This document shows, piece by piece, positions 1 through 64,000 of a DNA stretch of 64,000 nucleotides; within the stretch, counting starts at the first letter, position 1; every line of letters begins with the position of its first letter. A program made the translations under genes and the position numbers. The stretch lies in assembly GCA_963205005.1 (NCBI GenBank), contig CAUJHW010000150.1, forward strand, positions 1 through 64,000, read 5' to 3'. The stretch comes from Pseudomonadota bacterium (GTDB lineage Bacteria; Pseudomonadota; Alphaproteobacteria; Caulobacterales; Caulobacteraceae). The notes below the pieces were generated by a model. It was not told the DNA's origin. It saw only the letters and a program-made list of their open reading frames with translations, and did no database searches.

Positions 1-1690
<1,690 letters not shown>

Positions 1691-1698
1691 GGGACAAG

Positions 1699-1962
1699 AT
1701 GGCCGACAAGCTGCACTTCTCCCTGGTCTCGCCGGAACGCGAACTGTTCTCCGGACTGGTGGACCAGGTGGATGCGCCGGGCTCCGAAGGCGACTTCGGC
1801 GTCCTGGCCAATCATGCGCCGTTCATGACCGCCCTGAAAGAAGGCCCTGTGCGCGTGCGCGACGGTGGAACAACAACTGTCTTCAACGTCCGTGGCGGTT
1901 TCGCCGATGTGACGCCGGACGGGCTGACGATCCTCGCTGAGCACGCCGCGGAAGCCAACTAA
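1699..1962 (+). CDS. atpC: ATP synthase F1 epsilon subunit
   Basis: 87 aa; LHFSLVSPERELFSGLVDQVDAPGSEGDFGVLANHAPFMTALKEG; follows atpD. Confidence 0.95.
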   Translation: MADKLHFSLVSPERELFSGLVDQVDAPGSEGDFGVLANHAPFMTALKEGPVRVRDGGTTTVFNVRGGFADVTPDGLTILAEHAAEAN

Positions 1963-1988
1963 GAGGCAAACAATTTAATACCGTAAAT

Positions 1989-2026
1989 TTGACGCCTTGA
2001 GGCCTTGCCTAGGCCTCAGGCGTCAA
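1989..2026 (+). terminator. Hairpin terminator of the atp operon
   Basis: TTGACGCC-TTGAGGCC / GGCCTCA-GGCGTCAA inverted repeat after atpC, followed by gttt. Confidence 0.7.
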
Positions 2027-2059
2027 GTTTGATGCCGCGCCGTAGCCAGGGGAAATTTC

Positions 2060-2707
2060 ATGCGTCTCGCCCTTTCCAGCCTGATCCTTGCCGCGGGTCT
2101 TTCGACCGCGGCCTATGCCCAGGATCCCGCCGCCCAGCCGGCGCCGGCTGCGGCCGCGCCGGCTCCGGCTGCGGCGCCCGCAGCGGAAGCAGCTCCGGCC
2201 GAACCCGCGCCCCCGCCGCCGACCCTGCCCACCACCGGCACCGGCGCCGAGGCGATCGCCATCGTCGAGAAGATCTGCGTGCCGTCGGTGCGCGGCCAGA
2301 ACTTCGACGAGGTGGCCAAGGCCAACGGCTTCAAGCTCAACAAGCGCGAGCAGACCTGGTCCAAGCAGCTGGGCCCTGAAAAGGGCTATTCGGTCATCCT
2401 GTATCCGCCCGGCTCGAACAAGAGCGTGTGCATGACCGAGCTGCGCTATGCGATGGGGCAGGATGTCGAAGTGGCCAAGGCCCTGAACGTCTGGGCCTTT
2501 GTGCACCAGCCGCCGCTCGATCCCACCGCCAATTACACCCAGGCGCAGGATCCTGACGGCCTGAAGCGCGTGCGCCGGTCGTGGGAATACGTCTCGGCCA
2601 CCGATAGCATCGGCCTGAACTTCTCCACGGTGCGCAAGCCGGACGACACCCCGCTGAACGCCAAGTACGACACGGCGACGATGCAGTACCAGGAACGCAA
2701 GTTCTGA
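2060..2707 (+). CDS. Secreted hypothetical protein with Ala/Pro-rich N-terminal linker
   Basis: 215 aa; signal peptide MRLALSSLILAAGLSTAAYAQ; no family recognised. Confidence 0.8.
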   Translation: MRLALSSLILAAGLSTAAYAQDPAAQPAPAAAAPAPAAAPAAEAAPAEPAPPPPTLPTTGTGAEAIAIVEKICVPSVRGQNFDEVAKANGFKLNKREQTWSKQLGPEKGYSVILYPPGSNKSVCMTELRYAMGQDVEVAKALNVWAFVHQPPLDPTANYTQAQDPDGLKRVRRSWEYVSATDSIGLNFSTVRKPDDTPLNAKYDTATMQYQERKF

Positions 2708-2955
2708 TGACGCTTCCAGACGCCGTCGGTCTCGGCGGCGTCTTCGTCATCCTGGTCGCCTATGCGGGCGCGGCGCTCGGCCGCCTCGATCCGCGGCAAC
2801 CCATCTCCCTGCTGGCCAACCTGCTGGGCGCCAGCGCGATCCTCTATTCGCTGTTCACCGAGGCCTTCAACCTGTCTGCGGTGGCGATGGAAGGCTCGTG
2901 GGTCCTTGTCTCGGCCTTCGGCCTCGTCCGCTGGTTTCTAGGCCGCCGTGGCTAG
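2707..2955 (+). CDS. Small inner-membrane protein
   Basis: 82 aa, hydrophobic, overlaps previous stop (TGATG). Confidence 0.75.
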   Translation: MTLPDAVGLGGVFVILVAYAGAALGRLDPRQPISLLANLLGASAILYSLFTEAFNLSAVAMEGSWVLVSAFGLVRWFLGRRG

Positions 2956-3690
2956 GGCCTCTTCCAGCCAGCTCAGCGTCGCGTCGGCGACCGCCTCCCA
3001 GCCCGCCTCCCCTATGAGCCAGTGGCTCATCCCCGGCATCACCGCATAGGCCGCACCGATCCGTTCGGCGGTCTGGCGCACCGTGCCGGACGGGTGGACC
3101 ACGTCGCGCTGGCCGGCGATGGCCAGGGACGGCATCGGCAGGTTCCCCACGCCCACGCTCGTGGTCATGAAGGGGTCCAGCCACCAGTTCAGCACCTCAC
3201 GAACCGCCCGCCCGCTTTCCGGGCACAGGCGGTCGAGGATCGCGGCCTGCTCGGCCTTGGGCACCCGGTCCAGCCCGTGCGAGCGCATCAGCCCCCGGTC
3301 GGGATTCACCGCCCCCATCCAGAAGGGATCGGCGAGCGTCACGCCCACGGCGGTGACGGCTTCCTCCATGCTCGAGCCGTGGACACCCCAGGGCGCCGAG
3401 GGCGCGATCAGGGCCAGGGCGCGGGCGTTGCTGCGCCGGGCCGCCAGCTGGCAGACGAGACCGCCCATGGAATGACCCAGCAGGACCGGCCGCTCCGGCA
3501 GCCCCTCGCACAGCTTCACGATACTCTTCACGTAGTCGGACATCGACAGGCCGGCCGGCGAGACGCCAGGCCCCCGCCCCGGCAGATCCGGCGCATGGAC
3601 CGTCCAGCCCCGCGCCTCGAAGGGCTCGCGGAAGCGATCGAACGCCCAGCCGCCGCAGAAGGCGCCGTGGACCATGACGACAGTAGGCAT
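2938..3690 (-). CDS. Alpha/beta hydrolase
   Basis: MPTVVMVHGAFCGGWAFDRF..., GHSMGG nucleophile elbow; start trimmed from the longer ORF. Confidence 0.88.
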   Translation of the reverse strand: MPTVVMVHGAFCGGWAFDRFREPFEARGWTVHAPDLPGRGPGVSPAGLSMSDYVKSIVKLCEGLPERPVLLGHSMGGLVCQLAARRSNARALALIAPSAPWGVHGSSMEEAVTAVGVTLADPFWMGAVNPDRGLMRSHGLDRVPKAEQAAILDRLCPESGRAVREVLNWWLDPFMTTSVGVGNLPMPSLAIAGQRDVVHPSGTVRQTAERIGAAYAVMPGMSHWLIGEAGWEAVADATLSWLEEALATAA

Positions 3691-3760
3691 TGCGGCTCCT
3701 CGCCGGAATGAAATCCCGGGCGGCGATCCTAGACGGAAAGCGCGCGTCCGGTTGAAGGAA

Positions 3761-4252
3761 TCAGGCCGACGGGCCGCCGGTGGCCGCGAACGGGGCGAAA
3801 GCCCTGGCGACCGTCTCATAGGCCGCCCGTTTGAAGGGCACGATAAGGGAAGGCGCCTCGGCCAGGTATCCCCAGCGCCAGGCTTCGAACTCCGGCTCAT
3901 GGTGGGCCTGGAGGTCGAACTCCGCCTCGTCCCCGTCAAATCGGAATGCGAACCAGACCTGCTTCTGGCCCTTGAAACCACGGGCGGCCTTGGCCCCTGC
4001 GGCATCGTCGGGGAAGTCATAGACGATCCAGCCGTCCGTGCGGCCCAGATAGCTGGCGCTGACCGCCCCGGTCTCCTCGGCCAGTTCGCGGCGGGCCGCG
4101 GTTTCGAAGTCCTCGCCTGCATCCACGCCGCCCTGCGGGAACTGCCAGTTGTGTGGCGGCGGGGTATGGGCGCGTCGGCCCAGCCAGACCCGGCCGTCCG
4201 GGTGGAACAGGACGACGCCGACGTTGGGCCGGTAGTGCGGAAGATCGGTCAT
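3761..4252 (-). CDS. rppH: NUDIX RNA pyrophosphohydrolase
   Basis: MTDLPHYRPNVGVVLFHPDGRVWLGRR...; Nudix box GGVDAGEDFETAARRELAEETG. Confidence 0.85.
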   Translation of the reverse strand: MTDLPHYRPNVGVVLFHPDGRVWLGRRAHTPPPHNWQFPQGGVDAGEDFETAARRELAEETGAVSASYLGRTDGWIVYDFPDDAAGAKAARGFKGQKQVWFAFRFDGDEAEFDLQAHHEPEFEAWRWGYLAEAPSLIVPFKRAAYETVARAFAPFAATGGPSA

Positions 4253-5400
4253 TTCCGGGCGGTCAGGGCAGACGCGGGGGCCAACTGGAAACCCCGGGTT
4301 TCCACCCCGTTGGCCCACGCCGCAACCTTCTCCAGCGTGACCGGATAGGCGAAGCCCGAGCCCAGGGCCTGCCCACGCTGGAGCGCGGCGGCTTCCAGGG
4401 CCGAGAGCTGCTGGTCAATGGCGGAACCGGAGAGCCTGTCGTCGATCACCCGCTCGGCCGTGGCCCGGGGCAGACCCCCGCCCTTGCCGGCTGCCGCCCC
4501 GTCGTCGATGAATGCCAGGCCGCGGCCGCGCACGGTGCTGGCGAAGGCGTCGTAGGCCGGCGCGCTCTTGAGGAAGCGCGAGCCCAGGTAGTTGGTCAGG
4601 CCGAAGTAGCCGCTGGCCCGGGACAGGATCCACTCCAGCCTCTTCACGGTTTCCGGCGGCTGGCCCTCGGTCATCAGGGTGTAGGGGCCCGGATCGTTCT
4701 CCGGATAATTCTCCGGCTCCATGGGCGTCTCGAGCAGCACCTCGTGCCCCCGGGCGCGTGCCATGTCGATCCAGCCCTGCAGGCCCTCGGCATAGACCAC
4801 GAACGACAGGGTGATCTCCGGGCGCAGGGTCTCGATCGCCTGGAGGGTGGCGCGGCTGTTGAGGCCCAGGCCGCCAACGATCAGCGACACCTTGGGTCGG
4901 CCGCTGGAGATGAACGGCCGGGCATAGGCCTGAGCCGGCGTACGGCCGTCGGTCGCGATGATCGGCAATGGCCCGGCCGGTCCCGGGGCGAAGAAGCCGG
5001 GGATCGGGGCGACCGGCAGGGGGCCGCCCGCGAAGGTTGACGGGAGCGGCGCATGGCCAGCGACAGCCGCCTGCGGCGCCAGCGGCCGCTCGGAGAGCCG
5101 CACGACGTCCGAATGGGCGTGCGGCGCGCCATGCGCGGGCTTGAGGGCTTCGCGCCATCCGGCCGGCGCCTTGCGGAACGCAGCGTCCAGCGAAAGCTGC
5201 GGCGCCGCCTCGCCGCCCATGGGTCCGACAAGGCCGATTAGCGCGTAGACCGCGCCGGCGAACACCAGCGCCGCCGCGCCCAGACCCACGGCAGGGTTCT
5301 TCGCGATCGCCCGGACATCCAGCCCCGGGATCTTCAGCGCGGGCAGCTTGAGTTTGGGCATGGCGATGGCGGCCAAGGCATGGGTCTCCTCAGCCTCCAC
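4249..5400 (-). CDS. Divergent polysaccharide deacetylase family protein
   Basis: 383 aa; KVSLIVGGLGLNSRATLQAIETLRPEITLSFVVYAEGLQGWIDMARARGHEVLLETPMEPENYPENDPGPYTL; N-terminal TM segment. The start may be the internal MPKLKLPAL. Confidence 0.85.
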   Translation of the reverse strand: MEAEETHALAAIAMPKLKLPALKIPGLDVRAIAKNPAVGLGAAALVFAGAVYALIGLVGPMGGEAAPQLSLDAAFRKAPAGWREALKPAHGAPHAHSDVVRLSERPLAPQAAVAGHAPLPSTFAGGPLPVAPIPGFFAPGPAGPLPIIATDGRTPAQAYARPFISSGRPKVSLIVGGLGLNSRATLQAIETLRPEITLSFVVYAEGLQGWIDMARARGHEVLLETPMEPENYPENDPGPYTLMTEGQPPETVKRLEWILSRASGYFGLTNYLGSRFLKSAPAYDAFASTVRGRGLAFIDDGAAAGKGGGLPRATAERVIDDRLSGSAIDQQLSALEAAALQRGQALGSGFAYPVTLEKVAAWANGVETRGFQLAPASALTARK

Positions 5401-5471
5401 TGTCGCCGATCATGGTTAACGCGGACTTTCCCGGCGCCCGCCTCCCCGGGGGGAGGCGGGACCGGAAAACG

Positions 5472-6347
5472 TCAGCCCAGCTGGGTCTTATAGAGCTTGC
5501 TCAGCTCGGCCCACGCCTTCTCTGCGGCGGCCTCGTCGTAGACCGCGCTGCCCTTGACGCACCAGCCGTGGTTGGCCGGATAGACCTCGACCGTGGCCGA
5601 CTTCTTCGCCTCGGCGAAGGCCGCCTTGAGGATGTCCTTGGAATCCGGCTGCTGCTTGTCGTCGTTCTGAGCCACGGCGACCAGATAGCCGGCGTTGGTC
5701 TTCGGGATCAGCAGATGCGGGCTGTCCGGGTTCTTGGTGGTCAGGCCGCCGCCATGGAAGCTGCCGACCGCGGCGATGCGTGTCGGGGCCGCAGCGGCGG
5801 TCCGGAAGCTCAGCGGCCCCCCCATGCAGTAGCCCTGCACGCCGACCTTCTTTTTCCTGTTGGTCTGCGGCTGGGCGTCGAGGAAGGCGATGTAGGCCGC
5901 GGCGTCGCGGTCGACCCCGTCATTGGTCATGGCGGCGCGGTAGCCCATTACCCGGGCGCGGTCGGTGGGGTTTGCGAAGTCAAAGCCGGGGCTCGCCACC
6001 ACACCCTTCACCGAGCGGTAGAAGGGATTGGGGACCAGCACCACATAGCCCTGGCTGGCCAGACGGCGGCCCATCTCGCGGAACGCCGGACGCAAACCGG
6101 CGATGTCGGTCCAGATCAGGACCGCGGGCCAGGTTCCCTTCTTGGAGGGATAGAACAGGGCCGCGTCGGCGACGCCATCGGCGGTCTTCACCTCGACGTC
6201 CTTTTCCGTGACCCCCGCCTGGGCATGGGCGGCGGAGCCCAGGCCCGCCACCGCAGCGGTCATCAGGCCGAAGGTCCGGCGCGAAACCGTCGGATCGTGG
6301 ATCAGGCCTACGTGGATATCGTCGTCGCACATGGCGAAGCCTCCCAA
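5472..6347 (-). CDS. Dienelactone hydrolase family protein, TAT-like signal
   Basis: GVQGYCMGG motif; SRRTFGLMTAAVAGLGSAAHA leader. Confidence 0.85.
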   Translation of the reverse strand: MGGFAMCDDDIHVGLIHDPTVSRRTFGLMTAAVAGLGSAAHAQAGVTEKDVEVKTADGVADAALFYPSKKGTWPAVLIWTDIAGLRPAFREMGRRLASQGYVVLVPNPFYRSVKGVVASPGFDFANPTDRARVMGYRAAMTNDGVDRDAAAYIAFLDAQPQTNRKKKVGVQGYCMGGPLSFRTAAAAPTRIAAVGSFHGGGLTTKNPDSPHLLIPKTNAGYLVAVAQNDDKQQPDSKDILKAAFAEAKKSATVEVYPANHGWCVKGSAVYDEAAAEKAWAELSKLYKTQLG

Positions 6348-6407
6348 GCTTTGAAGTCGTTGGCGCCTAAGCGTGGGGGCGATTGTTACGGGGTTATTTC
6401 CGGGCGG

Positions 6408-7520
6408 CTAGGCCCAGGCGCCATAGGGATCGACGAAAGTCCTTCCGAGGGCCTCGGCAACCGCCGGATGGGTCACCTGCCCCTTGAGGACATTCAGTCC
6501 TTTGGCGAGGTGGCGATTGGCCTTCAGGGCGTCGAGCCCGTGGTCCGCCAACAGCAACCCGAACGGCAGGGTGGCGTGGACCAGGGCCTCGGAGGAGGTC
6601 CGCGGCGCGGCGCCCGGCATGTTGGCCACGCAGTAGTGGACCACGCCGTCGACCGTGTAGGTCGGATCCTTGTGGGTGGTCGGCCGGCTGGTCTCGAAGC
6701 AGCCGCCCTGGTCGATGGACACGTCCACCAGCACCGAGCCCGGCTTCATCCGCGACAGGTCGGCGCGGCGGATCATCGTCGGGGCCGAGGCGCCGGCGGT
6801 CAGCACCGCGCCGATCACCACGTCGGCCCGGAGGATCTCCTCCTCCACCGCGTCCTGGGTCGAATAGCGGGTGAGGATGCGGCCCTGGAACATGTTGTCC
6901 AGCTCGCGCATGCGCGGGATCGAGCGCTCGACGATCACCACCTCGGCGCCCAGTCCGGCCGCCATCCGCGCGGCGTTCATGCCCACCACGCCGCCGCCCA
7001 GCACCAGCACGCGCGCCGGCGGCACGCCCGGGACGCCGGAGATCAACAGCCCCATGCCGCCGTTGTGCTTCAGCAGGGTCTCGCCCGCCGAGAACACCGC
7101 GATCCGCCCGGCCACCTCCGACATCGGCGCCAGCAGCGGCAGGCCGCCCTGCGGGTCGGTCACAGTCTCGTAGGCGATCGCCGCGCAGCCCGAGGCCAGC
7201 AGGCCGTCAGCCTGGGCCGGATCGGGCGCCAGGTGCAGGTAGGTGAACAGGATGTGCCGGCTGTTGAGCCGGGCCCATTCGGGCGCCTGCGGCTCCTTCA
7301 CCTTCACGATCAGCTCGGCCGAGGCGAAGACGTCCTCGGCGCCGGGCAGCACCGTGGCGCCCGCCCGCTTGTAGAGGGCGTCGGAATAGCCGGCCCCGTC
7401 GCCCGCCCCCATCTCCACGACCACCTCGTGCCCGTGGGCGACGTACTCACGCACCGCGGTGGGCGTCAGCCCGACCCGATATTCGTCCGGCTTGATCTCA
7501 CGAGGCACGCCAACGCGCAT
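6408..7520 (-). CDS. ald: Alanine dehydrogenase
   Basis: [20 protein letters not shown]...; [28 protein letters not shown]; start trimmed. Confidence 0.95.
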
Positions 7521-7706
7521 GGGAAGCTCCTTCGGGGGAGGAATTTGCTCGATGTCGAGGATTTGGGGGAACGAGATTGCAAGGTCAAGCGCCCAGCCTC
7601 CGGCGAAGCCCTCCCCGCGCCTCTGGCGTTCGGTCAAAACTCGGCTAAACCCGCTTCCGCGCCCGGGAAAGACCGAGGCGGACGGCCAGCGAGGAAACGG
7701 ACAACG

Positions 7707-8723
7707 ATGCAATCCAAGCGTTTGGGCAAGAGCCCCATTGTCGTGTCAGCCATCTGCATGGGGACCATGACCTTCGGCTCCCAGGCCGACGAGAAGACCT
7801 CCCACCGTATCCTCGACCGGTCGCTGGAAGCCGGGATCAACTTCTTCGACACGGCCGAGAACTATCCGGTTCCGCCGAAGGAGGAATGGGCGGGCACGAC
7901 GGAAGAGATCGTCGGCCGTTGGATGAAGACCAAGCGCCGCGACGAGCTGATCATCGCCACCAAGGTTTCGGGCCCCAGTCACGGGTGGCTGAAGTCATCC
8001 CAGCGGGCGGGGATGACCGCGCTTGACCGCCACAACATCGTCCGCGCCGTCGAAGCCAGCCTCAAGCGCCTGCAGACCGACTATGTCGACCTCTACCAGA
8101 CCCACTGGCCGGATCATGGCGCGCGGTATGAAGAGGCGCTGCGGGCGCTGGACGACCTGGTCGAGGCCGGCAAGGTGCGGGTGATCGGCTGCAGCAACGA
8201 GACCTCCTGGGGCCTCATGAAGAGCCTCTCGGTCTCCGAGCGTGAGGGCCTGGCCCGCTACGAGACCATCCAGAACAATTTCAGCCTGAACAACCGCCGG
8301 TTCGAGGACGAGCTGGCCCAGGTCTGCCGTCAGGAAGGCGTAAGCCTGATCCCCTACTCGCCGCTGGGCGGCGGGGTGCTGTCGGGCAAGTACCAGGATG
8401 GCGCACGGCCCGAAGGCGCGCGCTTCTCGAACTATCTGAAGATCGGCGGTCGCCAGGCGGCGATGGCTCAGCGGTTCGTCAACGACAAGTCGCTGGCGTC
8501 CACAGCCCGCTTCGCCGCCATCGCCGCCGAAGCCGGGATCTCGCCGGTCACCCTGGCGACGGCCTGGAGCAAGCAGCACGACTTCGTGGCCTCGACCATC
8601 GTCGGCGCGACGCGCGAGGACCAGCTGGACGACATCTTCGCCGCCGGCGACCTGACTCTCGATGCCGGGGTGATGAAGCAGATCGACGCGGTGTCGACGG
8701 ATATCCTCTACCCGATGGGGTGA
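7707..8723 (+). CDS. Aldo/keto reductase
   Basis: MQSKRLGKSPIVVSAICMGTMTFGSQ...FFDTAENYP; AKR family signatures. Confidence 0.93.
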   Translation: MQSKRLGKSPIVVSAICMGTMTFGSQADEKTSHRILDRSLEAGINFFDTAENYPVPPKEEWAGTTEEIVGRWMKTKRRDELIIATKVSGPSHGWLKSSQRAGMTALDRHNIVRAVEASLKRLQTDYVDLYQTHWPDHGARYEEALRALDDLVEAGKVRVIGCSNETSWGLMKSLSVSEREGLARYETIQNNFSLNNRRFEDELAQVCRQEGVSLIPYSPLGGGVLSGKYQDGARPEGARFSNYLKIGGRQAAMAQRFVNDKSLASTARFAAIAAEAGISPVTLATAWSKQHDFVASTIVGATREDQLDDIFAAGDLTLDAGVMKQIDAVSTDILYPMG

Positions 8724-8728
8724 ACGAA

Positions 8729-8759
8729 CGGGGCCCCGGCTCGCGCCAGGGGCCCCGGA
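8729..8759 (+). terminator. GC-rich stem-loop after aldo/keto reductase, probably bidirectional
   Basis: CGGGGCCCCGG ... CCAGGGGCCCCGG between convergent genes; no strong U-tract. Confidence 0.45.
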
Positions 8760-8772
8760 CGGCCATGGAACC

Positions 8773-9063
8773 CTAGTTCTGCTTGGCGGCGGCATCGGCC
8801 GCGGCGTCTGCCTTGCGAGCCGCGACGCCGGCGGCGTCTGCCGTGGCGTCCGCCGCATTGCTGGCCGCGGCCGAGGCGTTGGCTGCGGCCGCCTCGGTGT
8901 TGGCGACCGCGTCACTGCCCGCTGACTGCATGGCGTCACCGGCCTGGCCGGCGGCGACGCCCGCGGTGTCGGTGGCCTCCGCCGCCTTGTTTTCGGTCGT
9001 CTGCGAACAGGCGGCCAGGAGCACGGCGCACAGTCCCGCCGCCGCGATGATCTTCGGATTCAT
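8773..9063 (-). CDS. Small Ala-rich lipoprotein
   Basis: MNPKIIAAAGLCAVLLAACSQ lipobox followed by Ala-rich low-complexity repeats. Confidence 0.75.
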   Translation of the reverse strand: MNPKIIAAAGLCAVLLAACSQTTENKAAEATDTAGVAAGQAGDAMQSAGSDAVANTEAAAANASAAASNAADATADAAGVAARKADAAADAAAKQN

Positions 9064-9163
9064 TCAGGATCTCCCCAGTGGAAGCCGATCGCCAGCGGCT
9101 GCCGGCAAGCTTCGCCGCAGGAAACGCGCCGGGCGCCGGATCGGTTTCCGACGGTTCGCGGAA

Positions 9164-9586
9164 TCAGTGCGTGGCCGGTTCGGCCGAGATCTCCTCGAGG
9201 GTCTTGCCGACCGCCTTGGCGCCGTAGTCCTGGGCGATGTCCCCGAGGGACAGGATGCCGGCCAGCTTGCCCTGATCGTTGAGCACCACGAGGCGGCGGA
9301 TCTGGTGGTTGCCCATCTTGGCCGCGGCGTCGGCGACGTTGTCGTCCTCGCTGCAACTCTCCACGTCGTCGCTCATGACTTCGGAAACCGGGCCGTCAAC
9401 GGAGTCGCCCTTGGCGACGACGCGGATGACGATGTCGCGGTCGGTAATCAGGCCGACAACCTTGCCATCCTCCATCACCGGCACGGCGCCGCTCTCGATC
9501 TGCGCCATGGTGCGGGCGACCTCGGCGATGGTCGTCTGCGGGGTGGCGGTCGCCACCTGTGCGGTCATGGCTTCGCTGACTTTCAT
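9164..9586 (-). CDS. Tandem CBS-domain protein
   Basis: MKVSEAMTAQVATATPQTTIAEVARTMAQIESGAVPVMEDGKVVGLITDRDIVIRV... two CBS motifs. Confidence 0.92.
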   Translation of the reverse strand: MKVSEAMTAQVATATPQTTIAEVARTMAQIESGAVPVMEDGKVVGLITDRDIVIRVVAKGDSVDGPVSEVMSDDVESCSEDDNVADAAAKMGNHQIRRLVVLNDQGKLAGILSLGDIAQDYGAKAVGKTLEEISAEPATH

Positions 9587-10407
9587 GGGATGTCCTTTCG
9601 AGTGGGGAGGACTTCAACCCCGGGGTGGGCGAGACGTTCCCTGCCGGGCCGCTGTCGCAACCGCCAGCCCACCGCGCCGAAGCCAAGAATCATCAGCATC
9701 CAGGCGCCCGGTTCGGGCACGGCCCCCACCGGCCCGCCGGGACCGAGCGGCGGGAGAAAGATTCCCGGACCTCCCGGCGGAAGGCCGGGGCCGGGACCCG
9801 ACCCGGGGCCGTAGCCGCCCACGAGGACAGGAGCTTCGTCGATCCAGGAAGGCGGCATGTCGATCGGTGTCTGGCCAGCCTGCGGCGGCGATGCGGAGGC
9901 CGGCATCGGAATCAGCGGGACAACGGATGGGCCGCCGGTGTCGCAGGTGGTGATCTTGATGAGCGCGAAGGCCGGCGCCGCAACGGGGGCCGGAGCTGTG
10001 GAAGCCGCGGCGAAGGCCGGCGGGCGCGGCATCTCCGCTGGCGCAGGCGCGGCGGCGGTCGCGACACGCCGCGCCGCGGCGCGGCGGGCCTGGGGCGCTC
10101 TAACTCCGGCGTGGCGCACCCTGTGCGCGGCCGGTCGGGGCCGGCTCGCGGACCTCACAGCGGCGGGGCGGCGCTTCGGGGTCGGCGTCGCGGCGGGCGC
10201 GACACGCACCATGTGCAGACGACCGGCCGCCTCGGGCGGAACCTGGCTGGACATGGCCATGGCGACGCGGCTGAAGTGGGTCTCGCAGGCGGCGTGCGCG
10301 GCCGGGGCAGCCAGCCCGAAGCCCGCAAGGGTCACCAGCCCCAGCCGCAGCACGCCCCCTATGTCGGGAATATAACTTATTGAATTTACGCGAATAACTG
10401 TGCCCAT
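9583..10407 (-). CDS. PEPxxWA-CTERM sorting-domain protein
   Basis: C-terminal VPEPGAWMLMILGFGAVGWRLRQRPGRER; N-terminal signal-like segment. Start uncertain. Confidence 0.8.
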   Translation of the reverse strand: MGTVIRVNSISYIPDIGGVLRLGLVTLAGFGLAAPAAHAACETHFSRVAMAMSSQVPPEAAGRLHMVRVAPAATPTPKRRPAAVRSASRPRPAAHRVRHAGVRAPQARRAAARRVATAAAPAPAEMPRPPAFAAASTAPAPVAAPAFALIKITTCDTGGPSVVPLIPMPASASPPQAGQTPIDMPPSWIDEAPVLVGGYGPGSGPGPGLPPGGPGIFLPPLGPGGPVGAVPEPGAWMLMILGFGAVGWRLRQRPGRERLAHPGVEVLPTRKDIP

Positions 10408-10482
10408 AACTTGGCAATGGGCGGCTCACCCCATGGTTCCTGACGCAGGACCAAATGCCGCGGTTGCGCGGCCGCCCGGCGT

Positions 10483-11202
10483 CTAGAGCACGCAGGCGGT
10501 CAGGCCCTCGCGGCGCACCGCGCGGGCGTTGCGGGTGATCTTGCCCGAGCGGCGCTGAACGTAGGGGCCGGGCTTGGCCGCCTTCCACTTCAGCGGGCTG
10601 GGCAGGATAGCCGCCAGCCGCGCCGACTGGGCGACGGTCAGCCGACTGGCCGGAACCCGGAAGTTCTTCTGCGCGGCGGCCTCGGCGCCATAGACGCCCG
10701 GACCCCATTCGATGGAGTTCAGATAGACCTCCATGATCCGCCGCTTGCCCCAGCCGACCTCGATCAGGGCGGTGAACCAGGTCTCGAGCCCCTTTCGCAC
10801 CCAGTCGCGGCCCGGCCAGAGGAAGACGTTCTTGGCGGTCTGCTGACTGATCGTGGAGCCGCCGCGCAGCTTCTTCCCGGACTCATTGGCGGCGAAGGCT
10901 TTCTGGATCGCCTCGAAATCGAAGCCGTGGTGTTCGCAGAAGCGCGCGTCCTCCGCGGCGATCACGGCCCGGACAAGATTGGGCGAGATTCGCTCCATCG
11001 GCTGCCACTGGCGCTCGAGGCCTTTGCCCTCGGCCATCCGCTGGACCATCAGGATGGTGATCGGCGGTGGCGCGAAGCGGTAGACGGCCACCATCACCAC
11101 CGGGCCGATGACGAAGACGATCAGGCCGGCGATGACCAGCGCCCGGATCGACCTTGCGACGAACCCGCCAAACCCGCCTTTGCCCTTGCCGCGTCTCGCC
11201 AC
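10483..11202 (-). CDS. mtgA: Monofunctional biosynthetic peptidoglycan transglycosylase
   Basis: [50 protein letters not shown] start inferred. Confidence 0.92.
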
Positions 11203-11271
11203 GTGCTGCTTGCCTTGACCTTGCGCGGGGATGCTAGTCGCGATTCGGAACGACAAGACAGGTGGGCGAGC

Positions 11272-11934
11272 ATGAACGTGTCCGAGGCCGTTGAGCGGCG
11301 AATCTCCGTGCGGGCCTTCCGGCCCGACCCCGTCCCCGCGGCCCTGGTGGCGGACATCCTGGGCAAGGCCGCCCGCGCGCCGTCCGGCGGCAACCTGCAG
11401 CCCTGGCGGGTCTATGCCCTGAGTGGCCTGCCGTTGCAGGACCTGAAGGCGGCCGCGGCGGCCAATCCCATGGGCGAGACCCCGGAATACGACGTCTATC
11501 CGCCCAACCTCTGGGACCCCTTCCGCACCCGCCGCTTCGAGAATGGCGAGCAGCTCTACGCAAGCGTCGGCGTCCCTCGTGAGGACAAGCGCACCCGGCT
11601 GGGCTGGCTGGCGCGGAACACCGAGCTTTTCGGGGCGCCCGTCGGCCTGTTCTTCTGCCTCGACCGCAAGCTGGGCCCGCCCCAGTGGTCCGACGTGGGC
11701 ATGTACATGCAGACCGTCATGCTGCTGGCGGTGGAGCAGGGCCTCGACACCTGCGCCCAGGAGTACTGGGCCCGCTATCCGAAGACCGTGGCCTTCCATC
11801 TGGGCCTGCCCGACGACCACATGGTGTTTTCCGGCATGGCGCTGGGCTATCGCGACCCCGACCACGCCATCAACGGATGGCGCTCCGAGCGCGACCCCGT
11901 GGAGGCGTGGTGCGAGCTGAAGGGGTTCGAATGA
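11272..11934 (+). CDS. Nitroreductase
   Basis: [48 protein letters not shown]. Confidence 0.92.
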
Positions 11935-12578
11935 AGGTCGCCCGCCTGGTCCTGATCGCCGCCCTCGTCGCGGGCGTCAGCTACATCGGCTCCTGGTTCC
12001 TGGACCTGCCCCCCGGCGCGTCGACCGCCTGGAAAGGCGCCGGCGTGGCCCTGCTGGCCGTCTACGCCGCCGTCAGCGCCCGGGGGAGAGACGGCTGGCT
12101 GCTGGCGGCGGTGTTGGCGTTCGGCGCGCTGGGCGATGTGCTGCTGGAGACCCACGGCCTGGTCACCGGCGCCTTCGCCTTCCTGGCAGGACACCTGACC
12201 GCCATAGCCCTTTACCTGCGGAACCGGCGGCCGGGTCCGACGGCCAGGGACTGGGCGGCCGGCCTTGCCCTGCTGGTCGCGATTCCGGCCATCGCCTACC
12301 TGCTGCCGGTCGGGCGCGATGGCGCGGGCCTGATCGCGATCTATGCCGGCGGCCTGGCGGCCATGACCGCCGCCGCCTGGTTGAGCCGGTTCCCGCGCAC
12401 CCTGGTGGCCCTCGGCGCCGTCATGTTCGCCGTCTCCGACCTGCTGATCTTCCTGCGCACCGGCCGGCACGCGCTGGACGGCTTCCCCATGGGCCTGGCG
12501 GTCTGGGGCCTCTACTTCGGCGGCCAGGCGCTGATCGCGGTCGGCGTGGCGCGGACGCTGACGCCCCGGACGTCTTGA
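11931..12578 (+). CDS. Lysoplasmalogenase / YhhN family membrane protein
   Basis: Multi-TM protein; [33 protein letters not shown] motif. Confidence 0.78.
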
Positions 12579-12636
12579 GGGATCGTTCACCCTAAGTCTT
12601 GACCGGGCTTTCACCACGGCGGGCCAGAGTGGGGTC

Positions 12637-13092
12637 ATGCCGCTCACGCCGCACAGACTGATGACCGCCGTCCGGGCGGCGGGCCTCCTCTGCGGCCTTC
12701 TGGCGCTTGTCGCCCTGACAGGACCGTTCCGGTACGACGACCTGCACCTGCCGTTCCCGGACACCGTGGCCCACGGCCTGCTGTTCTATGGTCTGGGCGC
12801 ATTGATGATGGGCGCCCTGCCCCGTTCGCGGACCTCTGACCTGGCCTGGGCTCTGGCCGGCCTCGGCGTCGCCAGCGAGATGGCCCAGGCGCTGGTCGGC
12901 CGCGAGATGTCGCTGCACGACTTCGCGGGCGACATGGCCGGCGTCGCCCTGCTGATCGGGCCGACCTGGCTGGCGCAGTTCCGCACCCTGGTCCGGGCCC
13001 ACCCGCACGCCACCTTCGGCGAGATCCGGCGGATGGACCGGCGACAGGGCCGCGCGCGGACGGCGCCGCGCCTGGACCTCGCCCGGCTCTGA
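12637..13092 (+). CDS. VanZ-like small membrane protein
   Basis: Four hydrophobic segments; PFPDTVAHGLLFYGLGALMMG. Confidence 0.6.
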   Translation: MPLTPHRLMTAVRAAGLLCGLLALVALTGPFRYDDLHLPFPDTVAHGLLFYGLGALMMGALPRSRTSDLAWALAGLGVASEMAQALVGREMSLHDFAGDMAGVALLIGPTWLAQFRTLVRAHPHATFGEIRRMDRRQGRARTAPRLDLARL

Positions 13093-13130
13093 GCCCTTGC
13101 GGCGGGGTCGCGGGTCTGGGAGCGTGGCCC

Positions 13131-14672
13131 ATGCGCCGAACCGCCCTGATCCTCGCCGCCCTTCTCGCCGCCGTTGCCCTCCCGGCCATTGCCGAACCGC
13201 GCACCCGTACGATCAGGGACGCTGACACCCGTGCATGGTGGAGGATCACCGAACACCTCTCGTCAGATGCCATGGAAGGCCGCGACATCGGCTCACCCGG
13301 CCACGACCGGGCCGGGCGATGGGTGGCTGAACGGTTCAGGGCCGCCGGCCTTAAGCCAGCGGGCGACAACGGAACCTTCTTCCAGAGCTTCCCGGTCCAC
13401 GAAAGCCGCGTCGAGGCCGCCGAGGTCTCGGTGCTGCGCGACGGCGGCGGCGGGACGCCGCTTCGGTTCCTGCAGCAGTTCAGCGTACGGGCGGCCGACG
13501 ACCTGCCCAAGTCTCTCGACGCGCCGCTGATGTTCGGGGGCTACTGCCGGGCCGAGGACCTGACCCTCGCCCGGAGCAAGGCCGTTGCCTGCCTGAATAC
13601 CCGCCGGACCGGCCTTACCACGAGCGCCGAGCGCGTGCGAAACGCCCAGGCGGCGGGCGCCGTGGCGCTGATCCAGGTGGACGACCCGGGCTTCACCATC
13701 GAGCCGTTCCGCTGGCCGGCCGCCTATGCGCGTACCATCACGCTTGCCGACAGGCCCCCGCCCGCGACCGGCGGCTTCGTGGTCATGACCCTTAGCGCCG
13801 AGGCCTTCGCCGAGATGACGGCCGGGTCGGGCCAGGACGGCGCGGCGGTGCTGGCGTCCGGCGGCGCACAGCAGCCCCTGACGCCCTTCGACCTGCCCGC
13901 CCGGCTCAAGGCCAGCTTCAAGGTGAGCACCCGGGACTACACGGCCACCAACGTCCTGGCGGTGCTGCCGGGCGCCGATCCGAAGCTGGCCGCCGAGCAC
14001 CTGGTGCTGTCGGCCCACCTCGACGGCTATGGCTACGGTGAGCCCGTAGGTGGCGACCGGCTCTACAACGGCGCCCTCGACGACGCGGCCTATGTGGCCA
14101 CCCTGATCCGGTTCGCCGAGACCCATCGCGGCAAGCCCCTCAAGCGCAGCGTGCTGCTGGCGGCCTTCACCGGCGAGGAAAAGGGCCTGCTGGGCGCCTA
14201 CTGGTTCACCAGCCATCCCACCGTGCCGAAGGACTCGCTGGTCGCCAACCTCAACCTGGACCAGCTGCGGCCGCTGTTCCCGCTGAAGCTGATGACCATG
14301 CTGGCGATCGATGAAAGCACCCTGGGCGCGACGGCGAAGGCGGTCGCGGGGTCGATGGGAATCCGGCTGCAGCCTGACCCGGAGCCCGAACGCAGCCTGC
14401 TGACCCGGGCCGACCACTACCCGTTCATGCAGATCGGCGTGCCGGCCACCGGCTTCATCTTCGGCTATGAGCCCGGCACAGAGGCCGAGCGTCGTTACCG
14501 GGAATGGTACCAGGTCCGCTACCACCGGCCCCAGGACGACATAGATCAGCCGATGGACTTCCAGGCCGCCGCCGACTTCCACCGCTTCTTCTACAAGCTC
14601 GTCGAGACAGTCGGGAATGCGCCGCAGCGGCCATCCTGGGTCCCGGGCAGCCGCTACGCGCCCAGGCCATAG
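13131..14672 (+). CDS. Secreted M28 family metallopeptidase
   Basis: Signal peptide; LVLSAHLDGYGYGEPVGGDRLYNGALDDAA...FTGEEKGLLGAYWF. Confidence 0.9.
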   Translation: MRRTALILAALLAAVALPAIAEPRTRTIRDADTRAWWRITEHLSSDAMEGRDIGSPGHDRAGRWVAERFRAAGLKPAGDNGTFFQSFPVHESRVEAAEVSVLRDGGGGTPLRFLQQFSVRAADDLPKSLDAPLMFGGYCRAEDLTLARSKAVACLNTRRTGLTTSAERVRNAQAAGAVALIQVDDPGFTIEPFRWPAAYARTITLADRPPPATGGFVVMTLSAEAFAEMTAGSGQDGAAVLASGGAQQPLTPFDLPARLKASFKVSTRDYTATNVLAVLPGADPKLAAEHLVLSAHLDGYGYGEPVGGDRLYNGALDDAAYVATLIRFAETHRGKPLKRSVLLAAFTGEEKGLLGAYWFTSHPTVPKDSLVANLNLDQLRPLFPLKLMTMLAIDESTLGATAKAVAGSMGIRLQPDPEPERSLLTRADHYPFMQIGVPATGFIFGYEPGTEAERRYREWYQVRYHRPQDDIDQPMDFQAAADFHRFFYKLVETVGNAPQRPSWVPGSRYAPRP

Positions 14673-15439
14673 AAGGTTTCGAAGGCGGAGAGCGGCGCGA
14701 CCGTGGCCAGTCCCTGGAGCGGGAACACCTTCCAGGGGGCCTGCGGGTCCATCCCGGGCAGGGCGGCGGTCAGCGCCTGCGCAACATCGGGCCGGACGCG
14801 TTCCCAGCTGTCGATGGTCTGCCCCCACAGGCCGTTACCATGCAGGGTGACCGGTCCGTCGTAGGGGGTGCGCGAGTCGACATAGGCAGGGGGGAAGACG
14901 CGCCGGTATGCGGCGAGGTGATAGAGCCACGACCGCCCCCGGATATGGGTCACCTCGGGAAAGCGTTCGCGAAGGAACCGGACCATGGCGGCTATCTCGG
15001 CCTGCCGGCGCGACAGCTTCGCGGCCGCCAGGGGCCCGCCCCCGGCGTCGGTGTCGAGGTTCAGGAAGTGGATGTTCACCGAGCCGTCCGCCTTCGGAGG
15101 TTCGCAGGCAAAGCAGCCGAAGGCGTGCCGGCCCGTCTCATGGCCATGCTCGTCCGGCGCCCGCAGGAACATCTCGCAGGCCAGCGACAGTTGCGCCCCG
15201 GCGTCCGCCGCGGCGTCCAGCGCCTCCGCGTAGACTGTCCAGCCCGCGGCGGCCTCGCCCGTCCATCGGCCGAAGCCGAACCGGCGGTGGAAGTTTGTGT
15301 ACCGGAGCGTCGTGGCGCCGAGCGGCTCGCCTGTCAGGTCCGACATCCGGCGCGCGAGCGAGAGCTGCAGGGCGAAATAGCCCCGCATCCTCTCGACCCG
15401 TTCCAGACGTTCAGGACTGGGGGTGGGCGGCGGCGTCAC
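14654..15439 (-). CDS. Hypothetical protein of unrecognised family
   Basis: 261 aa coherent ORF; overlaps WD40 gene start by 4 nt. Confidence 0.75.
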   Translation of the reverse strand: MTPPPTPSPERLERVERMRGYFALQLSLARRMSDLTGEPLGATTLRYTNFHRRFGFGRWTGEAAAGWTVYAEALDAAADAGAQLSLACEMFLRAPDEHGHETGRHAFGCFACEPPKADGSVNIHFLNLDTDAGGGPLAAAKLSRRQAEIAAMVRFLRERFPEVTHIRGRSWLYHLAAYRRVFPPAYVDSRTPYDGPVTLHGNGLWGQTIDSWERVRPDVAQALTAALPGMDPQAPWKVFPLQGLATVAPLSAFETFYGLGA

Positions 15440-16404
15440 GCGATCTCCGAAACCCCGGCGGCGCCGTCCTCGTCGCCCCAGGCCACCCGTTTCGCATCCG
15501 GGCTCATGGCCAGGGCCGAGATCGCCGCGCCCTTCTCGGCCTTGATCGGCACGATCCGCTCGCCCGTGACGTCCGCGGCCCAGACCCGGCCGTCATCGAG
15601 GCCCGCGGCAAGCCAGGTCCTGTCAGGGGCGGTGGCGATCCGGGTCGAGACGGCCGCGTCGTCGTAGCCGATCTCGGCCGCCTGCTTGCCCATCGGTCCG
15701 GTGGCGCCGGCGAACGGCCAGCAGACCGCCCCGTTGGCGCCGGAAGTGGCCATCAGCGCGCCCTTGGACATGAAGGCCATGGACTTCACCTTGGCCGGAT
15801 AGCCGCCCATCCGCAGGTTCTTCTCGTCGGCCACCCGCCAGCCATGAAGCTGGTTCTCCTGCATGGCGCTCATCAGGAACTTGCCGTCGGGGCTCCAGCA
15901 GACGCCCACATGACTGCCGGCCCACTTGTAGATCGCCGGCTTCTGGTCGGCGATCCGGGCATACCAGAACCAGACCCCGCCATAGGTGGCCACCGCCAGG
16001 CGCCGCCCCTTGGGATCGAAGGCCACGTCGGCCACCGACTTCTCGTGGACGAAGGTGCGGGAGAAGGCCGGGTCGGCCAGGTCGCGCACGTGCAGTTCAC
16101 GCCCTGCTGAAAAAGCGATCAGCTTCGATTCGGCCGAAGCGGCCACGGAATCGATCCACCGGCCGGGAATCCTCGCCAGTTCGGTCGCCCCGGCGGGCGT
16201 GGACAGAACCACGCGCCCGTCATCGCCCCCCGTCAGCAGGCCGTCGCCCGAGGGCGGCAGGCAGGCCGAGAGGATGGCCCCGTCGTGCGCCTCGACGGTC
16301 TCGCCCCCCTCGAAGCGGACCGTCCCGTCACCCAGGGCGAAGGCGGCGCGGCCGGCGCGGTCGAACAGGGCCGCAGTGACATAGGCATCGAAGCTGAAAG
16401 TCAT
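15436..16404 (-). CDS. WD40 repeat protein
   Basis: Repeated blades, e.g. AHDGAILSACLPPSGDGLLTGGDDGRVVLS, ISALAMSPDAKRVAWGDEDG. Confidence 0.88.
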   Translation of the reverse strand: MTFSFDAYVTAALFDRAGRAAFALGDGTVRFEGGETVEAHDGAILSACLPPSGDGLLTGGDDGRVVLSTPAGATELARIPGRWIDSVAASAESKLIAFSAGRELHVRDLADPAFSRTFVHEKSVADVAFDPKGRRLAVATYGGVWFWYARIADQKPAIYKWAGSHVGVCWSPDGKFLMSAMQENQLHGWRVADEKNLRMGGYPAKVKSMAFMSKGALMATSGANGAVCWPFAGATGPMGKQAAEIGYDDAAVSTRIATAPDRTWLAAGLDDGRVWAADVTGERIVPIKAEKGAAISALAMSPDAKRVAWGDEDGAAGVSEIA

Positions 16405-16564
16405 GCCATCGGTCTAGAGCCTTGAGGCGCCAGCGGGCAAGCGCGGGGCGTTTCTGTGAACGGAACGGCGTTCCCGCGCTTTCGGCTTTACAACCTCTTA
16501 CCGGCTTGCCAATGGTCCGGGGACAGGCTCGCGAGAACGGGCTTCTGGGAAGGAATTTCTAGGT

Positions 16565-17008
16565 ATGGCGGCGAAAGTCGGCGGCAAGTCGGGCGGTAAG
16601 TTCGACCTCGGCCAGAACTCTGACATGAACGTCACGCCCTTCGTGGACGTGATGCTCGTGCTCCTCATCATCTTCATGGTGTCGATCCCGGCCGCGACGG
16701 TCTCGATCAAGCTGGACCTGCCTCCGGCGATCCCGCCGCCCCCCGGCACCATCGTGAAGGAGCCGACGCTGATCAACATCCAGCGCGGCCAGCGGATCTT
16801 CATCGGCGAGACGGCGACGAGCCTGGAACGCCTGACCGGCGATCTGTCGCTCCAGCTGCAGCGTGACGACCCGGCAGTGCCGGTGACCGAGCAGCGGGTC
16901 TACATCCGCGGCGACCGCGACGTCCTCTACGGGGACTTCATGGCCGTGATGAACACGCTGCAGGGCAACGGCTTCTATCAGGTGGCCCTGATCAACGAAG
17001 AGCTCTAG
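16565..17008 (+). CDS. exbD: ExbD/TolR family biopolymer transport protein
   Basis: NSDMNVTPFVDVMLVLLIIFMVSIPAATVSIKLDLP. Confidence 0.93.
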   Translation: MAAKVGGKSGGKFDLGQNSDMNVTPFVDVMLVLLIIFMVSIPAATVSIKLDLPPAIPPPPGTIVKEPTLINIQRGQRIFIGETATSLERLTGDLSLQLQRDDPAVPVTEQRVYIRGDRDVLYGDFMAVMNTLQGNGFYQVALINEEL

Positions 17009-17036
17009 CCAGCCCTTCGAACCGAATTCGGAACGG

Positions 17037-17066
17037 CCCGTCGGGGGATACCCCGGCGGGCTTTTT
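17037..17066 (+). terminator. Intrinsic terminator between the two exbD genes
   Basis: CCCGTCGGGG-gata-CCCCGGCGGG-CTTTTT. Confidence 0.8.
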
Positions 17067-17142
17067 CATGGGCGCTTGCGGAGAGGCTTGCGGAATTGCA
17101 CGAATGTAATATCTTACGAGTGTAATTCTCTGGAGCCGTCCC

Positions 17143-17562
17143 ATGGCCGCATCCCTTTCAGCCCACGCCTCACCCTGGACCATTCCGCAGAACGCCGACA
17201 TCAACGTGACGCCCTTTGTCGACGTGATGTTGGTCCTGCTGATCATCTTCATGGTGGCCCTGCCGGTCTCGACCGTCTCGGTGAAGGTGGACCTGCCGCA
17301 GGCCCAGGCCGCGCCGCAGACCACGCAGCCGCCGCTGGTTGTCAGCCTGACCCTGGCGGGGCGGGTCTATGTGGGCGAGCAGGCGACCACCCTGGCCGAC
17401 CTCCCGTCCGCCGCGGCCGCCGCGCTCGGACCCGACCCCACGGCCCAGCGGATCTACCTCCGGGCCGATGAGGGGGTCAGCTACGGCGCCTTCATGCGGG
17501 TAATGAACCGCCTGCGGGCCAGCGGCTTCGACCGCGTGGCCCTGGTCGGCGAGGAATTCTGA
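17143..17562 (+). CDS. exbD: ExbD/TolR family biopolymer transport protein (second copy)
   Basis: NADINVTPFVDVMLVLLIIFMVALPVSTVSVKVDLPQAQ. Confidence 0.93.
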   Translation: MAASLSAHASPWTIPQNADINVTPFVDVMLVLLIIFMVALPVSTVSVKVDLPQAQAAPQTTQPPLVVSLTLAGRVYVGEQATTLADLPSAAAAALGPDPTAQRIYLRADEGVSYGAFMRVMNRLRASGFDRVALVGEEF

Positions 17563-17686
17563 CCACCCCGACGCGCAGGGTGAGCGACCGATTCAGGATT
17601 AATCGTCCCGAAACCGTGGTCGTTCACCATGCGCCCATCGGTGGGGCCAGAACGGCCCCGTTCACCAGCGCAAAGGCGCACGTACG

Positions 17687-17881
17687 ATGTGGGAATCTGT
17701 TCAGGTCGCCGTCGGCCCCCGGACGCATCGGGGCCGCTACCGGCTGGAAGGCCGTCGACTGGTCCTGGAATGGCGCGGCGGCCGCATCGTCGAATGGTGC
17801 GGAATGCTACGGCCTGAAGTGGTGGCCGAATCCAAGCTGAAGCAACTGGTCTCCAGCGCCGCCTACGCCGGCGCGGCCTAG
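17687..17881 (+). CDS. Small hypothetical protein
   Basis: 64 aa MWESVQVAVGPRTHRGRYRLEGRRLVLEWRGG...; competes with the overlapping-frame ORF 17580-17840. Confidence 0.5.
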   Translation: MWESVQVAVGPRTHRGRYRLEGRRLVLEWRGGRIVEWCGMLRPEVVAESKLKQLVSSAAYAGAA

Positions 17882-18978
17882 GCCGCGATACAGCTCTCGA
17901 AGCCGGCGCGCAGGGCGGCCTCGTCCAGGTTGCGACCGATGAAGACCAGCCGTGAATAGCGGCTGTCGCCGGCCTTCCAGTTCCCCTGGAAATCGCCTTC
18001 CAGGATCATGTGCACGGCCTGGAAGACCAGCCGCCGCTCCTCGCCCTTGATGTCGATGATGCCCTTGGCGCGCAGGATATCGATCCCCTGCGTCTGCAGC
18101 ACATTGTTCAGCCAGGCGGTGATGCGGTTGGCGTCGATCGGCTTCTGCGACGTCAGCGAGATCGAGGAGATGCCGCTTTCGGCCACGTGATCGTGGATGT
18201 GGGCATGCCCGTGATCATGATCATGGTCGCAGTTCTCGTCATGCACGTGGTGATGATGGTCGTGATCATGATCGCAGTGCTCGTCGTGCACATGACCGGC
18301 CTCGCCGTGGGCCGGGTTCAGGAAGTCCGGCTGCAGCTCGTTGATCCGGGCCAGATCGAAGGCGTGCCGGCCCAGGATCGCGTCCAGCGGAACGTTCGAG
18401 CGCTGCGCCCGGCGGATCGGCGCCATCGGATTGAGCGTGCGGATGGCTTTTTCCACCTCGGCTAGCTCGGCCTCGGTGACGAGGTCGGTCTTGTTGAGGA
18501 TGATCTGGTCGGCGAAGGCGATCTGTTCGGCGGCCTCGCGGGAATCCTTCAGGCGCAGCGGCAGGTGCTTTGCGTCCACCACCGTGGTGACGCTGTCCAG
18601 CTCGGTGCGGGCGCGGACGTCCTCGTCGACGAAGAAGGTCTGGGCGACCGGCGCCGGATCAGCCAGGCCCGTGGTCTCAACGATGATACCGTCGAAGCGG
18701 GTCTTGCGTTTCATCAGGCCCGAGAGCACCCGGATCAGGTCGCCGCGCACCGTGCAGCAGACGCAGCCGTTGTTCATCTCGAACACCTCTTCGTCGGCGC
18801 CGACGATCAGGTCGTTGTCGATGCCGATCTCGCCGAACTCGTTTACGATCACGGCATAGGTCTTGCCGTGGTCCTCCGAGAGGATCCGGTTCAGGAGGGT
18901 GGTCTTGCCCGCGCCGAGGTAGCCGGTGAGGACGGTGACGGGGATCTTGCTGGTGAGGGTCTCGCTCATGGCGTCCAT
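17878..18978 (-). CDS. CobW/COG0523 family GTPase with His-rich metal-binding insert
   Basis: VTVLTGYLGAGKTTLLNRIL, CVCC motif, insert HVHDEHCDHDHDHHHHVHDENCDHDHDHGHAHIHDH. Confidence 0.95.
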   Translation of the reverse strand: MDAMSETLTSKIPVTVLTGYLGAGKTTLLNRILSEDHGKTYAVIVNEFGEIGIDNDLIVGADEEVFEMNNGCVCCTVRGDLIRVLSGLMKRKTRFDGIIVETTGLADPAPVAQTFFVDEDVRARTELDSVTTVVDAKHLPLRLKDSREAAEQIAFADQIILNKTDLVTEAELAEVEKAIRTLNPMAPIRRAQRSNVPLDAILGRHAFDLARINELQPDFLNPAHGEAGHVHDEHCDHDHDHHHHVHDENCDHDHDHGHAHIHDHVAESGISSISLTSQKPIDANRITAWLNNVLQTQGIDILRAKGIIDIKGEERRLVFQAVHMILEGDFQGNWKAGDSRYSRLVFIGRNLDEAALRAGFESCIAA

Positions 18979-19055
18979 GTAGGACCATGACGCCGACTTA
19001 TGAAGTGGGCTTCGGTGGGCTAGTCTTGATCCGATTGAGCGTTATAAAGTAACAA

Positions 19056-20024
19056 ATGACAGCGGCCGAGCCCTCCGGGACCCCCGAAACGACGCCCCTG
19101 GACGCCTTCCGGGAGAACCGCACCTATCTGGGCGCGGACCATCGACGCAATGAGCGTCGGACCTGGCTTGTCACCGTCATCTGCCTGGCGACGCTGATCG
19201 CCCTGGTGACGGGGGGCGCGACGACCGGTTCCCTGGCGCTCACCGCCAGCGGCCTGCACATGGGCGCCCACGTGGCCGCCCTGGTTGTGGCCTCGCTTGC
19301 CTACGCCATGGCCCGGCGCCATGCGGGCAACCCGGCCTTCAGCTTCGGCACGGGCAAGCTGGGCTACCTCGCCGGTTTCGCCAACGCTGTGGTGCTGGCG
19401 GTGACCGCGGTGCTGATCGCGGTTGAGAGCGTGGTTCGACTGTTCGTCCCGGAGGATGTCCATTTCAGCGACGCCCTGCCGATCGCCGCCGGCGGACTGG
19501 TGGTCAACCTCGTCTGCATCTGGCTGCTGCGGCCCACGCGAGTGGCGGCGTCGCGCAACGATCCCCAGGGCGACCTGAACCTTTCGGCCGCGCATCTGCA
19601 CCTGACGGCGGACGCCGCGGTCTCCGTCCTGGCGCTCGCCGCGCTGCTGGCCGGACGGGAACTGGGCTGGGCCATGGCCGATCCGCTGGCGGGCCTGCTG
19701 TCGGCGGCTCTTGTCGCACACTTCGCCTGGAGCCTGATGCGGCGGGCCGGCGCCGCTCTGCTGGACATCAACCCCTCGCCTGACCTGACCGCCGAGGTCC
19801 GCCGGCGGCTGTCGGACCAGGGCGAGCAGGTGATCGACCTGCACCTCTGGCGCCTGGGACCCGGGCACCATGCCGTGATCGCGATCATCGCCGCAGATCC
19901 GCCGCAGCCCGCGGCCGCCTACCACGCCCGCCTCGCTGGACTGGCGGGGCTGTCGCATGTGACGGTGGAAGTGCGTGGGAGCGCTGGCGACCATGACCCC
20001 CACCACGGCCATGACCACGGCTGA
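19056..20024 (+). CDS. Cation diffusion facilitator, DmeF-like
   Basis: Six-TM CDF with FGTGKLGYLAGFANAVVL, LHLTADAAVSVLALAALLAG; His-rich C-terminus HDPHHGHDHG. Confidence 0.88.
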   Translation: MTAAEPSGTPETTPLDAFRENRTYLGADHRRNERRTWLVTVICLATLIALVTGGATTGSLALTASGLHMGAHVAALVVASLAYAMARRHAGNPAFSFGTGKLGYLAGFANAVVLAVTAVLIAVESVVRLFVPEDVHFSDALPIAAGGLVVNLVCIWLLRPTRVAASRNDPQGDLNLSAAHLHLTADAAVSVLALAALLAGRELGWAMADPLAGLLSAALVAHFAWSLMRRAGAALLDINPSPDLTAEVRRRLSDQGEQVIDLHLWRLGPGHHAVIAIIAADPPQPAAAYHARLAGLAGLSHVTVEVRGSAGDHDPHHGHDHG

Positions 20025-21165
20025 GTTGAACGAGGTGTTCTTGAAGGGCTTGCGGCATCTGAAGGGCCGGCGTGGACTCGCTGTCGGCGCCCTGGTCGCC
20101 GCGGCCGCTCTCGTGGGCGGGCTGGCCTCGGCCGATCGTGCGACCCGCCTGACCTCCGGCGTGCTGACGCAGACCCGATTCGAGATTCTCCGGACCAAGG
20201 CGCCGCCCGCGCCCGCCGCGCTGCAGGCGCAACTGGACGACCTGGCCGCGGCCTATGGCGAACCGGTCGGCGTGGCGGTGACCGACGTGACCCGGGGCTG
20301 GACCGCCGGCGTCGATCAGGACCGGCCCTACCCGCAGCAGAGCGTCTCGAAGCTGTGGGTCGCCATCGCGCTGATGCGCGCCGCCGACCAGGGCCGGATC
20401 GACCCCGAGGGCGCGGTGACCCTGACCGAGTCGGACCGTTCTGTCTTCTTCCAGCCGGTCGCCTACAGGATCGGGCCGGATGGCTACCAGACGCGGATCT
20501 CCGAGCTTCTGCACCGCGCCCTGGTCGAGAGCGACAACGCCGCCAACGACCGCCTGATGCGCGAACTGGGCGGTCCCGAGGGCGTCGCCGCCGAGCTGCG
20601 CGAGATGGGCCTGACCTCGGTAAGGGTCGGCGCCTACGAACGCGATCTGCAGGCGCTGACCGCGGGCCTGGTCTGGCAACCTGACTACGGGATCGGCTGG
20701 AACTTCCAGGCCGCGCGCGCCGCCCTGCCGATGGCCGAGCGCGAGGCGGCCATGGCCGCCTACCTCGATCACCCGCTGGACGGGACCGCCCCGGCGGCGA
20801 TCACCGCGGCGCTGGCGGGCCTGGCCCGTGGCGAGCTGCTGTCCGAAGCCTCCACGGCCCGTCTCACCGGCCTGATGCAGGCCGCGCGGACCGGTCCACG
20901 ACGGCTGAAGGGCGGTCTGCCGGATGGGTGGTCCATCGCGCACAAGACCGGCACCGGACAGGACTTCCAGGGCTATTCGGTGGGCATCAACGATGTCGGC
21001 CTGCTGACCGCCCCCGACGGCCACATCTACGCCGTGGCGGTGATGATGCGGCGGACCCGCAAGCCCGTGCCCGAGCGGCTGGCCTTCATGCAGAGCGTGA
21101 CCCGGGCGGTGGCCGACCAGTGGCGTGCCGATGCCGGAACACCGGACGTCCGCGCCGCGGACTAG
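20011..21165 (+). CDS. Class A beta-lactamase-like serine hydrolase
   Basis: SVSK (SxxK), SDN and KTG motifs in order; N-terminal TM/signal. Start could be upstream at 19975. Confidence 0.85.
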   Translation: MTTAELNEVFLKGLRHLKGRRGLAVGALVAAAALVGGLASADRATRLTSGVLTQTRFEILRTKAPPAPAALQAQLDDLAAAYGEPVGVAVTDVTRGWTAGVDQDRPYPQQSVSKLWVAIALMRAADQGRIDPEGAVTLTESDRSVFFQPVAYRIGPDGYQTRISELLHRALVESDNAANDRLMRELGGPEGVAAELREMGLTSVRVGAYERDLQALTAGLVWQPDYGIGWNFQAARAALPMAEREAAMAAYLDHPLDGTAPAAITAALAGLARGELLSEASTARLTGLMQAARTGPRRLKGGLPDGWSIAHKTGTGQDFQGYSVGINDVGLLTAPDGHIYAVAVMMRRTRKPVPERLAFMQSVTRAVADQWRADAGTPDVRAAD

Positions 21166-21551
21166 GGCGCTTTCGCCGGGCGCTCGATGCCCCTCACCAC
21201 CGTCAGCCGGATCGGCTCGCCCTGCCAGTCACGCGAGGTCCACACCGCGCCCACGCCGCCGGTCGAGGGGAACTCCGTGCAGTAGCGGAAGGGGGCCGGG
21301 AACGGTCGCGTCTGTTTCAGGCAGACCTTCTGGTCATTCACGGTCCACTTGCCGGCCGAGAACTTGCCGCGCCGGCCGATCGCCTCCCAGCCGCCGTCGG
21401 CGCGGAACCACATGTGCTGGTATTTGCCATCCGGGTAGAGCGCCTTGACGGTGTTGCCGAAGGCGGCGGCCAGACCACGGGGTTCCGGCGCGGCCTGGGC
21501 CAGGCAGGGGGCGAGGATCAGGAGGGCGGCAAGCGCGGGGAGCGGACGCAT
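21162..21551 (-). CDS. Small secreted hypothetical protein
   Basis: 129 aa, signal peptide MRPLPALAALLILAPCLAQAAPE. Confidence 0.75.
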   Translation of the reverse strand: MRPLPALAALLILAPCLAQAAPEPRGLAAAFGNTVKALYPDGKYQHMWFRADGGWEAIGRRGKFSAGKWTVNDQKVCLKQTRPFPAPFRYCTEFPSTGGVGAVWTSRDWQGEPIRLTVVRGIERPAKAP

Positions 21552-21632
21552 GGCTTCCAGTTACGCGGGTCAGGGCCGAGGGGATGATCCTAACTGGCCT
21601 GCATCGGGTGAACCAAACCTGAAGGCGGACGC

Positions 21633-22832
21633 TCAGCGCGCCGGGGCGATCGGAATGGCCCGCAGGTTGGTCCGGCCGACGCCGTCGACTTCGTAGAGCG
21701 CCTCCAGCGAACCGTCGGCCGCAGGCTTCAGCCCGGCCAGCATCCCGCGGTCGGCGGCGACCTCGGCCGTCTGCATCACCCCGATGTCCCGGGCCCCGGC
21801 GATGATGAGGACGTGGGCGCCGTTGGGGCCCTGAAAGCTGGCCAGATAGCCGTAGTCGCGATTGGGACGATCGCCGGGCGCTATGCCCGCGCCGGAGACG
21901 AAGCTTTTCCCTGTCCGCCGCTCGATCAGTTCGTCGTAGGTGGAGCCGATGGTGAAGCGCGAGCGCTCGAACACCGACGACTGCAGGACGTGCAGCGCCG
22001 AAAGGTAGCCCACGTAGACGATGTCGCTGGTCTTCATCATCTCAGGCGTCAGCTGCGAGGCGGTGATTACCCGCACCCGGTCGCCGCCGCCCGCCGCCTG
22101 GCGGACCAGGGGCATGATCTCGCGCAGCGCCAGCGTGGCGCCGACCGGGGTGTAGTAGGTGTCGAGGTCGATGTAGCGGCCCTGGTATTCAGGGTTGTCC
22201 ATCAGCCATGCGTCGAGTTCGGTGGGGGAATTGATCTCGAAGGCCCGGATCATCCGCCGGGGTTCGGAGCCGTGTTCGGTGTCGCCGAAGATGTAGTAGT
22301 CGCCCACTGCCACGATCACCGGCCGGTCGCGGCCAATCTCGGCCCAGAGTGGCGTCGCGGCCGTCCGCGCGAGGTCGCGGCCAGGTGCGGTCTCGTGGGC
22401 GAAGAAGATCCAGACGGCCAGGTTGATCGCCAGCAGAAGGGCCACCGCCCCGAGCGCCGGCCACAGCCACCACAGCTTGGGCGTCGCGACGGGGCCGACT
22501 TCCGCGGCCCTGACCTCGACGACCTCAAAGCGATAGTCGCCGACCGGGATCACCAGCCGGTGCGCCTGATCGGCGCCGGCCTTCTCGTAGAAGCTTTCCA
22601 GCTTGCGGCGCAGCCGGTGGACATACACCCGCACCGAGGCGTCACCCGCCAGCCCGGTTTCACGTCCGAAGACCTCGTGGGCCACATCGGCCTCGCGCTG
22701 GGTCTGGCCGCGCCGGCCCGGGTCGGCCAGGTAGTCGAACAGCCGCGAAAGGCCATGGGAGCGCCCTAGGACCCCGCTCTCGCGAATCCGCGTCACCTGC
22801 GCCTCGAAGGCTTGCGAGAGCTCCGCGTTCAT
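21633..22832 (-). CDS. Membrane-anchored transcriptional regulator: N-terminal winged-helix-like domain, one TM, C-terminal sensor-like domain
   Basis: N-terminal DASVRVYVHRLRRKLESFY resembles the recognition helix of OmpR-type wHTH; TM WWLWPALGAVALLLAINLAVWIFF. Confidence 0.7.
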   Translation of the reverse strand: MNAELSQAFEAQVTRIRESGVLGRSHGLSRLFDYLADPGRRGQTQREADVAHEVFGRETGLAGDASVRVYVHRLRRKLESFYEKAGADQAHRLVIPVGDYRFEVVEVRAAEVGPVATPKLWWLWPALGAVALLLAINLAVWIFFAHETAPGRDLARTAATPLWAEIGRDRPVIVAVGDYYIFGDTEHGSEPRRMIRAFEINSPTELDAWLMDNPEYQGRYIDLDTYYTPVGATLALREIMPLVRQAAGGGDRVRVITASQLTPEMMKTSDIVYVGYLSALHVLQSSVFERSRFTIGSTYDELIERRTGKSFVSGAGIAPGDRPNRDYGYLASFQGPNGAHVLIIAGARDIGVMQTAEVAADRGMLAGLKPAADGSLEALYEVDGVGRTNLRAIPIAPAR

Positions 22833-22939
22833 ACCCGGACTTCGACCCCGTTCGGGCTCCTGTAACCTCCTGTAACAGGCGTGGGAACCGCAAAGTGGAT
22901 CACGCCGCCTGACGCACCCGGCCGGGAGGCGCGCAGGAA

Positions 22940-22976
22940 AAAGGCCCCGAGGTCCGGCTGGGACGTCGGGGCCTTT
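22940..22976. terminator. Terminator stem-loop, bidirectional
   Basis: AAAGGCCCCGA ... TCGGGGCCTTT. Confidence 0.8.
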
Positions 22977-22999
22977 GAGCCTCGGAGTTCGGCCTGGGC

Positions 23000-23302
23000 C
23001 TACTTCTTCATGGCTTCGGCGTTGGCCTCGCCGGTGGCCTTCACGGCGTCGGCTTTCTCTTCCAGGGCCTTGGCCTCGGCGCCGGCGGCGTCCTTGGCGG
23101 CATCGGCCTGCTGGTTCAGCGAGTCGGCCTGGGCTTCACCCGCCGCCTTGGCGGCGTCGGCCTGGTTCTCGATGCCGGTCGCCGCGACGTTGGCGTTGGC
23201 TTCGGTCGCTTCGGCCTGGGCGTCGACGGCCTTGTCGGCCTTGTTGCAGGCGGCGAGGCTGAAGGCGCCGAGGGCGGCGACGGCGATGATCGCGATACGC
23301 AT
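23000..23302 (-). CDS. Small Ala-rich lipoprotein
   Basis: MRIAIIAVAALGAFSLAACNKADKA lipobox. Confidence 0.75.
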   Translation of the reverse strand: MRIAIIAVAALGAFSLAACNKADKAVDAQAEATEANANVAATGIENQADAAKAAGEAQADSLNQQADAAKDAAGAEAKALEEKADAVKATGEANAEAMKK

Positions 23303-23380
23303 TGTGTCTCTCCTGATAGTGACCCAGCGAGAGCGCACGAAACCGTGATTGGTTTCACGGGAACCGGTTGAATCTGCCGA

Positions 23381-24295
23381 TCAGGGCGTCTGCGGAGGGC
23401 CCGGCTTCAGCCTCATCGCCGGACGTTCCACCAGAAACCAGCTCATGGCCGCGAACGGCAGAACCGCGAGGACGGCGGTGATCAGGTTGAGCCGCCCCTG
23501 CGAGGCCAGCATCTGCTGGATGGGGAAGGCGTAGATGTAGATTCCGTAGCTCAGGTCGGCGGACAGCTTGCCCGGGCGCGCCAGGCCCATCACCGCCGTG
23601 GGCAGGACCAGCGGACCCAGCAGCGGGAACGCCAGGGCCGAGAGGCCGCCCAGCCACAGGGGAATTCTCGCGCGGGTGAGGTGCAGTGCGGCGCCGGCGA
23701 AGAACAGCAGGCCGTTGCGGGCCCCGAGGAAGGCGATGCGGCTGGGCGTATCCTGGGCCCAGTCGGGGCGAAGCAGGGTCATCGCCAGCCAGACCGCCGC
23801 GCAGCTACCGGCCAGGACCAGCACCAGGGCCAGCCGGGCGCGGATCAGCATCAGCACCAGGTAGAAGCTGAACTCCAGGCGCAGCGTCCACAGCACCCCG
23901 TTGACCACATTGGGGATGGGGACCGACTGAAACACACCCGGCAGCTCATAGGTGGCGGGAAAGAGCAGCGTATTGCGCAGCACATAGAGCGCCGCCTGCG
24001 GCCAGTACTCCGCCGCCGGCGCTGTGGTGACGATGCCCAGCAGCAGCACCGTCACGACCAGCGAGGCGATCAGGCCGGGCTCGATCCGCAGCAGCCGCTT
24101 GAAGAGGTAGGTCTTCGGATCGCGTAGGTAGCTTCCCGTCACCAGGAATCCGCTGATCACGAAGAAGATCGAGACGCCCAGGGCGCCCAGGTCCTCGACA
24201 CCCAGGATGCGGAACGGCGCCTGCCCGGCCAGCGGGAAGGTGTGGCTCACCACCACCAGCAAGGCCGCGACCAGCCGCATGAGGTCGAAGTTCAT
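23381..24295 (-). CDS. Acyltransferase 3 family membrane protein
   Basis: MNFDLMRLVAALLVVVSHTFPLAG...FFVISGFLVTGSY. Confidence 0.92.
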   Translation of the reverse strand: MNFDLMRLVAALLVVVSHTFPLAGQAPFRILGVEDLGALGVSIFFVISGFLVTGSYLRDPKTYLFKRLLRIEPGLIASLVVTVLLLGIVTTAPAAEYWPQAALYVLRNTLLFPATYELPGVFQSVPIPNVVNGVLWTLRLEFSFYLVLMLIRARLALVLVLAGSCAAVWLAMTLLRPDWAQDTPSRIAFLGARNGLLFFAGAALHLTRARIPLWLGGLSALAFPLLGPLVLPTAVMGLARPGKLSADLSYGIYIYAFPIQQMLASQGRLNLITAVLAVLPFAAMSWFLVERPAMRLKPGPPQTP

Positions 24296-24427
24296 CCGCC
24301 GACCGTTAGCATGGGAATCGGATTTCCTTCCCCTTCATGGGGAAGCTGGCCGGCGCGAAGCGACAGACGGGTGGGGTAGCCACGATCGCGCTCGGCGCCT
24401 GGCCGAGGCTACCCCACCCAGGCCGCG

Positions 24428-26614
24428 CTACGCCTTCACCATCGGCTGGCTAAGCGTCGGCTGGCCGGTCAGCGCGAGGATTGCGTTTGCGACGGCCGGG
24501 CCGATCACCGGCGTGCCGGGCTCGCCGACACCGGTGGGCGGGGCGGTCGAGGGCACGATGTAGGTCTCCACCGTTGGAGCCTCGGAGTTGCGAAGCACCC
24601 GGTAGGTGTCGAAGTTGCCCTGGTCGACGACGCCGTCGGTGAGGGTGATGGCGCCGAACAACGCCGCCGAAAGGCCGTAACAGGTCCCGCCTTCCATCTG
24701 GGCGGCGATCTGGTCGGGCGAGATCGGCGTGCCGCAGTCGATGGCGGTGACCACACGGCCAACCTTCGGCTGGCCGTTCTCGATCTTCACCTCGGCGACC
24801 TGGGCGACCACCGAGCCGAAGCTCTCGTGGACCGCCACGCCCCGGGTCCAGCCCGCGGGCGCGGGCGTGGACCAACCGGCCTTCTCGGCGGCCAGGTCCA
24901 GGACGGCGATATGCCGCTTGGCGCCGGCCTTGGCGTAGATGGCCCGGCGGTAGGCCACAGGGTCCTGGCCGGCCCGCCTGGCGAGCTGGTCGATGGTGTG
25001 CTCCATCACGAAGGCCGTGTGGGTCGCGCCCACCGAGCGCCACCACAGCACTGGCACACCCACATCCGGCGTCAGCAGCTGGGCGTCGACGACTGGCGTC
25101 GCCTTCAGGTACGGCGAGCCCATGGCGCCTTCGACAGCGGTGGCGTCCACCCCGTCGCCGCCGGGCGATCCCGGAGGCGCGCCCTTCATGATCGACTGGG
25201 TGACCACGCGGTGGTGCCAGGTGGCGGGGAAGCCCTGGGCGTCAGTCGTCACCCGCACGGCGTGGTGGGTCAGCGGGCGGAAATAGCCCGCCCGCGTGTC
25301 GTCCTCGCGTGTCCAGATCAGCTTCACCGGCCGGCCACCGCCCACCTTCTTGGCGATGTGGACGCATTCCGTGGCGTAGTCGGACTGGAAATTGGCCCGG
25401 CGTCCGAACGAACCTCCGGCGAACAGGGTCTCGATCTCGATCGACCCCGGCAGCGCCTTTACGATTCCGGCCGTGTTGATCTGGTCCAGCGTCGGGGCCT
25501 GGGAACCGAACACCAGCCGGGTCGGGCCCTTGCCCACCATGGCCACGCAGTTCATCGGCTCCATGGTGGCGTGGGCGAGATACGGGAAGTCGTAGGTGAC
25601 CTCCAGCGCCCCCTCGCCCGCCGCGGCCTTGGCCGCGTCGCCACGGGACTCGAAGCTCTTCCAGCCGCCCTTCTTGTCCTCCGGCGGCTTCGCCTTGCCG
25701 GACGCGAGGTCCCGGTAGCTTGCCAGCAGGGCGGCGCTGCCGCGCTTTTCAGCCTTGGACTCGTCCCACTCGACCCTCAGGGCGTCGCGGCCCTGCTTCG
25801 CGGCCCAGGTGCTCTTGGCCACCACGGCGACGCCGGTGGGGATCTGGTGGACGGCGACGACGCCGGGGACTTTCTTCGCGGCGCTGTCGTCGAAGCTCTT
25901 CACCTTGCCGCCGAAACGGGGCGCATGGGCGACCATGGCGACCAGCATCTCCGGCAGGCTGACGTCCTGTGTGTAGCGGGCGGTCCCGTTGGACTTGGCC
26001 GCGGAATCCTTGCGGCGAACCCGGTCGGTCCCGATCAGGGAGAAGGCCTTGGGGTCCTTCAGCTTCGGGGCTTCGGGCGGCGCGATCTTGGCGGCATCGG
26101 CCATCAGCTCGCCGAATCCGGCCTGCTTGCCAGACGTGTGGCTGACAACGCCATTGACCACCTTGATCTCGGCGGCCGGCACGCTCCAGGCCTTGGCGGC
26201 GGCCTGCACGAACATCTCCCGCGCCGCCGCGCCGGCGGTCCGCAACTGGGTCCAGGAATTGTTGATCGCCGACGATCCGCCGGTGCCCTGCGTTCCGCCC
26301 ATAAGGGCGTTGCCGTAGAGCTTTGCATTGGCGGGCGCCTGTTCGACCAGCACGCGGCTCCAGTCGGCGTCCAGTTCCTCCGCGACGATGGCGGCAAGGC
26401 CGGCGTGGTTTCCCTGGCCAAACTCGATGTGCTTGGAGACCACGGTCACGGTCCCGTCCGTCGCGAACTTCAGGAACGGTCCGAAGGCTCCCGGCTTGAA
26501 CTTGGAGCCGAGCGACAGGACCTCGGGCAGGGAGCAGCCGACGAGCAGCGAGCCGCTGACCACGGTGGCGCCGACGACCAGGTCGCGGCGGGTGGGCTGG
26601 AAGGACTTGTTCAT
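24428..26614 (-). CDS. Molybdopterin-binding subunit of a xanthine dehydrogenase/isoquinoline 1-oxidoreductase family enzyme, TAT signal
   Basis: MNKSFQPTRRDLVVGATVVSGSLLVGCS leader; VEFGQGNHAGLAAIVAEELDADW; GGSFGRRANFQSDYATE. Confidence 0.93.
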   Translation of the reverse strand: MNKSFQPTRRDLVVGATVVSGSLLVGCSLPEVLSLGSKFKPGAFGPFLKFATDGTVTVVSKHIEFGQGNHAGLAAIVAEELDADWSRVLVEQAPANAKLYGNALMGGTQGTGGSSAINNSWTQLRTAGAAAREMFVQAAAKAWSVPAAEIKVVNGVVSHTSGKQAGFGELMADAAKIAPPEAPKLKDPKAFSLIGTDRVRRKDSAAKSNGTARYTQDVSLPEMLVAMVAHAPRFGGKVKSFDDSAAKKVPGVVAVHQIPTGVAVVAKSTWAAKQGRDALRVEWDESKAEKRGSAALLASYRDLASGKAKPPEDKKGGWKSFESRGDAAKAAAGEGALEVTYDFPYLAHATMEPMNCVAMVGKGPTRLVFGSQAPTLDQINTAGIVKALPGSIEIETLFAGGSFGRRANFQSDYATECVHIAKKVGGGRPVKLIWTREDDTRAGYFRPLTHHAVRVTTDAQGFPATWHHRVVTQSIMKGAPPGSPGGDGVDATAVEGAMGSPYLKATPVVDAQLLTPDVGVPVLWWRSVGATHTAFVMEHTIDQLARRAGQDPVAYRRAIYAKAGAKRHIAVLDLAAEKAGWSTPAPAGWTRGVAVHESFGSVVAQVAEVKIENGQPKVGRVVTAIDCGTPISPDQIAAQMEGGTCYGLSAALFGAITLTDGVVDQGNFDTYRVLRNSEAPTVETYIVPSTAPPTGVGEPGTPVIGPAVANAILALTGQPTLSQPMVKA

Positions 26615-26619
26615 GAGCT

Positions 26620-27102
26620 TCAGGCCTTGGCCGGGGCGGAGACAGGCGCGGCGGCGGGAGCGGCGGCCGCCTCCTTGATGGCGGCGCGGATGCGCTGGTA
26701 GGCGCCGCAGCGGCAGATGTTGCCCTCCATGGCCCCGGTGATCGCCGCATCGTCCGGCTTCGGGGTCTGGGCGAGCAGCGCCACCGCGCTCATGATCTGG
26801 CCCGACTGGCAGTAGCCGCACTGCGGCACGTCCAGCTTCACCCAGGCCTGCTGAACCGGATGGGTTCCGCCAAGGCCCTCGATGGTGGTGATCTTCGCCG
26901 CGCCGACCGCCGAGATCGGCGTCTGGCAGGCGCGGATCGGCTGGCCGTCCGCGAGCACCGTGCAGGCGCCGCACTGGGCGATGCCGCAGCCGTACTTCGT
27001 GCCGGTCAGGCCCAGTTCATCTCTGAGCACCCATAGCAACGGCGTGTCGGGGGGTGAGTTGACGTTGAGGGGCCGTCCGTTCACATCAACCGTCGTCGCC
27101 AT
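26620..27102 (-). CDS. (2Fe-2S)-binding subunit of the same oxidoreductase
   Basis: [13 protein letters not shown] and [10 protein letters not shown]...CRCGAYQRI cysteine clusters. Confidence 0.95.
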
Positions 27103-27233
27103 GGAAGCTGTCCGCATTTGCCTGATTTGCCCTGATCCTAACGCTGTTCAGACCTCAACGTAAATCCAGCCCTGGCGGGCGTCGGCGCGCCAAGCTACGC
27201 CGTACCGCTTCTACGAAATTTTCAGGAGAGTTC

Positions 27234-27572
27234 ATGCTTCGCGCCGCCAGCCTCGCCGTCACCCTGTCTCTCGCCGCCGCGCCTGCGCTGGCCCAGGATG
27301 GCGGCCAGCTCTTCAATAACCAGTGCAAGATCTGTCACAGCGGCGGGTTCATGGGCCCGAACCTGACCGGCGTCGCCGGCGGCAAGGTAGCGGCGGGCAG
27401 CTTCAACTACTCCCCGGCCCTGAAGGCCAAGGGCGGCGAGTGGACCGACGAGAATCTCGACGCCTTCCTGAAAGGCCCCGCGGCGTTCGCGCCGGGCACC
27501 AAGATGATGATGGCCGTGCCGGGCGACGAGAACCGCGCCGCGATCATCGCCTACCTCAAGACCCTGAAGTAG
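27234..27572 (+). CDS. Periplasmic class I cytochrome c
   Basis: Signal peptide; CKICH haem-binding motif; GTKMMM distal Met region. Confidence 0.93.
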   Translation: MLRAASLAVTLSLAAAPALAQDGGQLFNNQCKICHSGGFMGPNLTGVAGGKVAAGSFNYSPALKAKGGEWTDENLDAFLKGPAAFAPGTKMMMAVPGDENRAAIIAYLKTLK

Positions 27573-27576
27573 CGGG

Positions 27577-28461
27577 ATGGACGCCTTCCCCGCCTTCTTC
27601 CCGCTGAAGGGCCGCTCGGTGGCCATCGCGGGCGAAGGCGAGGCCGCCGACGCCAAGGCGCGCCTGTTTGGGGGTTCCCCGGCCACTGTGGTCCGGCTCA
27701 CCGGCGCGGTGGCGATCGATCCTGCGTCCTATGCCGGCATGACGCTGGCCTTCATCGCGGGCGGGGACGACGGCTGGGCCCTTGCGGCGATCGCTGCGGC
27801 ACGGGCGGCTCATGTGCCGGTAAATGCGGTCGACCGTCCGGCCCTGTGCGACTTCACCACGCCTGCGGTGATCGACCGCGGCGAGGTGGTCGCCGCCATC
27901 GGAACGGGCGGCGGCTCGCCCATGCTGGCCACGATGCTGCGCCACGACATCGAGGCGCGGGTGCCGGAGGGCGCGGGCCGCATCGCGGCCCTGTTCCGGA
28001 CGATGCAGGACGAGGTGCGCGCCGCCCTGCCCGAGGTCGGAGCCCGCCGCCGCTTCCTGCGCGCCGCCCTGGCCGGACCGGCCGCCGAGGCCGCAGCCGC
28101 GGGCGACATGGAGGGCGCCCGGGCGCACCTGCGCGCCGCCCTGACCGGGAGTGGGGCGATGACCGGGGCGATCCAGTACATCGATGCCAGGGGTCCTGCA
28201 GAGATGCTGACGCTGAAGGCCGTCCGGGCGCTGGCCGCCGCTGATGTCCTGGTCTGCGACGCTGACACCCACGCCGATGTGCTCGCGCTCGCCCGCCGTG
28301 ACGCCGAGCGCATGGAGGCCCGGACAGTCGCGGAGCTTGCCGGGCTGGCCGGCCGGGGCCTGCGGGTCGCGCGCCTGATCACCGGCTCGGCCTGGCGGAC
28401 CGAGCAGGCCGCCCTGGACGCCGCCGGCGTGAGCACCGAGGTGCTGCCAATCGCCTCCTGA
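27577..28461 (+). CDS. Siroheme synthase-like (CysG N-terminal precorrin-2 dehydrogenase domain with a truncated SUMT remnant)
   Basis: GRSVAIAGEGEAADAKARLF Rossmann, IGTGGGSPMLATMLRHDIEA; the C-terminal ~85 aa resemble only the start of a SUMT domain. Confidence 0.82.
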   Translation: MDAFPAFFPLKGRSVAIAGEGEAADAKARLFGGSPATVVRLTGAVAIDPASYAGMTLAFIAGGDDGWALAAIAAARAAHVPVNAVDRPALCDFTTPAVIDRGEVVAAIGTGGGSPMLATMLRHDIEARVPEGAGRIAALFRTMQDEVRAALPEVGARRRFLRAALAGPAAEAAAAGDMEGARAHLRAALTGSGAMTGAIQYIDARGPAEMLTLKAVRALAAADVLVCDADTHADVLALARRDAERMEARTVAELAGLAGRGLRVARLITGSAWRTEQAALDAAGVSTEVLPIAS

Positions 28462-28551
28462 GCGGTTTCCGGCGGCCTTTTCCCGGACCTCGCCTTGACA
28501 GCCCGCGGCGGACCGCGCTGGCTCTCGGCTCAACTCGAGGGGACCTTCCGC

Positions 28552-29856
28552 ATGCGGCGTTTGATGATTGCGGTGTCGATGGTGGCGCTGGCTTGGAGCT
28601 CGGCGGCCTCGGCCCAGATGAGCGATCCGAAGATCGCCGCGCGGGTCAACAAGGTGCTGGCGGGAACCCCGCTGATCGACGGCCACAACGACCTGCCGGG
28701 TGAGATCCGCCGCGCCGGAGGCAAGGTCGGCGCCCCCGACCTTCGCGCCGACCTGTCGAAGCCGAAGTCGCCCGGCGGCCGCGGTCTGATGACCGACATC
28801 CCCCGCATCCGGGCCGGCCACATGGGCGGCCAGTTCTGGTCGGTGTTCATCCCGGCCAGCATCGACGGCCCCATCGCCATCCAGATGACCCTGGAGCAGA
28901 TGGACATCGTCAAGGGGATGGCACAGCTCTACCCCGACGTCTTCGAGATGGCCTACACCGCCGACGACGTGGTCCGGATCCACAAGTCGGGCAAGGTCGC
29001 CTCGCTTATCGGCATCGAGGGCGGCCACCAGATCAACGACAGCCTGCCGGCGCTGCGCCAGATGTACGCCGCCGGCGCGCGCTACATGACGCTGACCCAC
29101 GCGCTCAACACCCGCTGGGGCGACTCGGCCACCGCCAACCCGCAGCACGACGGCCTGACCCCCTTCGGCCTCGAGGTGGTCCGCGAGATGAACCGCATGG
29201 GCATGCTGGTCGACCTCAGCCACGTGTCGGAAGCCACGATGAAGGACGCCCTCGGCGTCGCCCAGGCGCCGGTGATCTTCTCGCACTCGGGCGCCAAGGC
29301 CGTGGCCGACCATGCCCGGAACGTCTCCGACGAGGTGCTGGGGCTGGTGGCGAAGAACCGCGGTGTGGTGATGGTCAACTTCATGACCACCTACGTCCTG
29401 GAGGCGAAGAACCGCTGGGCCGCCGACCGCGCCGCCGAGCAGGCGCGCTTCAACGCCCCACCGTTCGGCGGCCTCTACATCGGCCAGCCGGACAAGGCGA
29501 AGGCGGCCCTCGACGCCTGGGACAAGGCCCACCCTGCACCGGCGGTGACGCTGAGCATGGTCGCCGACCACGTCGAGCACATCGCCAGGATCTGCGGCGT
29601 CGACTGCCCCGGCATCGGCTCCGACTTCGACGGGATTCCGGACACGCCCACCGGGCTGGAGGGCGTCGACAAGTTCCCCGACCTGCTGGCCGAACTGGCC
29701 CGCCGCGGCTGGAGCGACGCCGACCTCGCAAAGGTGGCCGGCGGCAATGTCCTGAGGGCGCTCCGCGAGTCCGAGGCCGTCGCGAAGCGGCTTCAGGCGA
29801 CCACCCAGCCGTCCTATGCCACGATCGCCGAACTGGACGGCCCGAAGAAGCCCTGA
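28552..29856 (+). CDS. Membrane dipeptidase, peptidase family M19
   Basis: [43 protein letters not shown]. Confidence 0.95.
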
Positions 29857-29927
29857 TATTTTTACCCGGACGATATTGACCCCGAATTAAATCCGGGTAA
29901 AAGGGCGGCGCAACTGGAGCGCCGCCG

Positions 29928-30944
29928 ATGTCCTGTCCGATCCCGCAAGCCCGCCGCGACGCCGTCGACCGCGCCCTCAACGCGGCGTTCCGCACGACAA
30001 GGCTGGACTCCGCCACGCCGATCACCGGCGGCCTCTCGGGGGCCGGGCTGTTCCGGATCCGGGTGGGTGGCATTGGCTACGTCCTGCGGCTCGAACCGCC
30101 GCCGCACGCCTTCGGGGACCCTGTGCGGGGCCACGCCTGCATGCGGACCGCCGCAGCGGCCTTTCTCGCGCCCCGGGTCCGGTATGCCGACGCCGCGGAC
30201 GGGGTGGCGATCATGGACCTGATCGAGACCCGCTCCATCGCCCAGGAGTATCCAGGCGACGGCCTGCCGCTGATCACAGAGCTGGCACAGGCCGTGCGGA
30301 TCCTGCACGACACCCCGGCCTTTCCGGCCCTGGTCGACTACCTCGACGGAATCGACATGCTGATCGCCCAGCAGCGCGTCGCCGCGTTCCTCGATCCCGA
30401 AGCGCTGGAACCGGCCTTCGCCGGATTTGCGGTCCTGAGGACGGTCTACCGCACCCGGCCCGAGGACCTGGTCTCCAGCCACAACGACCTGAACCCCAAC
30501 AACATCCTCTACGACGGCCGGCGGCTTTGGCTGATCGACTGGGAGACGGCCTTTCTGGCGGATCGATATGTGGATCTGGCCTCGGTCGCCAACTGGTTCG
30601 GCGGCGACGACCGGCGCGACGAGCGCCTGCTCGTTACCTACTTCAACGCCGAGCCCACATCGGAACAGCGGGCGCGGTTCCACCTGATGCGACAGGTAAA
30701 CCACCTGTTCTACGGGCTGATCTTCCTGGCGGGCGCCGCGGCGGAGCGGCCGGGCCATCTGCCGGCGGAGCGCGGCCTGTCGGGCCCCGACCTGGCGACC
30801 CTGCGCCAGCAGCTCTTCAACGGCGACCTGAGCCTTGTGGCCTGGGACGACCGGGTCACCTACGGCCGGGCGCGACTGGCCGCGGCGACCGGGGGACTGC
30901 GCGGCCCGGCCTTCGAGACCGCGCTGGCGGCGCTGGCGGCCTAG
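29928..30944 (+). CDS. Aminoglycoside/choline kinase-type phosphotransferase family protein
   Basis: SSHNDLNPNNILYDGRRLWLIDWETAFLADRYVDLA catalytic motifs. Confidence 0.92.
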   Translation: MSCPIPQARRDAVDRALNAAFRTTRLDSATPITGGLSGAGLFRIRVGGIGYVLRLEPPPHAFGDPVRGHACMRTAAAAFLAPRVRYADAADGVAIMDLIETRSIAQEYPGDGLPLITELAQAVRILHDTPAFPALVDYLDGIDMLIAQQRVAAFLDPEALEPAFAGFAVLRTVYRTRPEDLVSSHNDLNPNNILYDGRRLWLIDWETAFLADRYVDLASVANWFGGDDRRDERLLVTYFNAEPTSEQRARFHLMRQVNHLFYGLIFLAGAAAERPGHLPAERGLSGPDLATLRQQLFNGDLSLVAWDDRVTYGRARLAAATGGLRGPAFETALAALAA

Positions 30945-32605
30945 CTGTCCAGACGCCGCCCCTTGGTCTCGGGCAGCAACAGCAGGCAGGTCACCACCGA
31001 GATCGCGGTGAAGGCGAAGGGGTACCAGAGGCCCGAGTAGAGGTCTCCCACCGTGGTCACGATGGCGAAGGCCGTGAAGGGCACGAAGCCGCCGACCCAG
31101 CCGGTGCCGATGTGATAGGGCAGGGACAGCGCGGTGTAGCGCACGCGGGTCGGGAACAGCTCGACCAGACAGGCCGCGATCGGGCCGTACAGCGCCGTCG
31201 CCGCGATCACGAACACCAGCAGCACGCCGAACGCGCCCGGCAGGTTCATCCGCTTGGGATCGGCCTTCTCGGGATAGCCGGCCTGAGCGAGCGCGGCCTT
31301 GATCCGGGTCTCGACGCTGGCCTTGACCGCCTTCGCCACCGGCGCGGTGAGGCCGCGGGCGTCGGTGGAGGGCACGGTCCAGCTGCCCACGCGGACCAGC
31401 GCGGGCTGGCCGGCCACGCCTGGCTCGTTGCGATAGGAGACGCCGGCGTTGGACAGGGTCGACTTTGCGATGTCGCAGGACGACAGGAACTTGGCCTTGC
31501 CCACCGGGTCAAACTGCAGCGAGCAGTCGGCCGGATCGGCGATCACCACCACTGGCGTCTTCGCCTCGGCCTCGGCGAGCGCCGGGTTCAGGGTCTGAGA
31601 CAGCAGGTGGAAGCCGGGGAAATAGGCCGCCAGCATCAGGGTCATGCCGAACAGCATCACCGTCTTGCGGCCGATACGGTCGGAGAGCCAGCCGAAGACC
31701 ACATAGAGCACGGCGCTGGCCGCGGTGATCGACAGCATCAGGACGTTGATCGTCTCGGGACTGACCTTCAGGAACCGCTCCATGAAGGTCTGGGCGTAGA
31801 AGAAGGTGGTGTACCAGACCGCCCCTTGCGCGAACATCACGGCCACCAGCGAGATCAGCACCAGCCTGAGGTTCGGCCAGTGGCCGAAAGCTTCCTTGAA
31901 CGGCGCCTGGCTCTGGTTGCCCTCGGCCTTGAGCTTGGCGAACTCCGGGCTTTCGGTGAGCTTCAGGCGCATCCAGATCGAGACCATCAGCAGCACGCCG
32001 GAGAACAGGAACGGCACCCGCCAGCCCCAGGCGTCGAAGGCCTCGTTGCCGATGGCGGTGCGGGTCAGCAGGATGACGATCAGCGCGCCGAACAGGCCGA
32101 AGGCCGCCGAGGTCTGGATCCAGCTGGTGGCCTGGCCGCGCCCGTTCGAAGGCGCATGCTCGGCCACATAGATCGCGGCGCCGCCGTACTCGCCGCCCAG
32201 GGCGAAACCCTGGATGATCCGCATCAGGATCAGCAGGATCGGACCGATGGCGCCCGCCTGGGTGTAGCTGGGCAGCAGGCCGATGGCGACGGTCGCCCCG
32301 CCCATCAGCAGCACCGTCGCCAGGAACGCGCCCTTGCGCCCTGCCCGGTCGCCGATCCGGCCGAACACCAGCGCGCCCAGCGGCCGGAACAGGAAGCCCG
32401 TGCCGAACAGCGCCAGCGCCGCGGCCAGCGCCGCAGTCTCGGGCAGGCCGGTGAAGAAGGTCTTGGAGATGACCCCCGTCAGGCTGCCGAAGACGAAGAA
32501 GTCATACCACTCGAAGGTCGTGCCCGCCGAGGAGGCGGCGATGACGGTGCGCAGCGTCTTCGGGTCGACCTCGTCGCTTGCGGCCGTCGCGGCGATCTCC
32601 GCCAT
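30941..32605 (-). CDS. MFS transporter, metabolite:H+ symporter (MHS)-like
   Basis: GTTFEWYDFFVFGSLTGVISKTFF; GDRAGRKGAFLATVLLMG. Confidence 0.92.
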   Translation of the reverse strand: MAEIAATAASDEVDPKTLRTVIAASSAGTTFEWYDFFVFGSLTGVISKTFFTGLPETAALAAALALFGTGFLFRPLGALVFGRIGDRAGRKGAFLATVLLMGGATVAIGLLPSYTQAGAIGPILLILMRIIQGFALGGEYGGAAIYVAEHAPSNGRGQATSWIQTSAAFGLFGALIVILLTRTAIGNEAFDAWGWRVPFLFSGVLLMVSIWMRLKLTESPEFAKLKAEGNQSQAPFKEAFGHWPNLRLVLISLVAVMFAQGAVWYTTFFYAQTFMERFLKVSPETINVLMLSITAASAVLYVVFGWLSDRIGRKTVMLFGMTLMLAAYFPGFHLLSQTLNPALAEAEAKTPVVVIADPADCSLQFDPVGKAKFLSSCDIAKSTLSNAGVSYRNEPGVAGQPALVRVGSWTVPSTDARGLTAPVAKAVKASVETRIKAALAQAGYPEKADPKRMNLPGAFGVLLVFVIAATALYGPIAACLVELFPTRVRYTALSLPYHIGTGWVGGFVPFTAFAIVTTVGDLYSGLWYPFAFTAISVVTCLLLLPETKGRRLDS

Positions 32606-32724
32606 GCGTGGTGTTCCTTCCCCAGGTAGGTCTTGCGGCTTGGTCTAGCATCGGTTCGCCACGCGGCGGAAGCCGCAGGCGCACCAGGGCGCCCGCCACC
32701 CCGGATGCGCAGCCGGTCGGAGCG

Positions 32725-34137
32725 TCACTTCACCCCGGCGTAGGCCTTCACCAGGTCGAACAGGTAGTCGCGGCCCTCATAGACAGAGCGGACGCGGATG
32801 CGTTCGTTCAGGCCGTGGGCGAAGCCACCGTCGGGGTCGCCGAACATGCCGGGGACGCCATAGACCGCCATCTTCACCGGCCCGAAGTACAGGCCGTCGG
32901 TGGCGCCGGCCGCCATGCCCGGGATCAGCGGCACGCCGGGGAAGTGCTTCGCCGCCACAGCCTTCATCGGCTCGATCACCCTGGGGTCCAGCGGCGGGGC
33001 GATGGCGATCGGCTTGTCGGCGTTCAGCGCCTTGATCGACACCCGGCTGTCGCCGATCACCCGCATCAGGGTTTCGCGGGTCTCCTGCCATGTCTCTCCC
33101 GGGAAGATGCGGCAGTTGACGATGGCCGTGGCCCGTTGCGGCAGGGCGTTGGACGCGTGGCCGGCGTCCAGACGGGTGGTGATGCAGTTGGTGTGGAGGA
33201 TGGCGTTGACGTTCGGATCGGTGGACGCGATGCGGGCCGCCTCGGCGTCGGCCGGATTGGCAAGCAGGCGCTTCAGGGCGACCCCGGCCTCGTCGGGTCG
33301 TTCGGCCCGGATCGCGAACGCCTGCCGGGTGATGTCGGTCAGCTTCACCGGGAACACATGGCCGCGGATCTTGAGCAGCGCCTCGGACAGGCGGTAGATG
33401 GCGTTGTCCGGCAGCGGCCGCGAGGAGTGGCCGCCGGGGTTGGTCACCTCCAGCAGGAAGTTCTGAGAGGCCTTCTCGCCGGCCAGGACAGTCATCACCT
33501 CGCGCCTGCCGTCGGGCGCCAGCCGGCCCCCACCGCCCTCGTTGAGCCCGAAGTCCGCCTGGATCAGGTCAGGGCGGTTCTTCACCAGCCAGTCGGCGCC
33601 GTTGAACGCCTCATTGGTCTCCTCACCGCAGGTCAGCGCCAGCTTGAGCGTCCGCTTCGGGGCCGCCTTGCCCTGCTTCAGCCGGATCAGGGTGTCGACC
33701 CAGACGGCGTCCAGCGCCTTCATGTCGGCGGTCCCGCGACCGTAGAAGTAGCCGTTCTCCTCGATCAGGGTGAAGGGATCGCGGGTCCAGTCCTCGCGGC
33801 GGGCCTCCACCACGTCGAGGTGGCCCAGCAGCAGGATGGCGCCGGCCTTGGGATCGGAGCCCTTGAGGTGGGCGACGATGCCGCCCTCCTTCGGTTTGGA
33901 AGGATCGGCGAAATAGGTGATGTCGCCGTCGGCGAAGCCGGCCCCCTTGAGCCGCGCGCCCATTTTGGCGGCCGCCTCGGTGCAGCTGCCCACCGACAGG
34001 GTGGTGTTGGTCTCGACCAGTTCCTTGTAGATCGCGCGATAGGCGGCCTGGTCGGGCCGGAGCGCGGCGTCCTGCGCCTGGGCGGCGCCACCCGCCAGCA
34101 GGGACAGCCCAAGAATTCCCGTCGCGATCAACCGCAT
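32725..34137 (-). CDS. M20/M25/M40 family metallopeptidase, secreted
   Basis: AILLLGHLDVVEARREDWTRDPFTL, GTADMKALD, GEETNE. Confidence 0.93.
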   Translation of the reverse strand: MRLIATGILGLSLLAGGAAQAQDAALRPDQAAYRAIYKELVETNTTLSVGSCTEAAAKMGARLKGAGFADGDITYFADPSKPKEGGIVAHLKGSDPKAGAILLLGHLDVVEARREDWTRDPFTLIEENGYFYGRGTADMKALDAVWVDTLIRLKQGKAAPKRTLKLALTCGEETNEAFNGADWLVKNRPDLIQADFGLNEGGGGRLAPDGRREVMTVLAGEKASQNFLLEVTNPGGHSSRPLPDNAIYRLSEALLKIRGHVFPVKLTDITRQAFAIRAERPDEAGVALKRLLANPADAEAARIASTDPNVNAILHTNCITTRLDAGHASNALPQRATAIVNCRIFPGETWQETRETLMRVIGDSRVSIKALNADKPIAIAPPLDPRVIEPMKAVAAKHFPGVPLIPGMAAGATDGLYFGPVKMAVYGVPGMFGDPDGGFAHGLNERIRVRSVYEGRDYLFDLVKAYAGVK

Positions 34138-34197
34138 CACATCCCCCGTTTCAAGCGGAGGCAATTGAGCATGGCCGGCCGCCCGGCGAAAGCGCCT

Positions 34198-36549
34198 CTA
34201 GGCCGCGGCGGTCGCGTTGCCGGAAGGCGCCTCTTCAGCGGTCGCCCGGGAGATTTCCCGGATCAGATCGCCGGGCGAGATCGGCTTTCCCACCACCCCG
34301 TCCATGCCCGCGTCCAGATAGGCCTTGCGCTGGTGCGACAGCACGTTGGCCGTCAGGGCCACGATCGGGGTCGCCGCGGGGGCTCCGCCGAGGGCGCGGA
34401 TGCGGCGGGCGGCCTCCAGCCCGTCGATTCCCGGCATCTGGATGTCCATCAGGATCAGGTCGAAGCCGCCCCGCGCCGCGGCCTCGACGCCGAGGTAGCC
34501 GTCCACGGCCGTCTCCACCGAGGCGCCCAGATTTTCCAGCAGTCTGGTGGCGATCAGGCGGTTGGTGGCGTTGTCCTCCACCACCAGCACACGCACGCCG
34601 TCCAGCAACGCCAGCGCAGGCTCCGGCGTCGCATCGAGGGCCTCGGAGACCTCGGCGCGCACTTCCAGCCAGAAGGTCGAGCCGCGGCCCTCAATGGAAG
34701 TAAAGCCCACCTGGCCGTTCATCATCTCGGCCAGCCGGCGTGTGATCGCGAGGCCTAGCCCGGATCCGCCGAACTTGCGGGTCGTCGAGGCGTCAGCCTG
34801 GTTGAACCGCTCGAACAGCCGCGCCTGGGCGGACGGCGCGATGCCGACGCCGGTGTCCTCGACCTCGAACCGCAGCACGCCGGCGTCGGCGCGCCGGCAG
34901 CGGACCACCACATGGCCCTGCTCGGTGAACTTGACGGCGTTGCCCACCAGGTTGAACAGCGCCTGACGTAGCCGGACCGGGTCGGAGCGCATCCAGCCCA
35001 GGGCCGGATCGGCGTCGACGATCAGCTGCAGCCCCTTGCTCCGGGCCTGCGGCTCCAGAAGCCGCACGACGCCGCCAACCAGGGTGGTCGGGTCCACGGG
35101 CTCGCAGGTCAGCTCGAGGCGACCCGCCTCGATCTTCGAGAAGTCGATCACGTCGTTGAGCAGTTCGGCCAGCATCTGGCCGCACGACAGGGCCTCGCCG
35201 AGCAGGCTGCGCCCGTCCTCACTCAGCCCTTCTGACTTGAGCAGGTGCAGCACCCCCATCACCCCGTTCAGCGGTGTGCGGATCTCGTGGCTCATGTTGG
35301 CGAGGAACGCGGCCTTGGCCTCCGCGGCGGCCTCCGCCGCCCGCTGGGCCTCGATCAGCGCCAGCTCCTGACGCTTGTTGGCGTCGCAGTCCTGGATCAG
35401 GCCCACCGCCTTGCGCCAGCGGCCGTTCCGGCTGATCTGCAGGTGATGATAGACGCGGACCCAGCGCTCCACGCCGTCCGGCCGGACAATCCGGGCCTCA
35501 AAGCATTCGCCTGAGCTCTTCTCGCCCCGGTGCAGGGCGCGGAACGATGCGCGCACATGCGGCAGGTCGTCGACGTGGAACCCCGGATAGCGGAGCTCGC
35601 AGGCCTCGGCGTAGCTGGAATTCCGGCGTCCGGTGATCCGCTCGAACTCGGGCGAACACCAGAAGGTCCCACGCACATGGTCGATCTCGTAGACCCCGGC
35701 CTCGGCGGCCTCGAGCGCCAGGTTCAGGCGGCTGGCATTGGCCTGGGCCTCAAGGCGGGCCTTGCGCATCTGCTGCTCGCCGCGTCGCGCGGCGTCTCGG
35801 GTTTCGGCCAGTTCGGTGATGTCTTCGGAGATGCCCTTGAGCGTGTGGATGCCGCTGGGCTGGAGTTCGGTCCGCACCGTCACCCGCATGGTGATCCAGC
35901 GTCCTCGGGCGCGGATGCGGTGCTCGAGGCGCACCGGCTTGCCGGTCATCACGGCGTCGGTCATCGCCTCGCGCGTCATCTTCCGGTGGCGCGGATGGAC
36001 GCGCGCCAGGAACATCTCGGGTGTCCAGACGATATCGGGATCGAACCCGGCGATCTCCAGCAGCTCGTCGGACCACCAGATGGAGTCCGACGTCGGGTCG
36101 AATTCCCAGATGCCGATCCCCGCCGAGGCCCCCAGCATCTTGCGGGTCCGGCGGGCCTCCTCGATCTCCTCGCGGTCGGCGCGCTCGGTATGGATGTCGC
36201 GCATGTTGCCGATGAGGTCGCCGCTATCCATGACCTGCCGGCGCGCGGCCACCCAGCGCCAGCTTCCGTCAGCGGCGCGCAGCCGAACCTCGGCCTCCGC
36301 AACATCACCCGGCATGGCGACGGCCGCACGGGCGCGTATCCCCTCGATCTCGTCAGGGTGGCAGAAGTCGAAGACGGAGCGGCCGATCAGCTCGGCCTCG
36401 CTCAAGCCGGTGAAGTCCGACCAGGCGCGGTTGACCTGCAGCAGGACGCCATCGGGCGAGACCACCTGCATTAGGTCATGGCTGTTGTCGAACAGCCATT
36501 CCGCCATCTCGGCCTTGTCGGCGGCGCCTGTCGCGCTCTTCCGAACCAT
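34198..36549 (-). CDS. PAS-containing hybrid sensor histidine kinase with C-terminal receiver
   Basis: H box MSHEIRTPLNGVMGVL, N/G boxes, C-terminal VRVLVVEDNATNRLIA...LILMDIQMPGIDGLEA. Confidence 0.95.
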   Translation of the reverse strand: MVRKSATGAADKAEMAEWLFDNSHDLMQVVSPDGVLLQVNRAWSDFTGLSEAELIGRSVFDFCHPDEIEGIRARAAVAMPGDVAEAEVRLRAADGSWRWVAARRQVMDSGDLIGNMRDIHTERADREEIEEARRTRKMLGASAGIGIWEFDPTSDSIWWSDELLEIAGFDPDIVWTPEMFLARVHPRHRKMTREAMTDAVMTGKPVRLEHRIRARGRWITMRVTVRTELQPSGIHTLKGISEDITELAETRDAARRGEQQMRKARLEAQANASRLNLALEAAEAGVYEIDHVRGTFWCSPEFERITGRRNSSYAEACELRYPGFHVDDLPHVRASFRALHRGEKSSGECFEARIVRPDGVERWVRVYHHLQISRNGRWRKAVGLIQDCDANKRQELALIEAQRAAEAAAEAKAAFLANMSHEIRTPLNGVMGVLHLLKSEGLSEDGRSLLGEALSCGQMLAELLNDVIDFSKIEAGRLELTCEPVDPTTLVGGVVRLLEPQARSKGLQLIVDADPALGWMRSDPVRLRQALFNLVGNAVKFTEQGHVVVRCRRADAGVLRFEVEDTGVGIAPSAQARLFERFNQADASTTRKFGGSGLGLAITRRLAEMMNGQVGFTSIEGRGSTFWLEVRAEVSEALDATPEPALALLDGVRVLVVEDNATNRLIATRLLENLGASVETAVDGYLGVEAAARGGFDLILMDIQMPGIDGLEAARRIRALGGAPAATPIVALTANVLSHQRKAYLDAGMDGVVGKPISPGDLIREISRATAEEAPSGNATAAA

Positions 36550-36623
36550 CGCCCTTTCCTCTCGTTCAGAGAGAAAGTGACACCCCACAGGTAAATTTAA
36601 GGTTGTAGAATCCGATCCTGCCT

Positions 36624-37814
36624 TCAGAACGCGCTTTCGCCGGTGATCGCCCGCCCGAGGATCAGCGCGTGCACATCGTGCGCGCCCTCGTAGGTGTTGA
36701 CGGTCTCCAGGTTCGAGGCGTGGCGCATCACGTGATACTCGCCGGAAATCCCGTTTCCGCCGTGCATGTCGCGCGCGACCCGGGCGATATCCAGCGCCTT
36801 GCCGCAGTTGTTGCGCTTCAGCATCGAGATCGCCTCGGGCACCCAGGCCCCCTCGTCGATCAGACGGCCCAGAGCCAGCGCACCCTCAAAGCCCAGGGCA
36901 ATCTCGGTGGACATGTCGGCCAGCTTCTTCTGCACCAGCTGGCGCGAGGCCAGAGTGCGTCCGAACAGGCTGCGGCTGGAGACATAGTCGCGCGAGGCGT
37001 GCAGGCAGAACTCGGCCGCGCCCATGGCGCCCCAGGCGATGCCGTAGCGCGCCTTGTTCAGGCACGAGAACGGCCCGCGCAGGCCCTCGACATTGGGCAG
37101 CATGGCGTCTTCCGGCACGAACACGTCGGTCAGCGAGATTTCGCCGGTGATCGAGGCCCGCAGGCTGAGCTTGTTGAGAATCTTCGGAGTCTCGAAGCCC
37201 TTGGTCCCGCGGTCGACCAGGAAGCCGCGGATCTTGCCGTCCAGCTTGGCCCAGACCAGGGCCACGTCGGACACCGGCGCGTTGGTGATCCACATCTTCG
37301 CCCCGTTGAGGACGTAGCCGCCATCGACCTTCTTCGCCACCGTGCGCATGGACGCCGGATCGGAGCCGCCGTCGGGTTCGGTCAGGCCGAAGCAGCCGAT
37401 GATCGTGCCTGCGGCCATGCCCGGCAGGTACTTGCGGCGCTGTTCCTCCGATCCGAAGGCGTAGATCGGATACATCACCAGCGAGGACTGAACGCTCATC
37501 GCCGAGCGGTAGCCGGAGTCGATCGCCTCGATCTCGCGGGCGATCAGGCCGTAGGCCACGTGGTTCACGCCCGCGCAGCCGTACTCCTCCGGCAGCGTCG
37601 GACCCAGGAAGCCCAGCGCCCCCATCTCCGTCATGATCTCGCGGTCGAACCGCTCCTCGGCATAGGCCGAGACCACCCGGGGCAGCAGCTTCTCGCGGGC
37701 GTACTGGCGCGCCGCGTCCCAGATCATCCGCTCCTCTTCGGAGAGGCGCGAGGACAGGTCCAGCGGGTCATCCCAGCGGTAGGTCTTCTGGGGCGCGCCT
37801 GAATCGGCCGGCAT
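36624..37814 (-). CDS. gcdH: Acyl-CoA dehydrogenase, glutaryl-CoA dehydrogenase-like
   Basis: [70 protein letters not shown]-terminus. Confidence 0.9.
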
Positions 37815-37857
37815 GAGGAGGCTCCTGTCTGATCGGTCGCGGCGGGATACCGGGTTT

Positions 37858-38670
37858 TCAGGTTCCCGTGTAGACGCCTTTGCGTTTCTCGACGAAGGCG
37901 GCGCGGGATTCCTTGGCGTCGTTGCGGGCGCGCCGGACGAAGTCGAGGCCCAGGGTCTCGAAGCGAAGGGCGTCGTCCAGTCCGCAGTCCATGTTGTGCT
38001 GCAGGACCCGCTTGGACATCCGCAGCGCCAGCGGCGGCCACTGGGTCATCTCGTCCGCATAGGCCACGGCCGAGTCCAGCAGGCCCTCGGCCGGGGCGAT
38101 CCGGTTCAGCAGGCCCAGGCGCAGGGCCTCCTCGGCGCCGACCGCGCGGCTGGTCATGATCATGTCGGCGGCGGCGGCGTAGCCAACCACCCGCGGCAGG
38201 AAGAAGCTGAGCCCGGAGTCCGGCGACAGCGAGCGCTCGATGAACACGCTCTTGAAGCGCGCGTGTTCGCTGCCGATCCGGACGTCGCAGGCCATGGCCG
38301 TCGACAGCCCCGCGCCGGCCGCCACGCCGTTGATCGCCCCAATCACCGGCTTGTCGAAGGCCGCCCACATGCTGGCCCAGCGGCCGACCCAGCCCATGTC
38401 GTCCAGCTTCTCGTTCTGTGTGGCCAGGACAGCGCCGCCCTCCGCCATCACCGCCGCGCCGGCGGCGAGGTCCGCCCCGGCGCAGAATCCGCGGCCGGCT
38501 CCGGTCAGCACAACCGCGCGCACATCGTCATCGGCCCGCAGAGCTTCCAGCGCCCGGGCGACTTCGGCCCGCATGTCCGCGGACAGGGCGTTCAGCCGGT
38601 CCGGATTGCTCAGCGTCAGGACGGCCACATGGCCGCGCCGCGCCAGGGTGATGAACTGATGGTCGGCCAT
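37858..38670 (-). CDS. Enoyl-CoA hydratase/isomerase family protein
   Basis: [40 protein letters not shown]. Confidence 0.93.
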
Positions 38671-38743
38671 GGGAACCCCCTGCGTTTCTCGTTGGTCTGA
38701 CAGTCGCGCCGATCTTGCCGGATGGAAACCCGCCCGCCGTTTT

Positions 38744-38758
38744 TGCAACTCATTCTCA
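38744..38758. promoter_or_regulatory. Candidate Fur-box-like operator upstream of TonB receptor
   Basis: TGCAACTCATTCTCA matches the 7-1-7 Fur pattern TGANAATNATTNTCA at 10 of 12 fixed positions. Confidence 0.55.
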
Positions 38759-38821
38759 TTGCCAGGAGCCCTTTGCGCTATTAAGAACCACTCGCAAGTA
38801 AGGTCAGTGCAGGAGAGTTGC

Positions 38822-41314
38822 GTGCGTGGGTCGATCCAGGGTGTCAGAGCCTATGCCAGGCGGCGGCCGACCGTGGCCCACGGGCTGGTGGCGATGGCCA
38901 GCCTTGCAGCGCTGGGCGCCCTGCAGCCGGCAGCCGCGGCGGAAACGGCCGATGCGGACGCGGCGACCCTGGTTTCGACGGTCGATGTCGAAGGCCGCAA
39001 GGCCCCCCTCGACACCCACCCCGACCTGCCCACCCTGACCGCCACGATCCAGGACACGCCCCAGGCGGTCAGCGTGATCGACGCCGCCCAGTTGCGGAAC
39101 CAGGGGATCAACACCCTTGAGCAGGCGCTGCGCAATGTGCCGGGCATCACCGTGACCATCGGCGAGGGCGGACAGCTCAACGGCGACCAGTTCAAGATCC
39201 GCGGCTTCGATTCCAAGGACGATGTCTACGTCGACGGCCTGCGCGACTTCGGCGTCTACACCCGCGACAGCTTCAACTACGAACAGGTCCAGGTGCTGAA
39301 GGGCCCGTCCGGCGCCATGTTCGGCCGGGGCACGACCGGCGGGGCGATCAACACCCTGTCAAAGCGCCCGCGGCTGGAGGACTTCCAGACGATCGACGCC
39401 TATGCCGGTAACGGCGACTACTACCGGGGCCTCGCCGACATCAATCACCGCTTCGGCGAACATGCCGCCGGACGCCTGGCGCTGATGGCCAGCTCCACCG
39501 GCGTGGTGGACCGCGACAGCATCTACTCGCACCGCTGGGGGGCGGCGGCGACGCTGGCCTTCGGCCTCGGGACCGACACCCAGTTCAGCGTCGGCTACCT
39601 GCACCAGAGCGACCGCAGGCGGCCTGACTACGGCATCATCATCGTGCAGCGGCCCGGCGAGATCGTCGCCCGTCCAGCTACCGAATACGGCGTCGGCGTC
39701 GATCGCTCGAACTTCCTGGGCTTCAGCGCCGACCGCGATCGCACCGAGGCCGACATCCTCACCGTGCGGCTGACCCACAAGGTCAACGAAAAGGTCACCG
39801 TCACCTCCGACACCCGCTACGGCGTCTATTCGCGCTACTTCCAGTACTCGACGCTGGATCAGTGCAACGCGGCCTGCACCGCCGCCCTGTTCGACGGCAA
39901 CCCGGCCACCGAGGCCTTCGGCGGCATCGGCGGCTCGAGTCCCTACGACAATGACGCCTGGGGCCTGCAGAACATCTCCACGATCCGTGTGGACTATGAC
40001 CTGGGCGGCTTCCGCAACCAGGCGATCTTCGGGATCGATGTGTCACGGCAGGAGAACGACAAGGCGTTCTACGCCTACACCCTGCCGGCGGGGATCGCGA
40101 CGCGGCCGGCCATCCCGCATCCGATCGTGACACCCAACCCGGCCTTCCCGGCCGGCTACACCCTGTTCCGCCCCGTCCCCGGCGCCAACCTCACCTGCCC
40201 GGCGACGGGGAACTGCACGACCAACGTCCTGGGCCCGACGGTGTTCTCCAACGTCGCCGCGACCGGAGTGCTGGAAAGCCACGGCCGGGCGACCAACGTG
40301 GCCGCCTTCTTCACCGACCGGCTATGGCTGGTCGACAGGGTCTCGATCATCGGCAGCCTGCGGCTGGACCGCTACACCGCCGATCTGGACTCGATCCTCT
40401 ACACGGGTCAGGCCTCGCCCCCCGGCGGCATCAAGTCGAAGTCGACCCTGAAGAGCCCCCGCTTCAGCGCGGTGTTCGAGCCAGCCGACGACCAGACGCT
40501 GTACCTGTCCTGGGGCCGCTCCGAGACGCCGCAGGGCACGTCGATCACCGCCGCCGGCACGGCGCTGACGGTGACCGCCAAGGACCTCGACCCCGAGGTC
40601 TCCAGGATCCTCGAGGCCGGCGCCAAGGTCCGCGTGCCGGGGACCCAGCTGTCGGCCACCGCCTCGGTGTTCCGGATCCGCAAGGACAACGCCCTGCAGA
40701 CCGACCCGGCCACCGGCTTCCTTCAGGCCCAGTCGGGCGAGAAGCAGGAGGTTAAGGGCTTCGAACTGGGTCTGACCGGACGGGTCACGCCCAAATGGAC
40801 GGTCAACGCCGGCTACGCCTACCTCGACGCGAAGATCCGGGAGAGTTTCTCCAACTGTGTCGTGCCGACCTCGACGACGGGCACGCCCACCAACATCGTC
40901 TGCCCGGTCGGAGTCACCTCGGCGATCCCGGTGCGCAACACCATCGCCATCGGCCAGCAGGTGGTCTTCGTGCCGAAGCATTCGGCGTCGCTCTACACGA
41001 GCTACGATCTCTCGGACCTGATTGAGGGGCTGACCCTGGGCGGCGACATGTCGTGGCTGGACAGGCAGAACGTCGTCTACACCGGCCGCAGCGTCAGCTA
41101 CGCCGACCGCGCGACCCTGACGCCCGCAAGGCTCGGCGTGGTCCCCGAAAGCCTGACCCTGAACGCCTTTGCCGCCTACGCGACCGGGCCCTACCGGTTC
41201 AGTGTCAACGTCTACAACATCACCGACCGGCTGAACTATTCCCAGGTGTTCGGCAACCGGGCGACGCCGGCGGCCGGACGCACGGTGATCTTCGCCGTAG
41301 GCGCGAGCTTCTAG
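38822..41314 (+). CDS. TonB-dependent siderophore receptor
   Basis: Plug domain [32 protein letters not shown]...; barrel end [38 protein letters not shown] start inferred after AGGAG. Confidence 0.93.
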
Positions 41315-41316
41315 CA

Positions 41317-41994
41317 ATGATGGCGCACATCGAAGGGGTGCTGAGCCCCGATCAGGTGGCCATGTTCCGCGAACGGCTGGCCGCCGCCGACTGGGTCGAC
41401 GGCCGCGCCACCGCGGGCGAGCAGTCGGCTCTGGCCAAGCGTAACCTGCAGGTCCCGGCGGACTCTGAGACGGCGCGCGAGCTGGGGGAGATCATCCTGG
41501 GCGCCCTGGGTCGCAACCCCGCCTTCATCTCGGCGGGCCTGCCGCTGCGGGTCTATCCGCCGCTGTTCAACCGCTATGACGCGGGCATGGCCTTCGACAC
41601 CCACGTGGACAACGCCATCCGCTTCGCCGGCCCGGTGCGGTTCCGCACCGACCTGTCCTGCACCCTCTTCCTCACCGACCCGGACGACTATGACGGCGGC
41701 GAACTGATCGTGGAGGACATCTACGGCGAGCACGCCGTGAAGCTGCCGGCCGGTGACATGATCCTGTACCCGGCCTCGAGCCTGCACAGGGTGGCGGCGA
41801 TCACCCGCGGGTCCCGCTGGAGCTCGTTCTTCTGGGCCCAGTCGATGGTGCGCTCCGACGAACAGCGCACCCTGCTCTACGACCTGGACAACACGATCCA
41901 GCGCCAGAGTCTCAAGCTGGGCCAGGGCGACGCCGAAGTCGTCGGCCTCACCGGGATCTACAACAACCTGCTGCGGATGTGGGCTGACGTCTGA
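41317..41994 (+). CDS. Fe2+-dependent dioxygenase, PKHD-type hydroxylase (PiuC-like)
   Basis: [59 protein letters not shown]. Confidence 0.93.
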
Positions 41995-42106
41995 GACATC
42001 GACGGGCGGTGCGACTGCAGCCCCCCTCCACCCCGCTTCGCTCAATCCCCCTCCCCCGGTGGGGGGAGAGCACGCTGCATCGCCACTTCGGCGGGAGAGG
42101 CCGACC

Positions 42107-43243
42107 TCAGGCCACGGCCCGACCGATCGCCCGCCGCCGCGCCCGGCGTCGCAGCCACATGATCACGCCGGTGGCGCTGAGCAGCGCGGGCGCGATGCCG
42201 CCTGTGAAGATGATCGCCTGCCAGACGATCCCCATGTCATTGCCGTCGTGGATCTTCCGCATGAGCGGCGAGATCTCGTCCTTGCCACCGCCGGCGCCGC
42301 CGCGCTCGGACCTTCCGCTGGCGGCCTTCACCGCCCCGGTGGCGTCCAGCACCTCGACGGTCTTCGGTCGCTCGGCCCCTTCAGCCTTCAGCCCCACGCG
42401 CCAGGCTGGCGTCTTGCCCTTTGTCGGCACATTGACCTCGACAACGCGCGCATCCGGGGCGCTGGCCTGGGCGGCGGCGACCGCCTGGGTCAGAGTCAGT
42501 TTCGCCTCGATTGGTGGCGCGAACCGGCCCGGCCCCGCAGCCCGTGGCGGCTGGGCCGGCAGGCCGAACACCGCCCGGCTGGTCTGCGGGAACGAGATGT
42601 AGACCCCGGTCAGCGACAGGACCGCGAGCGGGATACAGATCCAGAAGCCCACCATGTGGTGCAGGTTGAAAAGCGTCGAGGCGCCGCGCCGCCAGCGCAG
42701 GCCCTTGAGGAACCCGCCATGCCGCGGCCACCAGAGCCACAGCCCGGTGACGCTTGAGACGAACATCGCCCAGCCCAGCCAACCCACGACCTTGCGGCCG
42801 ACCTCGGGGATCAGCAGCGAGCCATGGACCCGGTGCATGAGCATGGTGAACTCCCGCGCCACCTCGGCGGTGTCGAGCACCCGCCCGGTGGGGGGATCGA
42901 TCCAGGCGTTCAGGCTGCGCGGACGCCCGCCGGGGCCGGGCTCACCCGCGATCCGGCCCACCGCCACCACCGGATCGCCCGGCGTCTGGGGCAGGCGCAG
43001 CTGAGTGAGCTTTGCCCGGTCGCCGAACGCCTCCTGGGCTGCCCGGGCATAGGCTTCGACAGACTGCGCAACCACCGGGCCGCTCACCGCGTATCTGTCG
43101 GCATGGAGCGCGCGGTCGAGGGGATCGTGCCAGACGAGGATGGAGCCCGTGACGCTCAGCGGAACCAGCGCGATCAGCAGGCCGACCCCGATCCAGAGGT
43201 GCACGTCCAGCCAGAAGCGGCGCAGTCTCGCCATCGGCGTCAT
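42107..43243 (-). CDS. PepSY-associated TM helix domain protein
   Basis: RRFWLDVHLWIGVGLLIALVPLSVTGSILVWHDPLDRALH; four TM segments. Confidence 0.88.
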   Translation of the reverse strand: MTPMARLRRFWLDVHLWIGVGLLIALVPLSVTGSILVWHDPLDRALHADRYAVSGPVVAQSVEAYARAAQEAFGDRAKLTQLRLPQTPGDPVVAVGRIAGEPGPGGRPRSLNAWIDPPTGRVLDTAEVAREFTMLMHRVHGSLLIPEVGRKVVGWLGWAMFVSSVTGLWLWWPRHGGFLKGLRWRRGASTLFNLHHMVGFWICIPLAVLSLTGVYISFPQTSRAVFGLPAQPPRAAGPGRFAPPIEAKLTLTQAVAAAQASAPDARVVEVNVPTKGKTPAWRVGLKAEGAERPKTVEVLDATGAVKAASGRSERGGAGGGKDEISPLMRKIHDGNDMGIVWQAIIFTGGIAPALLSATGVIMWLRRRARRRAIGRAVA

Positions 43244-43288
43244 GGGTCATGTCTCCAGGCGCGGCCCTACGGTCGCCACTTCTGCTAA

Positions 43289-43303
43289 TGCGAATAATTC
43301 GCA
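43289..43303. promoter_or_regulatory. Candidate Fur-box-like palindrome upstream of PepSY protein
   Basis: TGCGAAT-A-ATTCGCA, a perfect 7-1-7 palindrome. Confidence 0.6.
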
Positions 43304-43391
43304 AACACAAGTCCCCGGCTTCCGGACCCTGGAACCCTGGCCGCGCGTTGAGTCTTCGGTAACCGACCGGGCCCAGGATTCGATTCGCCCC

Positions 43392-43577
43392 ATGGACGCG
43401 CTCAAACCCTTCCTGCTGCTGGCGTGCGTCGCCTTCGTCACCGGTTTCGCCGGCTACGTGGCCGTGCTCCGGGTGCAGGACCTGGCGTCGCCGGTGGCGA
43501 CCTGGCAGGGGCCGATCGAGGCGACCGCGCCGGCCCCGATGACCGCCGACAGCTGGAACATCGGCAAGCGGATCTGA
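43392..43577 (+). CDS. Small membrane-anchored hypothetical protein
   Basis: 61 aa MDALKPFLLLACVAFVTGFAGYVAVLRVQDL... Confidence 0.6.
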   Translation: MDALKPFLLLACVAFVTGFAGYVAVLRVQDLASPVATWQGPIEATAPAPMTADSWNIGKRI

Positions 43578-43590
43578 CGCCTGCGCGGCC

Positions 43591-44358
43591 TCAGCCGCCG
43601 CGCGCCACGAACCAGCCGTTGCGGAATCCCGCGTCCGCCTTGCCATAGCCGAACACCTGTCCTTCCGGCGTCAGGAAGCTGCCGCCGGCCGCCTCCAGCA
43701 CCGCGTGCCCGGCGGCTACGTCCCATTCCATGGTCGGCCCGTGCCGCGGATAGATGTCGGCCGAGCCCTCGGCGATCCGGCAGAGCTTGATCGAGGAATC
43801 CATCGGCTCGCGCAGGTGGAACCCGTACTCGTCCGCCAGCTTCTGCGCGGTCTCTTCCTTCATGGTGTGGCTGATCAGGGCGATGGCCGCGCCCTCCGGC
43901 CAGGGCCGCACCCGCACCGGCGCCGACGGACCGCCGCGGGTCCGCTTCAGCGCCTGACCGGCGTGGGTGTACCAGGTCTCGCCCGAAGGCGGCGCGCAGA
44001 CGGCGCCGGCCACCGGACGGCCATCCTGGATCAGGCCGATGTTGACGGTGAAGTTGGGATCGCCGCGGACGAAGGCCTTGGTGCCATCCAGCGGATCGAC
44101 CAGGAAGAAGCGAGGGCCGATGGCGTCGGGCGTGCCGAACTCGCTGGCGTCCTCTTCCGAGATCACCGGGATGTCCGGGAAGCGCGCGGCGAGGTGTTCG
44201 AGGATCAGCTTCTCGCCCCTCTGGTCCGCCTCGGTGACCGGACTTTCGTCGGCCTTGTGGGTGACCGTCAGACCTGAGCGCCACAGGGGCAGGATGAGGG
44301 CCGCGGCCGCCTCGCAGATCTCGGCCAGCGCCTGGCCCACGTCGTTGTCGTCGCTCAA
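43591..44358 (-). CDS. cysQ: 3'(2'),5'-bisphosphate nucleotidase
   Basis: SPVTEADQRGEKLI, FLVDPLDGTKAFVRGDPNFTVNIGLI, WDVAAGHAVLEAAGG; TTG start inferred. Confidence 0.9.
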   Translation of the reverse strand: MSDDNDVGQALAEICEAAAALILPLWRSGLTVTHKADESPVTEADQRGEKLILEHLAARFPDIPVISEEDASEFGTPDAIGPRFFLVDPLDGTKAFVRGDPNFTVNIGLIQDGRPVAGAVCAPPSGETWYTHAGQALKRTRGGPSAPVRVRPWPEGAAIALISHTMKEETAQKLADEYGFHLREPMDSSIKLCRIAEGSADIYPRHGPTMEWDVAAGHAVLEAAGGSFLTPEGQVFGYGKADAGFRNGWFVARGG

Positions 44359-44524
44359 GTCGCCCTCGGGTCTGTCACTCGTATCGGGCCGATGTCTTAG
44401 AGCGCGGGCGGCGAGCGAGGGAACCGGTTTTGCGGGCGCGCCTGCTTTTCTTTCCGCCGCCACGCCGCCGGGACCGGGTTCCGGGCGTTCCCCCGGGGCG
44501 CAAATCGCGCCAAGGTCGCCCGCC

Positions 44525-45178
44525 ATGACTGACACCGCCGAGCCTGCCGTTATCCGCCCCGCCGAACTGGCCGCCTTCCTGGCGGCGCGGATGTGCCACG
44601 ACTTCATCAGCCCGGCGAGTGCGATCAGTTCCGGTCTGGACCTGCTGGACGACCCCTCGGCGCAGGACATGCGCGAAGAGGCCATGGGCCTGATCACCAG
44701 TTCGGCGAAGAAGCTGGCCGATCTGCTGTCATTCTGCCGGGTGGCGTTCGGGGCCTCGGCGTCTGCCGAGACCTTCGATGTGCGCGAACTGGAGAAGCTC
44801 GCCCAGGGCGCCTTCGCCCACATGCGCGCCGAGCTGGAATGGACCGTCGAGGCGCCGGCGGTGAACAAGCCTGCCGCCCGCACCCTGCTGAACCTCGCCC
44901 AGATGGCCGGGGCCGCCCTGCCGACCGGCGGGACCGCCCGCGTTCGCGCGGTTCAGGAAGGCGCGTCGCTGGCCATCGCCATGGAGGCCGTCGGCCCCCG
45001 CGCGCGGCTTCGGCCCGAGGTGCTGGCCGGGCTGCAGGGCAAGGCCCAGGGCGAAGGCCTGCACGGTCACTGGGTGCAGGCCTACTATGTCCATCTGTTC
45101 GTCGGCGACGCCGGAGGCCGGGTGTTCGCCGACGTCCAGGACGACCGCGTGATCTTCGCCGCGACCCTTCCGGCCTGA
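44525..45178 (+). CDS. chpT: Histidine phosphotransferase ChpT
   Basis: ARMCHDFISPASAISSGLDLLDDPSAQDMREEAMGLI, matching the recognised Caulobacter ChpT pattern; degenerate ATPase domain. Confidence 0.92.
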   Translation: MTDTAEPAVIRPAELAAFLAARMCHDFISPASAISSGLDLLDDPSAQDMREEAMGLITSSAKKLADLLSFCRVAFGASASAETFDVRELEKLAQGAFAHMRAELEWTVEAPAVNKPAARTLLNLAQMAGAALPTGGTARVRAVQEGASLAIAMEAVGPRARLRPEVLAGLQGKAQGEGLHGHWVQAYYVHLFVGDAGGRVFADVQDDRVIFAATLPA

Positions 45179-45258
45179 GGCCGGCCCCGCGCGATAAGCG
45201 CGTCTTCACACCCGGCGTTAACCTCCTCGGCGCGACATACAGGCTCCCCGGTTACGGA

Positions 45259-45651
45259 GTGCGTCGCGCCTTGAAGACCTGCCTCGTCGTCGACGACAGC
45301 CGCGTGATCCGCAAGGTCTCGCGCCGGATCCTGGAGGATCTCGGCTTCGAGGTTGCGGAAGCGTCGGACGGTGTCGAGGCCATGGCCTGGTGCTCGGCCG
45401 TGATGCCGGACGTCATCCTCCTGGACTGGATCATGCCGGTGATGGACGGGCTGGAATTCGTCGTGCGCCTTCGCGGCGAGCCGGGCGGCGAGACCCCCCG
45501 GGTGATCTTCTGCAGCGGCGAGACCGAGATCGACCGCATCCGCGAGGCGCTGGACGCCGGGGCCGACGAATACATCATGAAGCCCTTTGACGGCGCGATC
45601 GTCGCCGGCAAGCTGCACGACCTGGGCCTGCTCGAGGAGCTGGCCGCATGA
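45259..45651 (+). CDS. Stand-alone response regulator receiver (CheY-like)
   Basis: TCLVVDDSRVIRKVSRRIL...DVILLDWIMPVMDGLEFV...ADEYIMKPFD; GTG or TTG start. Confidence 0.9.
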   Translation: MRRALKTCLVVDDSRVIRKVSRRILEDLGFEVAEASDGVEAMAWCSAVMPDVILLDWIMPVMDGLEFVVRLRGEPGGETPRVIFCSGETEIDRIREALDAGADEYIMKPFDGAIVAGKLHDLGLLEELAA

Positions 45652-46511
45652 TCGATCCGATGGACCGGGCCTTCATCTCCGCCCTGTGCCTGGCGCGGGC
45701 CGGGCTGAGGATCGATCCGGACAGGTCCTATCTGATCGAGGGCCGCCTGGCGTCGGTGGCCCGTCGCGAGGGGTTCGCCTCACCCGTGGACCTGATCCAG
45801 GCCCTGCGCGCCTCCGGGGACGAGCGCCTGGGCTGGGCGGCGGTCGAGGCCATGGCCATGCCGGAGACCCAGTTCTTCCGCGACCGCGCCGTGTTCGACC
45901 ACCTGGCCAACGAGGTTCTGCCGGCCCTGGCGAAGGCCCGCGAGGGCGAACCGGTCAGGATCTGGAGCGTCGCCTGCGGGACAGGCCAGGAAATCTACTC
46001 CCTGGCCATGATGCTGGCGGAAACGCCGGGCCTGGCCGACCGCGCTGAGCTGTTCGGCTCGGACCTGTCCGAGCGAAGCCTCGAAAAGGCCCAGGCGGGG
46101 CTCTACTCGCAGTTCGAAGTCCAGCGCGGACTGCCGGCGCGCGGGCTGGTCCGGCATTTCGAGAAGCGCGGCGAGGGGTATGCCCTGTCGCCCCGGATTC
46201 GCCAGATGGTCCGCTGGCGGCGTGTGAACCTGCTGGACGACCTGTCCCGCTTCGGACAGTTCGACCTGCTGCTCTGCCGCAATGTGCTGGGCGCCATGGC
46301 GCCGGAGGCCCAGGTCCGCGTTCGCGCCGCACTTGGTCGGGCGCTGGCGCCGGGCGGGCGGCTGGTGCTGGGCCTGAAGGATGGGGGCGAGCTGCTCACC
46401 AGCATCGCGCCGGAAATCGGCCTCTACGCCGCGCCTGGCGAAGGCGGCCCGATGAACGTCGAACCCCGCCGCATGGCGACGGGGTCCGGATCTATGGTCG
46501 TCGAACTCTAG
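45648..46511 (+). CDS. cheR: CheR-type protein-glutamate methyltransferase
   Basis: IWSVACGTGQEIYSLAMMLAETPG; MPETQFFRDRAVF; FDLLLCRNVL. Confidence 0.92.
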   Translation: MIDPMDRAFISALCLARAGLRIDPDRSYLIEGRLASVARREGFASPVDLIQALRASGDERLGWAAVEAMAMPETQFFRDRAVFDHLANEVLPALAKAREGEPVRIWSVACGTGQEIYSLAMMLAETPGLADRAELFGSDLSERSLEKAQAGLYSQFEVQRGLPARGLVRHFEKRGEGYALSPRIRQMVRWRRVNLLDDLSRFGQFDLLLCRNVLGAMAPEAQVRVRAALGRALAPGGRLVLGLKDGGELLTSIAPEIGLYAAPGEGGPMNVEPRRMATGSGSMVVEL

Positions 46512-46645
46512 TTCTTGGCGTCCTGGGCGGTGTCCTTGACGGCGCCGCCGACAGATTCCACGTCCTTGCCGGCGCCGGCGACGGTGTTGCAGGCCGCGAC
46601 AGCCAGGCTGGCGGTCAGGATGGCCATCAGAAATACATTGCGCAT
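46508..46645 (-). CDS. Entericidin EcnA/B-like small lipoprotein
   Basis: MRNVFLMAILTASLAVAACNTVAGAGKDVESVGGAVKDTAQDAKN. Confidence 0.85.
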   Translation of the reverse strand: MRNVFLMAILTASLAVAACNTVAGAGKDVESVGGAVKDTAQDAKN

Positions 46646-46688
46646 GGGGGGAAGCTCCCGGGGGGTTTCAAGAAACGATCCCCGCGGC

Positions 46689-46714
46689 AACGCTTCAGGC
46701 GGCCGCCTGGTTCC
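46689..46714 (-). promoter_or_regulatory. Candidate EcfG/SigT promoter for entericidin
   Basis: Minus strand GGAAC-N17-CGTT, 43 nt upstream of the start codon. Confidence 0.55.
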
Positions 46715-48410
46715 CTCGGAGGGCCGGAGCCTCCGCCGCGGACGGGGTCGGGAAGATCAGCCGTGCGGTGATCCCGCCATCGGCATTGCGGCCGAACTCG
46801 GTGCGGCCCCTGAGCTGCCGGGCGAAAGCGGTCATCAGGGTGCGGCCGACGCCGGACCTCGCCAGGTCTCCCTCGGTCGCCGCGCCGTCGTCGGAAATCT
46901 CCAGCTCGGCCTCGGCCCCCCGGACGGTGAAGTTGACCCGCAGGAATCCGCCGCGCCCTGCGAAAGCGTGCTTCTGGGCGTTGGTGATGGCTTCGACGGC
47001 GAACAGCGCCAGTGGCGCCAGCCGGTCAGGATCGATGACCAGCGGCTCGACCTTCAGCTCGGTGCGCACCGCATGGCCATGCATCATCTCGCCCGAGACC
47101 AGCTGGGCGGTCAGCTCTTCCAGGAACGGCCGCAGGTCCACCCGCTTGAGGTCCGGCCCCTGGTAGAGCGCACGGTAGATCAGGGCGAGCGCGGTGATCC
47201 GCTGGCGGGTGTCGCTCATCGCCGAGCGGGCCGCCGGATCGGTCAGCGAGCGCTGCTGCATGTTGAGCAGGCTGGAGATGACCTGGAGGTTGTTCTTCAC
47301 CCGGTGATGGATCTCGCGCATCAGCTCGTCCTTCTGGGCCAGGCTGTCGCGCAGGGAGGCGTCGCGGCCGACGATGGCGTCGGCCATGTCCTCCAGGGTT
47401 TCGGCGAGTTCGCGGATCTCCGGCGGCATCTGCTCGGCCTGGACCGGCCGGACGCTCAGCCGTCCTCGGGCGTACAGGGCGGCGATCCGCTGCAGATAGA
47501 CGATCCAGCGCACGACCACCCGCTCGGCCATCAGTGACACCGCCACCAGGGCCAGCAGGAAGGTGAGCAGCGGCAGGGCGATGCCGCTGAGGGGGTTCAG
47601 CCGCGCCCACGACAGCAGCCCGGGCGCCGGCGCCGACAGCACCACATAGACCTGGTCGCCCACCACCGGGGCCGCGGAGAAGATCCGCCGGCGACCCTGG
47701 GCGTCCTTTCCCGACCAGACCAGGGAGCCCTTGGCCTGAACCCTGGCCCGCCAGCCTTGCGGAAGTTCCGGGAAGGCGCTGGCGTCCGTGGTGGTCATGT
47801 AACGTCCGGACGTCCCGGTCAGGCCGACCTCGGCGCCGCGCGGCAGGGAGGGATCGTTGACCTTGGGCTGGAGGCTGGCGAGCGAGATGGCCGCCACCAC
47901 GGCGCCATCGAACGCCCCGTCAGGGCCGGCCGCGCGGGCCGCGGCGAGCACGGCGGGCTCAGGCGCGTAGCTGGTTCCGGAATCGCGCGTGAAGGTCAGC
48001 TCTCCGCCCTCCGCCAGCTGGCGGAACCAGGGACGGCTGGCCCGGTCAGGATCGGCGCGGACCGTGCGGGCCGAGCAGACGACCCGCCCCTGGCGATCGA
48101 ACCGGATCAGGTTGAGGTAGCCCGGGATGCGCTCGGTGACCTCGCTCAGCCTCTGGGCGCACTGATAGCCCACCGCCCCCGGCGCGAGGGTCTGCAGCAG
48201 GATGTCGGCGCTTTCCATCCGGGCGCGGGCGACGGCGGCGCTGCGTTCGGCGGCGAAGCCGAGGTTCTGGCGCAGCTCGCGCGCCTGATGCTGGAATCCG
48301 ATCGCGGCCTGCAGTGCGCCCAGCGCCAGCACAGGCAAGAGCGCAACGGCCAGGGCCGCGGTCAGGCGGACCCGGATCGTGCTCAGCGAACTCCAGGGCT
48401 TGCTCACCAC
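46695..48410 (-). CDS. phyK: Membrane HWE/HisKA_2 sensor histidine kinase, PhyK-like
   Basis: Periplasmic loop between two TMs, HAMP-like region, LMREIHHRVKNNLQVISSLLNMQ; adjacent to sigma factor-nepR-phyR. Confidence 0.82.
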   Translation of the reverse strand: MVSKPWSSLSTIRVRLTAALAVALLPVLALGALQAAIGFQHQARELRQNLGFAAERSAAVARARMESADILLQTLAPGAVGYQCAQRLSEVTERIPGYLNLIRFDRQGRVVCSARTVRADPDRASRPWFRQLAEGGELTFTRDSGTSYAPEPAVLAAARAAGPDGAFDGAVVAAISLASLQPKVNDPSLPRGAEVGLTGTSGRYMTTTDASAFPELPQGWRARVQAKGSLVWSGKDAQGRRRIFSAAPVVGDQVYVVLSAPAPGLLSWARLNPLSGIALPLLTFLLALVAVSLMAERVVVRWIVYLQRIAALYARGRLSVRPVQAEQMPPEIRELAETLEDMADAIVGRDASLRDSLAQKDELMREIHHRVKNNLQVISSLLNMQQRSLTDPAARSAMSDTRQRITALALIYRALYQGPDLKRVDLRPFLEELTAQLVSGEMMHGHAVRTELKVEPLVIDPDRLAPLALFAVEAITNAQKHAFAGRGGFLRVNFTVRGAEAELEISDDGAATEGDLARSGVGRTLMTAFARQLRGRTEFGRNADGGITARLIFPTPSAAEAPALRGNQAAA

Positions 48411-48425
48411 ATCAATACGTCCGCC

Positions 48426-49037
48426 TTACCGGACGAGGCTTAGACGCTCCGCGTCGGCGAGAATAGAACGCATCGCGTCCGAGGCGGAACCTCCGTCGCG
48501 GTCGTAGGCGCCGCTTTCAAGGATCACATGAAGCGCCCGGCGGGCGCGGCTGACGCGGCTCTTCACGGTGCCCACGGCGCAGCCGCAGATCTCGGCCGCT
48601 TCCTCATAGGCGAAGCCGCCGGCGCCGACGAGGATCAGGGCTTCCCGCTGCTCGGCCGGCAGCATGGCCAGGCCCAGGCGCAGTTCATCCAGCGCCACCG
48701 GCGCCTCGGGATCGTCCACGGCGACGAGGGTCCGTTCCGCCGCCTCCTGGTCGAGCTGGGTGGAACGCCATGACCGGCGCTTCTCGGAATAGAACTGGTT
48801 GCGAAGGATCATGAAGGTCCAGGCCTTCATGTTGGTGCCCATCTGGAAGCTGGCCCGCGCGTCCCAGGCCTTGACCATCGCGTCCTGCGCCAGGTCGTCG
48901 GCGGCGGTCGCGTCGCCGCACAGGGTGCGGGCGAAGGCGCGCAGGTGCGGGATCAGCTTGACCAGGTCGGTCTTGAACGCGTGGTCCTCGGCTTCGGAAC
49001 GGGGCGGACGCGGCTTTTTCTCAGGGGCGTCCATCAT
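48426..49037 (-). CDS. sigT: ECF sigma factor of the general stress response (EcfG/SigT)
   Basis: Sigma-70 regions 2 and 4 (DLAQDAMVKAWDARASF, AYEEAAEICGCAVGTVKSRVSRARRAL); next to nepR. Confidence 0.92.
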   Translation of the reverse strand: MMDAPEKKPRPPRSEAEDHAFKTDLVKLIPHLRAFARTLCGDATAADDLAQDAMVKAWDARASFQMGTNMKAWTFMILRNQFYSEKRRSWRSTQLDQEAAERTLVAVDDPEAPVALDELRLGLAMLPAEQREALILVGAGGFAYEEAAEICGCAVGTVKSRVSRARRALHVILESGAYDRDGGSASDAMRSILADAERLSLVR

Positions 49038-49282
49038 GACTTCTCCGGACCCCGCTCGTCGGCACGACGAAGAATTTCGAGGAATTCGTCCGGGACGTCC
49101 TCGCCCACCACCTCGTCGAACATCTGGCGCAGGCGTACGCCGATCGCCTGCTGGCGCAGGCGCGCCTCATCGAGCGCAGCGGAGGCCCGGCGGCTCTCCG
49201 GTAAGGGACGTTGTTCGATCATGTCGTCGGCGCCGCGCTCACGCGAGGACCGCCCCCTCTTGTGTTCCTTGTCGTCGCTCAA
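49034..49282 (-). CDS. nepR: Anti-sigma factor NepR
   Basis: IGVRLRQMFDEVVGEDVPDEFLEILRRAD, conserved NepR core; overlaps sigT start. Confidence 0.92.
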   Translation of the reverse strand: MSDDKEHKRGRSSRERGADDMIEQRPLPESRRASAALDEARLRQQAIGVRLRQMFDEVVGEDVPDEFLEILRRADERGPEKS

Positions 49283-49330
49283 CGCACGCGTCCCACCGAG
49301 GTTCCCAGGTCAGACGCGCAGGATGCGAAA

Positions 49331-49370
49331 AACCTTGACCGTTGGGAACCGGTTCCCTGCGATGGCGTTA
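49331..49370. promoter_or_regulatory. Divergent nepR/phyR promoter region with shared palindromic -35
   Basis: GGGAACCGGTTCCC (49344-49357); plus strand GGAAC-N16-CGTT to 49369, minus strand GGAAC-N17-GGTT ending at 49331. Confidence 0.7.
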
Positions 49371-49453
49371 GGTTTCACGATGGGGCCTGGTCGGGGGATC
49401 TCCCCCCCGCACCGGGCTGCCAGGTGAAAACCGCAACACGGGAGGGGTCACCC

Positions 49454-50254
49454 TTGAGTCTGCTAGCCCGACTGGCGCCGCATCTTCCCTATGTGCGCCG
49501 CTATGCGCGCGCCCTTACCGGCGACCAGACCACCGGCGACCACTACGTCCGGGTGGCCCTTGAGGCGCTTGCCGCCGGAGAGCGCACCCTTGAGGCCGGG
49601 CTCACCCCCAGGGTCGCGCTCTACCATGTGTTCCACGCCATCTGGTGCTCCACGGGCGCGCAGCTCGAACCCGGCCAGGATGACGAAGGCTACGCCGACG
49701 AGGCGACACGGCGGCTGATGCGCATCGCCCCGCGGTCGCGACAGGCCTTCCTGCTCACGGCCCTCGAGGGCTTCACTCCCTCCGAGGCCTCGCAGATCCT
49801 CGATACCGACTTCGCGGAGGTCGAGCAGCTGATCTCGGCCGCCCAGGCCGAGATTGACGCCGAACTGGCCACCGATGTCCTGATCATCGAGGACGAGCCG
49901 GTGATCGCCGCCGACATCGAGGCGCTGGTGACGGAGCTGGGTCATACGGTTGTGGACATCGCCGCCACGCGGTCGGAGGCTGTCGATGCGGTGAGCCGCA
50001 GGACCCCCGGACTCGTTCTGGCCGACATCCAGCTGGCCGACGGCTCTTCCGGCATCGACGCGGTGAAGGACATCCTGGCCCGCTACGACATCCCGGTGAT
50101 CTTCATCACGGCCTTCCCGGAACGGCTGCTGACGGGGGAACGGCCGGAGCCCACCTTCCTGATCACCAAGCCCTTCCAGCCGGAGACGGTGAAGGCGGCG
50201 ATCGGCCAGGCGCTGTTCTTCCATCCCCGAAATTCGAGCCGCCAGGCGGCCTGA
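49454..50254 (+). CDS. phyR: PhyR response regulator (sigma-like domain + receiver)
   Basis: N-terminal SLLARLAPHLPYVRRYARALTGDQTTGDHYVRVALEAL sigma mimic; C-terminal receiver VLIIEDEPVIAADIEALV...ADIQLADGSSGIDAV. TTG start after GGAGGGG. Confidence 0.95.
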   Translation: MSLLARLAPHLPYVRRYARALTGDQTTGDHYVRVALEALAAGERTLEAGLTPRVALYHVFHAIWCSTGAQLEPGQDDEGYADEATRRLMRIAPRSRQAFLLTALEGFTPSEASQILDTDFAEVEQLISAAQAEIDAELATDVLIIEDEPVIAADIEALVTELGHTVVDIAATRSEAVDAVSRRTPGLVLADIQLADGSSGIDAVKDILARYDIPVIFITAFPERLLTGERPEPTFLITKPFQPETVKAAIGQALFFHPRNSSRQAA

Positions 50255-50278
50255 ACGGACTGAGCGGTAAACCGGACG

Positions 50279-50305
50279 GGGCGTCGCCTTCACGAGGCGA
50301 CGCCC
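50279..50305 (+). terminator. Terminator stem-loop between phyR and the convergent small gene
   Basis: GGGCGTCGCC-ttcacga-GGCGACGCCC followed by ttt. Confidence 0.8.
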
Positions 50306-50323
50306 TTTCCATGTGTGCGGGCC

Positions 50324-50584
50324 TTATGGAGCGGTGGAAGCTGCGGGAGTCGGCGAGGTCGGCGCCGGCGTGTCGAAGGTGGCGGCGGTGGCGGCGCGCT
50401 GGGCCGTTGTCTGTTCGCTGCCGGCCAGGTCGGGGGCCTTCCAGGTCCAGGCCGCGAACAGGCCAAGCGCCGCCAGCAGGGTCCCGAACAGCAAAACCCA
50501 GAAGACATGCTGGCCCCAGCGCCCCTGGCGGGCGCGGGTGGCGGTGAGGATGGGCCTCCGGGCCTCGCGGGAAAGGATCGCCAT
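50324..50584 (-). CDS. Small single-TM protein with Ala/Thr/Pro-rich tail
   Basis: 86 aa MAILSREARRPILTATRARQGRWGQHVFWVLLFGTLLAALGLFAAWTW... Confidence 0.7.
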   Translation of the reverse strand: MAILSREARRPILTATRARQGRWGQHVFWVLLFGTLLAALGLFAAWTWKAPDLAGSEQTTAQRAATAATFDTPAPTSPTPAASTAP

Positions 50585-50637
50585 GGTCGAACTCCTGTTG
50601 GAACACCTCGCCGCCACGCGGGAGATGCAGGAGGACA

Positions 50638-50663
50638 AACGCGCGCCTGCGTCGCGACGTTCC
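50638..50663 (-). promoter_or_regulatory. Candidate EcfG/SigT promoter for 50324-50584
   Basis: Minus strand GGAAC-N17-CGTTT, about 55 nt before the start codon. Confidence 0.6.
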
Positions 50664-50709
50664 GGCGACGCTGTCTGGGCGGCGGGTTCACAAAAAATCA
50701 CCGACGCCG

Positions 50710-50734
50710 GGAACACACGCTGGGGTCGCGGGTT
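50710..50734 (+). promoter_or_regulatory. Candidate EcfG/SigT promoter of the small RNA
   Basis: GGGAAC-N16-GGTT, ending about 7-10 nt before the first base of the predicted RNA stem. Confidence 0.55.
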
Positions 50735-50740
50735 CTATAT

Positions 50741-50855
50741 CTGCGGAGGCGGCGACGCCCCCCCGACTTGAGACCGGCGAACATGCCGGTCTGCCGTCTC
50801 CGCACCCCCCTCTTCTCGATGACACCTCTGGCGGGTCCCCGACCCGCCATTTTTT
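50741..50855 (+). ncRNA. gsrN: Candidate GsrN-like stress small RNA
   Basis: Intergenic and no plus-strand CDS; outer stem GCGGAGGCGG/CCGTCTCCGC, inner hairpin AGACCGGC-gaacat-GCCGGTCT, seven-C single-stranded loop, terminator GGCGGGTC-ccc-GACCCGCC-A-TTTTTT. Boundaries are estimates. Confidence 0.7.
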
Positions 50856-50880
50856 CGCGCGGCCGGAACTGTCGCAGAAA

Positions 50881-50912
50881 AAGGGGCGGCGGGCCCAGGC
50901 CCGCCGCCCCTT
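50881..50912. terminator. Strong GC-rich stem-loop downstream of 50936-51283
   Basis: AAGGGGCGGCGGGC-ccag-GCCCGCCGCCCCTT. Confidence 0.8.
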
Positions 50913-50935
50913 ATGATTTCCCGCTACCCACGCCG

Positions 50936-51283
50936 TCAGCGGGGCGCGCCGTTCTCCCAGTAGTACCGGCCCGAACCGGAGTCGTAGTAGTAATACCGGC
51001 CAGCGCGCTCGTCGTAGTACTGGCGCCGGTTGTTCGAGGCCGCGCCGCAGCCGCCGTCCTCACGGCAGCCCTTCACGGCGCCGACCGTGCCGCCGACCGC
51101 CGCGCCGACCGCCGCGCCGGTTCCGACGCCGACGTCACCGGAGATCGCGCCGATGGCGGCCCCGGCCAGGCCTCCCAGGGCGGCGCCGCCCAGGGCGCTG
51201 CGTTCGGTGTTGCCGGAGGTGGTGCAGGCGCTGGCCAACAGGCCTGCGCCGATCAGGGCGATGAGGGGCTTCAGCGTAGGCAA
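50936..51283 (-). CDS. Glycine-zipper outer-membrane-like lipoprotein with Tyr-rich tail
   Basis: Lipobox LLASACTTSG; ALGGLAGAAIGAISGDVGVGTGAAVGAAVGG; tail YYDERAGRYYYYDSGSGRYYWE. TTG start after AAAGGAGAG. Confidence 0.78.
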   Translation of the reverse strand: MPTLKPLIALIGAGLLASACTTSGNTERSALGGAALGGLAGAAIGAISGDVGVGTGAAVGAAVGGTVGAVKGCREDGGCGAASNNRRQYYDERAGRYYYYDSGSGRYYWENGAPR

Positions 51284-51318
51284 GGCGACTCTCCTTTGGA
51301 CATTGTCCCTGGCCGCAG

Positions 51319-51343
51319 AACGCCTGCGGGCAGGCCCAGTTCC
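51319..51343 (-). promoter_or_regulatory. Candidate EcfG/SigT promoter for the glycine-zipper gene
   Basis: Minus strand GGAAC-N16-CGTT. Confidence 0.6.
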
Positions 51344-51346
51344 GCC

Positions 51347-51371
51347 GGAACCAAGGTCACGGTGCGCCGTT
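51347..51371 (+). promoter_or_regulatory. Candidate EcfG/SigT promoter for 51404-51745
   Basis: GGAAC-N16-CGTT. Confidence 0.6.
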
Positions 51372-51403
51372 GCTGAGATGTGCATCCCTTCTGGAGGTCC
51401 GCC

Positions 51404-51745
51404 GTGGCCACATCGTACAGCGATCGCGACCCCGTCCGGGACGACGCGCCTTCCGAGCTGCGCGAGGCCTACGAACTGGGCCGCCGCGACGCCCGGGCCT
51501 CCCGGCGCCGCCATCCGGTAGCGATGACGCTGACCTTCATCGTCGCGGCCGTCGGACTGGTCGTGCTGGCCCTGGCGGCCGTCAACGGCTCGTTCTCCGG
51601 CGCGGGCGCCGTGGTGGATCACAACCTTGCCACCGCCGCCGACACGGCCGAACCTGTCGTCCGCAACGCGGCCAGCGAGGCCAGTCAGGCCGTCCGGGAC
51701 GCGACCTCTAGCAACAGGACGGAACCGTCTGCTCCCAGACCCTAG
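51404..51745 (+). CDS. Small single-TM protein
   Basis: VATSYSDRDPVRDDAPSELREAYELGRRDARASRRRHPVAMTLTFIVAAVGLVVLALAAVNG...; GTG start after GGAGG. Confidence 0.7.
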   Translation: MATSYSDRDPVRDDAPSELREAYELGRRDARASRRRHPVAMTLTFIVAAVGLVVLALAAVNGSFSGAGAVVDHNLATAADTAEPVVRNAASEASQAVRDATSSNRTEPSAPRP

Positions 51746-51785
51746 GCCCGAGGAGGCCGCCCGCCCCCGCTTCACGAGAGTCGAA

Positions 51786-52631
51786 GTGGTCGCCAACATC
51801 GCCTCCGGCAGCGTCGGCCCCGACGCGCCGGACCAGCTTGCCGCCATCTTCGCCGAGTACGGGATCGCGGCGCGCATCTGCGCGCCTGCGCCGCAGGAGC
51901 TCGAATCCTGCCTGAAGGCCGCGGTCGACGCCGGTCCTGACCTGCTGGTGGTGCTGGCGGGAGACGGCACCGCCCGGCTGGCGGCTGAACTCTGCGGACC
52001 GGAGGGCCCCCTGCTCGCGCCCCTGCCGGGCGGGACCATGAACATGCTGCCGCATGCCGTCTATGGCCAGCGCCCCTGGCCAGAGGCCCTGCGCCTGGCC
52101 CTGGACACCGGCGAGAGCCGCACCCTCGGCGGCGGCGAGGTCGAGGGCCATCGGTTCCTCTGCGCCGCCATACTCGGCTCTCCGGCCCTATGGGCGCCGG
52201 CGCGCGAGGCGGTGCGCAAGGGCAAGGTCAGGCTCGCGTGGATCCGCGCCCAGCGGGCGCTCCGGCGCGCGTTCACCGGTCGTCTGCGCTACGCTCTCGA
52301 CGGCGGCGCCCGGGACAAGACCGAGGCCATGATCCTGATGTGCCCGATCGCCTCGAAGGCCATGGACGCCGACGCCGGCGCGCTGGAAGCCGCTGCGCTC
52401 AATGTCCATGGCGCCGCCGAGGCCCTGCGCCTGGGCGTCAACGCCATACTGCGCGACTGGCGGCTCGATCCGGCGGTCGAGAACCAGCCCTGCCAGGTCG
52501 CCCGGGTGTGGTCGCCGCAACCGATCCCCGCGATCCTCGACGGCGAGACGGTGAGGCTGGGCAGCGTCATCGAGGTTCGCTACGTGCCCTGCGTTGCCCG
52601 GATTCTGGCCCTGCCGCGCGAGGCCGCGTGA
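51786..52631 (+). CDS. Diacylglycerol kinase catalytic-domain (YegS/DagK-like) protein
   Basis: DLLVVLAGDGTARLAAELCG...LPGGTMNMLPHAVYG. Start uncertain. Confidence 0.85.
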   Translation: MVANIASGSVGPDAPDQLAAIFAEYGIAARICAPAPQELESCLKAAVDAGPDLLVVLAGDGTARLAAELCGPEGPLLAPLPGGTMNMLPHAVYGQRPWPEALRLALDTGESRTLGGGEVEGHRFLCAAILGSPALWAPAREAVRKGKVRLAWIRAQRALRRAFTGRLRYALDGGARDKTEAMILMCPIASKAMDADAGALEAAALNVHGAAEALRLGVNAILRDWRLDPAVENQPCQVARVWSPQPIPAILDGETVRLGSVIEVRYVPCVARILALPREAA

Positions 52632-53413
52632 CCGCGTTCCGGCTGGCCCATCTGTCGGACATCCATTTCGGGGGCGAGAACCGCGAAGCGCTGGCGGCCG
52701 CGACCGACTGGATGGCCGGGGAAGCGCTCGACCTGGTTGTCGTCTCCGGCGACCTGACCCGCTACGGCGAGGTCGCCGAGTTCCGCGCCGCCGCCGCCTG
52801 GCTGGAGAGCCTGCCGCACCCCCGCTTCGTGACCCCCGGCAACCACGACGCGCCCTATCTGGCTTGGGCCGAGCGGATCGTGGCGCCGTTCCGCCGCTAT
52901 GAACGCCACATCGGACCCGCCGCGGCGCAGGAATGGCGCGGCGGGGGCGTGGCCGTGCGAGGGGTGAACACCGCACGCGGAGCCCAGCCCCGCCTCAACT
53001 GGTCGAAGGGTCAGATCTCACAGAGCCAGGTGCGGGCGGCGGCGGCCTGGTTCGAGCCCGGCGACGACCTGCGGATCGTGGTGGCGCATCACCCGCTGAT
53101 CGAGATGCTGGGCGGGCCAATGACCGCCAAGGTCTGGGGTGGCGCGCGGGCGGCGGATCGGCTGGCGGCGGCGCGGGTCGATCTGGTCCTGACGGGGCAC
53201 ATCCATGCGCCCTTCACGTGGCCCTATCCCCATGGCGATGGCCGGACCTATGCCGTGGGCGCGGGCACGCTCTCCATGCGCGAACGGGGCGTGCCGGCGG
53301 GATTCAATCTGGTCGAGGTCGAGGACGGCTGCTTCCGCATCACCGCCCTCGCCTGGACCGGCGCCCGGTACGAGCCTTACCGCACCTGGGCGCTGGATCG
53401 CCGGTCGGCCTAG
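52628..53413 (+). CDS. Metallophosphoesterase
   Basis: [38 protein letters not shown] start overlapping the previous stop. Confidence 0.92.
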
Positions 53414-53592
53414 AGGCCGCCGCCGACGCCGCGACCGCGCATCAGGTGCATGATCGCCGAGACGACGAAGAGCACCAGGAATACGAAGAAGACGATCTTG
53501 GCGATGCCCATCGCGGCGCCGGCCACGGTCGTGAAACCGAGGAGGCCCGCGATCAGCGCGATCACGAGAAAGGTCAGGGCCCATCCGAGCAT
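53410..53592 (-). CDS. DUF1328-type small membrane protein
   Basis: [54 protein letters not shown]. Confidence 0.88.
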
Positions 53593-53636
53593 GTCACAGT
53601 CTCCCAAAGCAGCCCCGTGCGGGCTTCTCTGACTGG

Positions 53637-53662
53637 AACGTCCCGGTGCGTCGTCGTGTTCC
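53637..53662 (-). promoter_or_regulatory. Candidate EcfG/SigT promoter for the DUF1328 gene
   Basis: Minus strand GGAAC-N17-CGTT. Confidence 0.55.
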
Positions 53663-53664
53663 GG

Positions 53665-54063
53665 CTACTTGGGCGGTTTCGAGCCGCCGCCCGCGAGGAA
53701 GGCGCTGAGCAGAGCGGTGACCACGGCGGGATTTCGGGCGACCACCACGGCGGCCACCGTCGCCGCGCCAAGGGCGACCATCGGCCGCTCCCGGGCCAGG
53801 CCGACCAGGCGATCGACAAGGCTGGGCGGCGGAACCGCCGCCTTCCCCGCGGCGCCCGGGGCAGCCCGGCGGATGAGCAGCGCGCCGATGATCACCGCGA
53901 TCAGGGCAAACAGGGCCGCCACCACAGCAGCGGCGCCCGCCGGCCCGACATAGGCCTCCGCGATCGCGAAGACCGCATAGGAGGTGGCGACGACGCAGAC
54001 GCCCACTGCCGCCGCCACTGCGGCGACCGCGGCGACGAGCCTGAGTATGCCGCGCAGGTTCAA
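53665..54063 (-). CDS. Small membrane protein, possibly phage-holin-like superfamily
   Basis: Two or three hydrophobic segments; overlaps the upstream gene by 4 nt. Confidence 0.7.
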   Translation of the reverse strand: MNLRGILRLVAAVAAVAAAVGVCVVATSYAVFAIAEAYVGPAGAAAVVAALFALIAVIIGALLIRRAAPGAAGKAAVPPPSLVDRLVGLARERPMVALGAATVAAVVVARNPAVVTALLSAFLAGGGSKPPK

Positions 54064-54368
54064 CGCCGCGACGAGAGCAGCAGGCCGATCAGCACGCCGA
54101 TCCCGAGCGCGGCGCCGGTGGCGGCCAACGGACGGGCGCGGATCTGCTCGCTGGCCACACGCGTGGCCTCGTCGAGCTGCTCACCGGCCACGTCGGCATA
54201 GACGCGGGACTGGGCGCGGACCTGCTCAAGCCCCTGCTGCACCACCGCCTCGATCCGCTTTGCGGCGTCGGCAATGGCCTTCTGGGCGTCGGCGCTGATC
54301 TTGGCCGCGGTTTCGGTGGCCGCGTCGGCCACATCTTCGGTCGTCAATTGGCCAGCCTTGGGGGGCAT
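54060..54368 (-). CDS. DUF883/YqjD-ElaB-like membrane-anchored protein
   Basis: Amphipathic helix followed by RARPLAATGAALGIGVLIGLLLSSRR; start trimmed from the long ORF. Confidence 0.8.
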   Translation of the reverse strand: MPPKAGQLTTEDVADAATETAAKISADAQKAIADAAKRIEAVVQQGLEQVRAQSRVYADVAGEQLDEATRVASEQIRARPLAATGAALGIGVLIGLLLSSRR

Positions 54369-54533
54369 GTCGGAATTCTCCAGGGGTCGGGTATCGCCAC
54401 ATAAAGGTAGGGATCTCCCATCGGGCTGCAACATAGGTCGATCCAGCTTTCGCCGCAAAGACCGGGTTATCAACGCGCAGAAGATTGAAACTCTCCCGTC
54501 GCATCCCAGAAAAGCATTTCCTATGTTCGGTAC

Positions 54534-55946
54534 ATGACTCAGGAGCCCGGCTCGAACGCGGACTACCGGCGCCTGGAGCTGGCGCTCCGGGCTGCGGGCC
54601 TGGGCGAATTTCAGTGGGACATCGCCCGCAAGACCCTGCTTGTCAGCGACCGGATGTCGGCGATAACCGGCTTCCCCGCCGGCGAGAGCTTCAATGAGTC
54701 CGGCCATCTGACCGCGACCCACGCCCACCCGGACGACAAGGCGCACCTGCTGGCCTACCGCGACGCCAGGCTCGCGGCCGGCGAGACCTTCGACCTGAAC
54801 TTCCGCCTGATCCGCCCCACGGACGGCCGCACCATCTGGCTGCGGATGGCCGGGATCATCGAGCGCGACGCCGCCGGCGCCCCGAACCTGGTGACCGGCA
54901 TCGTCGAAGACGTCAGCAAGGCCCAGCAGGAAGAGGACCAGCGGCTGCAGCTGATGGCCGAGCTGGACCACCGGGTGAAGAACGTGCTGTCCGCGGTCCA
55001 GGCCCTGGCCCAGCAGACCGCCAAGCGCACGACCTCGCTCGACGCCTTCCTGCAGACCTTCGGCGGGCGCCTGAAGGCCATGGCCTCGGCCAACGAACTG
55101 CTCACCGCCGCCCGCTGGCGCGGCGCCGCCATCGATCACCTGGCCGCCGCCGAGCTGGGCGCCATCGCACCCGGCCAGGCCAGTTGGGAAGGTCCCGACC
55201 TGTTCCTGACTCCCCGCGCCGCCAACGCACTGGCTCTGGCCCTGCACGAACTGGCCACCAACGCCGTCAAGTTCGGCGCCCTGTCGCAGGAGAGCGGCCG
55301 CGTGGCGCTGCGCTGGGCCGCCCGCCCGGAAGGCGGCTTCGAGCTTAGCTGGACCGAGAGCGGAGGCCCCACGGTGACCGCGCCGGCCCGCCGCGGTTTC
55401 GGCTCGACCCTGCTGGACCAGGTCACCGGCCGCGAACTGAACGGCGACACACAGGTGGAATACAGCCCCGGCGGCGTCCGGGTGCGTCTGCGCGCCGGCC
55501 CCCAGGCCCTGGCGGAGCGACCCGCGGTCCTGCCCGAAGCTCCGGGCCTGCGGATGACCGAGACGGTCGCCACCTCCAGCGGACCCGCCAGCCTGAAAGG
55601 CGCCCGCGTTCTGATCGTCGAGGACGCCGTCCTGCTGGCCCTGGAGCTGGAGACCGGCCTGTCCGAGGCCGGCGCCGAGGTGATCGGGCCAGCCTACGAA
55701 CTGGACGAGGCGCTCGCGCTGCTGGATCAGCCGATCGACGCCGCCGTGCTGGACGCCAACCTCAACGGCCATGCGGTTACCCCGGTCGCCGAGGCGCTGC
55801 ACAGGCGCGGCGTGCCCTTCGTCTTCGCCACCGGCTATGGCGAGACCGGCGGCCCGCCGGGCGGCTTCGAGGCCCCGGTCATCCGAAAGCCCTACGACGT
55901 CACCCAGGTGGCCGCCGCCGTGGCCGCCCTGCTTGCGACCCGGTGA
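54534..55946 (+). CDS. PAS-HWE/HisKA_2 histidine kinase with C-terminal receiver
   Basis: LMAELDHRVKNVLSAVQALAQQT; receiver VLIVEDAVLLALELE...AVLDANLNG...VPFVFATGYGE...IRKPYD. Confidence 0.93.
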   Translation: MTQEPGSNADYRRLELALRAAGLGEFQWDIARKTLLVSDRMSAITGFPAGESFNESGHLTATHAHPDDKAHLLAYRDARLAAGETFDLNFRLIRPTDGRTIWLRMAGIIERDAAGAPNLVTGIVEDVSKAQQEEDQRLQLMAELDHRVKNVLSAVQALAQQTAKRTTSLDAFLQTFGGRLKAMASANELLTAARWRGAAIDHLAAAELGAIAPGQASWEGPDLFLTPRAANALALALHELATNAVKFGALSQESGRVALRWAARPEGGFELSWTESGGPTVTAPARRGFGSTLLDQVTGRELNGDTQVEYSPGGVRVRLRAGPQALAERPAVLPEAPGLRMTETVATSSGPASLKGARVLIVEDAVLLALELETGLSEAGAEVIGPAYELDEALALLDQPIDAAVLDANLNGHAVTPVAEALHRRGVPFVFATGYGETGGPPGGFEAPVIRKPYDVTQVAAAVAALLATR

Positions 55947-56126
55947 CGCGCGACGACAGCCCGCTGGGACAAGCCGCCGCCTGCAAACGCCTCGCCGGAT
56001 GCCCTAAACCCCCGCCCGAAGACCCGCGCCCACAGCGGGGGCCGGACCGGCGGCCAGGGATCATCGCCCGGATCAGGCGACCCCGGCTTCATGAGGGGCC
56101 CGCGGCAAAGGTCGCGGGCCACTTTT

Positions 56127-57338
56127 TCAGATCACGCCGGCCTTGCGCAGTTCCGCCAGCCTCGCCACCGAACAGCCGGCCCGGGCGGACAGCACCTCGT
56201 CGGTGTGCTGTCCCAGGGCCGGGCCGGGCCAGCGCACCCTGCCCGGCGTCGCCGACAGCTTCGGGAAGGCGTTCTGCATACGGATCGGCCCGAATACGGG
56301 ATGCTCCACCGAGACCACGGCCTCGCGGGCGGCGAACTGGGGGTCCTCCAGCATGTCGGGGGCGCGGAAAACCCGGCTGGCCGGCACGCCCTTGCCCTCC
56401 AGAAGGATCAGCAGATCGCCTAGCACGAAGGTCGAGGTCCACTCCGAGATGATCGTGTCCAGCTCGGTCTGGTTCACGCCCCGGCTGGCATGGTCGAGGA
56501 ACTTCGGATCGGTCTTCAGGTCAGGCCGCCCCATGGCCTCGGTCAGTCGCGCATAGACGTTGTCGCCATTGCCGCCGATCAGGATCATCTCGCCGTTGGC
56601 GCAGGGATAGGCGTTGGACGGCGCGATCCCCGGCAGCACCGATCCCGAGCGCTCGCGGACATAGCCGGTGATGTCGTACTCGGTGATCAGGTTCTCCATC
56701 ACCCCCAGCACGCTCTCGTAGAGCGCCGCGTCGATCACCTGGCCCCTGCCCGTATTGGCCCGGTGATGCAGCGCCATGGTGATCCCCATGACGGCGTGCA
56801 TGGCCGCCAGGCTGTCGCCGATGGAGATGCCCGCCCGCGCCGGCGGCCGGTCCGGCTCGCCCGTCACATAACGCAGGCCACCCATGGCCTCGCCGATCAG
56901 GCCGTAGCCGGCCCGCTGGGAATAGGGACCGGTCTGACCGAAGCCGGAGATCCGCGCCATGATCAGGCCCGGGTTGTCCTTCGACAGGACGTCATAGCCC
57001 AGGCCCCACTTTTCCATGGCGCCGGGGCGGAAGTTCTCGATCACCACGTCGGCGCCGGCGATCAGCGACTTCGCGATCGCCTGGCCCTCGGACGTGCGCA
57101 GGTCCAGGCCCACTGACTTCTTGTTGCGCCCGATCACCGGCCACCAGGGTGACAGGCCCTTGGGCAGGCTGCGGCCCCACTGGCGCATGGGATCGCCTAC
57201 CTTCGGGTCCTCGACCTTGATCACCTCGGCGCCGAAGTCGCCCAGGATCTGGCCGCAGAACGGGCCGGCGATGAGCGAGCCCATCTCGATGACGACAAGG
57301 TCGGAGAGCGGGCCGGCGGGGGATGCGGTGTCGGTCAT
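56127..57338 (-). CDS. CaiB/BaiF family CoA-transferase
   Basis: VIEMGSLIAGPFCGQILGDFGAEVIKVEDP; GPYSQRAGYGLIGEAMGGLRYVTGEPD. Confidence 0.93.
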   Translation of the reverse strand: MTDTASPAGPLSDLVVIEMGSLIAGPFCGQILGDFGAEVIKVEDPKVGDPMRQWGRSLPKGLSPWWPVIGRNKKSVGLDLRTSEGQAIAKSLIAGADVVIENFRPGAMEKWGLGYDVLSKDNPGLIMARISGFGQTGPYSQRAGYGLIGEAMGGLRYVTGEPDRPPARAGISIGDSLAAMHAVMGITMALHHRANTGRGQVIDAALYESVLGVMENLITEYDITGYVRERSGSVLPGIAPSNAYPCANGEMILIGGNGDNVYARLTEAMGRPDLKTDPKFLDHASRGVNQTELDTIISEWTSTFVLGDLLILLEGKGVPASRVFRAPDMLEDPQFAAREAVVSVEHPVFGPIRMQNAFPKLSATPGRVRWPGPALGQHTDEVLSARAGCSVARLAELRKAGVI

Positions 57339-57395
57339 GACCCCCGCATAACCCGCGAAACGCCGAAGCTTAAGCCCCTTTTGTTGCGCGAACCG

Positions 57396-58376
57396 TCAAG
57401 CAGATTGTCGTTCAAGGGTCCGCCGCCGCCGCAACGCCCCGCCGGCCATGCCGAACCCGCCGATCATCAGCGCCCAGGTCGCCGGTTCCGGGACCGCGCC
57501 GAAGCTGGCGGCGCTGTTCCAGAAATCCACGCCCTGATCATTGAGCAGGGTGAACCGGGCGTTCGGCGACAGATCCACCCGGTCGCCGTTGGCGTCCAGC
57601 GCGGTGAACCCCGTGATCCCACTCCATTCGAGCGTATGTGAGAAGTCTGAAAGCGCTGACGACGAATAGCTGTCGAAACCCGAGAACCGTGGGCTGGTGA
57701 TACTGGCCTGGGAGAACAGCGCGAAGCTCATGGCGAGTTCAATCTGTTCGCCCGGCCGCACCAGTATCCGGCCACTCTGCGTCTCGATGGAGCCCGTCGC
57801 CTCGCCCGTCTCCTGTCGCGCCTTCGAGCCGCCACCCGACTCCGCCTGCAGACTCCAGTTGTAGGTAATGCTGCTGAGCGCGTGATTGAACCGCGGGTCT
57901 ATTGCGAACCCTGAGACGGTTCCGGCAGCGCGGACGTCAAAATCGAGCAGGATGGACTGCACGCCGATCTGTTCCCAGGATGTGCAGGTAACGACATCGC
58001 AGACGCCCGCCCCTACGGTGAGAAGGTCTCGACTTGAGGCCTCGGCCAGGGCTGTGAACTTGCCCGACGAATACTCGTTGGCGGTATGCAACGACACGCC
58101 GGACTGGCCGGAGAGACGCCCCGTCGACGCTGAAGCGCTCGCGAAGGCGTTGCCGATATCGGCTGTGAGCAGGGCGTTGGCGTTCGTTCCGTCGTTGGAG
58201 GCGGTATCCGACAGAATGCTGTGCGAGATGGCCTCCGGTTCCTGCCTCGCGATCGCACGGACCCCGGCCGCAGCCTTTTCGGCGGACGCGGCGAACAGAC
58301 ACGCCAACAGGAGCGCCGCAGCATGGGAGTTGCGATGGTTGGCCACCAAGCGAAGGGGTCGTGACGTCAGGGTCAT
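57396..58376 (-). CDS. PEPxxWA-CTERM protein (paralogue 1)
   Basis: C-terminus VPEPATWALMIGGFGMAGGALRRRRT; signal peptide from MTLTSRPLRL. Confidence 0.85.
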   Translation of the reverse strand: MTLTSRPLRLVANHRNSHAAALLLACLFAASAEKAAAGVRAIARQEPEAISHSILSDTASNDGTNANALLTADIGNAFASASASTGRLSGQSGVSLHTANEYSSGKFTALAEASSRDLLTVGAGVCDVVTCTSWEQIGVQSILLDFDVRAAGTVSGFAIDPRFNHALSSITYNWSLQAESGGGSKARQETGEATGSIETQSGRILVRPGEQIELAMSFALFSQASITSPRFSGFDSYSSSALSDFSHTLEWSGITGFTALDANGDRVDLSPNARFTLLNDQGVDFWNSAASFGAVPEPATWALMIGGFGMAGGALRRRRTLERQSA

Positions 58377-59347
58377 ATTGCTATCCTTGGGCTTGTCGCG
58401 AAGGGCGTCGTTCTGAGCTTGGCGTTTCGGCGCAGCGCCCCGCCCACAATGCCGAAGCCGGCGATCAGCAGCGCCCAGGTCGCCGGTTCCGGGACCGCGC
58501 CGGAGGTGTACGGATTGGGACCGGCGTCGTTCCAGTAGTCGAAGCCGGTGGCGTCGCTCTTCAGGCTCAGACGGAAACCGTCCGGCGCATCGACGAAGTT
58601 GCCGCCACCGGCGTCGTACTGGATGCTCTCCACGCCCGCCCAGCGAAGGGTATGGCTGAAGTCGACCTCCGACCGGGCTGTCCCGCCCCCGTAGGCCGCC
58701 GCGGAAGAGAAGCTCGCCGCGTTCAACGAGAGGCCGAGGAAGTCGTTCATCCGCACGTGCAGCACTTCGCGGAACACCCCGTCGCCCCCGAGGCCCGTCA
58801 GGGTCGTGGTCGTCCGACCTTCGAACGTGCGCAGGTCCGTACCGCCTTCGCGACGAATGCCGGCGAGATTGTAGTCCCAATTGTAGGAGGCCTGCGCCGA
58901 CATGGGCACGCCATTGCTGGGCGCCGGCCCCTGGCCTACCTCGGCGCTGCCGCCGACGCTGATCGCGACCGTCATCCGGTAGAGCCCGGTCCCGAGATCA
59001 GCGAAGTCCTGGCCGACCCCATCGCCCAGGCCGACCCGGAACGTGTCGGCGAACTGCGCGATCGACAGCACCTGGGGAATGAAATCACCACCCTGGCTGG
59101 AGTCAGACATCGTCGCGCCTGCGACGCCAACGCCTCCCGCGAACTCATAGGCGGCGCCGACGCCACGCTCGAATGCGCCATGAGTGACAGAGGCGGACAC
59201 CTGTCCCGGACCCGACTCGGTCTTGGTCTCGGCCCGGGTGAAGACAGTCACCTTGCCGGCGAACGCCGGCGAGGCCGCGCCGGCCAGAATGACCGAAAGC
59301 AGGGCGGCGCCGACGTGCGGCAAGTGACGGGGGCGAGTTGAACTCAT
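58373..59347 (-). CDS. PEPxxWA-CTERM protein (paralogue 2)
   Basis: C-terminus VPEPATWALLIAGFGIVGGALRRNAK; signal peptide; ATGA overlap with paralogue 1. Confidence 0.87.
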   Translation of the reverse strand: MSSTRPRHLPHVGAALLSVILAGAASPAFAGKVTVFTRAETKTESGPGQVSASVTHGAFERGVGAAYEFAGGVGVAGATMSDSSQGGDFIPQVLSIAQFADTFRVGLGDGVGQDFADLGTGLYRMTVAISVGGSAEVGQGPAPSNGVPMSAQASYNWDYNLAGIRREGGTDLRTFEGRTTTTLTGLGGDGVFREVLHVRMNDFLGLSLNAASFSSAAAYGGGTARSEVDFSHTLRWAGVESIQYDAGGGNFVDAPDGFRLSLKSDATGFDYWNDAGPNPYTSGAVPEPATWALLIAGFGIVGGALRRNAKLRTTPFATSPRIAI

Positions 59348-59516
59348 CGAACTGTCCTTGGTCTCACCGCACAGGGCGGTTTTCTGAGCCTCAGCCTAGG
59401 CTCCACGCCCTCCCCCCGCCCATTGGCCGAATGGCCTAACCCGATGGCCTAGTCGCTTGCGTCTGCGCTCGATCCGCTCAACTTGAATGGAAGGGGGACC
59501 CGGTGACCGCGCGGCT

Positions 59517-60764
59517 ATGAGCTTGATGATCAGCCTTCAGGCCCTGGCGATCCTCACAGTCGCCGGCGCGATCGTCTTTGTTCACGCCTGGCTTGGCCCC
59601 GTGGTCCCGGCGGGGCGCCTCATGCTCTTCGATCTCGTCTATGGCGGGTTCGACCTGTGGTGGGCGGTCTCGATCGTCGTTCTGCGGCTCACCAGGAAGG
59701 TCACCGAAGACACCGCCGAGGCCTGGTATGGACACACCACCCAGGTGTTCTGGTTCGGAAATTTCGCCACCGTCGCCGCATTCGCGCTGGTGATGCCCTA
59801 TGGCTCGGAGTCCCTGCGCCTGGTCGTGGCCATGGTCTGTCTGGCGCCGGTCGCGGTGGAGGCGATGGGCACCATCCTGACGCCCCGCCTTGGACGCCGC
59901 GACATCTGGTCAACCCTCGTCCCGGCCTTCATCCCCATCGGGATCATCATCATGTTCGCCCTCTCCGGCGACGAATTCGCGATCCCCGTGATGGTGTTCG
60001 TCACCTCCTTCACCCTGGCGCTGCTGCTGCTTCGGGAAGTGGTGCAGGGATGGGTCGACTATGGCTGGGCCGCCGCCCAGGCCGCCGAAGCCGCCCGGGA
60101 TGCCCGCACACGCTTTCTCGCCTCGGCCTCTCACGACCTGGGTCAGCCGCTTCAGGCTGCGCGCCTGTTCTTCGACCAGGTCCTGCAAAGCCCGGAGGGC
60201 GCGGCACGAGATCGATCGATCCGTAACGTGCGCTGGGCCTTCGACACGACCGAGCAACTCCTCGGCCAGATGCTGGACCACCTGCGGCTGGAGTCCGGGG
60301 AGGTCGAGGCCCGGCTCGAGCCCCTGCCCCTGGGCCCCCTGATCGCCCGTGTCGCCGAGATGCACGAGCCGGCCGCGCGACTGAAGGGGATGCATATCGA
60401 CGCCCTTCCCACCCGGCTCGTGGCCCTGGCCGATCGCGGTCTTGTCGAGCGTGCGCTCGGCAACCTGGTGACGAACGCCATACGTCACGCCGGCGCCCGG
60501 CGCGTGCTGGTGGGCGCGCGACGCCATGGCGACCGCGTCAGGCTCTGGGTGATCGACAATGGCGTCGGCATCCCCGATGCCGACCGGGCACGGCTGTTCG
60601 AGGACCATGTCCAGGGCTCCAACCATGGCGACGAGATCCGTGGCGGGTTCGGACTGGGTCTGGCCTCCTGCCGCCGGATCGCCCTGCTGATGGGCGGCGC
60701 CGCGGGCCATGAGCCACGCTGGAGAAATGGCGCCGCCTTCTGGATCGACCTGCCGTTAGGCTGA
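59517..60764 (+). CDS. Membrane sensor histidine kinase
   Basis: Multi-TM N-terminus; SASHDLGQPLQAARLFFDQVLQ H box; VIDNGVGIPDADRARLFEDHVQGSNHG. Confidence 0.92.
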   Translation: MSLMISLQALAILTVAGAIVFVHAWLGPVVPAGRLMLFDLVYGGFDLWWAVSIVVLRLTRKVTEDTAEAWYGHTTQVFWFGNFATVAAFALVMPYGSESLRLVVAMVCLAPVAVEAMGTILTPRLGRRDIWSTLVPAFIPIGIIIMFALSGDEFAIPVMVFVTSFTLALLLLREVVQGWVDYGWAAAQAAEAARDARTRFLASASHDLGQPLQAARLFFDQVLQSPEGAARDRSIRNVRWAFDTTEQLLGQMLDHLRLESGEVEARLEPLPLGPLIARVAEMHEPAARLKGMHIDALPTRLVALADRGLVERALGNLVTNAIRHAGARRVLVGARRHGDRVRLWVIDNGVGIPDADRARLFEDHVQGSNHGDEIRGGFGLGLASCRRIALLMGGAAGHEPRWRNGAAFWIDLPLG

Positions 60765-60815
60765 TATCAGTGTTCTGGTGATCTGTTGGCCCCCGCCAAC
60801 GGGGGGCTCTTTCGC

Positions 60816-61436
60816 GTGCGTTCCTGCCTGATCTGTGACGACCACGCCATGCTGCGCGAGGCGCTGGCGGGCGCCGTGGCGCTGAACTGGCCGGACGCCG
60901 TTGTCACGCAGTGCGCCGACTACCCCTCGGCCTGGCGCGCCGCCGCGGACGGCCACGACCTGATCCTGTCGGACCTGATCATGCCCGGCGCATCGCCCGT
61001 CGACGGGATAGGCCGCCTGCGCGAGATCGCCCCGGACACGCCGATCCTGATCGTCACCGGCGACGAGGACGACGCCACCCTGCTGGCCCTGTTCAGCCTG
61101 GGTGTCTCGGGCTTCGCGCCCAAGACCTCGAAGAGCGCGGTGATCGAGGCCGCCATCCGCCTGATCCTGGCCGGAGGCCGCTATCTGCCACCGCGGTTCA
61201 TCGACATCGCATCGCGCCAGGGCGGGTCGGCCCCTGCCGCCGGCGCCCGCCTGACCGCCCGCCAGATCGACGTCCTGAAGCTGATCGCCACCGGCCAGTC
61301 CAACAAGGAAATCGCCCGCGACCTCGACCTGTCGCCCGCCACGGTCAAGGCCCATACCGCCGCCGCCATCGCCGTCCTCGGCGCCAGCAACCGCGCCGAA
61401 GCGGTGTTCAGGGCAAGGGAACTGGGACTGATCTAG
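60816..61436 (+). CDS. LuxR/FixJ-type response regulator
   Basis: CLICDDHAMLREALAG...LILSDLIMPG; HTH RLTARQIDVLKLIATGQSNKEIARDLDLSPATVKAHTAA. Confidence 0.92.
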   Translation: MRSCLICDDHAMLREALAGAVALNWPDAVVTQCADYPSAWRAAADGHDLILSDLIMPGASPVDGIGRLREIAPDTPILIVTGDEDDATLLALFSLGVSGFAPKTSKSAVIEAAIRLILAGGRYLPPRFIDIASRQGGSAPAAGARLTARQIDVLKLIATGQSNKEIARDLDLSPATVKAHTAAAIAVLGASNRAEAVFRARELGLI

Positions 61437-61549
61437 AGCGGTTGTCGCCCTCTCCCCATCTGTGGGGTGAGGCGAATGAACAGAACCGCCCGGCCTGCCT
61501 TCCGTAACGTAGGGTTCACAACCCCGGCCCACGCGCCTACATGCGCCGC

Positions 61550-62230
61550 ATGGCCGAATATGTCTTCGCTCCCCCGCCTGTCACCGTGGCGCCCGTCGAG
61601 GGCCAGGCCGGAGGGTTTCCGGTCCGGCGCATCCTCTGTGTGGGCCGCAACTACGCCGCCCACCGGCGCGAGATGGGCGGGGACGACCGCGATCCGCCGT
61701 TCTTCTTCGCCAAGCCCGCCGATGCCCTGGTCCCACCGGGACGCGACGCGGAATATCCGCCGCGCACGGCCAACCTGCACCACGAGATCGAGCTTGTGAT
61801 CGCCATCGGCGGCGCGGGCGCGGACGTGCCGGTCGGAAACGCCCTGGCCCTCGTCTACGGCTATGCGGTCGGCGTCGATCTGACGCGCCGCGACCTGCAG
61901 AACGCGGCCAAGGACAAGGGCCACCCCTGGGACGCCTCCAAGGGCTTCGACCAGAGTGCGCCGATCTCCGCCATCCGCGCCTGGAAGGGCGCGCCGCCGC
62001 AGGGCCGCATCGCCCTCAGCGTCAATGGCGCAGTCCGCCAGGACGCCACGGTGGCCGACATGATCTGGAACGTGCCCGAGATCGTCGCCGAGGCCTCGAA
62101 GCTGTGGGCGCTGGCGCCCGGCGACCTGATCTACACCGGCACGCCCGAGGGCGTCGGCCCGCTGGTGCGGGGCGATCTCGTCGAGGGCGAGGTCGAAGGG
62201 GTCGGCAAGCTGAGCTTCCGGATCGTCTGA
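61550..62230 (+). CDS. Fumarylacetoacetate hydrolase family protein
   Basis: ILCVGRNYAAHRREMG, YAVGVDLTRRDLQ, GDLIYTGTPEGVGPL. Confidence 0.93.
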   Translation: MAEYVFAPPPVTVAPVEGQAGGFPVRRILCVGRNYAAHRREMGGDDRDPPFFFAKPADALVPPGRDAEYPPRTANLHHEIELVIAIGGAGADVPVGNALALVYGYAVGVDLTRRDLQNAAKDKGHPWDASKGFDQSAPISAIRAWKGAPPQGRIALSVNGAVRQDATVADMIWNVPEIVAEASKLWALAPGDLIYTGTPEGVGPLVRGDLVEGEVEGVGKLSFRIV

Positions 62231-62874
62231 TGGCGCTCACGCTGCATTCCGCCTGGCGGGCGACAGCGCCCTACCGGGTGCGGATCGGCCTGGCGCTGAA
62301 GGGCGTGTCCTATGACTATGCCGCCGTCGACCTGCTGGCCGGCCAGCAGCGCGAGCCCGCCTACCGGGCGGTGAATCCCCAAGGCCTGACGCCGGCCCTC
62401 GACCTGGGCGACGGCCAGGTGCTGACGCAGAGCCTGGCGATCCTGGAGTGGCTGGAGGAGACCCGCCCCACCCCGCCGATCCTGCCGCGCTCGTCGCTGG
62501 ACCGGGCCGTGGTTCGCGCCATGGCCGGGGTCATCGCCAGCGACATCCATCCGCTGAACAACACCCGCGTCGTCCGCAGGCTGGCCGACCTGGGCGTCGC
62601 GCCCGAGGCCGTCACCGACTGGATCCAGGGCTGGATCCGGGACGGCTTCGACGCCCTGGAGCCGATGATCGAGAAACATGGCGGGGCCTTCGCCTTCGGA
62701 GACAGCCCGACGCTGGCCGACTGCTGCCTGGTGCCGCAGGTCTATTCCGCCCGACGATACAGCCTGGACCTGAGCCCCTGGCCGGCGCTGACCGCCGCGG
62801 CCGACCTCGCCGCCCGGCACGACGCCTTCTTTTCCGCCCATCCCGACAATCAGCCCGACGCAAAGCCGACCTGA
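62230..62874 (+). CDS. maiA: Maleylacetoacetate isomerase / zeta-class GST
   Basis: SAWRATAPYRVRIGLALKGVSYDYAAVDLL; NPQGLTPALDLGDGQVLTQSLAILEWLEE. Confidence 0.92.
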   Translation: MALTLHSAWRATAPYRVRIGLALKGVSYDYAAVDLLAGQQREPAYRAVNPQGLTPALDLGDGQVLTQSLAILEWLEETRPTPPILPRSSLDRAVVRAMAGVIASDIHPLNNTRVVRRLADLGVAPEAVTDWIQGWIRDGFDALEPMIEKHGGAFAFGDSPTLADCCLVPQVYSARRYSLDLSPWPALTAAADLAARHDAFFSAHPDNQPDAKPT

Positions 62875-62875
62875 C

Positions 62876-63502
62876 ATGCCGAAGACACTGGACGACCTGA
62901 AAGCCAAGAACCGCGCCTGGGCCGCCGGAAAGGTGTCGGTGGACCCTGGATTCTTCAAGCGCCTGGAGGGCCAGCAAGCCCCTGAGTACCTGTGGATCGG
63001 CTGTTCCGACAGCCGCGTTCCCGCCAACGAGATCGTCGGCCTCGATCCCGGCGAGCTGTTCGTGCACCGCAACGTCGCCAACCTCGCGCCGCCGCAGGAC
63101 GCGAACTACCTCTCGGTGCTCCAGTTCGCCGTCGACGTGATCAAGGTGAAGCACATCCTGGTTGTGGGCCACTACGGCTGCGGCGGCGTGGCCGCGGCGG
63201 TCGACGGCCAGCGGCGCGGGCTGGTGGATCACTGGCTGCACCCGATCCGCGAGGTCCATCACGAGCACCGCCACGAGCTGGAGGAGTTGCCCGGCGAGAA
63301 GGCAAAGTGGGACCGGCTGGTCGAGCTGAACGTCATCCGCCAGGTGCGTAACGTCGCCTCCGACGTGTTCATCCGCGAGGCCTGGGCGCGCGGCCAGCCG
63401 CTCAGCGTGCACGGCTGGGTCTACACGCTTGGCGACGGCCTGGTGACCGACCTCAATGTCACCGTGACCGGTCCCGACGATCTCGCCGAATTCATCGACT
63501 AG
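62876..63502 (+). CDS. Beta-carbonic anhydrase
   Basis: WIGCSDSRVPANEIVGLDPGELFVHRNVAN; VGHYGCGGV. Confidence 0.95.
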   Translation: MPKTLDDLKAKNRAWAAGKVSVDPGFFKRLEGQQAPEYLWIGCSDSRVPANEIVGLDPGELFVHRNVANLAPPQDANYLSVLQFAVDVIKVKHILVVGHYGCGGVAAAVDGQRRGLVDHWLHPIREVHHEHRHELEELPGEKAKWDRLVELNVIRQVRNVASDVFIREAWARGQPLSVHGWVYTLGDGLVTDLNVTVTGPDDLAEFID

Positions 63503-63586
63503 CCACGCTTGACGCAGCGGCGCCGGGCAGGTTTGGCTCCGGACATCGATGGCTCCGGCCGTCACTCCAGTTGTCCAGGATCCCAC

Positions 63587-64000
63587 ATGAAATCCCTGCT
63601 TCTGGCGGCCGCCGCGGCGTCCGTCCTGGCCTTCGCGGTCCCGGCGGCCGCGCAGGCGCCCCAGCCCACGCCCGCCGAGGCCAAGGCCTTCATCGACCGC
63701 GCCGAGGCGGAGCTGAAGGAGGCTGACGCCTTCGCCAGCCGCGCCGCCTGGGTGCGCGCCAACTTCATTACCGAGGATACGGGCTGGCTCGACACCAAGG
63801 CCAGCGCCGAGCAGAAGGCGCTGGTCACCCGGCTGGCCAAGGAGGCCGCCCGCTTCAACGGTGTGGCGGTCGATCCGGTGACCGCGCGCAAGCTGATGCT
63901 GCTCAAGCTCTACATGACCCTGCCGGCGCCCGACCGGCCGGGCGCGCCGGCCGAGCTGGCGGGCCTGTCGACCAAGCTGAATTCGATCTACTCGACCGGC
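63587..64000 (+). CDS. Secreted M2 (ACE-like) peptidyl-dipeptidase, N-terminal fragment (runs off window)
   Basis: Signal peptide then AEAKAFIDRAEAELKEADAFASRAAWVRANFITEDTGWLDTKA, as in bacterial M2 peptidases; the zinc motif is outside the window. Confidence 0.7.
   Translation, partial: MKSLLLAAAAASVLAFAVPAAAQAPQPTPAEAKAFIDRAEAELKEADAFASRAAWVRANFITEDTGWLDTKASAEQKALVTRLAKEAARFNGVAVDPVTARKLMLLKLYMTLPAPDRPGAPAELAGLSTKLNSIYSTG

Follow-up and report, generated by a model that had tools for sequence, protein, structure and literature searches.

Opposed EcfG -35 half-sites form a conserved palindrome at the phyR promoter of Phenylobacterium and suggest an interlocked auxiliary nepR-sigT promoter

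The intergenic region between nepR-sigT and phyR in our window (the whole stretch of 64,000 nucleotides that was analysed) carries a perfect 14-bp palindrome, GGGAACCGGTTCCC (49344-49357), in which two opposed EcfG (sigma-T) -35 half-sites surround a 2-bp core, and both half-sites are conserved in Phenylobacterium. The left half is the -35 of the phyR promoter, and the leftward half-site, together with a GTT at promoter spacing, is by its substitution counts under strong purifying selection in this genus. On sequence grounds, the right arm is best read as the -35 of an auxiliary sigma-T promoter that is directed leftward, here termed P2, and interlocked with the phyR promoter. We consider it reasonably probable that the region forms a three-promoter sigma-T switchboard, in which a divergent pair made up of a separate nepR-sigT promoter (P1) and the phyR promoter is joined by an auxiliary P2 locked into the latter.

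The nepR-sigT/phyR locus and its promoters

The window encodes the core of the general stress response (GSR), with PhyR (sigma-like and receiver domains), NepR and EcfG encoded divergently, and domain matches bear out the gene identities given in the initial annotation. On the minus strand lie sigT/ecfG (48426-49037; Sigma70_r2 7e-16, Sigma70_r4_2 1e-15), the ECF sigma factor gene of the GSR, which adjoins nepR and phyR in nearly all collected loci, and the anti-sigma factor gene nepR (49034-49222; Pfam NepR 3.2e-14). The gene for the anti-anti-sigma response regulator PhyR (49454-50254, plus strand; PhyR_sigma2 3e-23, PhyR_sigma-like 1e-20, Response_reg 1e-13) begins with TTG. Downstream of sigT, a HisKA_2/HWE-type sensor kinase gene (46695-48410, minus strand; HisKA_2 6e-27, HWE_HK 7e-6; a dCache_1 match falls under its cut-off) is PhyK-like by position. 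One group of Phenylobacterium genomes, most of them on the smaller side (about 2.3-3.3 Mb, with several close to complete), gave no good PhyR match, and the GSR switch may have been lost there.

The listed nepR start at TTG 49282 is probably wrong. ATG 49222, the likely start, is the better fit and is equivalent to that of C. crescentus NepR (PDB 3t0y match), a protein of 61 aa by the coordinates in PMC5869019. Codon-position differences of 0.30/0.26/0.34 from TTG 49282 to ATG 49222 indicate almost no periodicity, against 0.25/0.16/0.59 just 3' of the ATG. A long NepR isoform starting at TTG 49282 and made from P2 alone was considered and rejected, because P1 is predicted to start transcription 3' of that TTG and the upstream codons show almost no periodicity.

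Two exact matches and one partial match to the EcfG promoter consensus, GGAAC-N16/17-CGTT (PMC7083833, PMC3892343), bear on this region, and for each the start was predicted by setting the first G of the -35 35 bases upstream, a rule that agrees with the Rfam start of GsrN in the window. The phyR promoter (49345-49369, plus strand) is an exact match, GGAAC (49345-49349)-N16-CGTT (49366-49369), with a predicted start at about 49380. P1 (49281-49305, minus strand), likewise exact, reads GGAAC (49305-49301)-N16-CGTT (49284-49281); from its predicted start at about 49270, the leader up to ATG 49222 would be about 48 nt long. Both lie 5' of GSR genes and are conserved, as expected of EcfG-dependent promoters. 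The candidate P2 (49331-49356, minus strand) reads GGAAC (49356-49352)-N17-GGTT (49334-49331), with a predicted start at about 49321. The palindrome, the rightward and the leftward elements were thus present as initially described. No housekeeping sigma-70 promoter reached the scan threshold between the -35s (49200-49480). The phyR leader (49374-49428, plus strand) contains a strong predicted hairpin, the whole stretch having a folding energy of -48.5 kcal/mol (z = -2.4).

Conservation in Phenylobacterium and the role of the right arm

The comparison drew on 213 phyR loci, many of them from metagenome-assembled genomes; 73 are distinct upstream regions from Phenylobacterium in which the phyR promoter could be recognised. 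Genus membership was taken from kinship labels and record titles. Changes were counted on a 72-tip FastTree phylogeny of PhyR and SigT proteins. All five -35 and all four -10 bases of the phyR promoter are invariant across the 73 loci, and GGAAC-NN-GTTCC is found in 70 of them. The right-arm columns changed 1, 0, 0, 1 and 0 times on the tree, against 23, 22, 24, 21, 16, 18, 19 and 12 times for columns +13 to +20 of the same phyR spacer. Similarly, the leftward GTT at N17 shows 0, 3 and 1 changes, compared with 18-33 in the P2 spacer. In 73 of 101 Phenylobacterium genomes the full pattern is found a single time, and the matches that were checked lie at the nepR/phyR locus, with the exception of one (G179), where nepR, sigT and phyR are each absent from the 3-kb context.

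Such conservation could also be claimed for a dyad operator of a dimeric regulator, a phyR repressor overlapping the phyR -35, beside which the leftward promoter would be incidental. The perfect 14-bp two-fold symmetry would suit this explanation, as would the conservation of the flanking G and C (88% and 86%) and the two loci (L005 and L082) that keep the dyad with its right arm and have lost the leftward GTT. We nevertheless regard it as unlikely, as both arms are exact sigma-T -35s and the core varies (CG in 57 loci, AA in 8, TA in 3, GG and CA in 1 each); such freedom is expected of two -35s rather than of one continuous operator. Nor is the word enriched across the genome: the window has one copy of GGAACNNGTTCC (GGAAC-NN-GTTCC) where 0.05 are expected, and the genome has 6 sites, against about 4 estimated by chance. 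A role as a genome-wide operator was rejected given these 6 sites, the sole other exact copy of GGAACCGGTTCC in the genome lying inside a helicase-like ORF. The word itself is unremarkable, and the significance of the palindrome is in its position and conservation. An operator would also leave unexplained both the leftward GTT at N17 and the shifted forms with a 1-bp core, which have N16 in both directions.

A second explanation, quite unlikely in our view, is that the right arm belongs functionally to the phyR promoter as an opposed sigma-T site, binding polymerase non-productively as a decoy and yielding no leftward transcripts. The right arm is better kept than the leftward GTT, and the P2 -10 is free to vary at its first base, which changed 21 times on the tree, whereas the C at the phyR promoter is invariant. 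However, across the genus the GTT varies hardly more than the right arm, the full consensus CGTT is present at the P2 -10 in 23 of the 73 loci, and in two loci with a degenerate P1 (L183 and L214) the palindrome is the only recognisable leftward EcfG promoter.

Returning to the right arm as a P2 -35, the candidate promoter has an exact GGAAC and a conserved GTT at N17, with a non-consensus G as first -10 base here and a variable base in relatives; P2 may be weak or unused. EcfG promoters often have a -10 other than CGTT, and TGTT is functional in vitro with the EcfG of Sphingopyxis (PMC7083833). In the window, the gsrN promoter (50710-50734) also reads GGTT by sequence. We asked whether the P2 -10 is stronger where P1 is displaced; the raw association was strong (14/14 vs 9/59) but disappeared once related loci were collapsed (p = 0.44), and the idea was dropped.

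The P2 -10 (GGTT on the minus strand) overlaps a conserved block, AGGATGCGAAAAACC (49320-49334), in which the AAAAC columns changed 0, 1, 0, 3 and 1 times and the ATG columns 6, 5 and 3 times. A related block occurs in Caulobacter, where it has no palindrome beside it, so some of the conserved GTTTT tract may derive from an older element. Lying between the two -35s, the AnnATGnngAAAAC block (49320-49334) is a possible UP element, the P2 -10 itself or a regulator site, sigT being said to belong to the CtrA regulon (PMC3073932).

P1 and the palindrome in other lineages

The initial annotation had proposed that the palindrome holds the only -35 of nepR-sigT, forcing the two transcription units to compete for one docking site. 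The half-sites and spacings do exist as it described, yet it overlooked P1, a perfect leftward EcfG promoter, and its proposal is now very improbable. P1 is canonical, present in most Caulobacteraceae, and set with its -35 40 bp from the phyR -35 without overlap; across the family the two -35s are usually 37-44 bp apart. The full range of this distance is 37 to 154 bp, and the palindrome does not move with it. By its match to consensus, P1 is the better and ordinary nepR-sigT promoter compared with the leftward site of the palindrome. As a separate promoter, kept throughout the family and not overlapping the phyR -35, P1 frees nepR-sigT and phyR from any need to share a site, and the P1 and phyR promoters can probably both be occupied at once.

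The palindrome is not a feature of Caulobacterales as a whole: almost every Caulobacter and Brevundimonas locus that has retained both promoters lacks it. This outcome, promoters conserved where the palindrome is not, was named as refuting in the initial annotation; it tells against the general form of the shared-site claim and does not touch the genus-level form. Among the 213 phyR loci, the palindrome is absent outside Phenylobacterium except for a 1-bp-core form in one unrelated genus. This form occurs in L170 (Phenylobacterium) and in L183 and L214 (the unrelated genus), with N16 kept in both directions. L183 and L214 fall elsewhere in the tree (support 0.95), and P1 in these two loci is degenerate by eye. 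In another five loci outside Phenylobacterium (L049, L053, L076, L189 and L191), a full-consensus leftward promoter is interlocked at another offset. We also considered the palindrome as a widespread alphaproteobacterial feature and rejected this, since a loose pattern with the core fixed at 1-2 bp was found in 43 of 385 genomes, similar to the reversed control, and tblastn placed neither nepR nor sigT nor phyR at any of the 30 loose-pattern loci returned.

Lastly, a functionless symmetry inherited by chance from one ancestor would agree with the concentration in mostly one clade and with the occurrence of GTTCC in about 1.7% of shuffled spacers, but it recurs in another lineage and is already contradicted by the conservation contrast on the same tree (near-zero changes vs 12-24 in neighbouring columns), leaving it exceedingly improbable.

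A model of interlocked promoters and its relation to known systems

In the three-promoter reading that we favour, the phyR promoter and P1 would act as an ordinary divergent, autoregulated GSR pair, and the P2 -35 would be the other half of the palindrome, inside the phyR spacer. From footprint sizes we infer that a polymerase on P2 would extend across the phyR -35 and, where P1 lies at the usual distance of 40 bp, across the P1 -35 as well, and that two holoenzymes on both palindrome half-sites at once are not plausible. Two occupancy states would therefore follow, either P1 plus phyR or P2 alone. With its weaker -10 (GGTT here), P2 would fire leftward, adding nepR-sigT mRNA and shutting phyR. 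We postulate that P2 could thereby work as a brake once levels of active sigma-T are high, giving more NepR and sigma-T and less PhyR; initiation at P2, mutual exclusion and the feedback role are all predictions of this model. At five E. coli bidirectional promoters, polymerases did not compete at basal activity and did so once one direction was strong (PMC12825309), and an effect at phyR would therefore be expected only under stress.

More tentatively, we suggest as a possibility that the stress sigma factor of Phenylobacterium, and independently that of at least one further genus, governs its own partner-switch genes by means of promoters that interlock and exclude one another, with P2 making nepR-sigT while blocking phyR and P1 as a feedback valve in cis. 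Partner switching in the GSR hinges on how PhyR, NepR and sigma-T are balanced. If the model is true, this balance would be hard-wired in overlapping promoters, a rare case of visible selection on steric competition between polymerases carrying the same sigma factor, and bacterial bidirectional promoters would be extended from shared -10s to abutting palindromic -35s and to an ECF sigma factor. The P2 model is testable by a few base changes.

Further EcfG-type sites were noted in the window. A GsrN sRNA homologue (50710-50849, plus strand; Rfam RF01529, CC3552, 4e-11) has an EcfG-type promoter, GGAAC-N16-GGTT, and lies 0.5 kb downstream of phyR; gsrN is likewise reported near phyR in other Caulobacteraceae (PMC5869019). 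The nepR leader (about 49240-49270, minus strand) is complementary to the C-rich loop of GsrN through a G-rich GGGGGCG found in 51 of 74 Phenylobacterium leaders, and a C. crescentus pull-down lists nepR with GGGGGGCG, where no regulation was found (PMC5869019). Pairing of GsrN with the phyR leader was rejected as a conserved feature, TCGGGGG being present in only 8 of 74 Phenylobacterium leaders. A self-symmetric EcfG-like site at 53635-53662 has GGAAC and GTT at promoter spacing on both strands, ending in TGTT on the plus and CGTT on the minus strand. Just 5' of a small entericidin-like lipoprotein gene (46508-46690, minus strand; Pfam 8e-7) lies GGAAC-N17-CGTT (46689-46714, minus strand), and judging from this sequence the gene is likely a further sigma-T target. 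Finally, a back-to-back pair (51319-51371) with CGTT on both sides lies between a glycine-rich lipoprotein-like gene (minus strand) and a small gene (plus strand); of 23 Phenylobacterium loci, 16 have the pair conserved close to phyR, and in one locus the gap is 18 bp.

Three known arrangements resemble the region in part. In alphaproteobacteria, nepR-ecfG and phyR are divergent and both under EcfG promoters (PMC4814048); P1 and the phyR promoter belong to this class, with the same gene order, divergence and GGAAC-N16/17-CGTT on both sides, and the palindromic interlocked P2 is the extra element here. Bidirectional promoters, described by Warman, Grainger and colleagues (PMC10268837, PMC12825309), share with the palindrome its symmetry and, as predicted here from footprint size, two mutually exclusive polymerase orientations. 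Their shared sigma-70 -10 element places the starts 7-25 bp apart, usually 18 (PMC10268837), whereas at the palindrome, which lacks such a symmetric -10, the -35s abut, the -10s lie outside, the predicted starts are about 59 bp apart and the sigma factor is of the ECF type. In the open-access literature, which covers only part of the field, we came across no account of ECF -35s that abut in a palindrome at a GSR locus; divergent autoregulated GSR promoters and bidirectional promoters are already known, and the candidate interlocked P2 would be the new element. The closest comparison within the window is the back-to-back EcfG pair (51343-51319, minus strand, and 51347-51371, plus strand), two divergent consensus promoters with almost touching -35s; in contrast to the palindrome, its half-sites face apart (GTTCC-gcc-GGAAC) across a 3-5 bp gap, and neither lies inside the spacer of the other.

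Follow-up and report, generated by a model that had tools for sequence, protein, structure and literature searches.

A gsrN small RNA gene beside phyR in a Phenylobacterium genome in which katG was not found

Gene neighbourhood and promoters

The window, i.e. the whole 64,000-nt stretch of Caulobacteraceae DNA analysed here, carries phyR, whose product is the anti-anti-sigma regulator of the general stress response, at 49454..50254 on the plus strand, with a TTG start and the Pfam domains PhyR_sigma2, PhyR_sigma-like and Response_reg. Beyond phyR, the minus strand encodes the anti-sigma factor NepR (49034..49282; Pfam NepR, 52.7 bits), the sigma factor SigT/EcfG (48426..49037; Pfam Sigma70_r2 and r4_2) and a HisKA_2-type histidine kinase. 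On the other side of phyR, a small minus-strand open reading frame (50324..50584, 86 aa), predicted to encode a membrane protein and belonging to no Pfam family, is divergent from the predicted transcript of gsrN (50743..50855, plus strand). The transcript is defined by a match to the Rfam family RF01529, with its +1 placed at G50743 via the numbering of Caulobacter GsrN. The predicted start is thus ~490 nt past the phyR stop codon (50254), which revises the ~600 nt of an earlier reading made from the sequence alone.

A location near phyR, nepR and sigT is typical of gsrN outside C. crescentus, and phyR lies on the gsrN strand, at most 2 kb upstream, in 69/71 loci; in C. crescentus, in contrast, gsrN is distal to phyR. 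The presence of GsrN near phyR in Phenylobacterium has already been reported, and the predicted Brevundimonas and Phenylobacterium homologues (Tien et al. 2018, PMC5869019, Fig. 9) share with the window the RNA family, the promoter type and the position near the core stress-response genes. The RNA family and this position are therefore known, and the window locus is a further member. It differs from those homologues in having a single small divergent gene between phyR and gsrN.

The putative sigma-EcfG (SigT)-type promoter of gsrN at 50710..50734 on the plus strand is composed of a GGAAC -35 element (50710-50714; GGGAAC when read from 50709), a spacer of 16 nt and a GGTT -10 element (50731-50734). 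The form GGAAC-N16/17-NNTT, at a fixed distance 5' of the RNA, is found in all 145 related loci long enough to judge, 133 of which have a spacer of 16, and in 20/20 further loci fetched without using the core pattern. The assignment to sigma-T/EcfG, as expected for GsrN, is made from these motifs only.

A second site of this type, GGAAC-N17-CGTT at 50638..50663, lies on the minus strand upstream of gsrN and appears to direct transcription away from it, towards the small membrane-protein gene. The EcfG form of this divergent site is conserved in 90/115 loci (0.45 expected), and 87 loci carry a homologue of the small membrane-protein gene upstream of gsrN in the same orientation. In most loci a further stretch, which probably holds another small gene, lies in between. 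This conserved divergent stress promoter beside gsrN is one of the two useful additions of this work, the other being the independence of gsrN and katG described below.

Directly 3' of gsrN, a glycine-zipper protein gene is encoded on the minus strand (from 50936), ~190 nt away in the window versus 600-750 nt in most loci. A long GC-rich inverted repeat at 50882-50917, whose minus-strand reading ends in CCCCTTTTTCT, is probably the terminator of this gene, converging on that of gsrN. A terminator scan of 49000-51800 found the gsrN terminator as the sole one.

Structure, conservation and identity of the RNA

The predicted fold, calculated for the RNA from 50741, is a two-stem structure followed by a terminator, in which an 8-bp hairpin is stacked on a 12-bp outer stem and a loop is left unpaired. 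Its minimum free energy is -55.9 kcal/mol, compared with -35.3 +/- 3.3 kcal/mol for the mean of shuffled sequences (z = -6.3), and 0/200 shuffles are as good. The core of the outer stem is formed by GCGGAGGCGG (50743-50752) and CCGTCTCCGC (50794-50803), and gains one pair per side, T50742-A50804 and C50753-G50793, so that the two arms span 50742..50753 and 50793..50804. Between the 5' arm and the inner hairpin lies the 17-nt recognition loop GACGCCCCCCCGACTTG (50754..50770), which includes a run of seven C at 50758-50764. The hairpin AGACCGGC-GAACAT-GCCGGTCT (50771..50792) pairs 50771-50778 with 50785-50792 around the loop GAACAT. A single-stranded C-rich linker (50805..50828) leads to the intrinsic terminator GGCGGGTC-CCC-GACCCGCC-A-T6 (50829..50855), which has a 9-bp stem, a 3-nt loop and a T6 tail. 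The coordinates that the sequence-only reading had given for the promoter, the stems, the C7 run and the terminator were all confirmed in the sequence.

That reading had also set covariation in relatives as a test, and both stems do covary. Two-sided changes occupy 76 cells across 66 distinct sequences, against 21.9 in shuffles, of which 0/500 reach 76; a partner-sliding control yields at most 13. Over this set, 98.6% of cells pair and 9/20 pairs show two-sided changes: 6/8 in the inner hairpin and three in the outer stem, where 99.4% of cells are paired. Most loci behind the 66 sequences were picked by an exact core pattern, and therefore the invariance of the core in this set proves nothing. 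Covariation is repeated in a set of 24 matches gathered by model score rather than sequence pattern (37 two-sided cells versus 10.3; 0/500 shuffles), although this alignment leans towards the structure because it was fitted to it. The segment CCCCCC(C)GAC is kept in nearly all of the 24 matches, while the TTGAG right after it varies. Fold and covariation together describe an outer stem and hairpin that expose a C-rich 5' loop, as in GsrN.

The RF01529 (CC3552) covariance model matches 50745-50849 on the plus strand with 75.6 bits (E 3e-10), above the curated gathering score of 50 bits. It is the sole Rfam match in the window and the sole RF01529 match of the whole genome; the locus is conserved and no other gsrN was found, as the earlier proposal would have it.

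GsrN (ccna_R0081) is a 106-nt sRNA of Caulobacter crescentus, with six tandem C in its C-rich 5' loop and internal 5' ends at C53/T54, around which the RNA is processed, and at T64 (PMC5869019). Since no use of the name CC3552 was found in the papers searched, whether RF01529 is GsrN was examined directly, with the Caulobacter family member L007 in place of the C. crescentus NA1000 sequence. Counted from the G of GCGAAGG, positions 53, 54 and 64 of L007 are C, T and T, and its loop contains six C as published. Published target sites of GsrN, such as UCAAGUCGGGG (PMC5869019), are complementary to the loop of the RF01529 family. These agreements imply that RF01529 and the published GsrN are the same RNA, as judged from the positions matched in L007.

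The C. crescentus RNA and the window locus share the sequence-structure family, the sigma-EcfG-type promoter, the outer stem and hairpin presenting a C-rich loop, the C-rich linker and the intrinsic terminator, and differ in the loop, with six C in C. crescentus versus seven in the window. The proposal of a GsrN homologue is well borne out by the 75.6-bit match, the EcfG promoter form, the phyR-nepR-sigT synteny, the covarying stems and the C-rich loop. We conclude that the locus is almost certainly the gsrN gene of a Phenylobacterium, predicted to specify a SigT-transcribed RNA of ~110 nt whose C-rich loop would pair with G-rich mRNA sites. An sRNA gene, easily missed by protein-based annotation, is thereby confirmed in the general stress response locus of this genus.

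katG and the targets of the RNA

In C. crescentus, the GsrN loop pairs with the leader of the catalase-peroxidase gene katG and activates katG (PMC5869019), the one target of GsrN that is proven. In contrast, no katG (TIGR00198) was detected in the genome that hosts the window (completeness 96.8%), and with it the pairing to a katG leader, the functional hallmark in C. crescentus, is missing here. The target in this genome therefore cannot be katG, and the katG activation step does not seem to apply. Since the katG target is species-specific, its absence lowers the claim of action via katG and not the identity of the RNA as GsrN.

Across Phenylobacterium, katG is present in 36/55 genomes with gsrN and in 13/18 without it (Fisher p = 0.77), so the two distributions are not linked in the genus; 19 of the 55 gsrN-bearing genomes are without katG. 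Within Phenylobacterium, gsrN and katG are thus gained and lost independently of each other, and the C. crescentus target consequently does not carry over. A G-tract near the katG start occurs mainly in C. vibrioides-like genomes, as far as a weak, underpowered test among katG-bearing relatives can tell. There, a GTCGGGG-type site is located at about -36 in the katG leader, with duplex energies that do not differ significantly from shuffles and start codons that are often uncertain. We lean somewhat towards the view that the conserved role of GsrN in Caulobacteraceae is not katG activation, given the intact RNA in katG-less genomes and the apparent confinement of the G-tract site to near relatives of C. 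crescentus. Phenylobacterium genomes without katG would offer a clean system for finding the other targets of GsrN.

The apparent absence of the known target raises the question of whether the gene is a GsrN relic that is no longer functional. The missing katG would fit such a history, as would the 18/73 genus genomes without gsrN, which indicate that the gene can be lost. However, the promoter, both stems, the C7 loop and the terminator are all intact, and gsrN persists in 19 katG-less genomes of the genus, where decay would be expected of a relic; we regard this explanation as very improbable. Stem-loops ahead of a terminator may also form an attenuator, in which case the element would be a structured leader or attenuator belonging to a plus-strand gene further 3', and not a free small RNA. 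This is scarcely credible here, as the terminator is strong, the immediate downstream gene has the opposite orientation, the next gene likely to be read from the plus strand begins >500 nt 3' of gsrN, and in Caulobacter the homologous RNA is known as a free sRNA that undergoes processing (PMC5869019).

The genome contains a single PF00199 catalase, katE (L164), whose leader holds TCGGGGGG, complementary to the loop, ~100 nt before the start. None of the close orthologues of katE inspected within the genus has the G-run, which seems to be a chance match, and katE is for this reason not proposed as a substitute target. The only place in the genome where the extended loop complement TCAAGTCGGGG occurs is the antisense strand of gsrN.

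For a functional gsrN, work on Caulobacter suggests how the RNA may act: there, GsrN is activated by sigma-T, Hfq stabilises the full-length RNA, and cleavage yields a stable 5' form (PMC5869019). By analogy, PhyR would release SigT/EcfG under stress, and the sigma factor would transcribe the ~110-nt RNA in the host organism, starting at the GGAAC-N16-GGTT promoter and stopping at the intrinsic terminator. The 12-bp stem and the stacked hairpin could keep the 17-nt C-rich loop single-stranded, and the loop might then pair with G-rich mRNA sites, altering translation or stability. Hfq would presumably have the same effect as in Caulobacter. Cleavage may fall within the outer stem, on its 3' arm, and give a stable 5' form with the loop; by the numbering matched through L007, the equivalent of the mapped C53/T54 cleavage (PMC5869019) would be 50798/50799.

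Distribution among relatives

RF01529 was detected in 210/300 genomes drawn from the family Caulobacteraceae, and every match in the order and class draws fell within the family. A model of our own, built from the 66 gsrN members, likewise matched in the family and nowhere outside it. This family-limited distribution agrees with the published BLAST result, which was limited to Caulobacter, Brevundimonas and Phenylobacterium. The named-genome scan gave 119 loci; among the matches listed, the titles are, or fit, Caulobacterales. A divergent, overlooked gsrN was considered for the 18 negative Phenylobacterium genomes, and the 66-member model found none in them.

Two RF01529 matches per genome were observed in the Brevundimonas-genus genomes G113, G156, G160, G163, G208 and G079, the second match of G079 (C33:21126-21242) scoring 35 bits, under the cut-off. 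These double matches are possibly gsrN paralogues.
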